DNA of 64,000 bases. It comes from Candidatus Pelagisphaera phototrophica (GTDB taxonomy: Bacteria > Verrucomicrobiota > Verrucomicrobiia > Opitutales > Opitutaceae). The stretch spans positions 930,001-994,000 of the forward strand of contig NZ_CP076039.1 of NCBI RefSeq assembly GCF_014529625.1. Reading direction: 5' to 3'. This document shows positions 1-64,000 of the stretch, in pieces. The notes below the pieces were generated by a model. The model was given only the letters and a program-made list of their open reading frames with translations. It was not told the origin of the DNA and did not search any database. Each line of letters starts with the position of its first letter. The stretch's first letter is position 1. The position numbers were made by a program, and so were the translations under genes.

Positions 1-887
1 GCGCAATCAAGCAGCTTTTCTACAGGAATATATCCGAAGTCATGCGCAGTAGTTGGATAGGTAGAAGGGGTACCGTGAACGAATGAAAGGCCACCGCCGA
101 GGACTACATTGAAACCCGCTAGCGCTTTTCCTGTTTTATTTGCGACCGCGACAAAGTTCATGTCGTTGGCGTGTATATCGACATCGTTATGCGGTGGGAT
201 GATTACGGTCGTTTTGAACTTTCGAGGGAGGTAGTTCTTTCCTAAGATTGGTTCCTCATCCTGATAGTCATCTTCTGTTGAATGTCGTTTTTCGCCGTCT
301 AGCCAGATTTCTGCATAAGCACGGGTTCTAGGTAGCAAATGCTCTGACAGTTTGGCTGCCCACTCGTAGGCTTCGCGATGAAGTTGGGACTCAACCGGGT
401 TAGAAGAACATAAAACATTGCGGTTCACGTCGCCAGCGGTCGCTATGGAATCGAGCCCGAGATGATTCAACCATTTGTGCATCGGCTTGATTTTCTCCTT
501 CAATACGCCGTGAAATTGGAAAGTCTGGCGATTTGTAATTCGAATACTCTGGTAATCCGAATTTTCTGTAGCGAACTCATCGATACCCAGCCATTGTGCC
601 GGCTTTATGATTCCGCCAGGCAAACGGCAACGAAGCATCACGTTTTTGCGTGGTTCCAGCTTGCGAGCGACGAGATCGGGACGGATGTCGCGATCGTCTT
701 GCGCATACATACCGTGAAAGCGGATGAGTTGAAAGTTATCGCCACGAAAACCGCCGCTAAGTTTGTCCTGCAGGTCATCCGCGATCGTTCCACGTAGAAA
801 ATTGCTGTCGCCTTTGAGGCGTTCGTTATCCGCGAGTTTCCCTTTAACGATGAGCTCTGGACTCTCTTCCTTTTCAGCTTTCTTCAT
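1..887 (-). CDS. cysI: Sulfite reductase hemoprotein beta subunit, 3' end missing
   Basis: Open frame reading leftwards off the window edge; about 295 N-terminal residues are present of a family length near 570. It starts with ATG at 887, 20 bases after the cysJ stop. The translation follows E. coli CysI closely: [43 protein letters not shown] and [10 protein letters not shown] are all present, with [19 protein letters not shown] further on. The protein carries siroheme and a 4Fe-4S cluster and reduces sulfite to sulfide in assimilatory sulfur metabolism, taking electrons from CysJ. The cluster cysteines lie in the missing C-terminal half, so intactness cannot be judged here. Order and spacing imply co-transcription with cysJ. 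Confidence 0.97.
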
Positions 888-907
888 TGTTTCTAGGTCG
901 TAATGTG

Positions 908-2689
908 TTAATAGACGTCGCGTTGATAGCGATTTGCTTCGCGCAGCTCATTTAGGTATTCGACGGCATCATCCTCATCTTTTTTGCCCTGCTCTTTGAT
1001 CACATCGAGGATTGCTTTTTCGACATCTTTGGCCATCCGTGAGGCATCGCCGCACACATAGATATGAGCACCTTTCTGGAGCCATTCCCAAAACTGCCGT
1101 GCATTTTCTCGGATCTTGTCTTGAACGTAAATTTTCTCTTCCCCGTCGCGTGACCACGCCAAAGAAAATTCGTGCAACAAACCTTGATCTCGGTATTCTA
1201 TCCAATCGGTTTGGTAGAGGAAGTCGCCACGGAAATAACGGTTACCGAAGAATAACCAGTTTTTGCCTTGTGCGTTTTCAGCCCGGCGTTGCTGCATGAA
1301 GGCTCTGAAAGGTGCGATACCAGTGCCCGGGCCAATCATTATTAAGGGAGTATCATTATTTTGCGGCAGTCGGAAGTGGGGATTGGGCTCTACGAATACC
1401 TCAATTTCATCGCCTTCCTCGAGTCGACTGCAGAGGAGTCCTGAAGCGCTACCGCTGTGCTTTTTTTTATCGTGTTCGATGTCCACACGGGCAACGCAAA
1501 GGTGAACTTCCTCGCCCACTTCCTCTTGTGAAGAAGCGATTGAATATAAGCGAGGGGTGAGTGGCTTGAGGCCATCAAACAATCGCTGTGCATCCAATTC
1601 TTGGGGATAGTCGCGCATCAAACCGACAACTGGGGTCCAGGCCTGATAGCTTGCGAGCTTCTCTTTGTTGCCTATTAAAGCACTTAGATCCGTGCTATCC
1701 GCGGTGCTTGCATAATCGGAAATGAACTTAGGAGTGAGTTGGTTGAGGTCGGTTTGAAATGTAAGGGCCTGACGGATGCTGATAGCTCCCTGACTTGCCT
1801 CGATGTTCTCATCTCCCGAGAGACCGTTCAGCTCCAATACCTCATTGACAACCTCAGCGGTATTGCTCGTAAGCACACCCAGTGAGTCTCCCGCTTGGTA
1901 TCTAAGGCCCGAGCCATCAAGATCGATTTCGACGTGGTTTACTATGCGAGTCGCATCGTCAGTCACGAGAGGAAGACTGTCCAACAAATTGGCGGTGAAA
2001 GGGTTTTCTTTGTTGAAGGCACTTGTAACAACAGCTTCTTCAGCTTGTACGGCAAGCGGAATAGAATTGCCTCCTGCGACCTCCTTCAACTTAGCAACGG
2101 TGTTTTCGATCCATGCATCTGTGACCGCTTGGTAATCGACATCGGCATCAACTCTGTCGAGCAGCCGATTGCCACCGAGCTCGCCTAATTTTGTATCAAA
2201 GTCGATGCCGCATTGGCAAAACTGTGGATAAGAGCTGTCTCCTAGTGCAACGACTGCAAAGCTGAGCCCATCAAGCTTTGGAGCTTTTTTGCTAAACAAA
2301 TAGCTGTGTAAAGGCACCCCTTCTTCGGGGGGCTCCCCGTCGCCTTGGGTTGAGGTGGCGATGATCACGATGTCTTCCTTGGGGAGCTGGCGAGCCTTGT
2401 AGCTGCCCGCACTAACTAGATTTACTTCGAGTGACTCGGCTTCGAGCTTTCCGACCAGTTTCTTAGCAACTCCTGCCGCATTGCCGGAAGCAGAGGCTGA
2501 TATGACTGTGATATGCCGCTTTTGTGCTGCCATGGATGAGACGCCGTTCAGCGAAGTAGCAGCATTTGCTTTTCGCTGACTCTCTGCCCAAAGGTAGCCA
2601 GCCAAAAAGGCTTGCTGCTCCTGCGTCAAAGTCGACAATTTTACGGTTAATTCCGACGGTATCGGCGGATCGAAGGGTGAGTCACTCAT
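908..2689 (-). CDS. cysJ: Sulfite reductase flavoprotein alpha subunit
   Basis: 593 residues, full length for CysJ. It supplies NADPH electrons to CysI. After a short N-terminal extension with [19 protein letters not shown] comes a flavodoxin-like FMN domain (about 55-205, with [13 protein letters not shown]). Next are a connecting and FAD domain (RLYSIASS near 380) and the NADPH-binding FNR module ([35 protein letters not shown]), ending in RYQRDVY as in the E. coli protein. ATG at 2689 is preceded by no strong Shine-Dalgarno. cysI follows after 20 bases, so the pair forms a cysJI operon. cysH is not in the window and may lie beyond the left edge. Confidence 0.97.
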
Positions 2690-3213
2690 GGAAATCTTAT
2701 TGGCCGGGAAATAATGATAATAACGGCGGTTTCGTTGCGATTACATTTAAGCTGATGCCAAGGCTAATCATTAAAAAAAAGCTAGCAAGGGTTTTAAATT
2801 AGTAAATCAGATTATTGTAATAAGTCTTATCTAAATAATCGATTTAGAGATATGGGAATTAGGATGGTGCCAAGAGTTAAGTAATGACGCCTTTCCATGT
2901 TTGGGATAAAGATTCACTTTACTTTAATTGGGCGGATAAGGGTCGACTGATGGGATGACGTTTTACAAGTGTATGTGACTCGCCGCTATTGGTTGCAGCT
3001 CAAAATGGAGATCGACCACGATTAGTGCATCCACTGCACTTGGTCTACCGAATTAACGCGGGGTGACTGTATCAATAAAGTTCCCCGCCTTTTTCACGAT
3101 GAGGACTGCTTCGTTGAATCGAGCGGGTTGAGTGGGCCAGAGAACGAGTTCCCTCGAATTGTGCCTCGTTTTTCATTGAACCCTCGTATTGGGAAACCAA
3201 GTGTCGGCAGCTC
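2690..3213. other. Intergenic region between divergent cysJ and purO-like genes
   Basis: About 520 bases without a convincing gene. The half nearest cysJ is AT-rich and should hold the cysJI promoter, but I found no clear -35/-10 pair. The one distinct structure is a hairpin at 3014-3045: GACCA, an unpaired CGATT, then AGTGCA-TCCAC-TGCACT and TGGTC. It has no T-run after it, so it is not a simple terminator; its role is unknown. A short minus-strand frame at 3072-3266 overlaps the next gene and was not accepted. Confidence 0.5.
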
Positions 3214-3942
3214 ATGACTCCCTTAGAAATCGCTTCCGAAACACTCGATAGACATATCGCCGGCAACCCCTATCCAGGGCGGGGTTTGATTATTGGGAAA
3301 TCGCTGGGCGATTCCCACTGGCAGCAGGTTTACTTTATCATGGGGAGAAGCCCAAACAGTCGCAATCGGCAGTTCGCTGCAGAAGCGAGTGTCCTAGAGA
3401 CCCGTCCGTTTGATGAGTCGAAGGTGGAGGACCCATCGCTCATTATCTATGAGGCCATGCTTGAGTATCGGAAAGCGTTTATGGTGAGTAATGGTGAGCA
3501 AACGCGAACGCTTCATGATGGCTGGTCCAATGGACAATCGATGAAAGAGGCCCTGAGCCAGCGAGAACGCGAGCCTGACGCACCCAACTACACCCCTAGA
3601 ATTACGGGTATGCTCGATTTCTCAAATGGATCGCCTGAAATCGGATTGAGCATCCTGAAAGCAAATAAGACGAATTCGGAATACACAGATCGGCATTACT
3701 TTTACCCGAGTCCGCCGTCTGCTGGGATCGGGTATGGACTGACCACATACATGGGTGATGGAAATCCGCTACCAACGTTTGTCGGAGATCCGCTTTTGTT
3801 TCCTATCGGGGCGACTCCGGAGGATACCTTGGATCGGTATTGGGATGCTCTGAACGAGGATAATCGAATCTCGATCTCGGTCAAAGAGATCGCGGTAGAC
3901 GGGTCGACCTCAAGAATAGTTATTCGCAACAAGTACGTTTAG
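3214..3942 (+). CDS. purO: IMP cyclohydrolase, PurO-type (IMP_cyclohyd family)
   Basis: 242 residues. The N-terminal stretch with NPYPGRGLIIGKSLGD and VYFIMGRSPNSRNRQF is the hallmark of the IMP_cyclohyd family. Archaeal PurO, its founding member, closes FAICAR to IMP in the last step of purine synthesis. TPRITGMLDF and GIGYGLTTYMGDGNPLPTF are also family-like. The usual bacterial enzyme is the C-terminal half of PurH, so this is an alternative or additional enzyme. purC and purL occur elsewhere in the window, but this gene stands alone. The start at 3214 lacks an obvious ribosome-binding site; no better in-frame ATG lies upstream. Family assignment is strong, function inferred. Confidence 0.8.
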   Translation: MTPLEIASETLDRHIAGNPYPGRGLIIGKSLGDSHWQQVYFIMGRSPNSRNRQFAAEASVLETRPFDESKVEDPSLIIYEAMLEYRKAFMVSNGEQTRTLHDGWSNGQSMKEALSQREREPDAPNYTPRITGMLDFSNGSPEIGLSILKANKTNSEYTDRHYFYPSPPSAGIGYGLTTYMGDGNPLPTFVGDPLLFPIGATPEDTLDRYWDALNEDNRISISVKEIAVDGSTSRIVIRNKYV

Positions 3943-4091
3943 AGAGAGGTATCCCGAATTCTCAACTCGCTTTAGATCGAAATAATTTATCTCAAAACGT
4001 ATCCAATACTTTGGGTTGAATAGGTTTTTCCATTTTGATCGGTAGACCACAAACTCCGAGTTTTTGTTTTTCAGATGGGAGTCTGGCCTTC

Positions 4092-5009
4092 CTATTCGAT
4101 TTCGAAATCGGCAATACCGTGTGATTCCGCGTTTCGGGATGCATATTCCGCTGCCAGTCGAACGGTTTCCACTATGCCTGTTTCGGGATGGTTGACAATT
4201 CCGTTTAGCAAGGTTGCAAAGAATACGTCGCCGCAGCCTATGGGAGAGACGCATTTGGTGAGTCTAGGCTGAATACTGACGCAAGATTCATTTTTGATTT
4301 TGATCCAAATCGGGTTCTCTCCATCGGTAATGATCCATTGAGGACAGTCGCACGTGGCCTCGATTTGGTCCAATAGTGAATCTGTGGGCGAATCGCTTAC
4401 ATCATGGTCGAAGAACATTTCCAGTTCATCCCGATTGATCTTCGCTAAAGCAGGGGATTGCTGGACGAAACCTTTGAGTCCTGGGCCATAGGTGTCTACT
4501 GCCAATTCGACGAATTCTTCTCTTCGGCTGAGCCAATCTCTAAGAGGGTCCCAAGTCTCAGAGTCCCAATTGGGAAAGACGCCGCAAACCGCTAATAGAT
4601 AGGGCCTGTCTAGTTTAGACAGGTATTCAACGCAATCGTGCACGGCTCGTTTGGAAACCTGGCAGTCTAACCCGAGGATGGAGATTTCTTTGCTCCCAGG
4701 TGATCGAATGATCGAACCGGATCGCGTCACGCAGTCAGTTGTGAACGCCTGGAATGGAATGTTTTCCGCTTCAAGCGATTTTGTGCACGACGGCCCGAAC
4801 GATCCGCCTGGAAAACAGACTGCAGTTGTTTCGGCATCGAGGTGTTGAAGCATCTTAGAGACGTTTATTCCTTTTCCTCCCACTTGAAAACGTTCTTTGG
4901 TAGCTCTGCTTGTTTTGCCCGGTCCACAATCGCCCACGTAGTAGGTTGTCTCCGCTACGAGGTTGGCTGTGAGCGTTACGATTGGCATTTTTGAATGGGA
5001 GAGGCTCAT
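4092..5009 (-). CDS. PfkB-family sugar-phosphate kinase (1-phosphofructokinase-like)
   Basis: 305 residues of the ribokinase/PfkB fold. FQVGGKGINVSKMLQHL is the first PfkB signature, in the form typical of 1-phosphofructokinase/tagatose-6-phosphate kinase. Near the C-terminus SPIGCGDVFFATLLNG replaces the usual GAGD anion-hole motif with GCGD but keeps the catalytic aspartate. The probable reaction is ATP-dependent phosphorylation of a hexose phosphate; substrate cannot be fixed from sequence. The listed ATG (5009) precedes a second in-frame ATG at 4988 (MPIVTLTANLV) that fits the family N-terminus better. The gene is divergent from the DNA glycosylase gene with about 40 bases between starts. 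No PTS genes are adjacent. Confidence 0.8.
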   Translation of the reverse strand: MSLSHSKMPIVTLTANLVAETTYYVGDCGPGKTSRATKERFQVGGKGINVSKMLQHLDAETTAVCFPGGSFGPSCTKSLEAENIPFQAFTTDCVTRSGSIIRSPGSKEISILGLDCQVSKRAVHDCVEYLSKLDRPYLLAVCGVFPNWDSETWDPLRDWLSRREEFVELAVDTYGPGLKGFVQQSPALAKINRDELEMFFDHDVSDSPTDSLLDQIEATCDCPQWIITDGENPIWIKIKNESCVSIQPRLTKCVSPIGCGDVFFATLLNGIVNHPETGIVETVRLAAEYASRNAESHGIADFEIE

Positions 5010-5047
5010 TGTGGCAAAATCTATTTGAGAAAGGGAAAGGAATTAGA

Positions 5048-5581
5048 ATGGTGGCCAAGATGAGAAAGCTTGTCGAAGCAGATTTTAATTCACGTGATAC
5101 CCTGATGTTGGCCCGGGGACTATTGGGGAAACATCTCGTAATTCGCTCGGAGGACCGAGAGCTTTCTCATATAATCACGGAAGTCGAAGCCTATGACGGA
5201 CCGGAGGACTTGGCCTGCCACGCTAGCAAAGGCAGAACGCTTCGCACCGAGCCTCTTTTTGGGTCTCCAGGGTGCTGGTATGTCTACCTCTGCTATGGGA
5301 TGCATGAGATGCTCAACTTAGTCACAGGCCCGGTTGACTATCCGGCGGCGATCTTGATCCGAGGACTGGACGCGGTTTCGGGCCCTGGCAGGCTGACCAA
5401 GCGATTGGGAGTGGGTCGCCGTTTCAACTCGATGCCGGCGAACACTGAAACCGGAATGTGGCTTGTGGACCGAGGACTTCCGGTTGAAGAGGCCAGCGTC
5501 CGGGCGACTCCCCGAATTGGCGTTGACTACGCGGGAGAGGATTGGGCGAATCGGCCCTATCGGTTTGTTCTAGAACATTAG
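5048..5581 (+). CDS. 3-methyladenine DNA glycosylase (AAG/MPG family)
   Basis: About 177 residues from ATG at 5048, which follows an AAAGGGAAAGGA ribosome-binding site; the upstream ATG at 4982 would overlap the divergent kinase gene and is less likely. The protein removes alkylated purines to start base-excision repair. Family motifs are LARGLLGKHLV, ITEVEAYDGPEDLACHASKG (catalytic Glu), the WYVYLCYGMHEMLNLVTG strand and AAILIRG, then GPGRLTKRLGV. Length is normal for bacterial AAG-like enzymes. The stop overlaps the end of the convergent DUF3108 gene by four bases. The family is clear. Confidence 0.93.
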   Translation: MVAKMRKLVEADFNSRDTLMLARGLLGKHLVIRSEDRELSHIITEVEAYDGPEDLACHASKGRTLRTEPLFGSPGCWYVYLCYGMHEMLNLVTGPVDYPAAILIRGLDAVSGPGRLTKRLGVGRRFNSMPANTETGMWLVDRGLPVEEASVRATPRIGVDYAGEDWANRPYRFVLEH

Positions 5582-6501
5582 TTCGAGCTAGACTGAGCCA
5601 AGATCGGGATATCGTTTAATGTGAACGCCTCGAGCCGCATGGATGCGGTACCGATGGACGTTTTAACGTCGAGTCGTAAGGGAATGCGGCGATCGTCGGC
5701 AGATACCCAAACAGCCATTTTACCTCCCTCTCTGAAGATCTTGCTCTGAGGATAGGCGGATACCGGCTCCACGCGAAAGGCCTTGATCTTCCCAAATTGG
5801 GTGGTGATGGTTTCGGTTCCTTTAGCTTCCATTTCAATCAGGTAGAAGCGGCCGTTCGAGCTGATGAAAAGTGGATAAATACTCCCTTTCTCCAGTTTCC
5901 ATCCACGAATTTGGAGAATGGCAGAGGAGTAGTCAAGGGGTGCCGCGTAGGGTAAATCTTTGATCTGGTTCTTTTCCGGTCTCAGTTTATCTACGTGATT
6001 CATTTTCCCGGTCTCAAAGTTGAAACGGGTGATGGTTTCCTTTTCGTTGGATTGGCCCTCGTCGGTGACTCTGTTTTCGAGAATTCGTCCCTCCGTCGAA
6101 TCAAGAAGGGTATAGCCCTTAAGCATGAGGGGAAAGACGGCCTTTATGAGACCTGTTGTGCGGGCTTCCGTTTTTACCTCCAGTAACGAAGGGTTTGAAT
6201 GGTTAGGGTCTTCGGTAGAAATTACGATTTCCGCTACCTTTCGAAAAATTCCCCATTGTCCTCGAAACTGGAAGCGCTCCCCTGTATTGAATCCGTCGGA
6301 AGTTTTTTTTGAGTCAGGAAACTCGCGTTCGGGCCAAACGATTTCCTTTGGCAGTTTGGCTTCTGTGTCTTCCCTGATCTCGTTCGGGTTGATTGCGAAT
6401 GAACTGGTGGAGAAAACCGATAGTAGGAGACACGCAATGAACCCGCATTTTGCATTCAAATGAGGTTTAAGGAGCGAAATTTGGAATCTTCTCTCAAGCA
6501 T
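5578..6501 (-). CDS. Exported DUF3108 domain protein
   Basis: 307 residues. The N-terminus is basic followed by a hydrophobic run (CGFIACLLLSVFSTSSFA), a plausible signal peptide cut before INPNE. The mature part from GERFQFRGQWGIFRK to MRLEAF matches the DUF3108 beta-rich fold: repeated strands, KAFRVEP and ADDRRIPLRL near the end. Such proteins are periplasmic or outer-membrane associated, with no assigned biochemical function. The gene is convergent with the glycosylase gene (4-base overlap) and lies 70 bases downstream of the exonuclease-ligase fusion on the same strand, so the two may share a transcript. Confidence 0.78.
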   Translation of the reverse strand: MLERRFQISLLKPHLNAKCGFIACLLLSVFSTSSFAINPNEIREDTEAKLPKEIVWPEREFPDSKKTSDGFNTGERFQFRGQWGIFRKVAEIVISTEDPNHSNPSLLEVKTEARTTGLIKAVFPLMLKGYTLLDSTEGRILENRVTDEGQSNEKETITRFNFETGKMNHVDKLRPEKNQIKDLPYAAPLDYSSAILQIRGWKLEKGSIYPLFISSNGRFYLIEMEAKGTETITTQFGKIKAFRVEPVSAYPQSKIFREGGKMAVWVSADDRRIPLRLDVKTSIGTASMRLEAFTLNDIPILAQSSSN

Positions 6502-6572
6502 CGAGACTTATTGGATCGACTAGGTTTGTCGTGAATGAAGTTTCTGATCAATGCTGGAAACAGCGATATCGC

Positions 6573-8843
6573 TTATTTCAGCGAATACCAGGAAGGTTGC
6601 AAAGACAACGGATCATACCTTTTAGTTGCATCCTTTATAATCAAACCGTCATTTCCTCGATTTTGGGAGTCTCGGAGCAGTGATGGCAGCTTATCTGTGG
6701 AATCGACTTTCTGGACAGGAGAGATCCGGAGCCGGAGATTCACGGAAAAGGTGTCTAGCTCCCGCCTTCGACGGTTTAGAGGAAGGTCGAGAAGGGTGTC
6801 CCCATTGCACCAAAAAAGATCGAACAACCAGAGAAGTGTATCGACATCCTCCCCGATGAAAAGATCCTCGACCGGCCGGTTCAGGCGCATTTCCAAGTCG
6901 CTGTAAGGAAGCGGGCGCTCTTTTTTCCACGCAACCAGTGTGCCGTCTGCAATATAGTCCTGTGGGATCAAACGGGCTGATTCGGCAATCTCAGGAAACT
7001 GGTGGGTGATGCGCTTTCCCTCTGCGTCGAATAGCTCGACTCGATCGTCCACTTTATGGATTTGGCACCGTAGCCCATCGTGAAGCTCCTCGACCCAAAT
7101 CGGCGACTGAAACTGGGATAGAAACTCGAAGTCCATATCCTCCTTTGCCGGCTTTTCCAGTTTCAGAGGAAAGAACAGTTGCAAAGGGATGTAGTCGAGC
7201 ATGCGGTCGATCGTCGCGTTCGCAACGCGATTGAGGTCGGCACAGCGTAGATTGGCTCGCCGAACCGCTTCGATGGGTGCTTCGAACCGCTTGGCCAAGC
7301 CCTCCTCTATGACGGACTCTTCGATGGCATTTCCCCGGTTGGAGAGCACGAGGTCAGAAAGCGATTTTCCCTCCCGAGGATCTAGTTTTCGATAGGCTTC
7401 GGACAGAAGGGAATGCTGAAAAACGGGGTTGGGCGACTTCTCCAAAGTATCGAAGAGAACGCGAAAATTTTCGAGTGTCTGCCCGATTTGCGGGTTTGGG
7501 TTGAGGAGTGATAGTAAGGCGGCCCAGGGATCGGCCTCGTGTTGGCGGACCCGTTTGTAGTCGGTCTCGTTTGCGTTCGCGGCGAAGAGGATTGCCTGGC
7601 GATTGGTTTTGGTGGTGATGGTGAGGCTCCGCTGGGAGGCCCGGGCAAATGCGTGTCCAGACAGGAGTAGGGCGGCGATGGCAACATCCGTTGGGCCAAG
7701 ATTGGCAAAATACTCACTGACGATTTCTACCTTTCGCGTGTGGCTCTCGGCTTTGACGGCATTTTCTTTTGCATTGGTAAAGCTCGAGATCGAATGCGGC
7801 GATACATTGGGGTGGCTCTCGGGCTCAGAGGTGCGGGGTTTCGACTTTGGAGGTGGATTGATTGGCAACTCCAACCCCAGCTGGTTCTGGGCACCCAATT
7901 CGAGGGCATTGATACCGCGATCCCGCAAGGTCTGGGCAAACTCCTGGGCGAAACCGTGAGTTGTGTAGACGATCTTTGGGTCCACACGAGCGACGAATTC
8001 GAGCAAATCCAGAAAGTCCGCGTGGTCCGAAAGGGGAAAGGCCCGATCGGAGCCTTTAGAGTGGTGGCGATATGAGTCCAGAGCCCAGCCCGAAAGCATC
8101 GCGGTACGGTGGTTGCGGATTCCGGTTAGCCATTTCGAGTCTTTTGGAAGAGGAGGCGAGATAACGACGCATTCTTTAGCCTTTTCATATCTGAATTCTG
8201 AGTACGCAGGAAACGTAAAACCGATTTCCTCGCATGCCTGAGTCATCTTCAGTACTTGTGGATGCAGGAGGATTTTCAGACCACTGCCTTCAAGGCATTT
8301 CAACGCCTCTTGAGCTTTTCCCAGGCTGTATCCGAAAAGCACGGGAACGTGATCATCATCTATCGTTTCATGGCAGAATTGCAGGATCTCCTTCTTGACC
8401 TCGGAAATAGGTGGAAAAGCGTATTTAGGAACGCCATACGTAGTTTCAATAATCAATGTATCTGTTTTGGGTACGATGCACGCCTCTGCGGTTAGATTGG
8501 GCCCAAGCTTAAAGTCGCCCGTATAGAGGAGCGTCTCACCTTTTTTTTCAAGAAGTAGCATAGACGACCCTGGTATGTGGCCTGCGGGATAGAGCGCTCC
8601 CTTTACATTAGGGCTGATCTCGAAAGGTTCCTGGAATCCATAGGTTTTCCACTTCCGCTTTCCCGGCATGCGGGCTTTCAGTAAGCGGGCAGTTCCTTCT
8701 GAGCAGAGCACCGAAGGGTGATTGCCAAAATGGTCGAAGTGGGCGTGGGAAATGAAAACGTTTGAAGCGGGCTTCCGCGCGTCCAGATGCCAGTCGATTT
8801 CGGGCAGGAAAATCCCGTTCTTTTTCTCAACGACCCAACTCAT
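6573..8843 (-). CDS. Metallo-beta-lactamase exonuclease fused to a DNA-ligase-like domain lacking the catalytic lysine
   Basis: 756 residues. Residues 1-325 form an MBL-fold/beta-CASP nuclease of the ligase-associated exonuclease type: SHAHFDH at 32-38, GHIPGS, LYTGDFKLGP, ETTYG, SDHADF and THGF. A proline-rich linker (about 328-345) leads to an ATP-dependent DNA ligase region: N-terminal helical domain (375-545), then adenylation domain. The nucleophile motif K-x-DG-x-R appears as E586-L587-H588-D589-G590-L-R, so leucine (codon CTT) sits where lysine should be. FDLFWCNGDTLLDLPLNRRR (motif III) and DGLIIKD (motif IV) remain. The protein ends just after motif V (SWYSLK) with no OB domain. Ligase activity is therefore doubtful; the nuclease half looks intact. 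DoxX gene 6 bases upstream. Confidence 0.85.
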   Translation of the reverse strand: MSWVVEKKNGIFLPEIDWHLDARKPASNVFISHAHFDHFGNHPSVLCSEGTARLLKARMPGKRKWKTYGFQEPFEISPNVKGALYPAGHIPGSSMLLLEKKGETLLYTGDFKLGPNLTAEACIVPKTDTLIIETTYGVPKYAFPPISEVKKEILQFCHETIDDDHVPVLFGYSLGKAQEALKCLEGSGLKILLHPQVLKMTQACEEIGFTFPAYSEFRYEKAKECVVISPPLPKDSKWLTGIRNHRTAMLSGWALDSYRHHSKGSDRAFPLSDHADFLDLLEFVARVDPKIVYTTHGFAQEFAQTLRDRGINALELGAQNQLGLELPINPPPKSKPRTSEPESHPNVSPHSISSFTNAKENAVKAESHTRKVEIVSEYFANLGPTDVAIAALLLSGHAFARASQRSLTITTKTNRQAILFAANANETDYKRVRQHEADPWAALLSLLNPNPQIGQTLENFRVLFDTLEKSPNPVFQHSLLSEAYRKLDPREGKSLSDLVLSNRGNAIEESVIEEGLAKRFEAPIEAVRRANLRCADLNRVANATIDRMLDYIPLQLFFPLKLEKPAKEDMDFEFLSQFQSPIWVEELHDGLRCQIHKVDDRVELFDAEGKRITHQFPEIAESARLIPQDYIADGTLVAWKKERPLPYSDLEMRLNRPVEDLFIGEDVDTLLWLFDLFWCNGDTLLDLPLNRRRRELDTFSVNLRLRISPVQKVDSTDKLPSLLRDSQNRGNDGLIIKDATKRYDPLSLQPSWYSLK

Positions 8844-8849
8844 ACTGTG

Positions 8850-9269
8850 CTAGACGCCACGTCGATCGAGGCTGAGTCGTCCAGGACCGATGAATACAAT
8901 TGAAAGTAGAGTAAGGTTGACCTGAGCGTACACTACCATGACGTTGTCGATTTCGGGGCTGTGGATAATTAAATTAGCCAGAGCAAAGCCGACGATGGCG
9001 GAAAGGAGCAGCCCGATTCCCCGGGTGAATATTCCCAGAATGAGGAATAATCCACCGACCGACTGAATCACCACGGATGCGATCCCAAAAACGAGGTGGA
9101 AGTACGTTATCCCGATCAGAGAAACGGCGCTTCCAATTCTTTCCCAGCTGTCTGGACCTTCCGCCCAAAGCGGGAAGCCGTGGTAGGCGATGAGACCGCC
9201 AACTCCAATGCGCAGGATTAAAACACCAAAAAAATCGAATCTGCTTAAGCCAGTAAGGGCAACCTTCAT
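8850..9269 (-). CDS. DoxX-family membrane protein
   Basis: 139 residues with four hydrophobic segments. It contains LRIGVGGLIAYHGFPLWAEG after the first segment and ends in FIGPGRLSLDRR, the typical DoxX tail. These are inner-membrane proteins of uncertain role; some members are linked to redox or thiol stress. The gene lies 6 bases upstream of the exonuclease-ligase gene on the same strand, so they are very probably co-transcribed. The 240 bases upstream of its start hold nothing else recognisable. Confidence 0.85.
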   Translation of the reverse strand: MKVALTGLSRFDFFGVLILRIGVGGLIAYHGFPLWAEGPDSWERIGSAVSLIGITYFHLVFGIASVVIQSVGGLFLILGIFTRGIGLLLSAIVGFALANLIIHSPEIDNVMVVYAQVNLTLLSIVFIGPGRLSLDRRGV

Positions 9270-9507
9270 AGGGAAATCGCTTGTGATTAGTCCGAAGGAT
9301 AGACCAAACCCTCCCGAAAGAGCAATGGATTAAAAGTCCAACGGGTATTTACATTAACAAAAGTAGGTTGCTCTGACGTAGGGGATCGCAATTGACCGCT
9401 TTCGCATTAGGCGAGACGGCTCCTGAGCCAGTACGGCAATTCCGATCTTTTCGCAGATGAAGCAGGTTCGTTTGCGGGTACGATATTGGCCTTAAGCCGG
9501 ATTTCCC

Positions 9508-10599
9508 CTATCTCACTACTCTTCCCGAGCCACCGCTATTCAACAGGGATTCTACTTCGGCGCGGGTAGAGAAATTATAGTCGCCGTAGATCGAGTGAGC
9601 CAAACAAGAGGAGGCCACGGCAAAGGCGATGGCCGTTTGCGGTTCGCGAAGCTTTGGGTCGTTGAAAGCGAAAATCAGTCCGGCCCCGAAGGCGTCACCC
9701 CCGCCGACACGATCCACGATGTTACGGATCTCATAAGGCTGATAGTCGCTTCCTTCAATAGGGGCAAAGTAGGAATAATCGGAACTGGTGTCGTAGAGCA
9801 TCGCTCCCCAGTTGTTGTGTGAAGCGGAGATGCTTTCGCGCAAAGTGATGGCAACTTTAGATAGGTTTGGGAATTGACTGACGATCTCACGCGCTACGCC
9901 GGTGTACTTGCTGGCGTCGATCTTGCCTGAGTGCACATCTGTGTTTTCCGCATGGATACCAAGAACGTCGGAGGCATCCTCTTCATTGCCAATGACGACG
10001 TCAACGTAGGGAAGCAAGCGAGACATGGTTTCGCAGGCAAGTTCGGTTGACGAAAGAGTGGGGTTCCACTTCCAGAGTTTTTTGCGAAAATTGAGATCGC
10101 AGGAGACCGTGAGCCCGGCCGCTTTTGCGTTCTTAACGGACTGGATCGTCGCTTCGGCTGATTCCTCGGACAATGAGGGAGTGATTCCGGTAGTGTGAAA
10201 CCATCCAGCTCCATCAAAGATCGAATCCCAGTCGTAGGCCGATGCGGGGGCCATACTGACAGAGGAGTACTCACGGTCGTAAATCACGCGACTCGGGCGT
10301 TGATTGGCCCCCGCTTCTACGAAGTAAAGACCGAGTCGTCCCGATTTGCTCAATACGATTTCCGAAGTGTCTACGTCGAGTCCGCGCAGGTTGGATATTA
10401 GAGCTTGGGTGACGTCGTTATTGGGAATTGCAGTGACGAATCGAGCGTCTCCACCTAGCATTGAAATAGAGGCAGCGACATTGGCTTCTGCTCCGGCGAA
10501 GGTGAGGTTGAGATCACCGGGAAGTGACTGACGGAAACGTTTAAAGCCAGGAGGGCAAAAGCGGCCCATGATTTCACCGAAGGTTACGATCGTTTTCAT
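9508..10599 (-). CDS. kdgK: 2-keto-3-deoxygluconate kinase (PfkB family)
   Basis: 363 residues. It starts TIVTFGEIMGRFCPPGFKRF, like KdgK-type kinases, with FAGAEANVAASISMLGG as first PfkB signature and RVGGGDAFGAGLIFAF carrying the catalytic Asp. A KDG-kinase-like YDREYSS stretch is present. The enzyme would phosphorylate 2-keto-3-deoxygluconate to KDPG, the step before Eda, whose gene lies 143 bases upstream on the same strand. A divergent IclR regulator beyond eda is the likely controller. Context and sequence agree well; related sugar kinases cannot be fully excluded. Confidence 0.88.
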   Translation of the reverse strand: MKTIVTFGEIMGRFCPPGFKRFRQSLPGDLNLTFAGAEANVAASISMLGGDARFVTAIPNNDVTQALISNLRGLDVDTSEIVLSKSGRLGLYFVEAGANQRPSRVIYDREYSSVSMAPASAYDWDSIFDGAGWFHTTGITPSLSEESAEATIQSVKNAKAAGLTVSCDLNFRKKLWKWNPTLSSTELACETMSRLLPYVDVVIGNEEDASDVLGIHAENTDVHSGKIDASKYTGVAREIVSQFPNLSKVAITLRESISASHNNWGAMLYDTSSDYSYFAPIEGSDYQPYEIRNIVDRVGGGDAFGAGLIFAFNDPKLREPQTAIAFAVASSCLAHSIYGDYNFSTRAEVESLLNSGGSGRVVR

Positions 10600-10742
10600 A
10601 TAATTGATTGGATTGAGGTATTGTACTCATGAAGGACGCAGGATTCACAGCTATTTTTTGAAACTGAATTTTGAATACTTGATCGTGGTCGTTTGGTCTT
10701 AGATCCTGTCGTCTGTAGGAAGTGTTCTTCGTGGGAGAAAAA

Positions 10743-11393
10743 TTATCCACGGACACTGTCTGCATTTTGACGAGCTTCACGGGCGTTGGCTTCGATCTGG
10801 TTCCAGTCTTGAGCTGCAATGAGTTCACGCTTAGCAATCCAGGAACCACCGATCGCTGAGATAAGCGGGGAAGCGAGATAGTCTCTCATGTTTGTCGCAT
10901 TGAGCCCACCGAGGGGAATGAAATCAATGTTGAGGTGCTGGTAGGGGGCGGCCATGTTTTTAAGATGGCTTAATCCACCGGCGGTTTCTGCGGGAAAAAA
11001 CTTGAGAGTTCGGCAGCCGAGCTCGATGCCTTGCTCAATGTCACTAGGGGTTACGATTCCCGGTCCGAAGGGCAGGCCCTTGTTCTGAGCGTACTCGACG
11101 ACTTTACGATTGAGGCCAGGAGCAACTCCAAAGGCGGCTCCCGCGGCGACGACTTCGTCGACCTGCCCTTTGGTAAGTATGGTGCCGATTCCAGCGAGCA
11201 TCTCGGGGACATCTTCGCGAATCGCTCTGAGAGCACCAAGAGCCGCATCGGTTCGGAGGGTCAACTCCATGGCGTCAATGCCACCCCTTAGTAAAGCGCG
11301 TGCGAGCGCCACGGCATTGGCCGCATCGTCAATTACGAGCACCGCGATGATGGCAGACTTCTTTATCTTTTGATTTAGTTCCGTGGGAAACAT
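10743..11393 (-). CDS. eda: 2-keto-3-deoxy-6-phosphogluconate aldolase
   Basis: 216 residues, the usual length of a class I KDPG/KHG aldolase trimer subunit. Motifs include AIIAVLVIDDAANAVALARAL, GIDAMELTLRTDAAL (catalytic Glu region), GIGTILTKGQVDEVVAAGA and the Schiff-base lysine in CRTLKFFPAE. The enzyme cleaves KDPG to pyruvate and glyceraldehyde 3-phosphate. It precedes kdgK on the minus strand; together they form the lower uronate/Entner-Doudoroff branch. The 147-base gap to the divergent IclR gene holds an inverted repeat (11478-11504) that could be the operator. Confidence 0.93.
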   Translation of the reverse strand: MFPTELNQKIKKSAIIAVLVIDDAANAVALARALLRGGIDAMELTLRTDAALGALRAIREDVPEMLAGIGTILTKGQVDEVVAAGAAFGVAPGLNRKVVEYAQNKGLPFGPGIVTPSDIEQGIELGCRTLKFFPAETAGGLSHLKNMAAPYQHLNIDFIPLGGLNATNMRDYLASPLISAIGGSWIAKRELIAAQDWNQIEANAREARQNADSVRG

Positions 11394-11477
11394 ATTTGAA
11401 GAGGCTATTGATTTATTGGCTCGCTGATTCGATATTGAGAGGTTGCCCGCTACCTTAAAATTACTCAGGATCAGTAT

Positions 11478-11504
11478 TTGCTTGTCAGTATAGTTGACAA
11501 GTAA
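11478..11504. promoter_or_regulatory. Inverted repeat in the eda/iclR divergent promoter, candidate operator
   Basis: CTTGTCA (11481-11487), seven bases, TGACAAG (11495-11501) form a perfect 7-7-7 dyad; outward TT/AA matches extend it to about 27 bases. It lies between the starts of eda (minus) and the IclR regulator (plus). On the minus strand a CTGACA box in the repeat is followed after 17 bases by AGTAAT, a passable promoter for eda, so a bound regulator would block it. Control by the adjacent IclR protein is inference. Confidence 0.5.
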
Positions 11505-11540
11505 GACAGTAATGCAGACACTCTGGCTATCGCTGTCGAT

Positions 11541-12224
11541 ATGTCAATGGAAACCAAAGGTTTGGCGACATCACTTTTCAAGGCGCTCGATACGCTCAAT
11601 CTACTGAGTGGCTGTTCGGACGGTGCTCTGATTGGGGAAGTCGTCTCGGAAATGGGCCTTCCGCGTAGCAGCCTGATCCGCATTTTAGATAGTCTGATGC
11701 ACTATGGGCTAGTTGAGCGTAATTTGGAGCGGCGGTATCGTGTGACCTCGAAGTTTCGGGATTGGCGGTCGGAGGACCGGGACGAAAAGCTCGTATCAAA
11801 ATACCGGCCCTTACTAAGAAAGATCGCTGACGAGGTGGGTGAAATGGCGGTCTTGGGCCGGCTACAGGGAAGGAGGATCTTCCATCTTCATTACGAGGAG
11901 CCCGATTGCCGCGTTCGCGTAGTGCCACCGGTGGGAAGGGCTTTTGCCATTGAGAAGATGGCGATGGGCAAACTAGCCTTAAGCCAGCGTCCGGACCTGA
12001 TTCCGGAAGGGGGTTCCAACGAACTTCGCAAGGAAATCGCTCGGGCGGGAAAAGATGGATTTTCCTGGAATCGAAGTGAGTCAGAAGAGGGCATCATTGC
12101 TTGGGGTGCCTGGCTGGAAGATCCATCGCCGCTGTCTCCGATGATTGCGGTCACTTGGCCGTCTTTCCGATATTCGGACAAAGGCCTGGCTCAGGTTGAA
12201 AGGCTTCTGGCCACAAGCCTTTAG
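11541..12224 (+). CDS. IclR-family transcriptional regulator
   Basis: 227 residues, slightly short for IclR. A winged helix-turn-helix occupies the first 70 residues (LFKALDTLNLLSGCSDGALIGEVVSEMGLPRSSLIRILDSL is split across the helices). The C-terminal effector domain follows, with VVPPVGRAFAIEKMAMGKL being the usual GR.hPLHxTA.GKA region in diverged form. Such regulators sense uronate or keto-acid intermediates in KdgR-like systems. It is divergent from eda-kdgK, so it probably represses or activates them. ATG at 11541 or 11547 are both possible starts. Its last 74 bases overlap a convergent hypothetical gene. Confidence 0.88.
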   Translation: MSMETKGLATSLFKALDTLNLLSGCSDGALIGEVVSEMGLPRSSLIRILDSLMHYGLVERNLERRYRVTSKFRDWRSEDRDEKLVSKYRPLLRKIADEVGEMAVLGRLQGRRIFHLHYEEPDCRVRVVPPVGRAFAIEKMAMGKLALSQRPDLIPEGGSNELRKEIARAGKDGFSWNRSESEEGIIAWGAWLEDPSPLSPMIAVTWPSFRYSDKGLAQVERLLATSL

Positions 12225-12657
12225 CCGATTCCCGAAAGGCCTGAGCCTGGGCGAGCTCTTCTGGACTAATGAGGGTTTCGACGTGTGCGAGCAGTTGTTT
12301 CAGCTTGTCCGTAGCGTTGTAAAGCTGCTCGTCCTGTCCGTTCCACATAAACGAGTGAACCGCTTTGGAAAGTTTTCCGAGGGATCGCGAAGCCGCGATG
12401 AAACGAGCTGCTCGTTGCCTTTCGTGTTCCGGGAGAACGGTCGAGGTCTGGTCAAGGGTATTGCGAAAGCCTTCCATTACTTTGAAAAGATCCTCGTACC
12501 TTTTGTGTCCCGCGAGAAATTTGATTTGCTCTTGGGATTTTATGATACTCGCAAAAAAAGCTCCGATCGGAGGTCTTTGCTCGCTCGATTGAACGGATTG
12601 GAGAAAGGCCTCATCGCTGGCCTTAGTGGTGCGAGACTCCTCGCTGGCGAAAGTCAA
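12151..12657 (-). CDS. Hypothetical helical protein, start uncertain
   Basis: 168 residues from a TTG start. The sequence is amphipathic and mostly alpha-helical (YEDLFKVMEGFRNTLDQTS, NATDKLKQLLAHVETL), looking like a helical bundle; I do not recognise a family. Reading upstream in the same frame gives FNAIACGPCLAQ, resembling the end of a signal peptide, but no ATG before a TGA. A different frame supplies ATG at about 12735, so the true start may be lost to a frameshift in the C/T-rich run near 12700. The plus strand carries an overlapping 198-codon frame of poor composition, rejected. The gene is convergent with and overlaps iclR by 74 bases. Confidence 0.45.
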   Translation of the reverse strand: MTFASEESRTTKASDEAFLQSVQSSEQRPPIGAFFASIIKSQEQIKFLAGHKRYEDLFKVMEGFRNTLDQTSTVLPEHERQRAARFIAASRSLGKLSKAVHSFMWNGQDEQLYNATDKLKQLLAHVETLISPEELAQAQAFRESAKGLWPEAFQPEPGLCPNIGKTAK

Positions 12658-12884
12658 TTGAGCCAGGCAGGGCCCACAGGCAATTGCGTTGAAAGGGGGA
12701 AAATTGGAGGTGCTTCAGGGGTGGTGCTACTCATTCAGTAGGTGAATCGGAGAAGCTGAAAAAGGCTTAATAGTATTCAATGTGAATTGGGTTAATTTCG
12801 TAGATTGCTTAGGAGTTTTGGCGGAAGCGACGATTATTGCGTAGGGTGATTTCAGGTGGCATCCGTAAAACCACGTACACAGTT

Positions 12885-13796
12885 TCATAAATCCGAGCCA
12901 AACGACTTTCGATAGGCCAGAGGAGACGCACCTTTCCTTTTGGAGAACTGGCGGGTGAAGTAGTTGCTGTCGTTGAAACCCACCTCGAACGCGATTTGAG
13001 ACACGGTCAGCCTAGAGTTGCGAAGAAGGCGCATCGCATTTTGTAGCCTGAGCTGGATCAGGTATTCGAAGGGCGGCAAGCCAGTCGCTTTGGTAAAAGT
13101 GCGCATGAAATGGCTGCGGGACAAGCGAGACATCTCAATGAAATCATCCAACTTCCAGTCCCGGGCGCAATTCTGCTCCATACTGCTAATGACGGAACCC
13201 ACTCGAAGCAGGGCGGCCGAGCGATTGGACTCCGATTGGGTTTCCTGGTAGGATCGAGAGAGAAAGACCACCAGATCTATGAGTTTACCGAGCAAGGCGG
13301 ATTCGTATCCGTCTCTTCGGTGTTCCACTTCCCCAACCATTTCTAGGGCGATTCGCTCAGCCCGAGAAAGGGATAGTCGCTCAAGGTGCAGTCGGCTAGA
13401 GAAACGGTGTTGCTTCCTGAATACGGGCTCCAAAAGAAAGAGGGCGCAGTATCCCGGAATCTTAAGGAGGCGATTCTCTGGCAGCTCGATCTGCTCGGGA
13501 TCGTACATGACATTGATCATTTCGAGTCGATCCCGATTGTGGAAGTAGTGGTCCTGCATTCCCTGAAGTAAAAAGACATCGCCAGCGACGACGGGGAACT
13601 CATCACCATTGAGCCAGTGCTGAGCGGTTCCGCCCACAATGAGGACGAGCTCACAAAAGTCGTGGGCATGCTTAACCTCAGTCAGATCGTGCTCGTGTGA
13701 GGGTTCTTTCGAGGAGGAAGTGATGACTTGCCTGGCCGTAATGGGGTAGGCCGCGTCTTCAAAGTAGTTTCTTCCTTCGGCTAGGATTCCGGTCAT
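12885..13796 (-). CDS. AraC-family regulator with cupin domain (RhaS/RhaR-like)
   Basis: 303 residues. The N-terminal half is an AraC_binding cupin (HAHDFCELVLIVGG, LNGDEFPVVAGDVFLLQG, INVMYDPEQ), similar in layout to the RhaR/RhaS sugar sensors. The C-terminal 100 residues hold two helix-turn-helix motifs (LDDFIEMSRLSRSHFMRTFT; VSQIAFEVGFNDSNYFTRQF) and the PLAYRK end. It is divergent from xylA, so it is the probable activator of xylA in response to the sugar. Repeated GCATA half-sites lie in the shared 279-base promoter region. Confidence 0.92.
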   Translation of the reverse strand: MTGILAEGRNYFEDAAYPITARQVITSSSKEPSHEHDLTEVKHAHDFCELVLIVGGTAQHWLNGDEFPVVAGDVFLLQGMQDHYFHNRDRLEMINVMYDPEQIELPENRLLKIPGYCALFLLEPVFRKQHRFSSRLHLERLSLSRAERIALEMVGEVEHRRDGYESALLGKLIDLVVFLSRSYQETQSESNRSAALLRVGSVISSMEQNCARDWKLDDFIEMSRLSRSHFMRTFTKATGLPPFEYLIQLRLQNAMRLLRNSRLTVSQIAFEVGFNDSNYFTRQFSKRKGASPLAYRKSFGSDL

Positions 13797-13872
13797 TCGA
13801 TGTTCCTTTGAAATACGATCGTGCTAGTTTTTGTGGAATGGAGAATGGACGCTATGCTTTAAGTCGTCTCGA

Positions 13873-13929
13873 GCATATGAAATAAGTTATATGCATCGTC
13901 AAACAACAATGGGCATATTATGCTATAAT
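13873..13929 (+). promoter_or_regulatory. GCATA half-sites and -10 box upstream of xylA
   Basis: GCATAT (13873) pairs with ATATGC (13889) across ten bases, and GCATA-T-TATGC (13913-13923) abuts a perfect TATAAT (13924-13929). No good -35 lies 17 bases upstream, as expected for a promoter activated by an AraC-type protein. Repeated half-sites touching the -35 region fit binding by the divergent AraC regulator. The elements are visible directly; the link to the regulator is inference. xylA starts 147 bases downstream. Confidence 0.5.
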
Positions 13930-14075
13930 TTGAGAAAATGGTTAAGGTTATATGGAATCGAATCCTGTCATAATTAAACCACAGAGAAAACTGCGAAATT
14001 CTTTTCGCTTCCTCGAAGCGGTCGGTCTGTTTTGATGGCTGTCCACTTCTATTAAACCACTATCACTGAGATCAA

Positions 14076-15404
14076 ATGAGCATCATCAAAGGAGACAGAG
14101 AGTACTTTCAAGGAATTGGAAAGATCGCCTACGAAGGGCGCGATAGCGACAACCCGCTAGCGTTTAAATGGTACAACCCGGATCAGGAAATTGGCGGAAA
14201 ATCCATGAAAGAACTATTCCGTTTCGCGATCGCCTATTGGCATACCTTCTGCGGAACGGGAGGCGACCCCTTTGGCCCGGGTACGAAAGCATTCCCTTGG
14301 GCAGACGGAGCAGATGCCGTGTTGCGAGCTAAGCACAAGATGGATGCCGCATTCGAATTCATAACAAAAATGGGGGTGCCTTATTATTGCTTCCACGACT
14401 TCGACTTAGTTGAAGAGGGAGAGAGTTTCAAAGAGTCTGAAGCAAACCTGAGCGCGATTGTGGACTACGCCAAAGAGAAGCAAGCGGCTTCGGGCGTAAA
14501 GCTGCTTTGGGGAACGGCTAATCTTTTCAGTAACCCGCGTTACATGAATGGGGCGGCTACCAATCCAGATTTTAGCACGGTGGCCTATGCCGGTGCACAG
14601 TTGAAGAACGCGATAGACGCGACCATTGCCTTGGGAGGTGAGAACTATGTTTTCTGGGGTGGGCGCGAAGGTTATATGTCCCTGCTGAATACGGACACCA
14701 AGCGCGAAAAAGCTCATCTGGCTCGTATGCTTACAATGGCTCGGGACTATGCTCGTGGGCAGGGATTCAAGGGTCAGTTCTTTATTGAGCCGAAACCGGC
14801 GGAGCCCTCCAAGCATCAGTACGATTTCGATGTTGAAACGGTGATTGGCTTTTTGCGCGAGCACGACCTCTTGCAGGATTTTTCTCTCAATGTAGAAGTG
14901 AATCACGCCACGTTAGCAGGGCATACTTTCGATCATGAGTTGCGTATGGCTGCCGATGCTGGACTGCTTGGCAGTATGGATGCGAATCGTGGAGATTATC
15001 AAAATGGTTGGGATACCGACCAATTTCCCATGAATTTGAACGAGCTGACCGAAGCGATGCTGGTTGTCCTCAATGCGGGCGGTTTCAAAGGCGGCGGCGT
15101 GAATTTCGACGCGAAGACTCGCCGTAACTCGACGGATCTGGAAGATATCTTCATCGCCCACATTGCGGGCATGGATGCCTTTGCTCGAGCGGCTTTGGTT
15201 GCTGACAAGATTCTCAGCAAGTCAACGTTGCCCGTCTTGAAGCAAGAGCGCTATGGTAGCTTCGACGGCGGAGATGGGGCTCGCTTCGAAAAGGGTGAAC
15301 TTTCTCTCGAAGACGTCTACGCGATCGGAAGTGCGGGCGGCGAGCCGAAGCAAATAAGTGGCAAACAAGAGTACTACGAGCAAATCGTGAACGATTTTAT
15401 CTAA
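14076..15404 (+). CDS. xylA: Xylose isomerase
   Basis: 442 residues, group II (long) xylose isomerase. It interconverts D-xylose and D-xylulose with two divalent metals. Recognisable stretches are [28 protein letters not shown] (catalytic His), [74 protein letters not shown] and [13 protein letters not shown]. No xylulokinase is adjacent; the gene is monocistronic, ending before a terminator at 15448. The divergent AraC gene is its likely regulator. Confidence 0.97.
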
Positions 15405-15447
15405 ATTCTATATACAGGCAATGACCGTTACGGTTTCCTGGACTGCT

Positions 15448-15475
15448 CCGTCTTCCTCGTGAGACGGGCCTTTTT
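15448..15475 (+). terminator. Rho-independent terminator after xylA
   Basis: CCGTCT (15448-15453) and AGACGG (15462-15467) form a stem with an eight-base loop, extended by a T-G wobble, followed by GCC and TTTTT at 15471-15475. It starts 44 bases after the xylA stop and separates xylA from the downstream operon. Confidence 0.7.
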
Positions 15476-15644
15476 ATGTCGTTCGCACTGGCTTGGGGAG
15501 GATTAAGGGGAAAAGTTTTTGAGTCCGTGAACATAGGTTATGAACTTTTGCAGATAGACGTTCATGCGTAAAAGTGTAGCCACAGTTTGCTGGGGGAAAC
15601 GTGATTGTTGAGGTATTTCTTGAGCACTCGCATGCCTTAAATAG

Positions 15645-15691
15645 TTTTCTTAGAAGATAATAATTATGAATTTTATGATTGCATAAGAAAA
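15645..15691. promoter_or_regulatory. Wide inverted repeat upstream of the XRE-cupin gene
   Basis: TTTTCTTA (15645-15652) and TAAGAAAA (15684-15691) are a perfect 8-base inverted repeat flanking an AT-rich centre that contains ATAATTAT. It lies 24 bases before the ATG of the XRE-cupin regulator and probably spans its promoter, so autoregulation is possible. AT-richness makes a chance repeat a real alternative. Confidence 0.3.
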
Positions 15692-15714
15692 TAATTGAGG
15701 GCAAACGGTCTCCT

Positions 15715-16272
15715 ATGTCTAGCATCCTTTTGGAAGAGCCCAGTGCATTGCCGATGTTTGATTTCTCTGTTTTGAGAGAGATCCGCAAGCGGGCGGAGAT
15801 GACATTGAATGACCTTTCCCAAGCTAGCGGGGTGTCAATCGCAGTTATCTCTAAGCTCGAAAGAAACCAGTCTCAAGCAGAGGTGGAGACGCTTTACAAA
15901 ATAGGACGAGTGTTTGGAATGCGGGCCACCGACTTGATGACCTTGGCCGAAGCGCCTCTTTCCAATCGAAAAGAGTCTGAAATCTACTCGTCTGAAGGAT
16001 TCACATTCGAGGCAGTACGGTATGCGAATGCAAACTGCTTGCTTGGAGAAGCGAAGAGTGGAGCGAGTATTTCCAAGCCTGAGATCCACCACGACGACCA
16101 TGAAATTTGCTGGGTCTTGAAAGGGGTGCTGCGCGTCACGCTTCCCCAGGAAACCCAAGTCTTGTCGAAAGGGCAGAGTATCCAGTTCGATGCGATTCAA
16201 GAGCACGGCTATGAGGTGCTCGAAGACTGCCAGTTCATGATCGTGCACATCAGAAAAGATAAACGCTATTAG
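15715..16272 (+). CDS. XRE-family regulator with C-terminal cupin
   Basis: About 185 residues from ATG at 15715; an in-frame TTG at 15679 would add 12 residues. Residues 18-75 are a helix-turn-helix (REIRKRAEMTLNDLSQASGV, AVISKLERNQSQAEVETLYK). Residues 100-185 are a small cupin (KPEIHHDDHEICWVLKGVLR, LSKGQSIQFDAIQEHGYEV) likely to bind a sugar or organic-acid effector. It heads an operon: the GH88-like gene starts 8 bases after its stop, so it probably controls that operon. Confidence 0.85.
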   Translation: MSSILLEEPSALPMFDFSVLREIRKRAEMTLNDLSQASGVSIAVISKLERNQSQAEVETLYKIGRVFGMRATDLMTLAEAPLSNRKESEIYSSEGFTFEAVRYANANCLLGEAKSGASISKPEIHHDDHEICWVLKGVLRVTLPQETQVLSKGQSIQFDAIQEHGYEVLEDCQFMIVHIRKDKRY

Positions 16273-16280
16273 AATTTAGT

Positions 16281-17660
16281 ATGAAAATTGACACTACGAT
16301 TACACCCAAATCATTGAAAGGGCAGCTGGACCAGTTCTGGGAGTTGTCAGGACAGAAGATCGATCTCATCGAAAGCGAGTACGACATGTCGAACGGCTCA
16401 CCGGTCTTCACAGTAGATGGCAAATACGCCACTCGCGGATGGACTGAGTGGACGGAGGGCTTCGTTTATGGGTCGTCGTTTCTGCAGTTCGATGCTACCG
16501 GCGACGAGCGATTCCTTGAGCTGGGGAAAATACGTACGGTAGAGCGCATGGCAACTCACGTGAGCCACGTGGGTGTACATGATCATGGCTTTAATAACTT
16601 GAGCTGCTATGGCAGCTGGTTGCGCTTGCTTAACGAAGGGAAGGCCAAGGGGCCCCAGGCCGAACGCGATTTTTGCGAGTTGGCACTGAAGGTTTCGGGA
16701 GCGGTGCAAGCAAGCCGTTGGTCGACCATTCATGAAGGAGGTGGCTATATCTATTCCTTCAATGGGCCGCATAGTTTGTTTGTGGATACAATTCGCAGTT
16801 GCCGCATCGTGATGGTGGCCCACGCTTTGGGGCATGTTCTCATGGGCGAGAATGACTCTCCGATCAGCCTGCTTGGCAGAGCAATCGACCACATCAACGC
16901 CACCGCCATGTACAGTGTATATTATGGGGAGGGCCGAGATAAATACGACGAGTGGGGACGGACCGCTCACGAAAGTATTTTTAATACGAATGACGGACGC
17001 TATCGCTGTCCAAATGCCCAACAGGGATTTAGCGGGTTCACGACATGGACACGGGGTTTGTCCTGGGCGATGGTTGGTTTCGCGGAGGAACTCGAGTTTA
17101 TAGACACGCTTCCAGATGAGCAGTTTGTAGCTTTTGGAGGCAAAGCAGTTTTTAAGGAAACTTGCTTAAAAAGTGCTAAAGCGACCTGCGACTGGTTTAT
17201 CGAGAATACGCCGACTGACGGAATTCCCTACTGGGATGGTGGAGCTCCACAATTGCACCGATTGGGTGAGTGGAGAGATCGAGTATCTGACCCTTACAAT
17301 GAATGGGAACCCATCGACAGTACTGCGGCCGCGATAGGTGCCCAAGGATTGCTGCGTCTAGGCCGTTATCTGGGACTGGATACAAAGGAAGGATCAAAGT
17401 ACTGGAGTGCGGGACTTACTAGTATGCGTTCGCTTTTAGCCGCTCCATACTTGAGCGAAGATAGCGGGCATCAAGGTCTGCTTTTGCATTCCATCTATCA
17501 CGAGCCCAATGGCTGGGACAACGTGCTTGAGGGGCAGAAGATTGCCTGTGGCGAATCGAGCCAATGGGGTGACTACCATATCCGGGAGACCGCCCTCTTG
17601 CTGCAGCGAGAGATTCGGAATGATTCCTATTACACCTTTTTTGGGTGTCTGAACCAATAA
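16281..17660 (+). CDS. GH88-like unsaturated glucuronyl hydrolase
   Basis: 459 residues without signal peptide, hence cytoplasmic. An alpha/alpha-barrel glycoside hydrolase of the GH88 type: D101 in VHDHGFNN and D169 in FVDTIRS sit where the two catalytic aspartates of unsaturated glucuronyl hydrolase are expected. FTTWTRGLSWAMVGFAEEL, IPYWDGGAP, EPIDSTAAAIGAQGLLRL and SQWGDYHIRETALLL are the remaining family landmarks. Such enzymes hydrate the 4,5-double bond of lyase-generated uronic-acid oligosaccharides and release an unsaturated uronate. Downstream kdgK and eda functions would use that product. Substrate polysaccharide is unknown. Confidence 0.85.
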   Translation: MKIDTTITPKSLKGQLDQFWELSGQKIDLIESEYDMSNGSPVFTVDGKYATRGWTEWTEGFVYGSSFLQFDATGDERFLELGKIRTVERMATHVSHVGVHDHGFNNLSCYGSWLRLLNEGKAKGPQAERDFCELALKVSGAVQASRWSTIHEGGGYIYSFNGPHSLFVDTIRSCRIVMVAHALGHVLMGENDSPISLLGRAIDHINATAMYSVYYGEGRDKYDEWGRTAHESIFNTNDGRYRCPNAQQGFSGFTTWTRGLSWAMVGFAEELEFIDTLPDEQFVAFGGKAVFKETCLKSAKATCDWFIENTPTDGIPYWDGGAPQLHRLGEWRDRVSDPYNEWEPIDSTAAAIGAQGLLRLGRYLGLDTKEGSKYWSAGLTSMRSLLAAPYLSEDSGHQGLLLHSIYHEPNGWDNVLEGQKIACGESSQWGDYHIRETALLLQREIRNDSYYTFFGCLNQ

Positions 17661-17676
17661 TTTTTGAAACATTATT

Positions 17677-18501
17677 ATGTCAGATTTATCCAATCTTTGT
17701 ATACATAGTATAACTACAAAGCCATGGGGTTTGAGGGAAGCTGCGACTAAGTACGCAACGGCTGGTGTAGCTGGAATTTCGGTTTGGCAGGATGCTGTGG
17801 CGTCTTTCGGAGACGGGCACCGTGCTGCAGGAGAAATGTTTCGCAGTGAAGGGATCGATGTTGTTAGCTACGTTCGCGGAGGATTTTACACCGCACTGGA
17901 AGGTGCGGGACGACTGAAGGCGGTCGACGACAACAAGCGGATCATTGATGAAGCCGCTGCACTGGGTGCCCCCCTCGTCGTTCTCGTTTGCGGTGCCACT
18001 CCAGGACAATCACTTTTCGAATCGAGGAAGCAAATAACCGAGGGAATCGCTGCGACGATTCAACATGCCTCGGATGCGGGAGTTAAACTAGGAATAGAGC
18101 CTCTCCATCCCATGTACGCGGACAGTCGCAGCGCGGTGAACACCATGTCCCAAGCCAATGCGATCTGCGATGAAGTGGGGCATTCCCATTTGGGGATCAC
18201 CGCGGACGTCTTCCACATTTGGTGGGACGATCGACTAGAGGAGGAAATTAAGATCGCGGGTGAGAAAAACCGTCTTTTCTCCTTTCACATCTGCGATTGG
18301 AAAAATTTGCCTGAAGACATGCTTAATGATCGGGGGCTTATGGGAGAGGGTGTTATCGATATTTCTGGAATACGTCGATGGGTGAATGAGACAGGATTTT
18401 CCGGTTACGAAGAAGTGGAGATCTTTTCCAACAAGTACTGGGCTATGGATCAAGACGATTATCTTGGTCAAATAATAGACGCTTACAAATCGCTTTCTTA
18501 G
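17677..18501 (+). CDS. Sugar phosphate isomerase/epimerase-like TIM barrel
   Basis: 274 residues, AP-endonuclease-2-like TIM barrel. GIEPLHPMYADSR, GITADVFHIWWDD, FSFHICDWKNLPEDML and EEVEIFSNKYW carry the conserved Glu, Asp, His and Glu metal ligands of this superfamily. Members isomerise or epimerise sugars, hydroxypyruvate or inososes; substrate cannot be read from sequence. The gene lies 16 bases after the GH88-like gene and 26 before the oxidoreductase, so it belongs to the uronate operon. Confidence 0.82.
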   Translation: MSDLSNLCIHSITTKPWGLREAATKYATAGVAGISVWQDAVASFGDGHRAAGEMFRSEGIDVVSYVRGGFYTALEGAGRLKAVDDNKRIIDEAAALGAPLVVLVCGATPGQSLFESRKQITEGIAATIQHASDAGVKLGIEPLHPMYADSRSAVNTMSQANAICDEVGHSHLGITADVFHIWWDDRLEEEIKIAGEKNRLFSFHICDWKNLPEDMLNDRGLMGEGVIDISGIRRWVNETGFSGYEEVEIFSNKYWAMDQDDYLGQIIDAYKSLS

Positions 18502-18527
18502 AGGGTGAAACTCAACAATTAAATATT

Positions 18528-19682
18528 ATGAAAACTCACAAAGTAGGTATTATAATGAACGGCGTCACTGGCCGCATGGGCACGAATCAGCATCTCATGC
18601 GTTCGATCGTCGAAATTATCAAACAGGGGGGCGTTTGGGTGAACCCTGAAGAGACGATTATACCCATTCCCATTCTAGTTGGAAGGAACGAAACTAAGCT
18701 CAAGGAATTGTCAGCCCGATCCGGTATCGAGCGATGGACTACCGATTTGGACAGCGTTATGGCAGACCCAGAGTTTTCCATCTATTTCGATGCTCAAAGC
18801 ACTTTGAGGCGGGCGGATGCCGTAAAAGCGGCAGCGACGGCAGGAAAACACGTCTACTGCGAAAAGCCAACTGCAGTGGATACGCAGACCGCGATTGATT
18901 TACACAACTTTTGCGTGGACAAGGGTGTTAAGAGTGGCGTGGTTCAGGACAAACTCTGGCTTCCTGGATTGGTTAAATTGAAGCGGGCGATCGAAAAAGG
19001 CTACCTAGGACGCATATTCTCGGTAACTGGAGATTTTGGATACTGGGTATTTGAAGGAGACACAATTCCAGCCCAGCGACCTTCCTGGAACTACCGTAAG
19101 GAAGACGGTGGTGGAATGATGATCGACATGCTATGCCATTGGAGATACGTTCTCGACAACCTCTTTGGACCCGTGAAGGCCGTTAGTTGCCGTGGTGCGA
19201 CGCACATTAATCAGCGCATCGACGAAAGTGGAAACCCCTATGCGTGTACGGCGGATGACGCGGCCTATTCGATGTTTGAGATCGACGGGCCACATGGTGA
19301 AATTGTCGTTAACTTCAACTCTTCTTGGTGCACTCGCGTCCGCAGAGACGATTTGCTAACGCTGCATGTAGATGGCGAGCTAGGTTCCGCGGTTGCCGGT
19401 TTGCGGGACTGTCATATTCAGCATTATGCGAATACGCCAAAGCCGATTTGGAATCCTGATATCGATCAGCCTATCGATTTTTACAAGGACTGGTCCGAGG
19501 TGCCCAACCAGGAAGTTTACGACAACGCTTTCAAGGTTCAGTGGGAAATGTATTTGAAGCACGTGGTGCTGGATACGCCCTTCCGTTGGACACTACTTGA
19601 AGGAGCAAAAGGAGTACAACTAGCCGCACTCGGTATGCAAAGCTGGGAAGAGCGCAAGTGGCTCGACGTTCCAGATTTGTAG
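18528..19682 (+). CDS. Gfo/Idh/MocA-family oxidoreductase
   Basis: 384 residues. Rossmann fold at the N-terminus (KVGIIMNGVTGRMGTNQH), GKHVYCEKPTAVD as the EKP motif, and a C-terminal alpha/beta domain with GGGMMIDMLCHWRYVLDNLF containing the usual active-site histidine region. It probably oxidises or reduces a sugar hydroxyl with NAD(P), acting with the TIM-barrel protein before it. Last gene before the terminator at 19694. Confidence 0.9.
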   Translation: MKTHKVGIIMNGVTGRMGTNQHLMRSIVEIIKQGGVWVNPEETIIPIPILVGRNETKLKELSARSGIERWTTDLDSVMADPEFSIYFDAQSTLRRADAVKAAATAGKHVYCEKPTAVDTQTAIDLHNFCVDKGVKSGVVQDKLWLPGLVKLKRAIEKGYLGRIFSVTGDFGYWVFEGDTIPAQRPSWNYRKEDGGGMMIDMLCHWRYVLDNLFGPVKAVSCRGATHINQRIDESGNPYACTADDAAYSMFEIDGPHGEIVVNFNSSWCTRVRRDDLLTLHVDGELGSAVAGLRDCHIQHYANTPKPIWNPDIDQPIDFYKDWSEVPNQEVYDNAFKVQWEMYLKHVVLDTPFRWTLLEGAKGVQLAALGMQSWEERKWLDVPDL

Positions 19683-19693
19683 AAAATTGATTG

Positions 19694-19727
19694 CGGGCTT
19701 GGGTTCTTTCCAAGCCCGTTGTTTTGT
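19694..19727 (+). terminator. Strong Rho-independent terminator
   Basis: CGGGCTTGG (19694-19702), a seven-base loop, CCAAGCCCG (19710-19718) and TTGTTTTGT. A perfect nine-base GC-rich stem 12 bases after the oxidoreductase stop. The SDR gene begins 32 bases later and must have its own promoter or rely on readthrough. Confidence 0.9.
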
Positions 19728-19758
19728 ATATTGGTAATAACAATAACTGAAGAAAGTC

Positions 19759-20553
19759 ATGATGGCAAAAGCGAATAGTAAAACTGCTCTAGTAACGGGC
19801 GGAACAAGAGGAATCGGTTTTGGAATTGCTCAATCCCTAGCGGATGAAGGTTGGAATCTTATACTGAATGGTATACGTTCTGAGAATACCGTTCGAGACG
19901 TGCTCGATTTACTCCGATCGAAGGGGGTTGAGGTTGCCTACGCACGAGGCGACATTGGTTCTACTGAGGGCCGTGAATCGATCATCGAAATCGTACGATC
20001 CGCCCCAGGCGGGACATTAAATATGCTCGTCAACAATGCTGGCGTGGCTCCCAAGCAGCGTCTGGACATTCTGGAGACGACGGAGGAAAACTATGACTTC
20101 GTCGTCGATACAAACTTGAAAGGCACTTTCTTTCTGACTCAGCTCGTCGCTAATGACATGGTGGAGGCAAAGAAGCAGGACGAAAGCTTTTCGGGAGCAA
20201 TTGTGAATGTCTCCTCGATCTCAGCAACGGTCGTTTCGGTGAATCGTGGTGAGTACTGCATTGCTAAAGCAGGCCTGAGTATGGTCACCCAGCTTTTCGC
20301 AGCTCGTATGGGTGAATTTGATATCCCAGTGTACGAGATTCGCCCTGGAGTAACAAAAACTGATATGACCGCTTCACCCGCGGTGACCGAGAAGTACGAC
20401 AAGCTGATCGGAGAAGGTCTGTGCGTCACCAAGCGCTGGGGCTATCCTGAAGATGTGGCAAAGTCAGTAGCATCGCTCGCCCGAGGCGATTTTCCGTATT
20501 CAACGGGACAAGTGTTGATGGTGGATGGAGGACTGTCTATCCCGAGGCTTTGA
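19759..20553 (+). CDS. Short-chain dehydrogenase/reductase
   Basis: 264 residues, classical SDR. ALVTGGTRGIGFGIAQSL is the cofactor motif, NNAGVAP the structural motif, and S-Y-K are in NVSSISA and EYCIAKAGLSM. EIRPGVTKTDMT and TGQVLMVDGGLSI follow. It resembles 3-ketoacyl-ACP reductase-like sugar dehydrogenases. With GH88-like hydrolase upstream and kdgK/eda nearby, reduction of 4-deoxy-5-keto-uronate to 2-keto-3-deoxygluconate is an attractive but unproven role. ATG at 19759 or 19762. Confidence 0.85.
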   Translation: MMAKANSKTALVTGGTRGIGFGIAQSLADEGWNLILNGIRSENTVRDVLDLLRSKGVEVAYARGDIGSTEGRESIIEIVRSAPGGTLNMLVNNAGVAPKQRLDILETTEENYDFVVDTNLKGTFFLTQLVANDMVEAKKQDESFSGAIVNVSSISATVVSVNRGEYCIAKAGLSMVTQLFAARMGEFDIPVYEIRPGVTKTDMTASPAVTEKYDKLIGEGLCVTKRWGYPEDVAKSVASLARGDFPYSTGQVLMVDGGLSIPRL

Positions 20554-20659
20554 TCTATGCGATCCTAGTGTTTAAAAGTTTTTGGGTGACGGTGTTTGCC
20601 GCTTGGAGAACTATAGTTCCGAGGGATTTGGGCTGATTTCGATTAGTCGAGAAACCCCG

Positions 20660-20830
20660 TTACGAAGGGTCGATCTTTTTGATGTGAGTTGGCAGTGAGG
20701 GTTTTGCACATTTGCAACTGACGGTATGACCGCAGCCTCGCTTCCCCTTGAACAAAAAGCGTTTAGCGAGACAGGCCGTTGCGAGGGCGACAACTAGGAG
20801 GATGATGACTGTTTCCGATACTTGCAACAT
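20660..20830 (-). CDS. FeoB-associated Cys-rich membrane protein
   Basis: A 56-residue gene on the minus strand, divergent from feoA (start codons 72 bases apart). ATG at 20830, TAA at 20660-20662. One N-terminal membrane helix (VIILLVVALATACLA) is followed by basic residues and a cysteine cluster GCGHTVSCKCAKPS (C33, C39, C41; C20 lies in the helix). This layout matches the FeoB-associated Cys-rich membrane protein family found with many feo operons, which is proposed to aid ferrous-iron transport or handling. Exact role unknown. Divergent orientation is less usual than a position downstream of feoB. Confidence 0.75.
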   Translation of the reverse strand: MLQVSETVIILLVVALATACLAKRFLFKGKRGCGHTVSCKCAKPSLPTHIKKIDPS

Positions 20831-20865
20831 GGACGCAAAACCATTTGACTTCTAACAGTTTAGAC

Positions 20866-20880
20866 TGAAACTCGTTCTCA
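20866..20880. promoter_or_regulatory. Fur-box-like dyad upstream of feoA
   Basis: TGAAACT-C-GTTCTCA fits the 7-1-7 Fur consensus TGATAAT-N-ATTATCA at 10 of 14 positions. It sits 22 bases before the feoA start and 35 before the divergent small gene, so it could serve both. A TTGACT box at 20845 may be the -35 of feoAB. Prediction only. Confidence 0.4.
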
Positions 20881-20902
20881 ACAAGCGTAAAAGGAAGATC
20901 CT

Positions 20903-21130
20903 GTGAAAACTTTAAACGATTTAAACGACGGTCAGATCGCAAAGATTGGTTCGTACAAGCGGGCTCAAGGGCTTTCGCGTCGTTTGATGGAGTTGGGGCT
21001 GATGCCGGGAGTTACGGTTCGTTTTATTAAATCTGCTCCGTTGGGGGACCCGATTGCGCTGGACGTTGATGGTCGCCAATTGAGTTTGCGACGTGAAGAC
21101 GCCGCTCAAATCATCGTTCAACCCGTTTAA
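20903..21130 (+). CDS. feoA: Ferrous iron transport protein A
   Basis: 75 residues, the typical length of this SH3-like cytosolic protein. LNDLNDGQIAKIGSYKRAQG, RLMELGLMPGVTVRFIKSAP and GDPIALDVDGRQLSLRREDA cover the whole FeoA domain. It is required for full FeoB activity. AAAAGGAAG precedes the GTG-like ATG-region by a normal distance. feoB starts 23 bases downstream. Confidence 0.96.
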   Translation: MKTLNDLNDGQIAKIGSYKRAQGLSRRLMELGLMPGVTVRFIKSAPLGDPIALDVDGRQLSLRREDAAQIIVQPV

Positions 21131-21153
21131 AGCCTGCGAGGCGATATCCCGTA

Positions 21154-23382
21154 GTGCCGAAACTAGCGAATAACCGTGTCTCACCAGATCGACTGCGACG
21201 GGTAGCGTTGATCGGCAATCCTAATACGGGAAAGAGTACGCTGTTCAATTGCCTAACCGGTTTGCGTCAGAAGGTGGGCAACTACTCCGGGGTGACGGTT
21301 CAGAAGAAGACAGGAATTACGCTGATCGGTACAGAGCGCGTTGAGATTCTCGATTTGCCGGGAACCTACAGTTTGGCGGCTACGTCTCCAGACGAGCGGG
21401 TGGTGGTGGATGCCCTTCGTGGGGAGGTTGAGAATCTTGACCGACCGGATATTGTGCTTTGCATTGTCGACGCGACCAATCTGCAGCGAAACTTGTTTCT
21501 CGCTTTTCAAATCGGGCAGCTAGGAGTGCCGATGGTGCTCGCTCTTAACTATTGGGATACCGCTCAAAAGCGGAACATCGCCATAGACATAGAAGGCCTC
21601 AAAGAGAAGCTCGGCATCCCAATTGTGCCGATCTCTGCATCGCGAGCGGAAGGAATCACTGAACTGAAAGATGCGGTGATTCAGGCGTTGGATGAAAAGC
21701 CGAAGTTGATATCACCCACGTGGCCTGAGTCAATAGAGGAAGCGATATCAGGGGTGCGTTCGGAGCTGTCGGAACCAGTATCAGCTCGGATCGACGATGC
21801 CGCTTTAATGCGTGGCATCTTTGAGAATGACGATGAGATCTTCAAACGGGCGGGAGCGTCCGGTTTGGAAACGCAGGAGGCACTTGAGATCTCGAAGAAG
21901 GCACTCTTTAAAGGCGGGCTGAATCCAGCTAATGCAGAAGCGGTACTTTTGTACCGACACATTAAGGAATACGTCGAGCCCTTCATTTCGGCGCGAGATT
22001 CCTCGAGAATCGCGGGGAGTGAGTCCATCGATAGCCTCTTAACGCATAAGGTTTGGGGACTAATCGCGTTTCTGGCCTTGATGTACCTTGTGTTTCAATC
22101 CGTCTACAGTTGGGCGGGACCTTTCATGGACTTGATCGACATGGGAAAGTCCGTGGTGCAAGACACCGTTTCGAACGTTCTCTCAGGGTGGCCTATGATT
22201 GAAAGTCTGGTTACCGATGGGATCATTGAGGGGGTCGGGGCCGTGGTCATATTTTTGCCTCAAATCATGATCCTATTCTTCTTTATAAGTCTGCTAGAGG
22301 ATACTGGATACATGTCGAGGGCAGCTTTTCTGATGGATAAGCTATTTAGTTGGTGCGGTCTGTCGGGTAAAAGTTTTGTCCCGCTTCTTTCCAGCTATGC
22401 TTGCGCCATTCCTGGGGTGATGGCGACTCGAACGATTCAGGATTCAAAAGCCCGATTGGTGACGATTCTTGTCGCTCCCTTTATGAGTTGTTCGGCCAGG
22501 CTACCCGTCTATGTGTTAATGATTGGAGCATTCATAGAGCCTCGATATGGAGCAGCTGTGGCGGGTGCCGTTCTGTTCTCGATGCACTTCGTAGGATTGC
22601 TTGTAGCGATGCCGTTTGCGTACTTGATGAATGAGTACATTCTTAAGACGCCTCCACAGCCCTTTCTTATGGAGTTGCCTAGCTATCAGATCCCCAAAGT
22701 GCGGGATGTGATGCTCAAGATGTACAGTCAGGGTAAGGAGTTCGTCGTTAATGCCGGAACCGTGATATTCGCGATTACCATTATCATTTGGGCTCTCCTA
22801 TATTTTCCACGTACCGAATCCGTAGAAATAGAAACGCGTGAAATATTTGTATCCGAAATTGCCGCTCGGAATGGTTGGACCGAGGAATTTGCCCTAGCGT
22901 CAATCCATGAGGATGAAGCAATCGTGGCCGCATTAGACCACAAGGTGTCTTCCGCATTCATCGAGCAGAGTTGGATGGGGCGGATCGGAAAGACCGTGCA
23001 GCCCGTATTTTCAGGAGCTGGATTTGACTGGAAGATTACCGTAGGCGTGATTGCCAGTTTTCCCGCCCGAGAGGTGATTATTTCCACGCTAGGGATTATC
23101 TACAGTCTTGGCGGTGATGTGGACGAAGAGGCGGGTGACTTGCGTGAAGCGATGGCTAGCCAGAAATGGCAGAGTGGGCCTAAAGCGGGGATGCCGATTT
23201 TCACCATTCCCGTCGTGATTGCGTTAATGGTGTTCTTTGCCCTGTGCCAACAGTGTGGGGCGACCCTTGCGGTGATCGCTCAGGAGACGAGTTGGAGATG
23301 GGCAGCACTGTCCTTTGGGTTTATGACGATCCTCGCTTGGCTGGCTTCAATTGGGATCAACCAGGTGGGATCCTGGTTTTAG
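21154..23382 (+). CDS. feoB: Ferrous iron transporter B
   Basis: 742 residues. Cytosolic GTPase domain first: GNPNTGKSTLFNCLTG (G1), DLPGTYSL (G3), NYWD (G4, usually NMxD) and a helical GDI-like region to about 280. The membrane part follows with FLPQIMILFFFISLLEDTGY, LLSSYACAIPGVMATRTI (the first gate motif), MSCSARLPVYVLMIGAF and FVVNAGTVIFAITIIIW. Near the end FFALCQQCGATLAVI holds Cys residues. It moves Fe2+ into the cytoplasm. Start GTG at 21154; a GTG start and no strong Shine-Dalgarno suggest translational coupling to feoA. Confidence 0.96.
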   Translation: MPKLANNRVSPDRLRRVALIGNPNTGKSTLFNCLTGLRQKVGNYSGVTVQKKTGITLIGTERVEILDLPGTYSLAATSPDERVVVDALRGEVENLDRPDIVLCIVDATNLQRNLFLAFQIGQLGVPMVLALNYWDTAQKRNIAIDIEGLKEKLGIPIVPISASRAEGITELKDAVIQALDEKPKLISPTWPESIEEAISGVRSELSEPVSARIDDAALMRGIFENDDEIFKRAGASGLETQEALEISKKALFKGGLNPANAEAVLLYRHIKEYVEPFISARDSSRIAGSESIDSLLTHKVWGLIAFLALMYLVFQSVYSWAGPFMDLIDMGKSVVQDTVSNVLSGWPMIESLVTDGIIEGVGAVVIFLPQIMILFFFISLLEDTGYMSRAAFLMDKLFSWCGLSGKSFVPLLSSYACAIPGVMATRTIQDSKARLVTILVAPFMSCSARLPVYVLMIGAFIEPRYGAAVAGAVLFSMHFVGLLVAMPFAYLMNEYILKTPPQPFLMELPSYQIPKVRDVMLKMYSQGKEFVVNAGTVIFAITIIIWALLYFPRTESVEIETREIFVSEIAARNGWTEEFALASIHEDEAIVAALDHKVSSAFIEQSWMGRIGKTVQPVFSGAGFDWKITVGVIASFPAREVIISTLGIIYSLGGDVDEEAGDLREAMASQKWQSGPKAGMPIFTIPVVIALMVFFALCQQCGATLAVIAQETSWRWAALSFGFMTILAWLASIGINQVGSWF

Positions 23383-23390
23383 ATAGCCCT

Positions 23391-24443
23391 CTAGTCACCT
23401 TTCGGCTGAAAGGGAGCTTCCTTCGATACCTCAAGAGGAATTGTAAAGCGGAACTCGGATCCCTTGTTAGGAATGGAATCGACTTGAATTTCCCCTCCCA
23501 TGAGCTTGACGAGATTCTTGCAGATCGCTAGACCTAGGCCGCTACCGCCAAAACGGCGCGAAATGGATGCGTCGATTTGTGAGAACGGTTTGAAAAGGCG
23601 ATGCATCTTTTCCGGTGCAATGCCAATGCCAGTGTCTTTGACTGAGACCTGGAGAAGGGAAGCATCTACGGAGATACTAGTAGCGGATGCTTCAATACAG
23701 ATCGAGCCTAGGATAGTGAATTTGAGAGCGTTGTTGACAAGATTGAGAATGATCTGGCGTAAGCGGGCCGAATCACCCACCGCGATGCTGGGAACTGATT
23801 TATCGATCTTCGCGTCGATGGAAAGGGAGCGCTGGACCGCTTTGCTTTTCAGAAGAAAAACGCAACTATTGATACAATCGCTTGGAGAAAAAGGAATTGA
23901 CTCGATATCGATCTTCCCAGCGTCAATTTTGGAAAGATCGAGAATATCATTGATCAATGTAAGCAAGGTATCCCCGCTAGTACGGATCGCTTCGAGCATT
24001 TCCTTTTGGTCCTCATCCAATTCCGTATCCTCGAGAAGGTCTAGCATACCGACCATACCGTTGAGGGGAGTGCGAATTTCATGATTCATATTAGCCAGAA
24101 ACGCGCTCTGCATGTCTATCTTCCGATTGGCTTCCGATGGCTTGACTGAGTCCTCTACGACTGCTGGTAATAGTGTTACAAATACAAGGGAACATGCAGG
24201 GAACGGTAAGCAATTTGCGATGTTAATCTTGCTCGGCTGATTGTCTCCTCCAAGAAAGACTACATTACTTGAGCAAGATGTGCCTTCTGCGATAGCAGAT
24301 ATTAAAAGAGCTTCCAAAGTAGGGGATTGCTCTGCAATTGAACTCTCCGTTGAAAGGAGCTTTTGCGTTGCCGGATCCGACTTCAAAATATTCAGTTCGT
24401 AGTCAACGATGACCGACGATACGACACTTGAAGAGGGTTGCAT
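23391..24443 (-). CDS. Sensor histidine kinase
   Basis: 350 residues, no membrane helix. Residues 1-100 are PAS-like in length but not clearly recognisable. HisKA: FLANMNHEIRTPLNGMVGML with the phosphorylated His, then DILDLSKIDAGK. HATPase: RQIILNLVNNALKFT (N box), VKDTGIGIAPEKM (G1) and RRFGGSGLGLAICKNLV (G2). No receiver domain and no response regulator gene adjacent, so it is a soluble orphan kinase. Convergent with feoB (8 bases between stops). Confidence 0.92.
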   Translation of the reverse strand: MQPSSSVVSSVIVDYELNILKSDPATQKLLSTESSIAEQSPTLEALLISAIAEGTSCSSNVVFLGGDNQPSKINIANCLPFPACSLVFVTLLPAVVEDSVKPSEANRKIDMQSAFLANMNHEIRTPLNGMVGMLDLLEDTELDEDQKEMLEAIRTSGDTLLTLINDILDLSKIDAGKIDIESIPFSPSDCINSCVFLLKSKAVQRSLSIDAKIDKSVPSIAVGDSARLRQIILNLVNNALKFTILGSICIEASATSISVDASLLQVSVKDTGIGIAPEKMHRLFKPFSQIDASISRRFGGSGLGLAICKNLVKLMGGEIQVDSIPNKGSEFRFTIPLEVSKEAPFQPKGD

Positions 24444-24490
24444 TTAGTTTCTATTTTAAATTCGAGGCTTAACGGAGAAAATGGATACGA

Positions 24491-25438
24491 TCATTTTTTT
24501 CTCCTGATATCCGCGTAGCGGTCCTCCCTGATCTTCGAGGGATTGGGAGGGTAGTCCTGGTTCCGCATTAGCTCTTCCAAAGTAGGTGTGACTGAAGGAA
24601 TACCGTCTTGAGGAATCTCCTTGTTTGCGATCCATCCAATGGCATTCAACACGACTTTGCGAAGATTGTCGTCCAACCAGTTGTCATGCCAATGACCGCC
24701 GGTAAACCCAAACCCTCGGCTTCCATTCTCGTTTTCCGACACCCACATGACGTGTTGAAGGTCTCTTCTCGCAACCGCAGCTCGGCCATCTGGAGTCGAA
24801 TTGTGGTGATGGTCCTTTTCTGGTAGCAGATCGATTGGGGGAATCGCGGAAAGAATAGGAGTGACTCCTTCCATGTCTTTCCGGAATCGCATATTGAAGT
24901 ACCATTCGTCATTGATTGAAAACGGCTTAACCCCATTAGCGACGGGATGATCAGGAAGCTTTTCAAATTTAGGTGTCCAGTGCGGGTTGACCGATTTGTA
25001 GAGCTGGTAGTATGCACCTATCCACCGCAGGAACGCATCACCCGGCGCTCCGTCGACCGTTTCGACTCCGTAGTGCAGACAACCGACTCCAACACCCTTG
25101 GCTTGGAGAGCGTCGATGGCACCCACGTGATTATTGGCGACGTGCCTTTCTCCTCCATCGCAGTAAATGACTACGGCTTTGATCCCTTCGAGAAGAGATT
25201 TGTCTTGGGGCCAGCCGGGATTCTCTGGATTGTGGTAGACCGAAGCCTCAAAGTCTAATCCGCTGGCGTTGAGTAATTTAGCTAACAGCAGAGATCCGGC
25301 ATTGTGCTCATGAGCAAAGTACCCGTGGCTCTTTTTACCTGCCACAAAGAGGACTTTTGTTTTATCGGCATGAGCCGCGAATGTGCAGAGAGTGATGCTG
25401 AGGATGGAAAATATTGTCAGGGGACGATTCACTTTCAT
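24491..25438 (-). CDS. Exported ThuA-like protein
   Basis: 315 residues with signal peptide (PLTIFSILSITLCTFAAHA). The ThuA fold, related to class I glutamine amidotransferases, spans residues 27-270: KVLFVAGKKSHGYFAHEHNA, VIYCDGGERH, VGCLHYGVE, RGFGFTGGHWHDNW, VLNAIGWIA. ThuA-like proteins of this type are common in Planctomycetota and Verrucomicrobiota as secreted sugar-linked enzymes; activity is not established. Same strand as the lar genes upstream, gap 57 bases. Confidence 0.88.
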   Translation of the reverse strand: MKVNRPLTIFSILSITLCTFAAHADKTKVLFVAGKKSHGYFAHEHNAGSLLLAKLLNASGLDFEASVYHNPENPGWPQDKSLLEGIKAVVIYCDGGERHVANNHVGAIDALQAKGVGVGCLHYGVETVDGAPGDAFLRWIGAYYQLYKSVNPHWTPKFEKLPDHPVANGVKPFSINDEWYFNMRFRKDMEGVTPILSAIPPIDLLPEKDHHHNSTPDGRAAVARRDLQHVMWVSENENGSRGFGFTGGHWHDNWLDDNLRKVVLNAIGWIANKEIPQDGIPSVTPTLEELMRNQDYPPNPSKIREDRYADIRRKK

Positions 25439-25495
25439 TGATTCTAGCTTATGGTTTTGAATGCACTTTGTTCGTCTTTTAAAATCTCTTTTTGA

Positions 25496-26764
25496 CTAGC
25501 TGCCTTCGATTGACTGCTTCAGCTCCATTATGGAAACCCCTTGTTTCTTCGCTACTCTGGACAAGTCTTCATATTCCGCTTTTCGCCGTTCTTTGCCAGA
25601 AGGGGTGGTTACTGTTTTGACTCTGATGGTCCCGAATTCCGTGGAAACGGCTTCTTCGGTCCGGTCGAGTATTTTACGGCTTACGGGATAATATCGAATA
25701 CCAATTGCCGTGGTATTTTCGAGTATGAAGTCGCAGACCGATTTGAGGTCTTCATGGCTAGCTAAAGCACTGAGCAGGTGGCCGGGCCGGCCCTTTTTCA
25801 TAAGGGCTTGAGTAAGCGTAAAGTCGATCGCCCCTTGCTCGAGAAGTTGAGCCTGGAAATCAGAACCTAGAAGTTCAGATGATGAATCGTCTAGGTTGGT
25901 CTCGACCGAATAGATCGCTGAGGAAGCTTGGCTGATCGTGCCGAGAGAGAGTCGAAGTACATTCGGCCCAATAAAATCTTTCTTTCCCGGACCGTAGGCG
26001 GAACGATCTATCTTCAAGGTTGGTGACTCAAAGATGGGATTGAGGTATTTGAGAATGGCAGCGCCCGTGGGAGTAACACGTTCCCCCTTCTCGTCTCCCT
26101 TGTAGCAGTGAATCCCTTGTAGCAGTTTCGCAGTTGCGGGAGCGGGAATAGGAAGAAGTCCGTGCTGTGTATCGACCATTCCATGACCTACACAAACGGG
26201 TTCTGAATAGGTTGTGAGACTACCGAGCCGATCGATTAGCACAGCGCAGCCTACAATATCAATGATCGAGTCAACGGCACTAATTTCGTGGAAGTGAATC
26301 TTCTCAATGGGAATATTGTGTACTTCTGATTCTGCCTTTCCGATAAGCTGGAAAATTTCCTTAGAAATTTTTCGAGCAGAATCGGTGATATCTGCGTTGT
26401 CGATCAGATCAATAATTTCGCTTAGGTGGCGATGTTCATGGGAGCCATGCACATGACTATGAGGATGATCGTGGCTGTGGGAATGGCTGTGCCCCTCGTC
26501 GTGCTTATGGTGGTGATGTGGGTGTTCGTGCTTATGGCCGTGGTCGTGATGCGCGTTGGTTGGTTCGTTGAGATCGACCACATTCACGTGACGGCATACG
26601 ATGCCGTTTTTTTCCACACTAGTGATCTCAACGCGCCCATCGGGAAGATTCAGTTTTTGAGGAAGCCCCTCGAGGTCATCGTATGCCTCCAGCAGTCCGC
26701 AAAGAGCTCCGAGGAACATGTCTCCTGAAAGACCGGAAAATGGCTCTATGTAGAGGGTATTCAT
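25496..26764 (-). CDS. larC: Nickel-pincer cofactor synthase LarC
   Basis: 422 residues in a single frame, unlike Lactiplantibacillus where larC is split by programmed frameshift. LarC is a CTP-dependent cyclometallase that inserts Ni into the pyridinium-bis-thiocarboxylic acid mononucleotide. Starts MNTLYIEPFSGLSGDMFLGAL, then a His-rich insertion (residues 72-113, 22 His), HFHEISAVDSIIDIVG, HGLLPIPAPATAKLL, RVTPTGAAIL, VETNLDDSSSE, LMKKGRPGHLLSALA. Its start overlaps the larB stop by four bases. Confidence 0.95.
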   Translation of the reverse strand: MNTLYIEPFSGLSGDMFLGALCGLLEAYDDLEGLPQKLNLPDGRVEITSVEKNGIVCRHVNVVDLNEPTNAHHDHGHKHEHPHHHHKHDEGHSHSHSHDHPHSHVHGSHEHRHLSEIIDLIDNADITDSARKISKEIFQLIGKAESEVHNIPIEKIHFHEISAVDSIIDIVGCAVLIDRLGSLTTYSEPVCVGHGMVDTQHGLLPIPAPATAKLLQGIHCYKGDEKGERVTPTGAAILKYLNPIFESPTLKIDRSAYGPGKKDFIGPNVLRLSLGTISQASSAIYSVETNLDDSSSELLGSDFQAQLLEQGAIDFTLTQALMKKGRPGHLLSALASHEDLKSVCDFILENTTAIGIRYYPVSRKILDRTEEAVSTEFGTIRVKTVTTPSGKERRKAEYEDLSRVAKKQGVSIMELKQSIEGS

Positions 26765-27417
26765 TTGGCTTCAATCTGTTTCAAAATCCGGTAGGCTGCC
26801 ATGGCGGCACCGTATCCATTGTCTATATTGGTGACCGAAATGCCATTTGCGCAGCTGGACAGCATGGCATTTAAGGCTGCCATTCCACCTGTAGCGACTC
26901 CGTAACCAACGCTCGATGGCACGGCGATGATGGGCTGGGACAGAAGCCCTCCTACGACACTCGGCAAAGCTCCCTCAAATCCGGCGACCACGATGAGTGT
27001 TCGGCAGGTTTTTATGTCATCCAGACGGTCAAATAGCCTGTGTATTCCGGCTACTCCTACGTCGTTAATCCGTTTTGCAGGGACGTTTAGCAGATTGAGC
27101 GTGTAGTACGCTTCATTGACTATAGGAAGGTCCGAACTACCTGCACTTAATATTCCAATGCGAGCATTCTCGTCGTCGAGATCATTGGCCTGTAACAAAA
27201 AGCACTGGGATACTGGGTCGTAGTGAGCATCAGGAAAATACTCTAGCAGGGCTTGGCCCTTTTCCGGCTGTACCCTTGTGGCCAGTGCGTTTCTAGACTG
27301 AGTTTGATACTCGTTCAGAATTCTTCGTAGCAGGTCTACGGATTTTGAGCTTCCGTAGACCACTTCGGGGAAGCCTAAGCGTTCTTCCCTGTTGGTATCC
27401 AAATTATAGTCATCCAT
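26761..27417 (-). CDS. larB: Nickel-pincer cofactor synthase LarB
   Basis: 218 residues from ATG at 27417, overlapping the larE end by 8 bases; an in-frame TTG at 27474 is a weaker start. LarB is related to PurE and carboxylates and hydrolyses nicotinic acid adenine dinucleotide to pyridinium-3,5-biscarboxylic acid mononucleotide. Motifs: GFPEVVYGSSKS near the N-terminus, GILSAGSSDLPIVNEAYYTL, RINDVGVAGIHRLF, LIVVAGFEGALPSVVGGL, AVPSSVGYGVATGGMAALNA and the tail NIDNGYGAAMAAYRIL. Part of a tight larEBC operon. Confidence 0.95.
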   Translation of the reverse strand: MDDYNLDTNREERLGFPEVVYGSSKSVDLLRRILNEYQTQSRNALATRVQPEKGQALLEYFPDAHYDPVSQCFLLQANDLDDENARIGILSAGSSDLPIVNEAYYTLNLLNVPAKRINDVGVAGIHRLFDRLDDIKTCRTLIVVAGFEGALPSVVGGLLSQPIIAVPSSVGYGVATGGMAALNAMLSSCANGISVTNIDNGYGAAMAAYRILKQIEAK

Positions 27418-28219
27418 TCGAAGAAATTGCTCGGTTGAGTTTTCCGGAAACCAGACCTTCCTTGTCGATTTCAACTTTTTTGTAGCCGATTTCCTTAAGG
27501 GAGGACTCTATCAGCTGAAAAAGTGATTGGAGTCGTTCGATTTCTGATACAGGGGATTCGATCTTCGCAAGATCCCCGAAATGGCGTACGCGGACTTCTG
27601 GGAAACCGAGGTTGTTCAGCACAATCTCGGCCGATTCAATTTGAGTCAGCTTTTCTTTGGTTACTTCTTGACCGTAGGGGATTCGAGAGCTGAGACAGGG
27701 GCTTGCAGGTTTGTCCCAGACAGGAAGCTCGAAGTGCTTCGCAAGTGCTCTAATATCGTCTTTGTCGAGTCCACAGTCGGCGAGGGGAGTCAGGATATTT
27801 TGTTCGTTCGCCGCCTGGTGTCCGGGGCGAAAGTCTCCAAGATCGTCCACGTTAGCGCCGTTCAAAAGCGCAAAGTTGGCGTAGTCTGACTGATGGAGCT
27901 CCCGCATCATGCTGTAGAGCGTATCCTTGCAGTAGTAGCAACGGTTAAAAGGGTTGCTCTTGTATTCCGCTTTGTCGAGCTCGTCGGTTTGAATAATCCT
28001 AAGGGAAATTTCAAACTGCTGGCAGAATCGCTTGGCGATCTCTAGGTCGGCTCGTTTCAAACTGGGCGAATCGGCGATGATTCCGATGCCTTTTTGACCG
28101 AGGAATCGCTTGGATAAGTAGAGAACGAGTGCAGAGTCGACGCCCCCAGAAAAAGCGGTTAGACTACCTTCGATCGGTTCAAACCAGGCTTCCAGACTTT
28201 CGAGTAGGGTAGCGGTCAT
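27410..28219 (-). CDS. larE: Nickel-pincer cofactor sulfur transferase LarE
   Basis: 269 residues from ATG at 28219, preceded by AGGAA seven bases away; an ATG at 28288 would add 23 residues. PP-loop fold with SGGVDSA near residue 25. LarE activates the cofactor carboxylates and adds sulfur. NRCYYCKDTLY and SPCLSSRIPYG give a CxxC pair plus a third cysteine. That combination suggests the iron-sulfur-dependent class of LarE rather than the single-cysteine sacrificial type. First gene of larEBC; no larA racemase in the window. Confidence 0.93.
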   Translation of the reverse strand: MTATLLESLEAWFEPIEGSLTAFSGGVDSALVLYLSKRFLGQKGIGIIADSPSLKRADLEIAKRFCQQFEISLRIIQTDELDKAEYKSNPFNRCYYCKDTLYSMMRELHQSDYANFALLNGANVDDLGDFRPGHQAANEQNILTPLADCGLDKDDIRALAKHFELPVWDKPASPCLSSRIPYGQEVTKEKLTQIESAEIVLNNLGFPEVRVRHFGDLAKIESPVSEIERLQSLFQLIESSLKEIGYKKVEIDKEGLVSGKLNRAISSNG

Positions 28220-28309
28220 GGTAGGTTCCTTGAGGCTGAGGTTGAGTAGGTAGCTCCTCGGATCTTCGAATCCTTTTGCGAGGAGCATCCGGTTAGGGTC
28301 GAGATCGTA

Positions 28310-28516
28310 CTAGCGGGACTGATTCGCTCTGGATCCCTTATTGATTTTTCTGAAAGCAATCCAAACGATTGCCCCAGCGGTTAATCCCGCCGAAAGAATC
28401 GCGAATGCACTAATGCTCTCTGGGTGCGGTTGAGCATGAGCCAAACCAGAGGTGTGTGCAGGTGCCGCCACGGAGGTAATATGAAACAGAGAAAATGAGC
28501 AAATTGCAAATTTCAT
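28310..28516 (-). CDS. Small exported or membrane-anchored protein of unknown function
   Basis: 68 residues, stop 90 bases upstream of the larE start, same strand. It has an N-terminal signal-like hydrophobic stretch (AICSFSLFHITSVAA). After a His-containing spacer comes a second hydrophobic segment (ISAFAILSAGLTAGAIVWIAF) ended by RKINKGSR. The PHPES before that segment and the basic tail recall PEP-CTERM anchors, but the protein is too short to be a normal cargo. It could be a nickel-linked accessory given its neighbours. Coding status is supported by composition and position only. Confidence 0.5.
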   Translation of the reverse strand: MKFAICSFSLFHITSVAAPAHTSGLAHAQPHPESISAFAILSAGLTAGAIVWIAFRKINKGSRANQSR

Positions 28517-28632
28517 AATGGATTGTTGTGATTTCTGAGGAATATCGGGGAATTGTCAATGAACCCAATGCTTGTGAGTGGTTTTTGTTTAATTCATTTG
28601 CCCGCTGGTGGCTAGTCCCATACGAATACGCA

Positions 28633-28998
28633 ATGCCCGAACAAACTGCAACCTTGGAAGAATTGAAGCAATCCGTCGCCGCCTTCGCAGAGGAAAGAGA
28701 CTGGATTCAGTACCACTCGCTCAAGAACCTAGCCATGTCGATTTCGATCGAGGCGGGAGAGTTAATGGAGCGATTCCAATGGTTGGATAATACGGCTTCA
28801 AATACGCTCGTTGGAGATGCAGCAGCGAGGCTGGCGATTGAAGATGAGCTCGCGGACGTAATTATCTATTCCCTTCAGTTTGCCAATCGTGCGGATATTG
28901 ATCTATCCCAAGCGATCAAGCGCAAAATGGCGATCAATGCTGATAAGTACCCCGTCGAAAAAGCAAGAGGCAGGTCGGACAAGTACGACTCGTTGTAA
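28633..28998 (+). CDS. MazG-like nucleotide pyrophosphohydrolase
   Basis: 121 residues from ATG at 28633; the open frame extends upstream to GTG 28528 but homologs start at this ATG (TLEELKQSVAAFAEERDWIQ). MazG-type metal-binding helices are SISIEAGELMERFQW and IEDELADVIIYSLQFA. Enzymes of this type hydrolyse aberrant or excess nucleoside triphosphates, for example dCTP. The C-terminus KYPVEKARGRSDKY is typical. Divergent from the small membrane-protein gene; stands alone. Confidence 0.88.
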   Translation: MPEQTATLEELKQSVAAFAEERDWIQYHSLKNLAMSISIEAGELMERFQWLDNTASNTLVGDAAARLAIEDELADVIIYSLQFANRADIDLSQAIKRKMAINADKYPVEKARGRSDKYDSL

Positions 28999-29181
28999 TA
29001 GATTTTCGCGACGACTTGCGACTTGGATGACAACGTGTCCGAGATCAAGGGCAATAACGGCGAAAAAATTCGCATAGCCTCCGAGGCCGGTCACCGAATT
29101 ATCAAATCTTTTGGCTTCTAGCATTAGTCATTGCGAGATTTCGAATGGGAGGTTTTCCTGGGGTGTTATTTGATTGTTTGA

Positions 29182-30249
29182 ATGATGAGTGGATTAAAAA
29201 CAGGGCTAGGGGTATCTGGCTTAGCGTTAATTTTAGCCGCCTCCCCACATGGAAAAGCTCAAAATGCGATGGTGCTCCCGACGGATGCCACCCTCGGCTA
29301 TTCGCTTGACTGGTTCGCGGCGAGCGGGGAGGCAACTACGCTTCCCACCGAGATAGTTGTGTACAGTCTCAGCTGCGGTAAATGTATCGAGGAGCTTTCA
29401 GCTATTGCTCGGGGCTATGCTCCGGCACCCGATCGGTTCATGCTTGCCTCATTCAAAAAGAAGGATCGGGACGTTTCCATTCCGTTATTGAGTTTGGGGC
29501 TGTCCAATGTTGATCCGAAAACGCGGCGATCGACACTATTGGATTTGATCCGAATTTACACGGGCGATTCGGATCATTATCTGGAAAACCTTGAAGACTG
29601 GGTGACGACGGTCGAGTCGCATTGGCCCATTGGTTCGGGGTATAAGGAGGACGTCCTTTCAAGAGCTTTTGCGACCAACGTGCTGGATATGCAGGCTCGG
29701 ATACTGGCGCTGATGGATAAAATGGGAACACCCGATAAGATTCCGTTGGACCAGCCAACATTGGCTCTTGAGGTGACTCGGGGAAGCGATCGTTACAATG
29801 CCATGGTGGCGACACTTTCTTTGTCGTGGTTGAGACCCGGACTGGAAACTAAGGAGGATGCGGAGAGCATTGGAAAGCGGGCAAGATCGATCGATCCCTT
29901 GAAATCACTCTCAGCCTTGCAATGGAAAGAGTTGAAGGAATGGGCCATGAGCGGAGCGTACTGGATTTGGGGAGGACGACTGGGTACCGATATACTCGGA
30001 GAGATCATCGATTGGCAGGCGCAGTACCATCTGCTCCCAGATGATGCGACTCGCTTGGAGAAGCAGCGAAAGTGGTTCGACTACACGATCTTGCGGGCGG
30101 CGAAGGGACCTCTCAGTCCGCTTGAGGCCTTTGGCTTGGCGGATATCGAAGCTCTCGCTTCGCCTGCCTGGAGCGCGGCACAGGCCGACGCTCGCCAACA
30201 GTTGGTCTTTGCGAGCTACCTTGGAAATTTGACCACTTCTAAAAAGTAA
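29182..30249 (+). CDS. Exported hypothetical protein with CxxC motif
   Basis: 355 residues. Signal peptide TGLGVSGLALILAASPHGKA. IVVYSLSCGKCIEELSAIA (C65, C68) has the beta-strand/CxxC/helix look of a thioredoxin-like active site, but the following 280 residues are helical (EDWVTTVESHWPIG, LQWKELKEWAMSGAYW) and unrecognised. Possibly a periplasmic disulfide or metal-handling protein. A 117-base gap separates it from the cytochrome/FG-GAP gene on the same strand, so co-transcription is possible. Confidence 0.7.
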   Translation: MMSGLKTGLGVSGLALILAASPHGKAQNAMVLPTDATLGYSLDWFAASGEATTLPTEIVVYSLSCGKCIEELSAIARGYAPAPDRFMLASFKKKDRDVSIPLLSLGLSNVDPKTRRSTLLDLIRIYTGDSDHYLENLEDWVTTVESHWPIGSGYKEDVLSRAFATNVLDMQARILALMDKMGTPDKIPLDQPTLALEVTRGSDRYNAMVATLSLSWLRPGLETKEDAESIGKRARSIDPLKSLSALQWKELKEWAMSGAYWIWGGRLGTDILGEIIDWQAQYHLLPDDATRLEKQRKWFDYTILRAAKGPLSPLEAFGLADIEALASPAWSAAQADARQQLVFASYLGNLTTSKK

Positions 30250-30366
30250 CGGGTCCTTGAGTACTGGAAGCGGGATAGAATACGTCCTCTTCTGGAGCAG
30301 TCTCGAACAACCTTTTAGAGCTTTTTTGGTCGCTCGTTAAGCGCTGATTGCTAGAACGTCACCTCA

Positions 30367-31974
30367 ATGGTGAGTTTTATTCATCGAGTTCAGTTTTTGG
30401 GATGGCTTTTGTTGTCCGTTTTGTTGGTTGCCTGCTCTCAATCTGAAGACGGGGGTCCATCCGTTGCGAATAGCGTCGAAGCCGGGCGATTGCTCGCGAC
30501 CCAGCATTGTATTGCTTGCCATCAAGTTCCTGCCGCGGACCTACTTCCCAAGAAAAGCTGGGAATACGCTCTGACTTACATGGGCTTCTTTTTGGGAATT
30601 GTAGACTACGAATACATGGAAGGGTCGCCGGAATCCGCACTGGGAAGCATTCATTTGCGTGAGGAATTCGTCCGGGACGCGAACCTGTTGCCAGATGCTC
30701 CGTTGATGTCGAACGAGGATTGGGCCAAACTGAGAGCTTATTATATTGCTGAGGCTCCGGAGAAGGCGATTCCCCAGATCACGAAGCCTGTGATTATTGA
30801 GGACACTGAGAAGTTTCGTGTTAAACCTACCCAATACCGTATGGACTCTGCCATTACATCCATGGTGCACATCGATGAAGAAAATGGACTACTCTACATC
30901 CACGATGGTCGATCAGAGCAATTGACCGTTCTGGATCGTAATCTGAATTTCCATGACAGCCATCCTTCGCCGGGAGTGTCTCTGGTCGAGGCTCAAGCCG
31001 TTGGCGAAGATCTCTATCTTTTGTCCATTGGTGACCTATTTGCTTCAAATATCGGAGCCAAGTTGGGAGAGTTTCAGCACACACGGGTTTTCGGGGGAGT
31101 ATTCATGGGGCTCAATATTTTGGTGAAGGATCTGCACCGCCCCGCAGACTTCGCTTTCGCGGACCTAGACAATGATGGTCTGGATGAATTGCTTGTAAGT
31201 AACTTTGGTGACTATACAGGCAATTTCTCGATTTATGGGCGAGACTCGGGAAACGGTGCTTATGCGGCAGATCCGCTGATTCTCAGTGACCAGCCCGGAA
31301 TCGTTAAGGGCGATGCCCACGACTTTAATGAAGATGGGTATTTGGACATCGTTGTCATGATGAGTGCGGCTCGAGAAAATGTGAGTGTGTTTCTCAACGA
31401 TAAAAACGGAACATTCACTCAGAATGTACTTTGGGAGAAACATCCGTCTTTCGGATACATTGGATTTGAACTGAAAGACTTCAATGGAGACGGGCAGATG
31501 GACCTGCTTACCCTCAATGGTGACAATGGCGATTCAGATACCTATAATACGTTGAAGGGTGATCATGGCATTCGCCTTTATCTGAACAAGGGGAATCTTC
31601 AATTTGAAGAGTCGTATTTCTATCCGATGTATGGCGTTTACGGTGCGGAGGTGGCAGACTTCGACCATGATGGAGATCTGGATATAGCGGCGATTTCCTA
31701 CCACCCCGATTTTGATTTGGAACGCCCGGAGAACTTTGTCTATCTTGAGCAGGTCGATTCGCTAGAGTTCATTCCGTTTACCCATCCCGCGACGCAAAAG
31801 GGTCGCTGGCTGTCGATCGATTCCGGGGACGCTGATGGGGACGGGGACCAAGACATCGTCTTAGGAGCCGCCTATGTTCCGGTCGGAATGCGGGAGAAAT
31901 ACATGGACAAATTTGAAGAACTGGTGAGTGGGGGTCCGCCTATTCTCGTTTTGGAGAATCGGATGGGAAAGTAA
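30367..31974 (+). CDS. Lipoprotein with c-type heme site and FG-GAP repeats
   Basis: 535 residues. Lipobox LLVACS puts the lipidated Cys at 23. A single heme-c motif follows (C48-I-A-C51-H52) in a short cytochrome-like domain to about 130. The rest is a beta-propeller of FG-GAP/VCBS repeats with calcium-type loops DLDNDGLDE, DFNEDGYLD, DFNGDGQMD, DFDHDGDLD and DADGDGDQD. Likely periplasmic or surface; electron transfer tied to a propeller that may bind sugars or proteins. No partner dehydrogenase is intact nearby. Function unknown. Confidence 0.82.
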   Translation: MVSFIHRVQFLGWLLLSVLLVACSQSEDGGPSVANSVEAGRLLATQHCIACHQVPAADLLPKKSWEYALTYMGFFLGIVDYEYMEGSPESALGSIHLREEFVRDANLLPDAPLMSNEDWAKLRAYYIAEAPEKAIPQITKPVIIEDTEKFRVKPTQYRMDSAITSMVHIDEENGLLYIHDGRSEQLTVLDRNLNFHDSHPSPGVSLVEAQAVGEDLYLLSIGDLFASNIGAKLGEFQHTRVFGGVFMGLNILVKDLHRPADFAFADLDNDGLDELLVSNFGDYTGNFSIYGRDSGNGAYAADPLILSDQPGIVKGDAHDFNEDGYLDIVVMMSAARENVSVFLNDKNGTFTQNVLWEKHPSFGYIGFELKDFNGDGQMDLLTLNGDNGDSDTYNTLKGDHGIRLYLNKGNLQFEESYFYPMYGVYGAEVADFDHDGDLDIAAISYHPDFDLERPENFVYLEQVDSLEFIPFTHPATQKGRWLSIDSGDADGDGDQDIVLGAAYVPVGMREKYMDKFEELVSGGPPILVLENRMGK

Positions 31975-32018
31975 GATAGCCCGCTACCTGAATATTGTCA
32001 CTAAACTGTCATATTAGA

Positions 32019-32777
32019 CTACACATCTAAAAGCCAGTTCGCTTCCCGTGAAATCCGTCTGAGCGTTTCTTGTTGGATGAATTTTTGTTGAGGCGTTTGT
32101 TGAACTCGTTCTCGGGTGCAAAAGTAACTATGAATGGCACGGCGTGGTTGGTTCGTGTGGTTGATCGTCCCGCCATGCCATAAGTGAGAGTTGAATACCA
32201 TAACTGTTCCCGCTGGAGCCTCTAGAAGGATTTCATCTGGGTGCGATTGCAAGGGATCTTCCATCACCTCCTCGGGTATCTTGCCGAATAGGTGTGACTT
32301 GGGTACTAACCGAGTGGCTCCGTTGGCTTTGGTAAAATCATCCAGGAGCCATATCGAATTACAGACTTTGAACTCGCCGGGCATGACTGCAGATTTCCAG
32401 TCGACGTGCAGCTTTTGCAGGCCTTGTCCTGGTTTGGCAGCCCGATAGTTGAGCGATGACAACTTGATTTCAGGTCCTAGGACGTAGCTGATCGCTGCGA
32501 GCAATTTAGGTTGGGTGTAGAGTGAATCGAATACCGAGCCCTTGTTGACGAGATTGGCGAGCCGGTCTGCTCCTTCCTCTTTTGGGTGGCGAATTCGATC
32601 TGAGCTAAAGAGTTCATGTCCTCCTTGATCACCTTCCTCTTCGACTAATTGGCGAACGCGTTCACGAATCGCCTCCAACTGCACTTCGTCCAACAGTCGA
32701 CCCAGCGAAACGTAGCCCAATGAGTCGAGCGATTCGCATTCGGATTGGGAAAGTAATTGTTTTTGGGTGCTGAGCAT
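32019..32777 (-). CDS. Phytanoyl-CoA dioxygenase-like (PhyH) protein
   Basis: 252 residues, cytoplasmic. Double-stranded beta-helix oxygenase with the iron triad HxD in KLHVDWK and distal His in FNSHLWHGG, followed by the 2-oxoglutarate-binding Arg in NQPRRAIHSYF. Members hydroxylate diverse small molecules with Fe(II), O2 and 2-oxoglutarate; substrate unknown. Convergent with the cytochrome/FG-GAP gene, 44 bases between stops, without an obvious terminator. Confidence 0.88.
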   Translation of the reverse strand: MLSTQKQLLSQSECESLDSLGYVSLGRLLDEVQLEAIRERVRQLVEEEGDQGGHELFSSDRIRHPKEEGADRLANLVNKGSVFDSLYTQPKLLAAISYVLGPEIKLSSLNYRAAKPGQGLQKLHVDWKSAVMPGEFKVCNSIWLLDDFTKANGATRLVPKSHLFGKIPEEVMEDPLQSHPDEILLEAPAGTVMVFNSHLWHGGTINHTNQPRRAIHSYFCTRERVQQTPQQKFIQQETLRRISREANWLLDV

Positions 32778-32894
32778 TTCGAGAAGAACTCCGGATTGAA
32801 CGTAATTTCGTAAGATTCGGCAATTTAAAAAGCAGCGAATGCGGTGTTTGAGGGGTCCTAAATTACAACCGTCGCTGATGCGAAATGTCGATTT

Positions 32895-33510
32895 TTGTCA
32901 CGCGGATCCTCCGATGCAGGACAAGGATTTGTTTCTTGTCGTCGGCTCTGCGGCGGACTGACGGGCGGATTACGCAAAGATGAATTGGCTGATCTAGTCG
33001 CCTACCTCTCCGAACTGGGGAAAGAGGGACCCTATAAGGTTTCTTCCGGACGAATAGCGAGGACCTTTAAATACCTGCACGATCAGGATGGTGATAGCGG
33101 TTTTGTGGATATTGTGCGGCACAAGCCCTTTGGCTACGTCACTTCCGATGATCCTCTGTTCGAATGGCGGCCCTTGTACGCGAGGGTGGATGGAACGCTT
33201 CCCTTGGACGGAATTCCGCCGCTCCGACAGCACGGACGCATAAACTTCCATTATTTGCGTTTCCAAATGGATGTTCGAACCGCAGGAGCTGTGGGTTTGA
33301 AATTATCAGGACCGGATGAAAGTGTTCTTTGGGCCGGGGATCAAATCGTTGAACGAGAAAAGGGTCGCCTACTCGTTTCATGCGGAAAGGGGATTGGCGA
33401 CGATCACCTTAGCCGTAAGGGAAGACTTGCCGAAAAAGTCCGAGCTCAGTATAGAAATTCGGGATATAGAAGGTTCTACGGCCCAATCACAAATAGTGAA
33501 CGGCAAGTAG
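32895..33510 (+). pseudogene. Remnant of a PVC-type heme-binding dehydrogenase C-terminus, frameshifted
   Basis: The first frame (TTG 32895 on) reads GGLRKDELADLVAYLSELGK and later YVTSDDPLFEWRPLYARVDG and VGLKLSGPDESVLWAGDQI. This is the C-terminal layout of the large c-type cytochrome/HEAT proteins of Planctomycetota and Verrucomicrobiota. Near 33355 the sensible reading moves to another frame, KRVAYSFHAERGLATITLAV then SELSIEIRDIEG to a stop at 33508. The N-terminal bulk and the CxxCH are absent. The frame change and missing body make it a decayed gene. The intact FG-GAP gene follows 75 bases later. Family call is moderate. Confidence 0.6.
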
Positions 33511-33584
33511 GGAAGTGCAAATTAACTTCCTGCTATAAATAGATTGAACCATTCCCCGACCTCGCGACGATAAGCTAGACGATT

Positions 33585-34802
33585 ATGAAATTAGCGAAAT
33601 TACCCCTCAATTTTATTCTCGGGAGTCTAGTTCTCCTGACTTCTGGATTCGTCTATGCGGGAGAAAGGGATATCTCTTTTTCCACGAAGCTTCTTGCCAT
33701 TGATGCGAATGAAGGCTGTGCCATTGTCGATGTGAACAACGATGGTCAGCTAGACGTTGTGGCTGGACGAAACTGGTATGCGGGACCGGACTTTGTTCCT
33801 CGCGCTTTACGTCCCATCGAAGACAGAAACGGATACATTCATTCAAATGGCGATTTTCCCTATGATGTCGATGCGGATGGCTGGGTTGACATAATTGCAC
33901 AGTCTTTTTTCCAAACCGAGATTAACTGGTTCCGCAACCCAGGTCCGGAGGTGTTAAAGCTAGGGCTTCTGTGGGAAAAGCGTTTGCTGGTTGATACCCA
34001 GGTGGACCGGAACGAAGCGGAGCTCATGCACGACCTCGATGGGGATGGGGTCAAGGAATTTGTAGTTAATTCCTGGAACAAGGAAACCTCGCTGCTGGCG
34101 TGGAAGTTTAAAACGGAAGTACGGGAAGTCGAAGTCAAGCGCGGCAATCGAACCGTAAAGGAGATGCAAGAGGTTCCTACTATGGAGAAGATCAAGATTG
34201 GATCGAGCCGGAATGGGCACGGGCTGGGAATGGGCGATTTGAATGGGGACGGTCTAGAGGACGTTCTCTTCCAAGAGGGCTGGTATGAGCGGCCAAAGTC
34301 GGGTGCGATGGATAAGCCATGGAAGTGGCACAAGGATTGGTACCTTCACGCGTCGATACCTATGGTGGTACGAGACTTAAATGGAGATGGCCGAAACGAT
34401 TTTATCTATGGGATGGGACATGATTATGGTCTATTCTGGCGCGAGCAGCTGAAACCGGCGTCGGACGGTACGCTACAGTGGAAGGAGCACGTAATCGACA
34501 AGAGCTTTTCCCAGCCGCATGTGCTCCATTTGGCGGATATCGATGGGGATGGGGAGGATGAGTTGATAACGGGCAAGCGCGTCTTTGCCCACAACGGGAA
34601 GGATCCCGGCGGCAAGGAGGACCCCGTTTTGTATTACTATAATTGGGACAAGAAACAGAAGCGATTCGATAGAAAAACGATTGTCGAAGGCTCGGCGGGT
34701 ACTGGACTCCAAATTGCAACCGGGGATTTGAATGGCGATGGTCGTCTGGATATTGCCGTAGCGGGGAAGAGTGGCACATACGTGATCTTTAATGAAGGTT
34801 GA
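33585..34802 (+). CDS. Exported FG-GAP/VCBS repeat protein
   Basis: 405 residues. Signal peptide FILGSLVLLTSGFVYAGE. Seven-bladed-type propeller repeats: DVNNDGQLDVVAG, DVDADGWVDIIAQ, DLDGDGVKEFVVN, DLNGDGLEDVLFQ, DLNGDGRNDFIYG, DIDGDGEDELITG and DLNGDGRLDIAVAG, each with a calcium-type loop. A charged insertion (KTEVREVEVKRGNRTVKEMQ) lies mid-protein. Related proteins in this phylum are encoded beside cytochrome dehydrogenases, which fits the remnant just upstream. No enzymatic motif seen. Confidence 0.85.
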   Translation: MKLAKLPLNFILGSLVLLTSGFVYAGERDISFSTKLLAIDANEGCAIVDVNNDGQLDVVAGRNWYAGPDFVPRALRPIEDRNGYIHSNGDFPYDVDADGWVDIIAQSFFQTEINWFRNPGPEVLKLGLLWEKRLLVDTQVDRNEAELMHDLDGDGVKEFVVNSWNKETSLLAWKFKTEVREVEVKRGNRTVKEMQEVPTMEKIKIGSSRNGHGLGMGDLNGDGLEDVLFQEGWYERPKSGAMDKPWKWHKDWYLHASIPMVVRDLNGDGRNDFIYGMGHDYGLFWREQLKPASDGTLQWKEHVIDKSFSQPHVLHLADIDGDGEDELITGKRVFAHNGKDPGGKEDPVLYYYNWDKKQKRFDRKTIVEGSAGTGLQIATGDLNGDGRLDIAVAGKSGTYVIFNEG

Positions 34803-34900
34803 GGGTTGCCCTCTGGTTTCAAGAGTCGATGCGATTGATTTCTACGGTTAATTTTGGACTCGAAGGAATATGTGTGCTCGGTGAGCGGAAGGATTGATTT

Positions 34901-35767
34901 ATGGCTGAATTGAATTTTAAACAAGAATTGGTCGGCTGCTATGGGTATCCGGTGGCGGAAAATCCGACTCAGGCGATGATTGAGCCCGCCTTTCGGGCAC
35001 TGGGCTTGGACTGGCGTTACCTGACTCTCGAAGTCAGGCCCGAGGGCTTGAAGGCTGCGGTGGAGGCCGCACGTGTATTCGGGTTTCAAGGATTCAATTG
35101 TACGATTCCTCATAAGGTTGAGGTGATTCAGTATCTTGATAGGCTGGGAGAATCAGCAGAGCTGATGGGAGCGGTGAATTGCGTCGTCAATCGTGAGGGA
35201 AAACTGGTCGGTGAAAACACTGATGGAAAAGGCTTCGTTGCTTCCCTCGAGGAAATCGACGACCCAGCGGGAAAATCTGTCGTAATCTTTGGCGCGGGAG
35301 GCGCGGCTCGAGCGATCAGCGTGGAAATGGCCTTAGCGGGAGCGAATCGTATTTCGATTGTCAATCGAAGTGAAGATCGCGGTCGGGAATTGACTGCCTT
35401 GCTGAATGACAAAGTAAAAGATCGTTGCCCAGAATTAGAATCAAATTTCGTTTTATGGAACGGCAATTTTCAAATTCCAAGCGATACCGATATCGTGATC
35501 AATGCAACATCCATCGGCTTGTATCCAGATGTGGATGCCAAACTAGCCTTGGATTCGAACGCGCTGACCTCAAATATGATTGTGGCCGACGTGATCCCCA
35601 ACCCTCCCAAGACTCAACTCGTAAAGTTGGCTGCAAGCAAAGGCTGTCATGTGATTGACGGACTGAAAATGCTGGTTGGCCAAGGCGTAATTGGAATTGA
35701 ATACTGGACTGGGAGAATACCGGATGCCTCCGTGATGCGAGCGGGACTTGAAGCGGTGTTTGAATAG
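34901..35767 (+). CDS. Shikimate dehydrogenase-like protein with altered substrate loop
   Basis: 288 residues with full AroE architecture. The catalytic pair is present, K72 in NCTIPHK and D108 in GENTDGKGF, as is the NADP motif VVIFGAGGAARAI with NRSEDR. The substrate-carboxylate loop, normally SxS in a HSxSPxxHN context, reads GYPVAENPTQAMIEP. Both serines are missing, so the substrate may not be shikimate. INATSIGLYPD and the C-terminal GLKMLVGQGVIGIEYWTG are family-like. It is flanked by non-aromatic genes. It could be a shikimate/quinate paralog of sugar-acid metabolism. Confidence 0.8.
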   Translation: MAELNFKQELVGCYGYPVAENPTQAMIEPAFRALGLDWRYLTLEVRPEGLKAAVEAARVFGFQGFNCTIPHKVEVIQYLDRLGESAELMGAVNCVVNREGKLVGENTDGKGFVASLEEIDDPAGKSVVIFGAGGAARAISVEMALAGANRISIVNRSEDRGRELTALLNDKVKDRCPELESNFVLWNGNFQIPSDTDIVINATSIGLYPDVDAKLALDSNALTSNMIVADVIPNPPKTQLVKLAASKGCHVIDGLKMLVGQGVIGIEYWTGRIPDASVMRAGLEAVFE

Positions 35768-35790
35768 ATTGAAGTGTATTTGGTAGGACT

Positions 35791-36624
35791 CTAGCTTTTT
35801 AAGAAGGGACAGGTGTCAGTCACTGTTTGAGTGACTTTCCGACTCAGTTCTTCGAGCTCTTCTCGGCTCATAGTTTGATTGGGGATAGCCCGACGAAAGT
35901 TGATTGTATCGATCGCGATCCCCTGTTGGGTGCTGATGCTAGCTGAGGTAATGTCGTATCCTTTTCGATGCAACTGATAGGCGATTTGGTAGAGCAATCC
36001 AGGGGTGTCAGGCGCTTGAGTTTCAATAATCGCGGTTTTGCGGGAAAGAGCCTGATAGATTTCCACTTTCGGGTGAAAAGAGAAAGCGATGGGATTATGG
36101 GTTGCTTTCGAGTGACTGACTTTGTGACGAAGAAACTTATCCGAGATTTTTGGATATAAGTCCTCATTGGATATAAGCGCATTGCTGAGAGCCTCTGCGA
36201 ATACCGTTTCAGAATCGATTGTGTGGCCGTATTCCTTCTCCTGTACGTAGAAAGTGTCGATTGCTATGTTGTCGCTCCGCGAGATTGCCTTCGCCTCCAG
36301 GATATTGTACCCAGCTACATTGAGGGCGCCCGAAAGTTTGTGGAAGAGACCGGCTCGATCCCAGGTGACTACGTTGACTTCGGAAAGCCCATTTTCGATG
36401 TCTGGAGTCCACTCGATAATCGGTTTGAGTGAGCCAACCGAATCCGCGTGATTGATCTCGTAGAGCAGACGGTTGATCATCCGGACATGCCGCACGATTT
36501 CATTCTTGGCTGTGTTAACAAAGTAGCTGTTAGGAAGGAGATGAAAGTGGGCGTCAATTTCCTCCTCTCCGACTTCCGCGATATCGAGCAGCTTGTTACG
36601 TGTCATTTTCTGAAAATTTTCCAA
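35791..36624 (-). CDS. GlnD-like tandem ACT domain protein lacking the catalytic domains
   Basis: 277 residues. The sequence corresponds to the C-terminal third of PII uridylyltransferase. A lead-in region (FHLLPNSYFVNTAKNEIVRH) is followed by ACT domain 1 (about 80-150, WDRAGLFHKLSGALNVAGYN, IAIDTFYVQEK). ACT domain 2 follows (about 195-265, DTPGLLYQIAYQLHRKGYDI, GIAIDTINFRRA). The nucleotidyltransferase and HD domains of GlnD are absent, and the 159 bases upstream hold no remnant of them. ATG at 36624 or 36606. It may sense glutamine or amino acids as a stand-alone regulator. Confidence 0.82.
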   Translation of the reverse strand: MENFQKMTRNKLLDIAEVGEEEIDAHFHLLPNSYFVNTAKNEIVRHVRMINRLLYEINHADSVGSLKPIIEWTPDIENGLSEVNVVTWDRAGLFHKLSGALNVAGYNILEAKAISRSDNIAIDTFYVQEKEYGHTIDSETVFAEALSNALISNEDLYPKISDKFLRHKVSHSKATHNPIAFSFHPKVEIYQALSRKTAIIETQAPDTPGLLYQIAYQLHRKGYDITSASISTQQGIAIDTINFRRAIPNQTMSREELEELSRKVTQTVTDTCPFLKS

Positions 36625-36713
36625 TTGAGGTGATTCGAGATACTCCCAGCTGTTGCAGGGGGTATGAAATGCAGACGCGAGAATCGTGCCAATCTCGGCA
36701 ATTGCTCAAAATT

Positions 36714-36733
36714 TCTCCAATGAAAATTGGAGA
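36714..36733 (-). terminator. Perfect hairpin after the SGNH hydrolase gene, possible terminator
   Basis: TCTCCAAT, tetraloop, ATTGGAGA: eight perfect pairs. On the minus strand it lies about 50 bases after the hydrolase stop (36784) and is followed by AATTTTGAG, a weak T-run. Moderate stem strength and short T-run keep this uncertain. Confidence 0.4.
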
Positions 36734-36783
36734 CGACTGGGCCCGTCGGTTGCGTAGGAGAGGAGCGTAAGCCCGCCCGTTAG

Positions 36784-37752
36784 TTAGAGACGCCTCAACT
36801 TGTCGATGCTCTTTTGCCTCTCAGCAGCCTCGATCTCAATTTCGTGAACGCTCTCTGCCTTTACGACTTCTCCGCGCTCGTAGCCGATATATTCGAGCCA
36901 TCCTTTGGATCGCATTTGGCGTCGATGGTCGATCTTCCCGAACAGCGGATCAGCGGTGGCTTGCTCCAGAATTTCGATTATGTCCCCTTCAATTTCAAAA
37001 CCACATGCCTGGAGAATCGTTTTGGCCATGAGCAAATGTCCAAACTCATTTGGGTGAATGCCGTCTTTCGTGAGAAAGAATTGGGGGTCCGTTTTCCGTC
37101 GCTCTTGCTTGTACTCCAGCAGGGGTGTGTTGAGGTCGATCTTGCGAGCGGCCGATAGCTTGGAAAGCATGATCCACTTTCCGTAGGTTCTGAGCACTTC
37201 GTTGTATTGTGCAAAGGGAGCCTTGTAGCTGAAGTCAGTAGCATTGGGCGGAGCGAGGGACTTTTTCGCGTCGGCGTCGAACGGGGGGGGAGTTAGCAAA
37301 ACGACTTCTGCATTGCTGGCGTGGACTTTAGCGACGAGTGATTCTATGCCGGATTGGTAGGCCAGGAAACGATCCATTCTGAGGGGATGATAGATGCCAT
37401 CGTTCATCCCGTAGCAAGCGAAGATAATATCGGGTTTTGTCTGCTCGAGGGCATGGTCCAGTCGCGAATGGATACAGGGTCTGGGAAAGGGGTGCTCTGC
37501 TTCGCTTGTCCCTGCGGCGGTTTCACTCCCCAAGCCGATGCTTATGATGTTATAGTCCAAGTCCGGATTCCGTTTCTGGAGGAAGTAGGAAATAAAACTT
37601 ACATAAGTTCCCCTGTGGGTAATGGAATCACCTAGTATGACAACTCGCTTGTCGTGGAGATCGAGCTTGTTCTGGGCGGATAGCCCACAGAGGAAAGAGC
37701 TGCCGAATAGAAGGAGGATCAGGATTGGATATCGACGCTTGCCTTGGGTCAT
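36784..37752 (-). CDS. Exported SGNH/GDSL hydrolase
   Basis: 322 residues with signal peptide (YPILILLLFGSSFLCGLSA). SGNH blocks: VVILGDSITHRG (nucleophile Ser), Gly in IGLGSETAAGT, IFACYGMNDGIYHP (Asn), and KDGIHPNEFGHLLMAK (Asp-His). Probably a periplasmic esterase removing acetyl or similar groups from carbohydrates, common in polysaccharide degraders. The C-terminal 60 residues are helical and charged. Substrate unknown. Confidence 0.9.
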   Translation of the reverse strand: MTQGKRRYPILILLLFGSSFLCGLSAQNKLDLHDKRVVILGDSITHRGTYVSFISYFLQKRNPDLDYNIISIGLGSETAAGTSEAEHPFPRPCIHSRLDHALEQTKPDIIFACYGMNDGIYHPLRMDRFLAYQSGIESLVAKVHASNAEVVLLTPPPFDADAKKSLAPPNATDFSYKAPFAQYNEVLRTYGKWIMLSKLSAARKIDLNTPLLEYKQERRKTDPQFFLTKDGIHPNEFGHLLMAKTILQACGFEIEGDIIEILEQATADPLFGKIDHRRQMRSKGWLEYIGYERGEVVKAESVHEIEIEAAERQKSIDKLRRL

Positions 37753-37977
37753 TTTCGAAGGAGGTAAATCCCTTTAGAGCAAATTCTATCCATGGGGTGA
37801 TAGCTAGAATATTTTGACCTCGCCATTGGGAAAAGTTACCCTTGTCAGCCGTCCAATACGCAAAACAGGTAAAATATAATTTCCATTTCTATCGGATGCC
37901 CTTTTGTTGGAGACTTCCCCATGAAGGACTTTGAAACGATCTCGGGCTTGTCGGCGCCGAACAGCTAGAAAGGGTGC

Positions 37978-38766
37978 TTGATTGCGCTGGGGGCGTTCCC
38001 GTCTTCACACTCGCTGGGCGTGTAGGGTCACCGGTTGATCGCCCTGTCGGTATCCTGTCTCAATCTGTGGGTGGCCGAGGCATTGCCTATATCGGTTACT
38101 GCAATCATCGCGATAGCCGGTCAGGCGTTTATCGGGGTGACGACCCTGAGGCAGGCGTCCGTCAATTTCATTAGCCCGGTTTTCTTTTTTGTCTTGGCGA
38201 TGTTTTTGTTCGCAGCCTGCATTCGTCACCTAAAGCTCGATCATCGATTCGCCCATTGGCTGCTGGAGCGGTCCGGAACCAATACAAAGAATGTGGTCTT
38301 TGCGTTCATGTTCGGTACGGCGGCTATCTCATCGATCATGTCCGATGTGCCTGCCTGTGCGATTTGGATGACGCTTGCTCTTGGGGTTCTAAGGAAAGAG
38401 GGATTGACACCGGGCGAGTCTAATTTGGGCAAGGTACTCATACTGGGCATTACGATAGCCGCATTGATTGGAGGAGTGGCTACACCCGCAGGAAGCTCTA
38501 TCAATATTATGGGCTTAGTGCTGCTGTCTGATTTGGGAGGCGGCACGGTCCCCTTTCTCAAGTGGATGGCGATTGGGGTTCCGATGGTGTTTATTTTAAT
38601 CCCAATTTCACGGAAGGTGCTCATTTGGTTCTACCCGCCGGAGATCGAAAAGCTTTCAAAGCCGGTCGTGTTTTCGGACGGACCTAGGAAAGGTTTCAGC
38701 TCTGCGGAAGTAAAAGTCGTTCATTCGAAAAAAACGGTAGGGCCAAACCAATTACAGGCTGCCTGA
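37978..38766 (+). pseudogene. Decayed sodium:dicarboxylate symporter (DASS/SLC13), N-terminal half
   Basis: From TTG 38035 the frame encodes LIALSVSCLNLWVAEALPIS, VFFFVLAMFLFAACIRHLKL, FAFMFGTAAISSIMSDVPAC and IAALIGGVATPAGSSINIMG, typical of the first half of DASS carriers. The protein stops after about 240 of the usual 450-500 residues, so the second repeat is absent. Upstream, LIALGAF and FTLAGRVGSPVDR read as the missing N-terminus but in other frames and with a TAG between. Frameshifts plus truncation indicate a pseudogene. Half-size function is unlikely since both repeats form the sodium site. Confidence 0.75.
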
Positions 38767-38959
38767 ACTTTAGACGACGCTCTCTTTGTGACCGGGTGCG
38801 TGTCGAAGGTTGAGTCATCGCTTGCCAATCCGAGCATGGCGACAAGGTGCCCACCGGCGGAAGAGCCTCAGGCTCCGAACCCTTAAGCGAACTTTTGCAG
38901 TAGGGTGACTTGTGGTTGGGATTTAGTGGGGGTTTCAGCTGGCTTCATACGATCGATAT

Positions 38960-40366
38960 CTAAGCAGGATTCCATTCGTCGAAAAATGGCATCGTTCCGG
39001 TTTCATCCACATCACCGGCGTAGTGAAACTTCTTAAGCAGTTCGATTCCCGGTAGGAGAGCGTCATCGTGTTGGGCAAGCTTTTGAGACAATTGCGTATC
39101 CAGTTCCTTGATCAACTCGTTCTTCGTGTCATCCTTTGCCAAATTGGTGAGTTGGTAGGGATCGCTGTCATTTTCGTATAGCAGCCAGGGTCCGTCTAAA
39201 TCGCGAACGTAGGTGTAACGGGATGTACGGAGCCCCCGGTATTCGCGACCTCCGACCTCTCGAGTAAATTGACCGAAGGGAGATTGGCAGGCGAGCAGGG
39301 CGCAGTCCGCTGGAGCTTTATTCTCATTGGCCGAGCTGACAGGCGAATCGGATGCGGTGATGTATTCGGAAATGTAGGTAGAGTAGTCGGTTCCATCGAT
39401 ACTCTCTGGGATATCGATATCGCACAGTCCTAAAAGCGTTGGCAATATATCGGGTGTATTGATGAACGCGGGAGGCTGTTTTCCCCTTGGACCAAAGCGT
39501 CGCGGAAATCGAATCAAAAGCGGAACCCGAATGGATTCCTCCCAAGGTCGCTGTTTGAAAAGCTCCCCGTGAGAGAGAAGCATGTCGCCGTGATCCGACC
39601 AGAACACTAGGATCGTGTCATCAGCCAGACTCTCCTCGTCCAGTGCCTCCATCAATGAATTAAGGCACTCGTCAAGGGCGAGGATGTGAGCGTAATAACC
39701 TTTGAGGAGTGTTCGTGCCTTGTCTGCTTCGCTAGCAGGTACGTTTTCCCGTAAGACAATCATGTCCTCGTTAATGAGATCTAGGTATTGCTGAGGGGCG
39801 GTCTCATAGGGATCGTGTGGTGGTCCCCAGGATAGGGTTAAGAGAAACGGGCTGTCTTTTTTGCGAGATTTTATAAAGGAAATAGCATCATCCGTTTGGG
39901 CAATCGCGTCGTACCCTTCCCAGGTTTTCATTACAGTGCTAGAACCCTCGAAATAGTGAGATGTATTATAGTCGTGGCTACATTCAAGGGCTTTCCAATA
40001 TTTGAAGCCATGCTGGCGATCGACTGGAATAGGGGAGCTGCGCCCGTTCGCGTTAACATGCCACTTGCCGATGTACCCGGTATCGTAGCCGGCTTTGGAA
40101 AAGAGCTTGCCCATCGTTTCCGCGTTCGGATCCATAGGGACGTCATTGATTATGACGCCGTGATGATGTGGATATTGGCCGGTCAATAGCGATGCTCGAG
40201 CAGGGCAGCAGACAGGCGTTCCAGATATCGCATTGACGAAATCGATACTCTCGCTCGCGAGACAATCTAAGTGTGGTGTTTGGATGTTCGTCTCTCCACC
40301 AAATCCAGTAGCTTGTCTTCGAAATTGATCGGCGAATACGAATACTACATTAGGTTTTTGGCTCAA
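38960..40366 (-). CDS. Sulfatase without signal peptide (CxPxR type)
   Basis: 468 residues, S1 formylglycine sulfatase. C53-C-P-A-R57 in GTPVCCPARASLLTG is the FGE recognition motif. Metal and catalytic residues lie in NVVFVFADQFRR, IGKWHVN, WGPPHDPY and FWSDHGDMLLSHGELFKQRP (Asp-His pair and Lys). It has no signal peptide, so it should act in the cytoplasm, unlike the four exported sulfatases downstream. It resembles choline-sulfatase/heparan-type sulfatases in layout; substrate is unknown. A LacI regulator fragment lies just upstream. Confidence 0.92.
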   Translation of the reverse strand: MSQKPNVVFVFADQFRRQATGFGGETNIQTPHLDCLASESIDFVNAISGTPVCCPARASLLTGQYPHHHGVIINDVPMDPNAETMGKLFSKAGYDTGYIGKWHVNANGRSSPIPVDRQHGFKYWKALECSHDYNTSHYFEGSSTVMKTWEGYDAIAQTDDAISFIKSRKKDSPFLLTLSWGPPHDPYETAPQQYLDLINEDMIVLRENVPASEADKARTLLKGYYAHILALDECLNSLMEALDEESLADDTILVFWSDHGDMLLSHGELFKQRPWEESIRVPLLIRFPRRFGPRGKQPPAFINTPDILPTLLGLCDIDIPESIDGTDYSTYISEYITASDSPVSSANENKAPADCALLACQSPFGQFTREVGGREYRGLRTSRYTYVRDLDGPWLLYENDSDPYQLTNLAKDDTKNELIKELDTQLSQKLAQHDDALLPGIELLKKFHYAGDVDETGTMPFFDEWNPA

Positions 40367-40494
40367 ATTCTATTATCTTGAGGGTTCACGGAGCGAGAGA
40401 TAGGGTTGTCAGTTTTATTGAATGCTTAGTGTGATGGTCGACGCTAGTATGAAAGCCATTCAATTTGTCTTGGACAAGTTGAATTTGTTTTCTA

Positions 40495-40797
40495 CTATTT
40501 ATTAGAGGCTACAGGGCGGAGGCTATGCCGATACACGCGATCGCTGGAAAGGAGTATGCTTCGACGTCTTAGGGGAATGCCTCTCGTGTTTGAATTCAGT
40601 CGATCGGCGAGTTCTTCGATCGCAGTTTTCGCTAGCAGTTCTAGGCTGACGTTAAAGTGACGGTGATTTTGAGGGGGCTCTCCTTCGATCGCCCATATTG
40701 AGAATAGTCCGACATCCTCAGGGCACCGGATCCCTTCATCGATTAGCCAGTTCATGGCATCGTTCCCCAAGGTGATAACGCAGTCCGGATTGTTTCA
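40495..40797 (-). pseudogene. C-terminal fragment of a LacI-family regulator
   Basis: The minus-strand frame reads NNPDCVITLGNDAMNWLIDE, GIRCPEDVGLFSIW and, at the end, RRSILLSSDRVYRHSLRPVA. This is the last third of a LacI-type periplasmic-binding-like effector domain. A TGA directly before NNPDC and the lack of any DNA-binding domain upstream make it a remnant. A small hairpin (TCCCGC-GATT-GCGGGA, 40817-40832) lies just beyond. It may once have regulated the adjacent sulfatase gene. Confidence 0.75.
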
Positions 40798-40884
40798 CTC
40801 CCTTGCTTCCGTCTTCTCCCGCGATTGCGGGATACGCCGAGACAAGTGATCCCGTTTCAGGGGAGCATGAAGAGCTTGATTTAT

Positions 40885-41991
40885 TTACTCTCCAATCAAC
40901 CCAAATTCGTTCCGAAGAATTTCTATGATTACCGCTTTGGGATCGTCGGACAAGGTGATCTTCGAGCCGGTGATTTTCTGGGCAATTTGAGTGTAGGTTT
41001 CGGATACGCCCATTATGATCTCAAGTGGTAGCTCGTTGTCCGCCGCTAGGGCTTTGCGTTCCTCAATGCGAGATTTGTTCAACAGGATATCAGGTTCGGG
41101 GAAGTGTTTGAGTAGCGCCTGGCGGAAACCCTCTTTAGAGTTTTCCACCACCTTGCTCGCTTGGTAGCTGAGTCCGTCCCATATGCGCGAAGAATCAGGC
41201 GTGCCCACCTCATCCATATAAATGAGTTTCTCGTTGCCGTCCCTGTCGGAGACGTAGCCAAACTCGAATTTGGTATCAACGAATACCTGGTCCAGTGCTG
41301 CGAGGGAGTTGCTTATGAGATTAAACCCGTCGGATAGCAGCTTCTCGTAAACATCGACATCGGCCTTGCTTCGAAATCGGAACGCCTCGAAATTGTCCAG
41401 GATGTCCTGGCGAGTGACGTTGACATCGTCTTGTTCCGGTACACCGGGGATTCCTTTGAGGATTCCTTTAGTCGAAGGGGTGATCAGCAATTCGGGCAGC
41501 TTCTGATCCTTACGGAGTCCTTCAGCGACGGAGATGCCACAGAAATCGCGTTCTCCCTTATCGTAGGCACGCCACATGGAACCCGTGATGTATTGACGGG
41601 CGATTGCTTCGATCATGACGGGACGCGCCTTTTGCACGATCCAGACGAACGGATGGGGAATTTCCAGGATGTGGCTGTCGGCGAGGCCCTGCTCGCGGAA
41701 TAGCCTGAACCAATGATTGGAAATCGCGTTCAAGGAAGCTCCCTTGCCGGGCACGCCACGCATGCCGCCTTTGCCTTGCCAGATACATTCGAAGGCTGAA
41801 ATGCGGTCGCTGATTACCATGATTGCTAGTGCTGCGTCGGCCGCTACGGGGTAGTTTCGTTCTTTGATAAGACGAGCGCTGTCCTCCGTCGTTAACCAAT
41901 ACACTGAGCGTACTTTACCGCTGTGAACAGGCTCGTCGGTGCGAATAGGAAGGTCGTTGTTAACCTCTAGTACTTTGTCAGCAAGGCTCAT
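40885..41991 (-). CDS. purC: SAICAR synthetase
   Basis: 368 residues, the long form of PurC known from gamma-proteobacteria and others. It condenses CAIR and aspartate with ATP in purine synthesis. Motifs: [13 protein letters not shown] at the start, [70 protein letters not shown] and [11 protein letters not shown]. No other pur gene adjoins. The 470 bases upstream of its start contain no accepted gene. Confidence 0.96.
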
Positions 41992-42465
41992 GTGTGGAAG
42001 TCGCGATTGACGGTAATTCTGTGGTTGCGGTTAGGCACGTGGGGAAAGTTGAACGGCCTATTCCGGCTTGGCAATAGAGGAAAGAGGAGAGGAAGATCGG
42101 GGTTGGAAGACTTATGAGGGCGTTGAAAGAAAACGATCCTTGGGAAGATTCCTGTCCAAACTACTTGATTTGGCTGAAACTAGTGTGCAACGTGTTGCGT
42201 CTTTCAAAAGTGCTGTTGCTCTACGTTATTTTCGAAGGAGAACCACTACCAATTTAGTAGCTACCTTGAATAACTTTCCCCTTTATGAGCTCTCGTTTCG
42301 TTGTTGTTTTGGCATGTATTATATTGTGCCAAGGGCATGCAGCTTCGTCAATAGGATGAGAAATCGTGGATTTAGTCATGTTCACGCGAAGCGGGATCCT
42401 GCAAGCGAGTTACGAGCGTATCCTGCTTGAATGCCGATATCGAATTCCAAAGCATTATTGTTATC
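41992..42465. other. Intergenic region between divergent purC and the sulfatase operon
   Basis: 474 bases. A plus-strand 120-codon frame (42068-42430) has erratic composition with no recognisable motif and looks spurious. The region must hold promoters for purC and for the four-sulfatase operon; an AT-rich patch with TGTATTATATTG around 42314-42325 is the best -10 candidate for the sulfatases. No operator-like dyad was seen. Confidence 0.4.
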
Positions 42466-44220
42466 ATGAAAAAATATTCCTCAGTTTTGATTTTATTAGT
42501 TCTAGGAAGTCTCCTTTCGACGGGTGCCCAAGATCGGCCGAATGTCGTAGTCATTCTAACGGATGACCAAGGTTGGGGTGATTTAAGTATCAATGGGAAT
42601 ACGAATCTAGATACGCCGCGCATTGACTCGCTGGCGAAGGAAGGTATCAGCTTCGATCGATTCTATGTTTGCGCGGTGTGTTCACCGACCCGAGCGGAGT
42701 TTTTGACAGGACGCTACCATGCTCGTAGTGGGGTTTATAGTACTTCCGCGGGTGGTGAACGGATGGATCTCGACGAAGTTACAATTGCCGATTCGTTCAA
42801 GGCCGCAGGTTACGTCACTGGTGCCTTTGGCAAGTGGCACAACGGAATGCAATATCCCTACCATCCGAATGGACGAGGATTCGACGAGTATTACGGTTTC
42901 GCCTCAGGGCATTGGGGGGACTATTTTTCGCCTCCGCTCGAACACAACGGAAAGATTGTCCAGGGAGAAGGATTCATCATCGATGACCTGACCAACAAAG
43001 CGATGGCCTTCATGGAGGAAAACAAGGACCAGCCTTTCTTTGCCTACTTGCCTTACAACACACCACACTCTCCTATGCAGGTGCCCGGAGAGTATTGGGA
43101 TCGGTTTAAGGACAAAGAGATTGTGATGCGAAACCGGGATTCAGAAAAGGAAGTCATGACCCATCTTCGGTCGGCTCTAGCAATGTGCGAAAATATCGAT
43201 TGGAATGTAGGTCGTGTGTTGGACAAGCTTGATGCCCTCGGGATTGCCGATAATACGATCGTAGTCTACTTTCATGATAACGGACCCAATGGGGTCCGCT
43301 GGAATGGGGACATGAAAGGGCGTAAAGGCTCTACAGATGAAGGGGGCGTTCGTACCGCTATGCATCTGCGTTGGCCCGCTCAGTTCAAAGCGGGAAAGGT
43401 AATCGAGCCCATTGGCGCGGCGATTGATTTGCATCCGACTCTGGCGGATTTGGCGGGAATAGAAACCGTGAACAAGAAGCGTCTCGATGGACGCAGCCTG
43501 AAGCCGCTACTTCTCGAAGACGATCCCGATTGGAAAGGCCGTATTATCATCAACAACTGGAAGGACAAGATCAGCGCCCGCAACCAGCGCTACCGGTTGG
43601 GAAGCGACGGAGGTCTCTACGACATCAAGCGAGATCCCGGTCAACGGAAGGACATTTCTGCGGACAAGCTGGACATTGCCAAGCGACTACAGGCGGCGAT
43701 AGATCGTTTTAAGAAGAACAGCATGAAAGGCTACGGTGAAGATAACCGTCCTTTTATCATTGCTCATCCAGATTACAAATACACGCAAATTCCAGCGCGT
43801 GACGGAATCGCTCATGGGGCGATTCAGCGATCCAATCGTTTCCCCAATTGCTCGTATTTTCTGAATTGGGTAGACCCTAAGGACACGATTACTTGGGTCG
43901 CGAAAGTCGGAGAAAGTGGAAAGTATCAAGTGGAGATCGAGTATGCCTGCCCCAAGGCGGATGTGGGTTCCACCTTTCAGCTCAGTTTTAATGAAGCCGA
44001 ATTAACGGGGAAAATTACCGAAGCCCATGATCCGCCGGTGCGTGGCGGCGAGAATGACCGTCATCCAAGAACGGAGTCCTACGTAAAGGATTTCAAGACC
44101 ATGAATCTAGGCGTTATAGAACTTAAGAAAGGGAAAGGCACGCTCACGTTAGCCGCTCTCGATATGCCAGGCTCCCAAGTCATGGAATTCCGGCTATTAA
44201 TGCTAACCCGTGTGCAATAG
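42466..44220 (+). CDS. Exported sulfatase with C-terminal beta-sandwich domain, paralog A
   Basis: 584 residues from ATG at 42466 (signal peptide [16 protein letters not shown]); a TTG further upstream is less likely. S1 sulfatase: [14 protein letters not shown] metal site, C72-S-P-T-R maturation motif, [37 protein letters not shown]. After about residue 460 comes a carbohydrate-binding-like beta domain ([37 protein letters not shown]). The next gene is a close tandem paralog along its whole length. First gene of a four-sulfatase operon. Confidence 0.93.
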
Positions 44221-44273
44221 GAGCTGCTCACGAAGGAACACGGAACTAACTGCACAGAAATTATTTTTACAAA

Positions 44274-46031
44274 ATGAAGTCTTGGTCCTTATCACTCCTA
44301 TTCCTTTTATTAGTCCCAACCGCGAATGGTGCCACCAAGCCCAATGTGGTCATCATCCTCACAGACGACCAAGGTTGGGGAGACCTTAGTATCCACGGAA
44401 ACACAAATCTGGATACGCCTAATATTGATCGCCTTGCCAATGAAGGGATTGAATTCTCGAATTTCTATGTGTGCCCTATTTGCTCGCCTACGAGAGCCGA
44501 GTTTCTAACAGGACGCTACAATCCTCGTGGTGGTGTTCGATCTGCCAGTCGGGGGGAAGAAAGGCTGGACCTCGATGAAGTCACCATCGCTGAGATATTC
44601 CGAGATAACGGTTACAAGACAGCGGCCTTCGGAAAGTGGCACAACGGAATGCAACCCCCTTACCATCCAAACGCACGGGGATTCGATGAGTATTACGGAT
44701 TCTGCTCTGGGCATTGGGGCAACTACTACAGTCCGATGCTGGAACACAATGGCGAGATCGTAAAAGGAGATGGCTTTGTCATCGACGACTTTACGAATCG
44801 AGCGATGGACTTCATTGAAACAAACAAGGATGAGCCGTTCTTTGTCTATCTTCCCTACAATACGCCCCATTCACCCATGCAGGTACCGGGTCGGTTCTGG
44901 AAGAAATTCGAAGACAACGATCTCGGCCTGCGAGCGAGGCCCGAAGACAAAGAGGACTTGCAACATTCGAGAGCGGCTCTCGCCATGTGTGAGAACATTG
45001 ATTGGAATGTCGGTCGAGTGACTCGCAAACTTGAGGATCTCGGGTTATCGGAGAATACGATCGTAATCTATTTCAGTGACAATGGTCCCAATGGGTATCG
45101 CTGGAATGCGGATATGAAAGGAAGAAAGGGGAGCGTTGATGAGGGTGGGGTGCGGTCTCCGTTTTTTATCCGCTGGCCCGAAGGCCTAGAAGGAGGACGA
45201 ACGATTGACCGGATTGCCGGAACCATTGACTTGCTTCCCACGCTAACCGATTTAGCAGGTATCGAAAAATACCGTACGCTTCCATTGGATGGGGTCAGCT
45301 TAAGACCCCTGATGTTGAGGAATGGTGTAAGTTGGCCTGATCGGCTCTACGTGAACCATTTCAAAGGCAAAACCAGTATTCGGAACCAGCGGTTTCGTTT
45401 GGACCAGAATGGAAAGCTCTACGATATGGATAGCGATCCCGGTCAGAGAAGAGATGTTAGCCGTCAGTTTCCTGACGTTTTAAAACGGATGGTGGCGGCA
45501 CAAACGACTTTTGACAGGGATGTGGCTTCTCTGGTTGCGGAACCAGACAACAGACCCTTTACAATTGGGCATCCCGTCTTGGACTTCACTCAGATTCCGG
45601 CGAGAGATGGTCAGTTTGCGGGAGGGGTAGAGCGATCTGGCAGGGCCCCAAACTGCTCTTTCTTCACCAACTGGACCCAGTTGGAGGACCGCATTTTCTG
45701 GGATGCGGAAGTTTTGACAGCGGGTGATTACAAGGTCGAAGTTTACTACACTTGCCCCGAGGATGATGTGGGGTCTACGTTTGAGTTGGCGTTCGGAACT
45801 TCCCGACTAAAGGGCGAAGTTACCGAGGCATTCGACAATCCCATGAGAGGAGCTGTGGAAGATAGAGCCGTACGGAAGGGTGAGTCCTACGTGAAGGAAT
45901 TTAAAGCGATGGACATGGGCGTCATCCAATTAAAGAAAGGTCGGAACCGATTGGAGCTGAAAGCACTAGATATTCCAGGTAATCAAGTTATGGAAGTGCG
46001 GCTCCTGATGTTCCATCGAGTGGATTCTTGA
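44274..46031 (+). CDS. Exported sulfatase with C-terminal beta-sandwich domain, paralog B
   Basis: 585 residues, signal peptide [16 protein letters not shown]. Same architecture as the preceding gene: [18 protein letters not shown]70-[46 protein letters not shown], and the C-terminal module with [20 protein letters not shown]. The two proteins are alike over their full length, so they arose by tandem duplication. They likely act on related positions of one sulfated glycan. The gap to the first gene is 53 bases, to the third 28. Confidence 0.93.
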
Positions 46032-46059
46032 GGACCAATATTGATCCCGAATTTAAAAT

Positions 46060-47544
46060 ATGAGATTATCTAGACGATCTATTATCGTACTTATTAGTTT
46101 TGCGTGTGTTTACTACTCTAATACGCTAACTGCCCAGATCGAGAGGCCCCCGAATATTGTGCTTATCTTTATCGATGATATGGGCTATGCGGATATTGGA
46201 CCGTTCGGCGCCCGTGACTACCCCACGCCAAATCTGGATCGAATGGCCACCGAAGGTCGACGTTTTACGGATTTCATGGTTAGCGCACCTGTGTGTTCTG
46301 CGTCCCGGGCAGCGTTGATGACAGGAACGTTCCATATTCGTCTAGGGGTTAACGGCGCCTATAGCCCGAAAGCAAAAGATGGATTGAATCCTAGTGAAGT
46401 GACGATTGCGGAATTGTGTAAGCAGAAAGGATACGCGACTGCTATCTACGGGAAATGGCATTTGGGACATCATCCAAAGTTCCTACCCACTAGCCAGGGT
46501 TTCGATGAGTACCATGGGATACCGTATTCGAATGACATGTGGCCTTGGCATCCGCGATATGAGGGCCTCGCAGCTGACGATCCCAAACGCCGTGAAGTGT
46601 ATCCGGATTTGCCATTGGTGGAAAACGATCGTGTTGTTGACGCCAACGTAACTGGAGAAGATCAGAAGTATCTCACCCGGTGGGCTTCGGAGAGGGCCGT
46701 CGATTTTATCGAACGCAAACACAATCAGCCATTCTTCCTCTATCTCCCTTACTCGATGGTGCATGTGCCCCTTTTTGCCAGTGACGCGTTTCTAGGAAAA
46801 AGCGGTGCGGGATTGTTTGGCGATGTCGTTATGGAATTGGATCATGGAATCGGAACCGTGATCGCCGCCCTGAGAGAGAATGATCTAGAGGATAATACAC
46901 TAGTGATTTTCACGAGTGACAACGGCCCGTGGGTGGGTTATGGAGATCATGCCGGATCAGCGGAACCTTACCGTGAATCGAAGCAGACTTCCTTTGATGG
47001 AGGAGTTCGTGTTCCAACGCTCTTTTGGTGGCCAGGTAGGATTCCAGCGAATACGAATTGCGATGAACTGGCTTCTACGATCGATGTACTACCGACAGTT
47101 GCCCGACTTATCGGGGTGGATTTGCCGCAGCATAAAATTGACGGCAAGGATATCAGCGGCCTTGTTTTCGCAGAGAAGGGTGCTCGCTCTCCCCATGAGT
47201 TTTTCCCGCATTACCATCACGGGGAGCTTCAAGCGATACGAAATGATCGATGGAAACTGGTGTTCCCGCATAGTTATCGATCCTTGAATGGTCGCCCTGG
47301 TGGAACCAGTGGATTGCCGGTGAAATACGATTCGAATATGGCAGAGCTAGCATTGTATGACCGAGCGAATGATCCTGGCGAAGAGCTTAACGTAATCGAT
47401 CAGTATCCAGAAGTGTACGCTGAGCTTTTAAAAGCCGCAAAAATATTTCGAAAGGAATTGGGCGATAAGCTGACAAAGACGACGGGAACGGGGATCCGAT
47501 CGGTAGGGAAATTGGGCCCTAACGATAAACAGCTGACTTGGTAA
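46060..47544 (+). CDS. Exported sulfatase with CxAxR maturation motif
   Basis: 494 residues, signal peptide SIIVLISFACVYYSNTLTAQ. S1 sulfatase motifs: NIVLIFIDDMGYADIG, C79-S-A-S-R in SAPVCSASRAALMTG, IYGKWHLGHHPKF, LPYSMVHVPLF, FTSDNGPWVGYGDHAGSA. The maturation motif has Ala where Pro is usual (CxAxR), a form handled by anaerobic sulfatase-maturating enzymes and tolerated in some systems. Related to arylsulfatase A/galactosamine-6-sulfatase-like members. Substrate unknown. Confidence 0.92.
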   Translation: MRLSRRSIIVLISFACVYYSNTLTAQIERPPNIVLIFIDDMGYADIGPFGARDYPTPNLDRMATEGRRFTDFMVSAPVCSASRAALMTGTFHIRLGVNGAYSPKAKDGLNPSEVTIAELCKQKGYATAIYGKWHLGHHPKFLPTSQGFDEYHGIPYSNDMWPWHPRYEGLAADDPKRREVYPDLPLVENDRVVDANVTGEDQKYLTRWASERAVDFIERKHNQPFFLYLPYSMVHVPLFASDAFLGKSGAGLFGDVVMELDHGIGTVIAALRENDLEDNTLVIFTSDNGPWVGYGDHAGSAEPYRESKQTSFDGGVRVPTLFWWPGRIPANTNCDELASTIDVLPTVARLIGVDLPQHKIDGKDISGLVFAEKGARSPHEFFPHYHHGELQAIRNDRWKLVFPHSYRSLNGRPGGTSGLPVKYDSNMAELALYDRANDPGEELNVIDQYPEVYAELLKAAKIFRKELGDKLTKTTGTGIRSVGKLGPNDKQLTW

Positions 47545-47548
47545 ATGA

Positions 47549-49039
47549 ATGAATTATAGATCCGTGCTCATTGTTCTCACCGTTGTTCTCTTCTTCACTA
47601 GATCCGGGGGGCAGCAAACTCAGAAGTCTCAGGCTCAGCCGAACATAGTCTTCATTATGGCCGATGATATGGGCTATGGTGATATTCAGGAATTAAATCC
47701 AGAGTCTAGAATTCCGACCCCTCACTTGAATCAATTGGCCCGCGAAGGAATGACTTTTACGGATGCCCACTCCCCATCGTCGGTTTGCACTCCAACCCGA
47801 TACGGAGTCATGACTGGTCGCTACTGTTGGAGGAGCGAACTAAAACGAGGGGTCCTCAACGGTTATGGAGCTCCGCTTATTGAAACCAATCGTGAAACGG
47901 TTGCATCTGCTCTCCGTAGGGAAGGCTACACTACGGGTGTGGTGGGAAAATGGCACCTTGGTTTGGGATTCCAAAAGACGAATGGCGAATGGGACTGGTC
48001 GAAGAAATTGGATTATTCACCGATAGACATAGGATTTGACTACTCGTATGTGATTCCTGCGTCGCTAGATTTTCCACCCTATATTTACATTGAAGGGCAT
48101 GAGATCACAGGTCAGCCGGATAGAGAGCAACCCGCCAGGAAGTTTCCCGCCTTTTTAAGAAAAGGAGAACTGGGTTCGGATTTTTCGATTATCGACTGCT
48201 TAGATCAACTGGCTATCAAAGCATCTGATTACATCGTTGAACGTTCAAAAGAAGACGAGCCCTTCTTTTTGTATTTTCCCTTAACGGCTCCTCACAAGCC
48301 AGCGCTGCCACACCCTCGATTCGTAGGTAAAAGCGGTTTGGGGCCTTATGGTGATTTTGTCATGCAAGTGGATGAGACTGTGGGCAAGATTTTGGGTACC
48401 ATAGACGAATTAGGGATATCGGACGACACTCTAGTGATCTACACCAGCGATAACGGATCTTACATGTACCGCTATCAAGATAGTGAGAAGCCAGACCACG
48501 TGAGCGATGAATCGGTGCAAGGTTATTTTGAAGGGCACCACACGGCGAATGGAGTACGTCGCGGAACAAAGGCTGACATTTGGGAAGCGGGGCATCGTGT
48601 TCCTTTTCTCGTACGCTGGCCTCGTAAAGTGAAACCGGGCAGCGCCTCGGGAAGGACGATTACGCATACTGACTTTTTCGCAACTGCTGTATCGGTTGCC
48701 GGAGGACGTATTCCGGATGCAAAAGTGGCTGCTCAAGATAGCTTTGATTTTTCTCCATTGTTTCTGGGTAAAGATAAAGGCTGGAAGCGAGCCCCAGTTA
48801 TTCACCATTCGGGTGGGGCCATGTTCGCAATCCGCCACGGCGATTGGAAGCTGATTCTAGGAAACGGTTCAGGAGGACGAGAAAAGCCTTCTGGAAAACG
48901 ATTTGATAGGCCCTGGCAACTCTACAACCTGAAGGAGGACTTGATAGAGCAGACTGACCTCTATCGGGAAAATTCAGAAATTGCCCAAACCTTAGAACGA
49001 AGGGCGCTCGAAATCATGAGCAACGGTAGGAGCCGTTAG
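47549..49039 (+). CDS. Exported arylsulfatase-type sulfatase
   Basis: 496 residues starting 4 bases after the previous stop. Signal peptide VLIVLTVVLFFTRSGGQ. Motifs: NIVFIMADDMGYGDIQEL, C80-T-P-T-R in SSVCTPTRYGVMTGRYCW, VVGKWHLGLGF, FPLTAPHKPALPHP, YTSDNGSYMYR. Arylsulfatase A-like. Last gene of the sulfatase operon; a terminator at 49208 on the other strand lies about 170 bases downstream and may work in both directions. Confidence 0.92.
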   Translation: MNYRSVLIVLTVVLFFTRSGGQQTQKSQAQPNIVFIMADDMGYGDIQELNPESRIPTPHLNQLAREGMTFTDAHSPSSVCTPTRYGVMTGRYCWRSELKRGVLNGYGAPLIETNRETVASALRREGYTTGVVGKWHLGLGFQKTNGEWDWSKKLDYSPIDIGFDYSYVIPASLDFPPYIYIEGHEITGQPDREQPARKFPAFLRKGELGSDFSIIDCLDQLAIKASDYIVERSKEDEPFFLYFPLTAPHKPALPHPRFVGKSGLGPYGDFVMQVDETVGKILGTIDELGISDDTLVIYTSDNGSYMYRYQDSEKPDHVSDESVQGYFEGHHTANGVRRGTKADIWEAGHRVPFLVRWPRKVKPGSASGRTITHTDFFATAVSVAGGRIPDAKVAAQDSFDFSPLFLGKDKGWKRAPVIHHSGGAMFAIRHGDWKLILGNGSGGREKPSGKRFDRPWQLYNLKEDLIEQTDLYRENSEIAQTLERRALEIMSNGRSR

Positions 49040-49207
49040 GTATTAATTGTCGCGAGCTTTGGGTTCTGAGATTGCATTAAAGTAGCGATTACCGCGCAAA
49101 CTGCTTTTTTGTGTCCGTATCACAACTCTAGAAAGTCTCAGATCTAGCCGAACAGTAGATTTAGCATCGCTATAGGCGTGAATGGGCAAAGGAAAGAAGA
49201 GAAGAGC

Positions 49208-49238
49208 AAAAAAGGCTGAACCCTCAGGTTCAGCCTTT
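49208..49238 (-). terminator. Strong terminator of the LsrF-DhaKL cluster
   Basis: Stem AAAGGCTGAACC (49211-49222), loop CTCA, GGTTCAGCCTTT (49227-49238): twelve perfect pairs. On the minus strand it is followed by a run of six or more T (49208-49213 complement). It lies 26 bases after the LsrF-like gene stop. Being symmetrical, it could also end plus-strand sulfatase transcripts. Confidence 0.93.
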
Positions 49239-49264
49239 GAAAATTAAAGTTGCGACGGATTTCC

Positions 49265-50140
49265 CTATGCGTTCTTAAGGTCGTTGAAGAGCTCCAACCC
49301 CTCCGCAGGTTTTAGTCCGTCGTGAACCACTCCCGCAACCGCTTTGATCATAGCAAGAGGGGCTTCGGACTGGAAGACGTTGCGGCCCATGTCGACGCCA
49401 GCAGCCCCGCATTGGATAGCGTTGTATGCAAGCTCTAGAGCTTCGATTTCCGGAAGCTTCTTTCCACCAGCGATCACAACAGGAACCGGAGTAGCGGCGA
49501 CCACATTTTCGAATCCTTCCGTGTAGTAGGTCTTGACGATGCTGGCACCATTCTCAGCGCAAACTCGAGCAGCGAGGCTGAAGTAGCGAGAATCCCGAAC
49601 CATGTCCTTGCCCACTGCTGTTACTCCCATAACGGGAATGCTGTACTTGTTCCCTATATCGACGAGACGACTGATGTTGGCGATCGTCGAGGCTTCCGTA
49701 GCAGCATCTCCGACGGCTATCATCGCTGCCATGGCCGTTGCATTCATGCTGATTGCTTCCGCCTCATCGAGGAGGACATTATGGTTCATATCAGTGAGAA
49801 TAGTCGTTCCGGTGTCGGTACGAAGACAGATCGGTTTCGTATTGTCAGCTGGGATACAAGAGCGGATCATTCCACGAGTTCCCATAAGACAGTCTGCGTG
49901 CTCGGCGAGAGGAGCGATATTGAGATCGATACGCTCGAGCCCTGAAGTGGGCCCCATTAGGAAGCCGTGGTCAAACGCGAGCATAACAGTGCGCCCTGAT
50001 CTACGGTTGAAAATGCGCGACATGCGATTCTTTATACCCCAGTCAGTGCTGTTCATTCCTTTTAGGTAAAAGGAGTTGGTATCAGCGGGTGTATTAAGCC
50101 CGAAATTGTCGCCGTCTCTGATGTCGTCTAGATCTGCCAT
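49265..50140 (-). CDS. LsrF-like class I aldolase/thiolase
   Basis: 291 residues. Strikingly similar to E. coli LsrF (3-hydroxy-5-phosphonooxypentane-2,4-dione thiolase): MADLDDIRDG start, DWGIKNRMSRIFN, TVMLAFDHGFLMGPTSGLER, AEHADCLMGTRGMIRS, VTAVGKDMVRDSRYFSLAAR, VIAGGKKLPEIEALELAYNA and GVDMGRNVFQSEAPLAMIKA. The Schiff-base/catalytic lysine is K203 in SIVKTYY. No LsrACDB transporter, LsrK kinase or LsrR is present, so AI-2 processing is unlikely. In this cluster it probably cleaves a phosphorylated ketose made by DhaKL. Last gene of the cluster. Confidence 0.88.
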   Translation of the reverse strand: MADLDDIRDGDNFGLNTPADTNSFYLKGMNSTDWGIKNRMSRIFNRRSGRTVMLAFDHGFLMGPTSGLERIDLNIAPLAEHADCLMGTRGMIRSCIPADNTKPICLRTDTGTTILTDMNHNVLLDEAEAISMNATAMAAMIAVGDAATEASTIANISRLVDIGNKYSIPVMGVTAVGKDMVRDSRYFSLAARVCAENGASIVKTYYTEGFENVVAATPVPVVIAGGKKLPEIEALELAYNAIQCGAAGVDMGRNVFQSEAPLAMIKAVAGVVHDGLKPAEGLELFNDLKNA

Positions 50141-50317
50141 TTTTATAGAGGGTTATTATGTTGAGAATTTAGTTGTTTAGGAAATGGTGTTATCGTGCAC
50201 GAGGGATGCTGATTATTAGTTTATATTTTTTGGATTCTTTGTAGCTCAGTTTCTATAGCCTGAGCAGCTGTGGAATGGGTGAATTTGCTAAATTACGAAG
50301 GCTTAAGCACTGTGCTA

Positions 50318-50950
50318 CTAATTTACGTATTCGTTCATTGTGTTGAACATTATGGATACGGATAAGGCACCAGGATCGGGATGTCCGATTGATTTTTCAC
50401 CAAGCGTTTTGGCACGTCCCATTGTGGCGATCATGGCCTTGGTTTTCTCCATGCCGTCGGTAGCTCCGGCTGCGATCGCGGCGAATGCTTCGGAAAGCGA
50501 TTTGTCTACGGTAGCCTGACCCGCTTCCTGAGCTCCGGCAAGTGCGTCGACCATGGTTTTGTCGCCTGGCTTGGCTCCTCCCAGATTGCAGACTCCATCT
50601 CGGGCCGCATCGAGAAACCTAGAGAGCCCCGGAGGGTCAAGGGCTTCGCATTCGTTGAGAGCCGTGCCACCACTTTGGTAGAGCATCCCCATGACAGCTC
50701 CCGAGGCCCCACCCATTGAAGCCATCAGGGCCATGCCGGTGGTGGAGAACACTTCGCCTACTGATTTCGGATCGAGCGCCTCGATCTGTGCCTTGGCGGC
50801 TGTGAACCCACGTTGCATTCCCAGGCCATGGTCACCGTCACCTAGCTTGCGGTCGGCTTCGGAGAGCTCGGCCTCACTTGCGATGATTTTATCGCAAATC
50901 AAAAGGATCATTTCTTTAACTTCGTTGGGGCTTAAGGTGCGGTCGGTCAT
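50318..50950 (-). CDS. dhaL: Dihydroxyacetone kinase subunit DhaL-like
   Basis: 210 residues, the nucleotide-binding all-alpha subunit. The magnesium-binding Asp set is in RKLGDGDHGLGMQRGF, with MGGASGAVMGMLYQSGG and KPGDKTMVDALAGAQEA as phosphate-contact helices, and AKTLGEKSIGHPDPGA at the end. With DhaK it phosphorylates dihydroxyacetone or a related ketose such as erythrulose. No DhaM is present, so ATP is the probable donor. The gap to dhaK holds a large imperfect palindrome. Confidence 0.93.
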   Translation of the reverse strand: MTDRTLSPNEVKEMILLICDKIIASEAELSEADRKLGDGDHGLGMQRGFTAAKAQIEALDPKSVGEVFSTTGMALMASMGGASGAVMGMLYQSGGTALNECEALDPPGLSRFLDAARDGVCNLGGAKPGDKTMVDALAGAQEAGQATVDKSLSEAFAAIAAGATDGMEKTKAMIATMGRAKTLGEKSIGHPDPGALSVSIMFNTMNEYVN

Positions 50951-50974
50951 AGTTGGGTGTGTGTAATAGCTAGG

Positions 50975-51033
50975 GTAGGGTTACTTATCCTTAAGCAGCT
51001 AAAATACGGTTGCTTAGGGATAAGCAGCCCTAC
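50975..51033. repeat. 23-bp imperfect inverted repeat between dhaK and dhaL
   Basis: Left arm 50975-50997 begins GTAGGGTTACTTATCC; right arm 51011-51033 ends GATAAGCAGCCCTAC. Twenty of 23 positions pair across a 13-base spacer. Terminal GTAGGG/CCCTAC is shared with another palindrome at 58759-58838, so this is probably a dispersed intergenic repeat. In the dhaK-dhaL transcript it would fold into a long hairpin that could affect mRNA stability or relative DhaL output. Confidence 0.75.
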
Positions 51034-51081
51034 CTTTGACCTGAGTGCAGTGTGATTCATGACTGAGGTAGGTTGAGCTGA

Positions 51082-52077
51082 TTAGAGCTTTGTGTATCCG
51101 AGGGATGAACACGGCGTATCCCAAAGAGGTTTTAGCGTGTCGTCGAGCTTGGTGAAGCTGATGGAGAGTCCGGCCATTTCCTGGCAAGTCACCAGTGGTC
51201 CCAGAAGGACGTCGTAAATCTTAATATCTTTTTCGGTTAGGATGGCTTTGACCCGTTTCAAGACAATGAGGCATTCCATCATAGTGGTGGAGCCTAGGCT
51301 GTTAATGAGAACGAGTACTTCGTCTCCCGATCCGATGGGAAGATCGTCGGCCAAGATGAGATCGACTAGCTTGTCGGCCAAGGCGTCCGCGGTCATCATC
51401 TTTTCCACCCCGACTCCTTGCTCGCCGTGGATACCCATACCGATGCCGATAGAATCTTCATCGAGTTCAAAAGTGGGCATTCCCGTTGCGGGGATTGAGC
51501 CAGGCGAAAGGGCGACACCGACGGAGCGCGTGTTGTCGCGGGCTAGTGTTACAAGACTGACCAGTTCGTCGAGATCCTTGGCTTTGTCGGCCGCAGCTCC
51601 CGCGAGCTTTACGATCGGAATGAGTCCGGCGATACCGCGCCGGCCTTCTTTGTCGCTGGGAGGAGCAGACGCGACATCGTCCCAAATCAAAACAGTTTCA
51701 ACCCGAATTCCTTCCGCGGCAGCGAGCTGAGCGGCGATCTTGAAGTTCATGACATCACCCGCGTAGTTGCCGTAGAGGAAAAGGACCCCTTGGCCTTTGT
51801 TTACAGCTCTCGTAGCGTCAAGGATGACATTGGGAGGAGGAGCGGCAAAGATGTCCCCACATGCGGCTCCATCAGCCATGCCAGGTCCGATAAGGCCGTG
51901 GTAGATCGGTTCGTGTCCGGTGCCGCCTCCGACAAGGAGGGCGACTTTGTCAGATGCGATTTCGGTAAGGGCAATCGCGCCAGGACCTACTTTGGTTACG
52001 CTACCGTTGTAGTAATCGACGAGGCCATCGATGAGTTCCGCTGCGGCTTGATTGGGATCGTTGAGTAATTTTTTCAT
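51082..52077 (-). CDS. dhaK: Dihydroxyacetone kinase subunit DhaK-like
   Basis: 331 residues. Ketose-binding subunit: H55 in GGGTGHEPIYHG, D108 in LYGNYAGDVMNF and H217 in IGMGIHGEQG match the acid-base and covalent hemiaminal residues of E. coli DhaK (His56, Asp109, His218). SPGSIPATGMPTFEL and GSGDEVLVLINSLGSTTMME are also conserved. The hemiaminal mechanism selects short-chain ketoses; DHA, erythrulose or a deoxyketose are possible. Upstream of dhaL on the same strand within the aldolase cluster. Confidence 0.93.
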   Translation of the reverse strand: MKKLLNDPNQAAAELIDGLVDYYNGSVTKVGPGAIALTEIASDKVALLVGGGTGHEPIYHGLIGPGMADGAACGDIFAAPPPNVILDATRAVNKGQGVLFLYGNYAGDVMNFKIAAQLAAAEGIRVETVLIWDDVASAPPSDKEGRRGIAGLIPIVKLAGAAADKAKDLDELVSLVTLARDNTRSVGVALSPGSIPATGMPTFELDEDSIGIGMGIHGEQGVGVEKMMTADALADKLVDLILADDLPIGSGDEVLVLINSLGSTTMMECLIVLKRVKAILTEKDIKIYDVLLGPLVTCQEMAGLSISFTKLDDTLKPLWDTPCSSLGYTKL

Positions 52078-52213
52078 TTAGGAATAAATTTTAGTACCCT
52101 CAAATATCACGAATATTCACGAATGGAATCAACGCGAATCAGTGGTTTTAAAATTAATAAAGTATAGAGAGAACGGAAATTGTTAGACGATTAGGGTTGA
52201 TTCGTGGAAGGGA

Positions 52214-53989
52214 TTAAATGATCCGGTCGTTCCCACCGTCGACTGGGATTTGAGCTCCGGTGGTTTTAGCAAAGGCGTCTGAGGCGAGGGCGACGACGGT
52301 GTTGCCAACGCTTCGTGAGGTGATTTCCGTTTTCATGAGGTTGCGCTTTTTGTACTGTTCCACCGTAATTCCATAGCGTTCGGCAGAACGTTCGAGGGCT
52401 TCCTTGGTCCAGAGCTTGGTATCGAAAACGGCATCCGGGTGAATGATGTTTACCCTCACTCCTTCAGGAGCCAGTTCCAGCGCGGCCACGCGGCAGAGCT
52501 GGGTCAAGGCCGCTTTTGCGCAGGAGTAGCTGGCGGCGCCGGCTCCAGGAGCGTTGACGTTTCGGGAACCAATGAAGATGATGGTTGGGTCGATCCCTTT
52601 CTTAACGAATGGTATGGCATGTTTGAGTAGCACTTGGTGACTAGTGAGGTTGACCGCCATGCTTCGCTCCCAGTTATTCTGTTCCATATCTTCCAGGTAG
52701 GCTCCCGCAGTGAAAATCCCCGCGTTGGATACGACGATGTCGAGTCCCCCAAACTCGCGGATGATTCGTTCAATGAGAGCTTCGACCTGGGCTTCCTGTG
52801 TGAGGTCGACCGTGATGCCAAGCGCCCCAATTCCCTCCATGATCGAATTGATCTCCGGATTGATATCTGCCCCAATGACGCAGGCTCCCGCTTCTGTTAG
52901 CGTGGTTGCAGTCGCCAAACCGATCCCCGCTGCTGAACCGGATACGAGGGCAATTTTCCCTTGGAGGAGCCCTTCGTGAGAAGAGCAAGCTTCGGGACCA
53001 GCAATGGTAGTTTCCACCCAGCCCCCAGTTGCGTTCGCAAGAAGTTTTGCTTCGCCGATTTGAGTCGCAAATTGAGCGACTTTTCTGGCTTCGCGCTTGT
53101 CTTGTCCGAAACCAAATATGCCTTTGTTGGGCCAGAGGATGGTGTGGACAGGTGCGTCCGAGGAGAGAGACCCTTCATGATTACCGTCGGTCACTGCTCC
53201 GAGCGATTGTGCGGTTTCACTACCCGCAAGCGATCGAGAGGAAGCAGATTCGTCGTGAACCGCAATTAACGCGTGTCCCTTTTTGTTGGATACGAATTGG
53301 CGCAACGTGGCGATTTCCATGGTCTGGGTCGCAGTGGCCTCTTTAGGTTCAGTCGCAGTGCTCGTGGTTTCGAAATAAGCCTCGGCAGCGGCATTTAAAG
53401 TCACTGTTCGCTCGTGGCATTCGTTCGCTTCGTCGCTGAACGTGAGAAGTCCCAGATTTGGCACAAGAATCCCTTCTAGCTCGGAGCTGTCGAGAAGGGC
53501 CAGAATCGCTTTTACCTGTTCCGCTCGGCTTTTCTTGGAAGGGGAGACGGCGACTCGATTGCCGAAAATCTCCGCTGTGAGAGATTTCACGTTTGTATGA
53601 TTTGCTAAAGCCAAAGTGGCGGAGGAGCAGGTTTGGTCGACGAAGCGAGAAGGGATTGCGGCATGGAGAAGCGTGTCGGCGGTGGGGGCTTGGCTTGGCT
53701 GGAGTTCTCCGCAAAGAGAGAGCTGAAGTGGCAATTCTTGGCTAGGCAAGCAATCCAGCTGTCCCAGTTTCACGAGCCGTTCCTTATCGAGGCCGATGTA
53801 TTTCCCAACTTGTGGTATAAAGAGATGGGTACGGTCTTCTCCAAAAACATCACGCGACGTCGTCTTAACCGTTCCCCAGAGAGGCACCCCGGTAACCGAT
53901 TTGGAAAAGGTAGCGGTGGCGTAGGCTCGGAGCGAAAGAAGATCGTTTTCAACTTTGGCGGCATCCTCGTTGTTCCACTGGCTTTGCAT
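52214..53989 (-). CDS. Class II aldolase (degenerate) fused to SDR, rhamnulose-1-phosphate aldolase/dehydrogenase-like
   Basis: 591 residues. Residues 1-340 follow the class II aldolase layout of the bifunctional RhaE/RhaW-type proteins: KTTSRDVFGED, TADTLLHAAIPSRFVDQT, LEGILVPNLGLLTFSDE. Where those enzymes have zinc ligands in DHTHxDA and NHGLxT, this protein has DQTCSS and NLGLL. The GGGN substrate loop is also lost. Residues 345-591 are an intact SDR: ALVSGSAAGIGLATA, SNAGIF, IGSRNV and YSCAK, ending TGAQIPVDGGNDRII. It probably works only as a dehydrogenase, with the N-terminal half structural or repurposed. Confidence 0.87.
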   Translation of the reverse strand: MQSQWNNEDAAKVENDLLSLRAYATATFSKSVTGVPLWGTVKTTSRDVFGEDRTHLFIPQVGKYIGLDKERLVKLGQLDCLPSQELPLQLSLCGELQPSQAPTADTLLHAAIPSRFVDQTCSSATLALANHTNVKSLTAEIFGNRVAVSPSKKSRAEQVKAILALLDSSELEGILVPNLGLLTFSDEANECHERTVTLNAAAEAYFETTSTATEPKEATATQTMEIATLRQFVSNKKGHALIAVHDESASSRSLAGSETAQSLGAVTDGNHEGSLSSDAPVHTILWPNKGIFGFGQDKREARKVAQFATQIGEAKLLANATGGWVETTIAGPEACSSHEGLLQGKIALVSGSAAGIGLATATTLTEAGACVIGADINPEINSIMEGIGALGITVDLTQEAQVEALIERIIREFGGLDIVVSNAGIFTAGAYLEDMEQNNWERSMAVNLTSHQVLLKHAIPFVKKGIDPTIIFIGSRNVNAPGAGAASYSCAKAALTQLCRVAALELAPEGVRVNIIHPDAVFDTKLWTKEALERSAERYGITVEQYKKRNLMKTEITSRSVGNTVVALASDAFAKTTGAQIPVDGGNDRII

Positions 53990-54157
53990 ATTCTAAACGT
54001 TTACGGTTTCTTGGGGTTTGAGGGCGTTAGGTTGATTTTGAGTCTAGATTATTGGGGAAAAGGTAAATTTACGCTAGGACTTTTTCCGCAATGATATGTA
54101 CGAAAACGGCATTGAGAGGATTGGAGAGATGGGGAATGGAGGTTTGCCGCGAAGGAC

Positions 54158-54916
54158 TTAGGTATACCGTTTGCGATAGGCCGCTGGGGTCGTGTGCAAA
54201 ACGCTAAGGAAAGACCGGGTAAAGTGGCTTTGATCGTAAAAGCCGCAGTCCATGGCGATTGCCGAAATCGGCGCGTCGGTTTGGCTTAGGGCTGCGCAAG
54301 ACTGCTGTATACGGTAGCGATTCAGGTATTGGATAGGAGTAAGGTGAAAGCTCTTCTTGAAGTGCCGCTCAAAGGCGCTGAGAGAGAGGCCACACTCTTT
54401 AGCGAGATCCTTCAGCTTGATTTCCTGAGCATAGTTCGACGCAATGTATTGTATGGATCGATCGAGGGCGGATCGGTGGAGCGCGTTGGTGTTTCCTTCA
54501 AATTTCCTGGTTACGCCCGCCAATCCGCAGACCTTTCCCTGACGATTGATCAGAGGAACTTTGTTGGTGATGTGCCATTGGATGAGGCGTTGTGACGTTG
54601 TGATGAGTTCCACCTTGTTTTTAACGATGTACCCCTCTTCGATCACCCGTTTGTCATCCGCGGCGTAGCTTTTCTCGATATCGTCCGCGAAGAAATCGGA
54701 ATCGGGTCTTCCCACGATTTCGCTCTTGTTCTTCAGCCCCATAAAATCAGCCAGCTCCTGGTTTACGTAGACAAAATGCCGATTGGCGTCTTTGACAAAG
54801 AATAGGAGCCCGGGAATGCAGTCGAATAGCAATTGCCCGGTATTCACGATCCCGTTGTCTATAATGAACTGGGAAAGAGAGTCGTTGCCGCGGGATTGTT
54901 TCTTCATCCTATTCAA
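54158..54916 (-). CDS. AraC-family regulator with PAS sensor domain
   Basis: 252 residues. Residues 28-145 form a PAS domain (GQLLFDCIPGLLFFVKDANR, FVYVNQELADFMGLKNKSEI, GRPDSDFF). Residues 155-250 are the AraC DNA-binding pair (IKLKDLAKECGLSLSAFERH; ISAIAMDCGFYDQSHFTRSF, then TPAAYRKR). PAS-AraC fusions occur beside carbohydrate genes in Planctomycetota and Verrucomicrobiota. It sits within the aldolase-kinase cluster and is its likely regulator. Confidence 0.92.
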   Translation of the reverse strand: MNRMKKQSRGNDSLSQFIIDNGIVNTGQLLFDCIPGLLFFVKDANRHFVYVNQELADFMGLKNKSEIVGRPDSDFFADDIEKSYAADDKRVIEEGYIVKNKVELITTSQRLIQWHITNKVPLINRQGKVCGLAGVTRKFEGNTNALHRSALDRSIQYIASNYAQEIKLKDLAKECGLSLSAFERHFKKSFHLTPIQYLNRYRIQQSCAALSQTDAPISAIAMDCGFYDQSHFTRSFLSVLHTTPAAYRKRYT

Positions 54917-55044
54917 TCTGTGCTTAAATTCGCCAAGGGCAGGTAAGCGAGATTATTGGGAGGAAGAAAAAACCAGCATCATCCAAGAATCGCAAGGCGA
55001 ATGATCTGGAGTTGAGATTGCATCTACGGCTCACGTGGAAATTC

Positions 55045-55077
55045 AAAAAGCCCCGCAGCTTTTGGGCTGCGGGGCTT
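55045..55077 (-). terminator. Strong terminator after the 55102-55923 isomerase gene
   Basis: AAGCCCCGCAGC (55048-55059), loop of six, GCTGCGGGGCTT (55066-55077): twelve perfect pairs, GC-rich, with a T-run on the minus strand from 55045-55049. It ends the two-isomerase transcript before the PAS-AraC gene. Confidence 0.93.
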
Positions 55078-55101
55078 GAAATTCGAAATCCCCAGGGGAT
55101 T

Positions 55102-55923
55102 TTATCCGTTAATGATTGGAATCAGCTTCTCTTGGCAGTACTTGCCGTCGTGGAGGGTGACTCCGTCTGGATCTTCGATGGCCTTATCTGCTTCGTCTTC
55201 GCAGATAATCCAACCATCTAGGTCTTGGTCGACGAGCCACTGGGTGATTCCAGGAAAGTCGACTTTCCCTTCACCCATCAAAGTCCACTCGGGATTTCCA
55301 TCCCAATCTTTGTAGTGGACGTGGTTGATGAGGGAGCTGAACTCTTTCATTTTCGTGAGTGGGTCCATACCACCATTGGCGATGTGTCCCACGTCAGGAG
55401 TCCATCCCGTCACGCTCGAATCGAGCCCGTTCAGGATGACAGCGTAGTCTTCTTCGGTGCGGTTGATGGAGGTATCTGGTGAATTCGGGTGGAAGGAACA
55501 GCGAAGTCCGGCATCGTGTGCCCTGCGGGAAACCGCGTTCACATTGGCGACGAGATTAAGGCGCCGCTGTTCTAGGTCGTGACGTCCGGTTGGCATCTGA
55601 ACCGTGCAAAGCGGGGATCCAGGGAATTTTTTCAGGATTTCGATCGCGTCATCGGCTTGCCGTTTCTCATCGTCGGTTTCTTCGGGGTTGTTCCAGTCGC
55701 AAACGAGAGCAATACCGGCAAGTTTTACATTATGCTGGGCGAGTTTGTCGGCGAGCTTGACGGGATCGGTGAGGTCACCCATCCAGAAATGCATCGGCTC
55801 GATGCCTTCAAATCCCGCTTTTTCAACCATCTCGATCATATGTCCCAGCTGGTTCTCGTAGGCGGCCCCGGATTCACGCATGAACCAGGTGTATACTTCT
55901 GCTCCTAATGATATGTTAGCCAT
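55102..55923 (-). CDS. Sugar phosphate isomerase/epimerase-like TIM barrel
   Basis: 273 residues. Xylose-isomerase-like TIM barrel: GAEVYTWFMRESGAAYENQL, GFEGIEPMHFWMGDL, SFHPNSPDTSINRTEED, GWTPDVGHIANGGMDPL, NHVHYKDWDGNPEWTLMGEG, GWIICEDEADKAIEDP. Metal ligands Glu, Asp, His and Glu are in the expected strands. Substrate unknown. It is downstream of the next isomerase gene on the minus strand (gap 56 bases) and ends at a strong terminator. Confidence 0.85.
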   Translation of the reverse strand: MANISLGAEVYTWFMRESGAAYENQLGHMIEMVEKAGFEGIEPMHFWMGDLTDPVKLADKLAQHNVKLAGIALVCDWNNPEETDDEKRQADDAIEILKKFPGSPLCTVQMPTGRHDLEQRRLNLVANVNAVSRRAHDAGLRCSFHPNSPDTSINRTEEDYAVILNGLDSSVTGWTPDVGHIANGGMDPLTKMKEFSSLINHVHYKDWDGNPEWTLMGEGKVDFPGITQWLVDQDLDGWIICEDEADKAIEDPDGVTLHDGKYCQEKLIPIING

Positions 55924-55979
55924 ATTATGTGTAATTTAGTTGGGGTGTAAGATTTGTGAAGAGTTGTTGGATACGCGTT

Positions 55980-57053
55980 TTACGCGCTCCAGCCATGAGC
56001 GTTGCGAACGTCAACCATCGCACTAAGAATTGTGTTCCAGGTAGTGGGGGTTTCCAGCATTGCATTCGGGAACATGCAGCCGTCCCAGCAAATATGCTCG
56101 ATGCCGCGTTCCTTGGCTCCTTCGAGCCAGTAGCCGGAGCACTTGACGATGTCTAGCTTACCATTTGGGTCGTCTGCTGGGCAGTGCTTGCCGGTTTTGT
56201 CGTGCGAGCCCGTGCCGTGGACACTGCCATCATTCTGGGCAACGTGAAAGTCGATCGTCCAGGGACGCAGCGCGTCGGTCATCGTTTTATAGGCGGCGTC
56301 GAAGTCCTCGTCGCTATAGCCTTCCTGCAAAAGGGCATGTTCGGGCGCATTGTAGCCTAGGAGATAGAGATAGGAATGGGCCAGATCGCATTGGAACCCG
56401 AGTGTTTCTGGCATGCCTACTTCTTCGAGAAGATTGAGCATGTCCTTCCAGGAATGCATTCCCGCCCAGCAAATCTCGCCTTCGGCGGCCAAGCGCTCGC
56501 CATGATCTGCGGCAATTTTGGCGGCTTTCTTGAAGGTATCGGCGATGCGTGCTGTGTTGGCCTTGGGATCTTCGCGCCATTTCTCGATACCGCCCTCGGC
56601 GGAGTCGATACGGATGACGCCATACTTGCGCACGCCGTGGTCATTGAAGATTTTGGCGATGCGGCAGGCCTTTTCGACCGCCGTCAGAAACTTCTGTTGC
56701 TGTTCGTCATCGCCCATGGCGGAGTCACCAACGGTACCAGGCCAGACGGGAGCTACCAGCGATCCCACGGTGAATCCGTGACCGGAGATCTTATCCGCGA
56801 CTGCCTTCAGTTCGTCGTCGCTGGCGTCAGGATCGGTGTGCGGATGAAAGAGGAAGTAGTCGATGCCCTCGAACTTCTGTCCGTTTACTTCGGCACCCGC
56901 TGTTAATTCCAGCATGCGATCAAGACTGATGGGTGGTTCGGCACCTTCTTCGTCGCCGCCTTTACCGACGAGTCCGGGCCACATGGCGTTATGGAGTTTG
57001 GGATAATTCATAAGGTATTTCGAAAACAAATGAGGATAATCCATTTTGGGCAA
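55980..57053 (-). CDS. Larger sugar isomerase-like TIM-barrel protein
   Basis: 357 residues in the AP-endonuclease-2/xylose isomerase-like superfamily. It contains [108 protein letters not shown] and [13 protein letters not shown]. Alternative starts at 57044 or 57011 ([19 protein letters not shown]) are possible; the latter looks like the family N-terminus. Pairs with the isomerase after it; probably acts on the ketose that feeds DhaK. Confidence 0.82.
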
Positions 57054-57274
57054 CCCATATTGTAACGATTGAGCAATCCCTTGTACATTCTAAGCAGAAA
57101 TGTCTTCAAATCTCGTAAATTGACGGGAAAGGCCCATCTCAACCGGGTTGTTTAAGCGGTCGCCTTACCTGAGATCCGTCACTTCCAATATTCTGTAGCC
57201 GAAGGATGGGTTTCTAGTAAAATATCCAAGATAACGGTTTTGTCGCTTCGAGGCGAGTGGATATAGCCCTTGTG

Positions 57275-57610
57275 TCAGATAGTTGGATCCAAAATGCCTT
57301 CGATTTTGGCCCAAGTGTAGTTAAGCGCGTCTTGCGGCAGATTTTTGAAGGTTTCGGTTCAAACGATGTAACCGAAAGGATAGCGGAACATGCGGCGGTT
57401 TGCCCTCAATTGGTAGAGTGACCTCCCTTTGGAGTCTTTGGGTTCCCGTGCGTGGAAAGTCTGGGCGAAGGCAGAGCCAGAGATCTCGATCTTCGGAATA
57501 TCGGCTTCGTCGGCGAAGAACATACATTTAAGGACCTTGTCGCTCGCATCCTTGATCCGTCGCACGGTCGAATCTGAAATGGGGTCGTCGGGCTTTAGTA
57601 GCTCATCCAT
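57275..57610 (-). pseudogene. Small gene interrupted by an in-frame TGA
   Basis: From ATG 57610 the frame gives 83 residues (DELLKPDDPISDSTVRRIKD, then FAQTFHAREPKDSKGRSLYQ, RRMFRYPFGYIV) to a TGA at 57359-57361. The same frame continues sensibly with TETFKNLPQDALNYTWAKIE and GILDPTI to the next TGA at 57275. The region upstream of ATG also reads INEISHNQKV before a stop. Family not recognised. The pattern fits a nonsense mutation or a fragment of a larger secreted protein. Confidence 0.5.
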
Positions 57611-57655
57611 GACTTTCTGGTTGTGGGAAATCTCGTTGATTCACATTGAGGTATT

Positions 57656-58684
57656 ATGAGCGAGAAACTGAAAATCGGAGTATTGGGGTTGAGTCATGAT
57701 CATATTTGGGGCGAAGCGGAGGCTCTTGTCGCTTGTGATGAAATGGAATTGGTTGCAGCAGCAGATCCGATCGATGCCCTGACAGGTCGGTTTGCGGAAA
57801 CCTACGGATGTCCGGTTTACGGTTCTGTAGAGGCCTTGCTGGAAAACGAGACCATCGACGCGGCTTATGTATTCGGAAGTAACTTGCAAGGAGCCGACTT
57901 CGCGATTCAAGCGATGGAGCGCGGATTGCACGTGCTCATCGAAAAACCGCTTGCGGCCAGTTTGGAGGACGCCAAGCGTATGTTGAGCTTGGCGGAAGAG
58001 CGAGAAGTTAAGCTGGTGGTCAATTGGCCAATCGCTTGGTGGCCTCAAATTCAAAAGGCCTTGCAGATGGCCTTCGATGGCGAGCTCGGCGACCTTCGAG
58101 GCGTCACCTACCGGGCGGCTCATTGTGGACCCGAAGAACTCGGCTGCTCAGAGTATTTTTGCGATTGGCTGTTCGATGCGGAGCGTAATGGAGGGGGAGC
58201 TATGATGGACTATTGCTGCTATGGAGCGGTTCTGGCGGCAGCGCTAATGGGCATGCCCGACTCGGTTACAGGAACGGAGGGCGGTAAGGCCAAAGATTTT
58301 CTAGCTGTTGAGGACAGTGGGGTGGTTGTGATGAAATACCCTCGAGGGATCGCGACCGCGACCGCTTCCTGGACTCAAATTGGAAATTTGACGAGCTACG
58401 AGACAACGATCTATGGTTCTAAAGGGACGCTGCTTGTATATCCCAGCTCGGATGGGAAATTGTATTGGGCAACGAAAGACAATCCCAATGGAACGGAAGT
58501 AGACGTTCCAGAACTGGACTCCGGGCTGAAAAACTCCGCCAGGCATTTCGCGGAGGTTGTAAGAAGAGGGACTGACTCGACCGTTCTTTGCCGAGCCGAC
58601 TTGGCTCGGGATGCTCAGGAGATTGTGGAGGCGGGAATCCGTTCTGCCCATAACGGCACCCAGATTAAGTTGCCGCTCGGTTGA
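57656..58684 (+). CDS. Gfo/Idh/MocA-family oxidoreductase
   Basis: 342 residues. NAD-binding fold KIGVLGLSHDHIWGEAEALV with HDH in place of the usual loop, then GLHVLIEKPLAAS (EKP motif), and GGGAMMDYCCYGAVLAAALM in the C-terminal domain. RGIATATASWTQIG and GSKGTLLVYPS are typical of the second domain. It likely oxidises a sugar; substrate unknown. Divergent from the neighbouring pseudogene and isomerase cluster, so probably separately regulated. Confidence 0.9.
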   Translation: MSEKLKIGVLGLSHDHIWGEAEALVACDEMELVAAADPIDALTGRFAETYGCPVYGSVEALLENETIDAAYVFGSNLQGADFAIQAMERGLHVLIEKPLAASLEDAKRMLSLAEEREVKLVVNWPIAWWPQIQKALQMAFDGELGDLRGVTYRAAHCGPEELGCSEYFCDWLFDAERNGGGAMMDYCCYGAVLAAALMGMPDSVTGTEGGKAKDFLAVEDSGVVVMKYPRGIATATASWTQIGNLTSYETTIYGSKGTLLVYPSSDGKLYWATKDNPNGTEVDVPELDSGLKNSARHFAEVVRRGTDSTVLCRADLARDAQEIVEAGIRSAHNGTQIKLPLG

Positions 58685-58758
58685 GGGAGTTAGGGTGAGA
58701 GCGCGTGCTGGGCGCAGTCTGTAAGGCGAAGACTGGTCCCGTTCTACTACATGCGGCC

Positions 58759-58838
58759 GTAGGGCTAGCTCTTTCTCTATGCCGCGCTGCAAGGGTATTG
58801 CTACATCTGCGGTGGAGCGGGGGCACAGCGAGCCCTAC
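58759..58838. repeat. Palindrome with GTAGGGCT/AGCCCTAC ends
   Basis: GTAGGGCT (58759-58766) and AGCCCTAC (58831-58838) are perfect arms, with further GCT/AGC pairing inside; the core is GC-rich. It lies in the 225-base intergenic space between two convergent genes. Ends match the palindrome at 50975-51033, suggesting one family of dispersed elements. A shorter GTAGGGGCGTCGCGTACG string at 62191 may be related. Confidence 0.6.
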
Positions 58839-58909
58839 CTTTCCCCGCTTCGCTTGTCTGCTTCAGAGTATGCAGCTCAATGGATCTAACGAGTGTGGTG
58901 AAGCGTTCC

Positions 58910-60940
58910 TTATTCCCAACTAATGTTCTCGTGTTGGTAGTAGATGAGTCGTCCCGTTTCGGTGCCGACCACCAAGTCTGGCTTGCCACCGAAAAAAGCT
59001 GTTGCGGGTGAGCAGGCGTGTTGTCCGAGGTGAACAGGCTCCCCTCGGTGATGCATCAGTTTGGGATAGGCGAAGACCGGCTGTTGATTGGATCCTTTGT
59101 TTTCCAGAAATAGCACGGCCGCCCCCGCTTTGTTTTTCGACCAAGGCAATCCACTCTGATCAGCTACCGGAACTGTACTGTGTCGCGGTGTGCCGACAAT
59201 GAGATCAAAGTCCCCGTCTTGATCCCAGTCTACGCACTCGAACTTGATGCGTCCACGACCTCCGGCTTCCAGAAAATTGGCGCTGATGAAAGAGCCGTCC
59301 TCCAGTCGCAGTTTGCCGACATCCCTCAGGTTAAACGCGTCTACTTGTGTATACAGGTGGAATTGATCCTCATCATCCAAGGTTATGTAGATGTTCTGGC
59401 CATCCAGGTTATCGATGCCGGGACGTGTTCGCCAGGAACCGTGCATATCCAGGTCGTCTAGGTAAAGTGGCTTGGCTGAGGCCAGTCGGGGTTGGGTCTT
59501 CGAACCGGTATTGATATAAACGCTATGCATACCACGAACGTCATTCATAAGGATGTCGGGGAGGCCATCGCCATTCCAGTCGTAAATATTTGGGCAAGTG
59601 TAACCCCATCGAGCTTCGCCGGGCCCCTGTATGCTGCTGTAGTGGCCCTGGATGTGCACTAGCTCTCCGGCAGCTGCAATGCGTTGTGGTGGAGCAAATA
59701 TAGGTCGGTTAATTTTGGATACGTTTTCGAAGAATAGGAAGAAGCCATGAGAATTCCCGGCAACAATATCCAGGTTGCCATCTCCGTTCCAATCGACGAC
59801 GGTGGGTACTACCAGCGTTCCACCGAACAACTCAGCCGACACCTGTTGGACTTCACCCATGGGTTTGAAAGCGAAGTGATCAGGGATTCTCTGATAGTAA
59901 TACATTCCCCCTTCGCCGGAAGCCAGAAGGTCCAAATTGGAAGATTCTCTAGGCGGGTAAGCGATGACATTAGTCCACGTTTCGGGGTGGCGAAGGGAGA
60001 TGCCGTGTTCATCTACGAGGGGCATTTTTTCGCGAGGACGGTATTCATCGACTGGCAGGAGATCTGAATAGCTGTGTAGTCCGCCCAGCAGTGTTCCGAC
60101 GATGAGTCTTGGCAGTCCGTTGTCCCGTATGATCGTCATGCCATTGATGCCGAATTGCCCGCCTCTCTTATGGGTGATGATTTCCCGGGCACGTAGGTTC
60201 TGTGGAACGTTTGGAAAGGGAAGAGACGCCCCGTAAACTGCATCGCGGGGAATGCCACCCATCCAGATACCGGATCCGTCAAAAGGCCGGTAAGCAGCCA
60301 AACGATGGCTACCCGCAGCTTTGTAATTAACACCATCTGAAACACTCAGAAACATTTCCAACTGCCCATCCTCATTGAGTAAACCCGTCGCCGCGCGCGG
60401 CGTTCTTGGCAAGCCGGACAGTCTAGTCTTGGAAACGACATCAAAACGCATGTGATCTCGATTGAAATTCGCCAGGAAGAATTCTGTATGACTTACCCAG
60501 ATTCCAAAGACCGCCCCATCGGGGGTTTGGAAGATATAGCTGGCCACTGCATGATCCTGTAAACTGTGGTCCTTCAATTTTGGAAGTTCTGAAACATCGA
60601 CCTCCATCGGTTGGGAGAAAACCGGTATCCCGTCCGGCGTGTCGCGCACCCACCGGTAAAGATGAAAGCCTGGATACCAACGGTCGGAACTGACAAAAAT
60701 ATCAGGTCGCTCGCCTCCAAATATGTAAGCGGAGCCCAGTGGGGTGGAACTGATCCCGATTGAAGCCAGGGGGCCAATCCCGTCGTTGCCGCCGACCAGG
60801 AGAGGTTGGCCACTGGCTATCGATACGTCGATGGTACTGGTCTTTCCATCTTGGGCGGCGACCGGGGATGCCGATTTCAGGCAGATGCATACCAAGATAA
60901 ATTTGGAAACCAATAAGACGATGTATGTTCTGAGGTCCAT
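58910..60940 (-). CDS. Large exported FG-GAP/VCBS repeat protein
   Basis: 676 residues. Signal peptide IVLLVSKFILVCICLKSASP with cleavage near AAQ. Propeller-type repeats with Asp-rich loops: DWNGDGNLDIVAGNSHGFFL, YDWNGDGLPDILMNDV and DWDQDGDFDLIVGTPRH, plus weaker ones. GGMYYYQRI and GRLIYYQHEN mark repeated blades. Secreted or periplasmic; may bind polysaccharide. No catalytic motif was identified. Same family feel as the protein at 33585 but larger. Convergent with the oxidoreductase. Confidence 0.85.
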   Translation of the reverse strand: MDLRTYIVLLVSKFILVCICLKSASPVAAQDGKTSTIDVSIASGQPLLVGGNDGIGPLASIGISSTPLGSAYIFGGERPDIFVSSDRWYPGFHLYRWVRDTPDGIPVFSQPMEVDVSELPKLKDHSLQDHAVASYIFQTPDGAVFGIWVSHTEFFLANFNRDHMRFDVVSKTRLSGLPRTPRAATGLLNEDGQLEMFLSVSDGVNYKAAGSHRLAAYRPFDGSGIWMGGIPRDAVYGASLPFPNVPQNLRAREIITHKRGGQFGINGMTIIRDNGLPRLIVGTLLGGLHSYSDLLPVDEYRPREKMPLVDEHGISLRHPETWTNVIAYPPRESSNLDLLASGEGGMYYYQRIPDHFAFKPMGEVQQVSAELFGGTLVVPTVVDWNGDGNLDIVAGNSHGFFLFFENVSKINRPIFAPPQRIAAAGELVHIQGHYSSIQGPGEARWGYTCPNIYDWNGDGLPDILMNDVRGMHSVYINTGSKTQPRLASAKPLYLDDLDMHGSWRTRPGIDNLDGQNIYITLDDEDQFHLYTQVDAFNLRDVGKLRLEDGSFISANFLEAGGRGRIKFECVDWDQDGDFDLIVGTPRHSTVPVADQSGLPWSKNKAGAAVLFLENKGSNQQPVFAYPKLMHHRGEPVHLGQHACSPATAFFGGKPDLVVGTETGRLIYYQHENISWE

Positions 60941-60993
60941 CTATCCAAAGACAATGATCGTTTCCCGAAGGATGTCAGGATTTAATTTTAAGA

Positions 60994-61250
60994 TCATTGT
61001 TGCCCGCAACCGTAATGTCTCTCTTGACGCAGAATTCGAAGCGGTAGGTAATCGATTTCTGGGTACTCGAATAACTGATAGTCTCCTTCCTCGTCGTATT
61101 CAATGGTTGGAACCAGATCATCGCTCACGTTATAGTCGATAATCTCCTCTCCTCATCCTTAATTTCCATGGCAAACGCCAGTGCTTCCTGCACGGTTTTC
61201 GACTAAGTAATCAATGGATTGCTCTTCGTGGATTCAAGCGTTTCATTAAA
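60994..61250 (-). pseudogene. Possible decayed coding fragment between the FG-GAP and RraA genes
   Basis: The minus strand carries protein-like pieces in different frames: ETLESTKSNPLIT, stop, SKTVQEALAFAMEIKDEE; then, one frame over, IIDYNVSDDLVPTIEYDEEG and DYQLFEYPEIDYLPLRILRQ to a TGA at 60994. Change of frame near 61145 and an early stop suggest a decayed gene. No family is recognised. Weak call based on composition. Confidence 0.3.
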
Positions 61251-61269
61251 GATTGAATAGGGTTCCGAA

Positions 61270-62016
61270 CTACCACTCTCCTTCGCCGCCAAATCGGACT
61301 TTAACCGCTTCGCCAAACGCGTTGCCCGCTACATTGATATCATGTAGGATTTCAGATGCGGGTTTCCCGCAGCTCGAACGAGCAGCAGGAATCACAGTAT
61401 TGCATTCATTTTGATCCATAAAGACGGATGCATCCAATAGAGCTTCTTCATCCTCCGGCGGTATTGCAAGGAATCCGTGCTTGTCCGCATGAATCAATTG
61501 TCCCGGTTGTATAGATCTTCCGAACACATCTACTTCGCAGTTCCACTCGACTGGCACGCTATAGGCATGGCCCACGCACATACCCCGAGCGAGTGCCTTA
61601 AAGCCCGCATTTTTCATTTCATCGACATCTCGTATGGCCCCATCAATTATGGTCCCAACACAGCCTAGTGCTTTGTGAATATTACTATTCACTTCACCCC
61701 AGAACGCGCCTACCAGATCCGGCTTATCCATATCCTCTACAATAACAACTTTCGGACCTTCGATACCTGCCACGTATTCACGATATTCAGCCCAGGCGTT
61801 TGGGTTGGCTTCAACATGTGCTTTCTTCGAGGGCTCGATCCTTACGGTTACCGCATAACCAATCATGGGCCCCATTTCGGACATGTAGTCGGTGAGAGGC
61901 TCTCGGTTAAAACCGTCCTGAGCTACATCATGCTGGGTAATTTGCTCCCAACCATTATAGATGGTAGGAGTGTTCCAGCGTTTCAATTGCAAGAGTGTCG
62001 AATGCGGAAGTGTCAT
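61270..62016 (-). CDS. RraA-like aldolase/decarboxylase
   Basis: 248 residues. RraA/HMG-aldolase fold: LKRWNTPTIYNGW start, GFWGEV-like segment GAFWGEVNSNIHKALGCVGT, then IIDGAIRDVDEMKNAGFKAL with the conserved Gly-Xaa-Arg-Asp metal and substrate site (R, D in IRDVDE). PVEWNCEVDVFGRSIQPGQL and LIHADKHGFLAIP complete the domain. Such proteins cleave 4-hydroxy-4-methyl-2-oxoglutarate-type keto acids or decarboxylate oxaloacetate; in carbohydrate loci their substrate is open. Stand-alone gene. Confidence 0.87.
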   Translation of the reverse strand: MTLPHSTLLQLKRWNTPTIYNGWEQITQHDVAQDGFNREPLTDYMSEMGPMIGYAVTVRIEPSKKAHVEANPNAWAEYREYVAGIEGPKVVIVEDMDKPDLVGAFWGEVNSNIHKALGCVGTIIDGAIRDVDEMKNAGFKALARGMCVGHAYSVPVEWNCEVDVFGRSIQPGQLIHADKHGFLAIPPEDEEALLDASVFMDQNECNTVIPAARSSCGKPASEILHDINVAGNAFGEAVKVRFGGEGEW

Positions 62017-62505
62017 AGTGTGAATGAAAGATTTCTCCGAAAGCCCAACCAGATGGGAAATCGTGTCGGGAGCAAGAAGCCTGTACTGGTTTGTTGACCG
62101 GACAAGCAGATACGCGGAGCGTATCGCAATTAGACGCAGGGCCTGACTGCCGAATCAAACCTTAGAGGTTGTTTTTAAAGTCAAAAATCAGTAGGGGCGT
62201 CGCGTACGGCGTCCGCAGAAGAAGCTAGAAATCTCCACACGCTGTCTCCCCAAGCAGAGCCCCACATTAGGGAGTGTATACAATCCAGAATTATTGGACA
62301 TCTTCTTAAAGGGAACCTTATGATTTGAGCCAATGTATCAAGTTTGGCCACATGCCCTAGTTTCAGACGAAAAAACATTTTTCTATGGTCCGGTTAACAT
62401 ATCAACAATCCGAATTTGCTAAGATAACCTTTCCCCATCAAGATTACGAAGACATTAAAAGTCAGTACTCGTCACGTCAGTAACACACACTCGAATTCCA
62501 TCGAT
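62017..62505. other. Intergenic region upstream of RraA-like gene
   Basis: 489 bases. No accepted gene. A short minus-strand frame (62181-62378) has no recognisable features. GTAGGGGCGTCGCGTACGGC begins at 62191 and recalls the GTAGGG-ended repeats elsewhere. The RraA start has no strong Shine-Dalgarno. Promoters were not resolved. Confidence 0.4.
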
Positions 62506-63083
62506 ATGTTAATTAAAGCCAGCATAAGAACCTCAATAAAGACGATTGCATTTCTTACAATCGTGCTTTGCCCCGTCCAAGGAGTTTCAGCTCAACATGA
62601 GGGAGACGTAAGAGATGTTGTAACGATCGATGAACTCGATCCCTCGGGTCCTTTCAACAAAATCTGAGAGCCGCATTTCGCAAAGTGGTCCGACGATCAC
62701 TACCTCTGCGCTAATGGACTCCGGGTACGGGGAAGAGGCGATTGGGGGATATGGTCGCGCCCATAAGCTTGGACAAAGGAAAGACCTGGAGCCCCAGAAT
62801 CATGATATTCGATCACCAAGAACGTAAAGGCAGTGTGCAATATGCCTACAACAATGCCGTTCTGTTCCGTCCGTCCGGCTAAGATGTCATTTGGCTTTTT
62901 GCGATGGACGCTCCTTTGAGCTACCGCGACAGTGAGAATGCGGATAACTTTGTCAGTTCCCGCAAGGATGGGCTAAGCGTCTTTTAAAAGGTAGAGCGGC
63001 AGGATAATTTGCACCTCTTGCATGGGCTCTATTGTTCGGAAGGATATTTGGTTATTCGGGATAAGGCGAATGGTAAATCTTAG
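62506..63083 (+). pseudogene. Decayed exported sialidase-like (BNR) gene
   Basis: ATG 62506 opens a signal peptide (KTIAFLTIVLCPVQGVSA) then HEGDVRDVVTIDELDPSGPF before a TGA. Downstream, in shifting frames: EPHFAKWSDDHYLCANG, LDKGKTWSPRIMIFDHQERK, YAYNNAVLFRPSG, stop, DVIWLFAMDAPLSYRDSENA, stop, then LHLLHGLYCSEGYLVI to TAG at 63081. GKTWSP is an Asp-box/BNR motif and the whole matches the sialidase-superfamily exohydrolase plan. Several stops and frame changes show it is dead. Acidic-glycan degradation fits the window. Confidence 0.75.
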
Positions 63084-63106
63084 GAGCGATGGACCCAGTT
63101 CTCGAA

Positions 63107-63129
63107 TCGCGGCCTAAAGCCGCTCCTGC
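63107..63129. repeat. REP-like palindrome
   Basis: GCGGC-CTAAA-GCCGC (63109-63123) within TCGCGGCCTAAAGCCGCTCC. Read on the minus strand it is GGAGCGGCTTTAGGCCGCGA, close to the dispersed GGAGCGGCTTTAGCCGCGA-type extragenic palindromes of many bacteria. It lies between the sialidase pseudogene and purL. Single copy seen here. Confidence 0.55.
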
Positions 63130-63216
63130 AATTTGAATGCGGATGGTAGATGCTTTTCGATTTTACCCATTCCGCACTTGCCGGTCGGGAACTAAGTTCT
63201 CAACTTGCCTTGCGTC

Positions 63217-64000
63217 ATGATCATCCTTCGCGGAGCGCCGTCTCACTCAGAATTTCGTCTCAGAAAGCTACTTGCTGAACTAACAGCGATCGGCCTACCG
63301 GCTAAGGAAGTGTATGCGGAATACGTCCATGTAGCCGAGACCAATGAGCCGCTGACCAGCGACGAGCAGTTGATTCTCGAAAAGGTTCTGACTTACGGTC
63401 CCAAGGTGCAGGGGCACGAGCCGAGTGGCCTGCTCCGTGTGGTAGCGCCGCGTCCGGGAACGCTATCTCCCTGGTCGTCGAAGGCGACGGATATCGCCCG
63501 CATTTGCGGTTTGTCGAAGTTGGAGCGGGTCGAGCGGGCCATTGCCTTTTGGATTGATTTGAGTGGCGCGTCACTCACGCCGGACCAGCAGAGACTGTTA
63601 GATGGCCCGTTGCATGATCGAATGACACAGGTCGTGTTCGATAGTCAGGAAGCAATGGATTTATTGTTTCGCCACGAGCAGCCCAGGCCTTTTGCGACCA
63701 TTCCTATGAGTGCCGGGGGCCGGGATGCATTGGTGGAAGCGAACCAGTCACTAGGTCTTGCATTGGCCGATGATGAGATCGACTACCTCGCTCTCAATTT
63801 TCAGAAGCTGGGTCGTGATCCCCACGATATAGAGCTCATGATGTTCGCCCAGGCGAACTCAGAGCATTGTCGTCATAAGATTTTTAATGCCAATTGGGAT
63901 ATCGACGGCGAGGCACAGGAAAAGTCGCTCTTCAAAATGATCAAGAACACCTTCGAAATGAGAAGCGAAGGAATCTTGTCTGCCTACAAAGACAATGCGG
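63217..64000 (+). CDS. purL: Phosphoribosylformylglycinamidine synthase, large form, 3' end missing
   Basis: 261 N-terminal residues of a protein near 1290 residues in E. coli; runs off the right edge. It starts [20 protein letters not shown] and shows [83 protein letters not shown] and [13 protein letters not shown], all matching the large single-chain PurL. The enzyme converts FGAR to FGAM with glutamine and ATP in purine synthesis. ATG at 63217 lies in the usual position. Confidence 0.97.

Follow-up and report, generated by a model that had tools for sequence, protein, structure and literature searches.

An exonuclease-ligase fusion of Opitutaceae whose ligase half lacks its catalytic residues and OB domain

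Within the window, a 64,000-nucleotide stretch of the Candidatus Pelagisphaera phototrophica genome, one gene joins an MBL/beta-CASP nuclease to a DNA ligase in which the nucleophilic lysine is replaced and the OB domain is missing, which raises the question of what such a ligase half is kept for. On balance, we think it probable that the gene is an Opitutaceae exonuclease-LigB fusion, inherited vertically, in which the OB domain and the ligase chemistry have been lost, and that its product now works as a nuclease with a pseudo-ligase half that positions or restrains cutting. The gene and its parts lie in the window as follows.

6573..8843, minus strand: whole gene, beta-CASP nuclease plus pseudo-ligase (ATG start, 756 aa, TAA stop)
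7869..8843, minus strand: MBL/beta-CASP nuclease, residues 1-325, catalytic residues intact (TIGR04122, beta-CASP fold, alignment)
7749..7868, minus strand: fast-evolving linker, residues 326-365, largely of low confidence in the model
7149..7748, minus strand: ligase DNA-binding domain (DBD), residues 366-565 (DNA_ligase_A_N below cut-off; structure match)
6576..7148, minus strand: ligase adenylation (nucleotidyltransferase, NT) domain, residues 566-756, catalytic residues gone (PF01068)
7083..7085, minus strand: codon CTT for L587, the site of the nucleophilic lysine in longer relatives (alignment)
6939..6947, minus strand: motif III, D633-G-T635 replacing DGE (alignment)
6633..6650, minus strand: motif IV, D732-G-L-I-I-K737 replacing EGLMxK (alignment)
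6576..6590, minus strand: motif V, W752-Y-S-L-K756 replacing WLKLK, the C-terminal end, with no OB domain (alignment)

The adenylation domain matches PF01068 at 91.6 bits against a cut-off of 26.2, and Pfam DNA_ligase_A_N scores 17.8 bits (under its cut-off) in the window protein and 52.5 bits (over it) in the ortholog from genome G355. For the nuclease, TIGR04122 gives 208.9 bits and falls short of its curated cut-off of 325, a lineage-wide shortfall, because six relatives (three intact fusions, two truncated forms and one stand-alone exonuclease) also score 208-223. Neither LigB model reaches its cut-off in the window protein (TIGR04120, 89.1 bits against 400; TIGR00574, 91.2 bits against 217.8), and three intact fusions score 325-339 with the former, below the cut-off, and 262-272 with the latter, above it. 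In the AlphaFold2 model (mean pLDDT 88), residues 1-318 match beta-CASP enzymes (Z 27.3-30.6 among the matches listed) and residues 350-756 match archaeal DNA ligases (best Z 36.6, rmsd 3.8, 405 aligned residues), so that, as far as the predicted structure goes, the DNA-binding fold and the adenylation fold are both kept; the relative placement of the domains is uncertain, with a pTM of 0.54. The linker has pLDDT values below 50 at residues 319-344 and a pairwise omega of 0.2-1.6 in five truncated pairs.

To see which residues the ligase half has lost, we used an alignment of 13 truncated forms, seven from the window's genus (g1) and six from a second genus (g91), with 20 longer fusions, and called a position invariant where at least 95% of the 20 longer rows agreed; ligases are termed working or intact here from their sequences alone. 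The locus L055 (contig end, lysine present) was left out of the alignment and L021-L036 out of the analysis, while L012, whose contig ends before motif IV, was counted for the lysine and left out of the rate, charge and omega comparisons. Motifs I, III, IV and V are named after the usual scheme for ligases. Motif I of the window protein reads E585-E-L587-H-D-G-L-R592, with the leucine codon at 7085-7083, and the lysine at site 587 is found in 20 of 20 longer rows and in none of the truncated ones, which carry leucine (six) or arginine (one) in g1 and glutamate in all six g91 rows. The motif III glutamate at site 635 follows the same course (20/20 longer, 0/13 truncated; T635 in the window), as does the motif IV glutamate at site 732, present in all 19 longer rows that reach it and in 0 of 13 truncated rows (D732 in the window). 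For motif V, Lys754 is replaced in 7/7 g1 rows (S754 in the window) and a lysine stands there in two of the six g91 rows; Lys756 is kept in 5/7 g1 rows, including the window's, and in 0/6 of g91.

All 13 truncated forms stop no more than about ten residues from motif V, and the OB domain is found in none of them and in 19 of the 20 longer rows; the fetched loci of L014 and L015 stop inside that domain. In the window protein the chain finishes after the last strand of the NT domain. The OB profile PF04679 has no match anywhere in the window's one-contig, 4.086-Mb genome and is absent from 11 of the 13 genomes that carry truncated forms; G251 and G320, which do match it, have it only in separate ligases. 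A candidate explanation, that the OB domain had been split off into another frame, was rejected: visual inspection of the translated frames showed no OB-like stretch, either in the gap of 71 bp or within 177 bases past the stop of the 13 truncated rows, and PF04679 is missing from the window genome.

The nuclease half has fared differently. H33, H35, D37, H38, H89, D110, E133, H194, H274 and H296 are all present in the alignment; HxHxDH, H89, D110, H274 and H296, the metal ligands expected of a TIGR04122 nuclease, are among them. Among 121 nuclease positions invariant in the longer rows, 91 are kept in 13/13 truncated rows and none is lost in all of them, whereas the corresponding numbers kept throughout are 7/46 for the DBD and 23/82 for the NT domain, a result that we count against our main reading. 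Judged from the alignment, the ligase chemistry is gone but that of the nuclease is retained, because the motif residues are lost and 0 of 121 nuclease positions are. These results bear out a sequence-only reading of the locus, which, without naming a strand, had reported intact MBL/beta-CASP residues in 1-325, a ligase motif reading L587-H-D-G-L-R with a CTT codon, and a chain that ends just after motif V without an OB domain.

Part of the ligase pocket survives, with E585, G590, R592 and K737 kept in 13/13 truncated rows and D589 in 12/13; in working ligases, D589 and R592 presumably contact the nick termini and E585 the adenine. The window genome has no second ATP-dependent ligase, its only PF01068 match being this gene, and other PF01068 genes occur in two of the 13 genomes with truncated forms (G251 and G320). 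An NAD-dependent LigA scores over the cut-off once in the window genome and is over it in all 26 genomes checked. A second, weaker match to the NAD-ligase family, also over the cut-off, was seen in 13 of these 26 (G035, G315, G355, G272, G135, G251, G320, G190, G185, G334, G050, G126 and G306), and the one in G050 contains stops.

Rates of change were compared with the topology held to the vertical history and are given as medians of 40 resamples. Ligase-domain change on the stems of both truncated groups is 4 to 8 times that of the nuclease, with ratios to the nuclease of 4.4 (DBD) and 4.5 (NT) for g1 and 8.2 and 6.0 for g91, versus 1.6 and 0.88 on the stem of the other intact rows; if the 3′ halves had been exchanged between genera, a history weighed below, these stems would read otherwise. 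Within the g1 crown, the NT/nuclease ratio is 1.15 (95% 0.83-1.57) versus 1.12 in intact rows, and the DBD/nuclease ratio is 1.62 versus 1.58. The g91 crown, at 1.58 (95% 1.06-2.16) versus 1.12 for NT and 2.85 versus 1.58 for DBD, we count against the main reading. Codon-model omegas, which are rough since deep dS is saturated, are 0.075 (g1), 0.073 (g91), 0.090 (15 intact rows) and 0.059 (four intact g91/g85 rows) for the NT domain; in the same order they are 0.080, 0.124, 0.111 and 0.052 for the DBD, and 0.085, 0.054, 0.100 and 0.036 for the nuclease. The closest pair, the window protein and L001, differs by few changes; its omega is 0.148 in the NT domain and 0.341 in the nuclease.

Such a course is what would be expected of a domain freed from one function and later held by another constraint; it fits an active role and a folding need alike. 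That the dead half is a maintained pseudo-ligase under purifying selection is well supported by these rates, taken with the absence of Lys587, Glu635 and Glu732 from 13/13 truncated rows and of the OB domain. The sequence-only reading had used the same term, pseudo-ligase, which stands, and had proposed a DNA-binding scaffold or regulator for the nuclease. A scaffolding or regulatory role may still apply, but plain DNA binding by the NT domain is not favoured, since the domain is more acidic in the truncated forms: its net charge is -3 to -15 in the 13 truncated forms, -8 to 0 in the four nearest intact rows and -4 to +4 in the 15 others.

The surroundings of the gene suggest where it came from. 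Three neighbours in the window matter here.

8850..9269, minus strand: DoxX gene (PF07681), its stop two codons before the nuclease ATG and in the same frame
5578..6501, minus strand: DUF3108 gene (PF11306), the downstream neighbour
4982-5581, plus strand: methylpurine-DNA glycosylase (MPG) gene, adjoining DUF3108 and near the fusion

The fusion's stop lies 71 bp from the next gene. The order DoxX, fusion, DUF3108, MPG, PfkB and then an IMP cyclohydrolase-like gene is common to the window and G184, the one g85 genome whose gene order was read, and G184 has a full-length ligase at the same locus; vertical descent from a gene of this kind is therefore the most likely origin of the window gene. 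MPG keeps its place in nine of ten g1/g85 neighbourhoods (the exception being G355) and DUF3108 in 10/10. In the window, DoxX and the fusion share a frame and are separated by one stop and two codons. In G355 (L085:3220-5925), DoxX and the nuclease-pseudo-ligase form one 901-aa open frame, which could mean that DoxX is naturally fused to the protein there or that the two are tightly coupled in translation.

The earlier reading had also noted that the Lhr-type helicase and phosphoesterase of bacterial repair sets are missing here, and this extends to the whole genome (G000): we found no match to PdeM (TIGR04123) and no full-length Lhr-type gene with the TIGR04121 profile. The best match to the latter (E 7e-21) covers profile positions 14-354 out of 804, lies in a frame of 407 aa, and is in our reading a DEAD-box helicase. 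The earlier reading further stated that standard sets have the exonuclease and the ligase as separate genes. This generally holds, but in this family the full-length fusion occurs in many genera and is published (PMC10140301). Elsewhere in the family, Lhr stands beside the fusion in G035, G172, G135, G114, G013 and G216, and PdeM in G135, G035 and G013. Longer Lhr-type genes (frames of 1444-1481 aa) lie at other sites in G213, G190, G184 and G221, so that in those four genomes only the site beside the fusion is empty, and strong PdeM matches occur at other sites in G240 and G320. In G185, Lhr and PdeM lie between the fusion and DUF3108; as DUF3108 also follows PdeM in that cluster, it may belong to the repair set without having been recognised as a member.

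Taken together, we favour the following course. The fusion gene was most likely passed down vertically. The sequences show that it has lost Lys587, Glu635, Glu732 and the OB domain, in both genera, that its nuclease residues are kept, and that the dead domain is under strong purifying selection; the DBD fold and the NT fold are retained. The protein would act as a nuclease, and the pseudo-ligase half, with part of its pocket kept, would dock either on duplex DNA with nicks or breaks, the former ligase substrate, or on the nuclease, thereby positioning or restraining its cutting; sealing would fall to the NAD-dependent LigA. The half may thus serve to position the substrate, to regulate the nuclease or to support it.

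A somewhat unlikely but serious alternative is that the ligase half is a passive remnant, the late stage of a shrinking repair cluster in which Lhr and PdeM went from the site, then the ligase and in some strains the whole gene, so that the dead half is kept only to fold for the stability of the nuclease. In 12 of 14 neighbourhoods (9/9 in g1, 1/1 in g85 and 2/4 in g91), DUF3108 directly follows the fusion and neither Lhr nor PdeM separates them, which speaks for this alternative, and the burst of change on both stems and the mere 23/82 invariant NT positions kept in all 13 rows agree with it. Among ten g1 genomes, seven have an unbroken truncated gene, two have broken copies and one (G343, 85% complete) is without it; the gene is dispensable in some lineages, because two sister genomes carry these broken copies, and the tally also weighs against our main reading. 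The copy in G240 is broken by an internal deletion, and that in G299 (G299:C1 914488-916770, a one-contig genome) has frame breaks and in-frame stops, and could be a true pseudogene or the product of assembly errors. G240 also has a separate exonuclease, LigB and PdeM together on another contig (C13, about 99439-105128), which further fits a remnant; possibly the old system was replaced by another there. Against a passive remnant, many genomes of the family have exonucleases that stand alone, as judged from the range of the match and the length of the frame (L017-L020 were read), so the nuclease fold needs no ligase half; no nuclease-only form was found among ten g1 and eight g91 genomes. The uniform end of all 13 truncated forms close to motif V and an NT omega that resembles that of intact ligases also speak against it.

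Returning to the reading of a retained regulatory half, we asked how often the ligase was lost. Family searches found matches in 146 of 177 genomes and in 173 of 200; reading was confined to the best loci, which makes the number of truncated forms a minimum, and many of the 173 matches cover the nuclease part only. Lysine-bearing longer fusions were seen in 15 genera, in 14 of which the frame enters the OB domain. The LigA tree, with 24 rows (G035 and G135 were left out, their longest frame evidently not being LigA by length and branch length), places g1 as sister to the intact genus g85 (99/99) and rejects a single clade of the genomes with truncated or broken copies, 15 of the 24 rows (p-AU 3e-6). 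The domain trees were built without L001, and their topology tests were chosen after the trees were seen. For the nuclease domain, a single truncated clade is rejected (p-AU 0.0075) and the truncated g91 group falls with intact g91 (99/94). Because the LigA and nuclease trees reject a single origin, we favour separate origins: two losses of the ligase, both at the same boundary, are probable.

The ligase domains give a different picture, with the truncated forms together in the DBD tree (96/87) and the NT tree (100/98). Two losses are the simpler reading of this conflict; it is unlikely, to our minds, that a single loss was followed by exchange of the 3′ half between the two genera. Beyond the NT tree, such an exchange would account for two residues that no intact row has: Leu746, found in every truncated row, and Gly609, found in most of them. 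It sits poorly with the lysine site, where the residue differs (leucine or arginine in g1, glutamate in g91), and with the nuclease tree, the LigA tree and the gene order, which follow vertical descent; g91 as a single clade is not rejected for either ligase domain (p 0.12 for DBD, 0.24 for NT). Exchange of the 3′ half would alter the number of origins, not the dead state.

It is very improbable that the protein is still a nucleotidyltransferase, with the nucleophile or the OB function supplied by an alternative residue or a partner. The kept pocket residues E585, G590, R592 and K737 would suit such an enzyme, as would one new lysine, at 577, that is common to the six g91 rows and absent from intact rows. 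The three catalytic residues are nonetheless absent from every truncated row, PF04679 is missing from the window genome, and no alignment column has a lysine in all seven g1 rows and in no intact row, so that no alternative lysine emerges for the window's genus. Finally, a sequencing error, an isolated mutation or a recent pseudogene is refuted and scarcely conceivable, since the loss of lysine and OB domain is common to six further g1 genomes (independent assemblies at 55-96% identity) and six g91 genomes, the frame is open, domain omegas are 0.05-0.34 in truncated pairs, and nothing in the window genome speaks for it.

The fusion itself is known. According to PMC10140301, an exonuclease-LigB fusion occurs in Opitutus terrae (OTER_RS15935) and in an Antarctic Dry Valley metagenome (DV-1-1-Nuc-Lig), with an MBL nuclease (RMMBL), a ligase DNA-binding domain and an adenylation domain in the same order as in the window protein; the DV-1-1 ligase half, expressed alone, sealed nicks, the nuclease half proved insoluble, and the role of the exonuclease module is described there as undetermined. 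Opitutus belongs to Opitutaceae, the family to which L001 and L002 are assigned in their records. Unlike the window protein, which has neither the OB domain nor the catalytic ligase residues, DV-1-1 has an OB domain and an active ligase half, and O. terrae keeps Lhr and a phosphodiesterase beside its fusion (PMC10140301). The bacterial repair cluster of LigB, Lhr-Core, MPE and Exo (Ejaz and Shuman 2018), as described in PMC10140301 and PMC8301817, includes the nuclease and the ligase in its set, and G185 has fusion, Lhr, PdeM and DUF3108 in a row; in the window genome, by contrast, no full-length Lhr, no PdeM and no working ATP-dependent ligase was found.

Outside bacteria, the middle domain of the poxvirus processivity factor A20 is described as an inactive DNA ligase (PMC11142717) and is thus likewise a natural pseudo-ligase retained as a structural part of a DNA enzyme; it differs in being viral, in belonging to a polymerase complex and in keeping its OB domain. 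Catalytically inactive mammalian DNA ligase IV still promotes repair (PMC9638927), but this protein is a complete end-joining ligase of eukaryotes that was inactivated by engineering. We found no earlier description of a bacterial exonuclease-ligase with a dead ligase half in the open-licence literature, which leaves out most subscription papers, and within what was searched the poxvirus subunit is the only other natural pseudo-ligase that we met.

We put forward more tentatively the possibility that, on at least two independent occasions, bacteria have turned the ligase half of a DNA-repair nuclease-ligase into a regulatory domain devoted to recognising nicks or ends. The OB domain would have gone at the same boundary each time and adenylation would have been given up, with part of the pocket retained. 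If true, a one-protein "cut and seal" machine would have become a "read and cut" machine. Full-length close relatives at the same locus in a sister genus offer a natural before-and-after comparison, and a lineage with the nuclease and a dead ligase makes it possible to test in what way the nuclease depends on the ligase fold.
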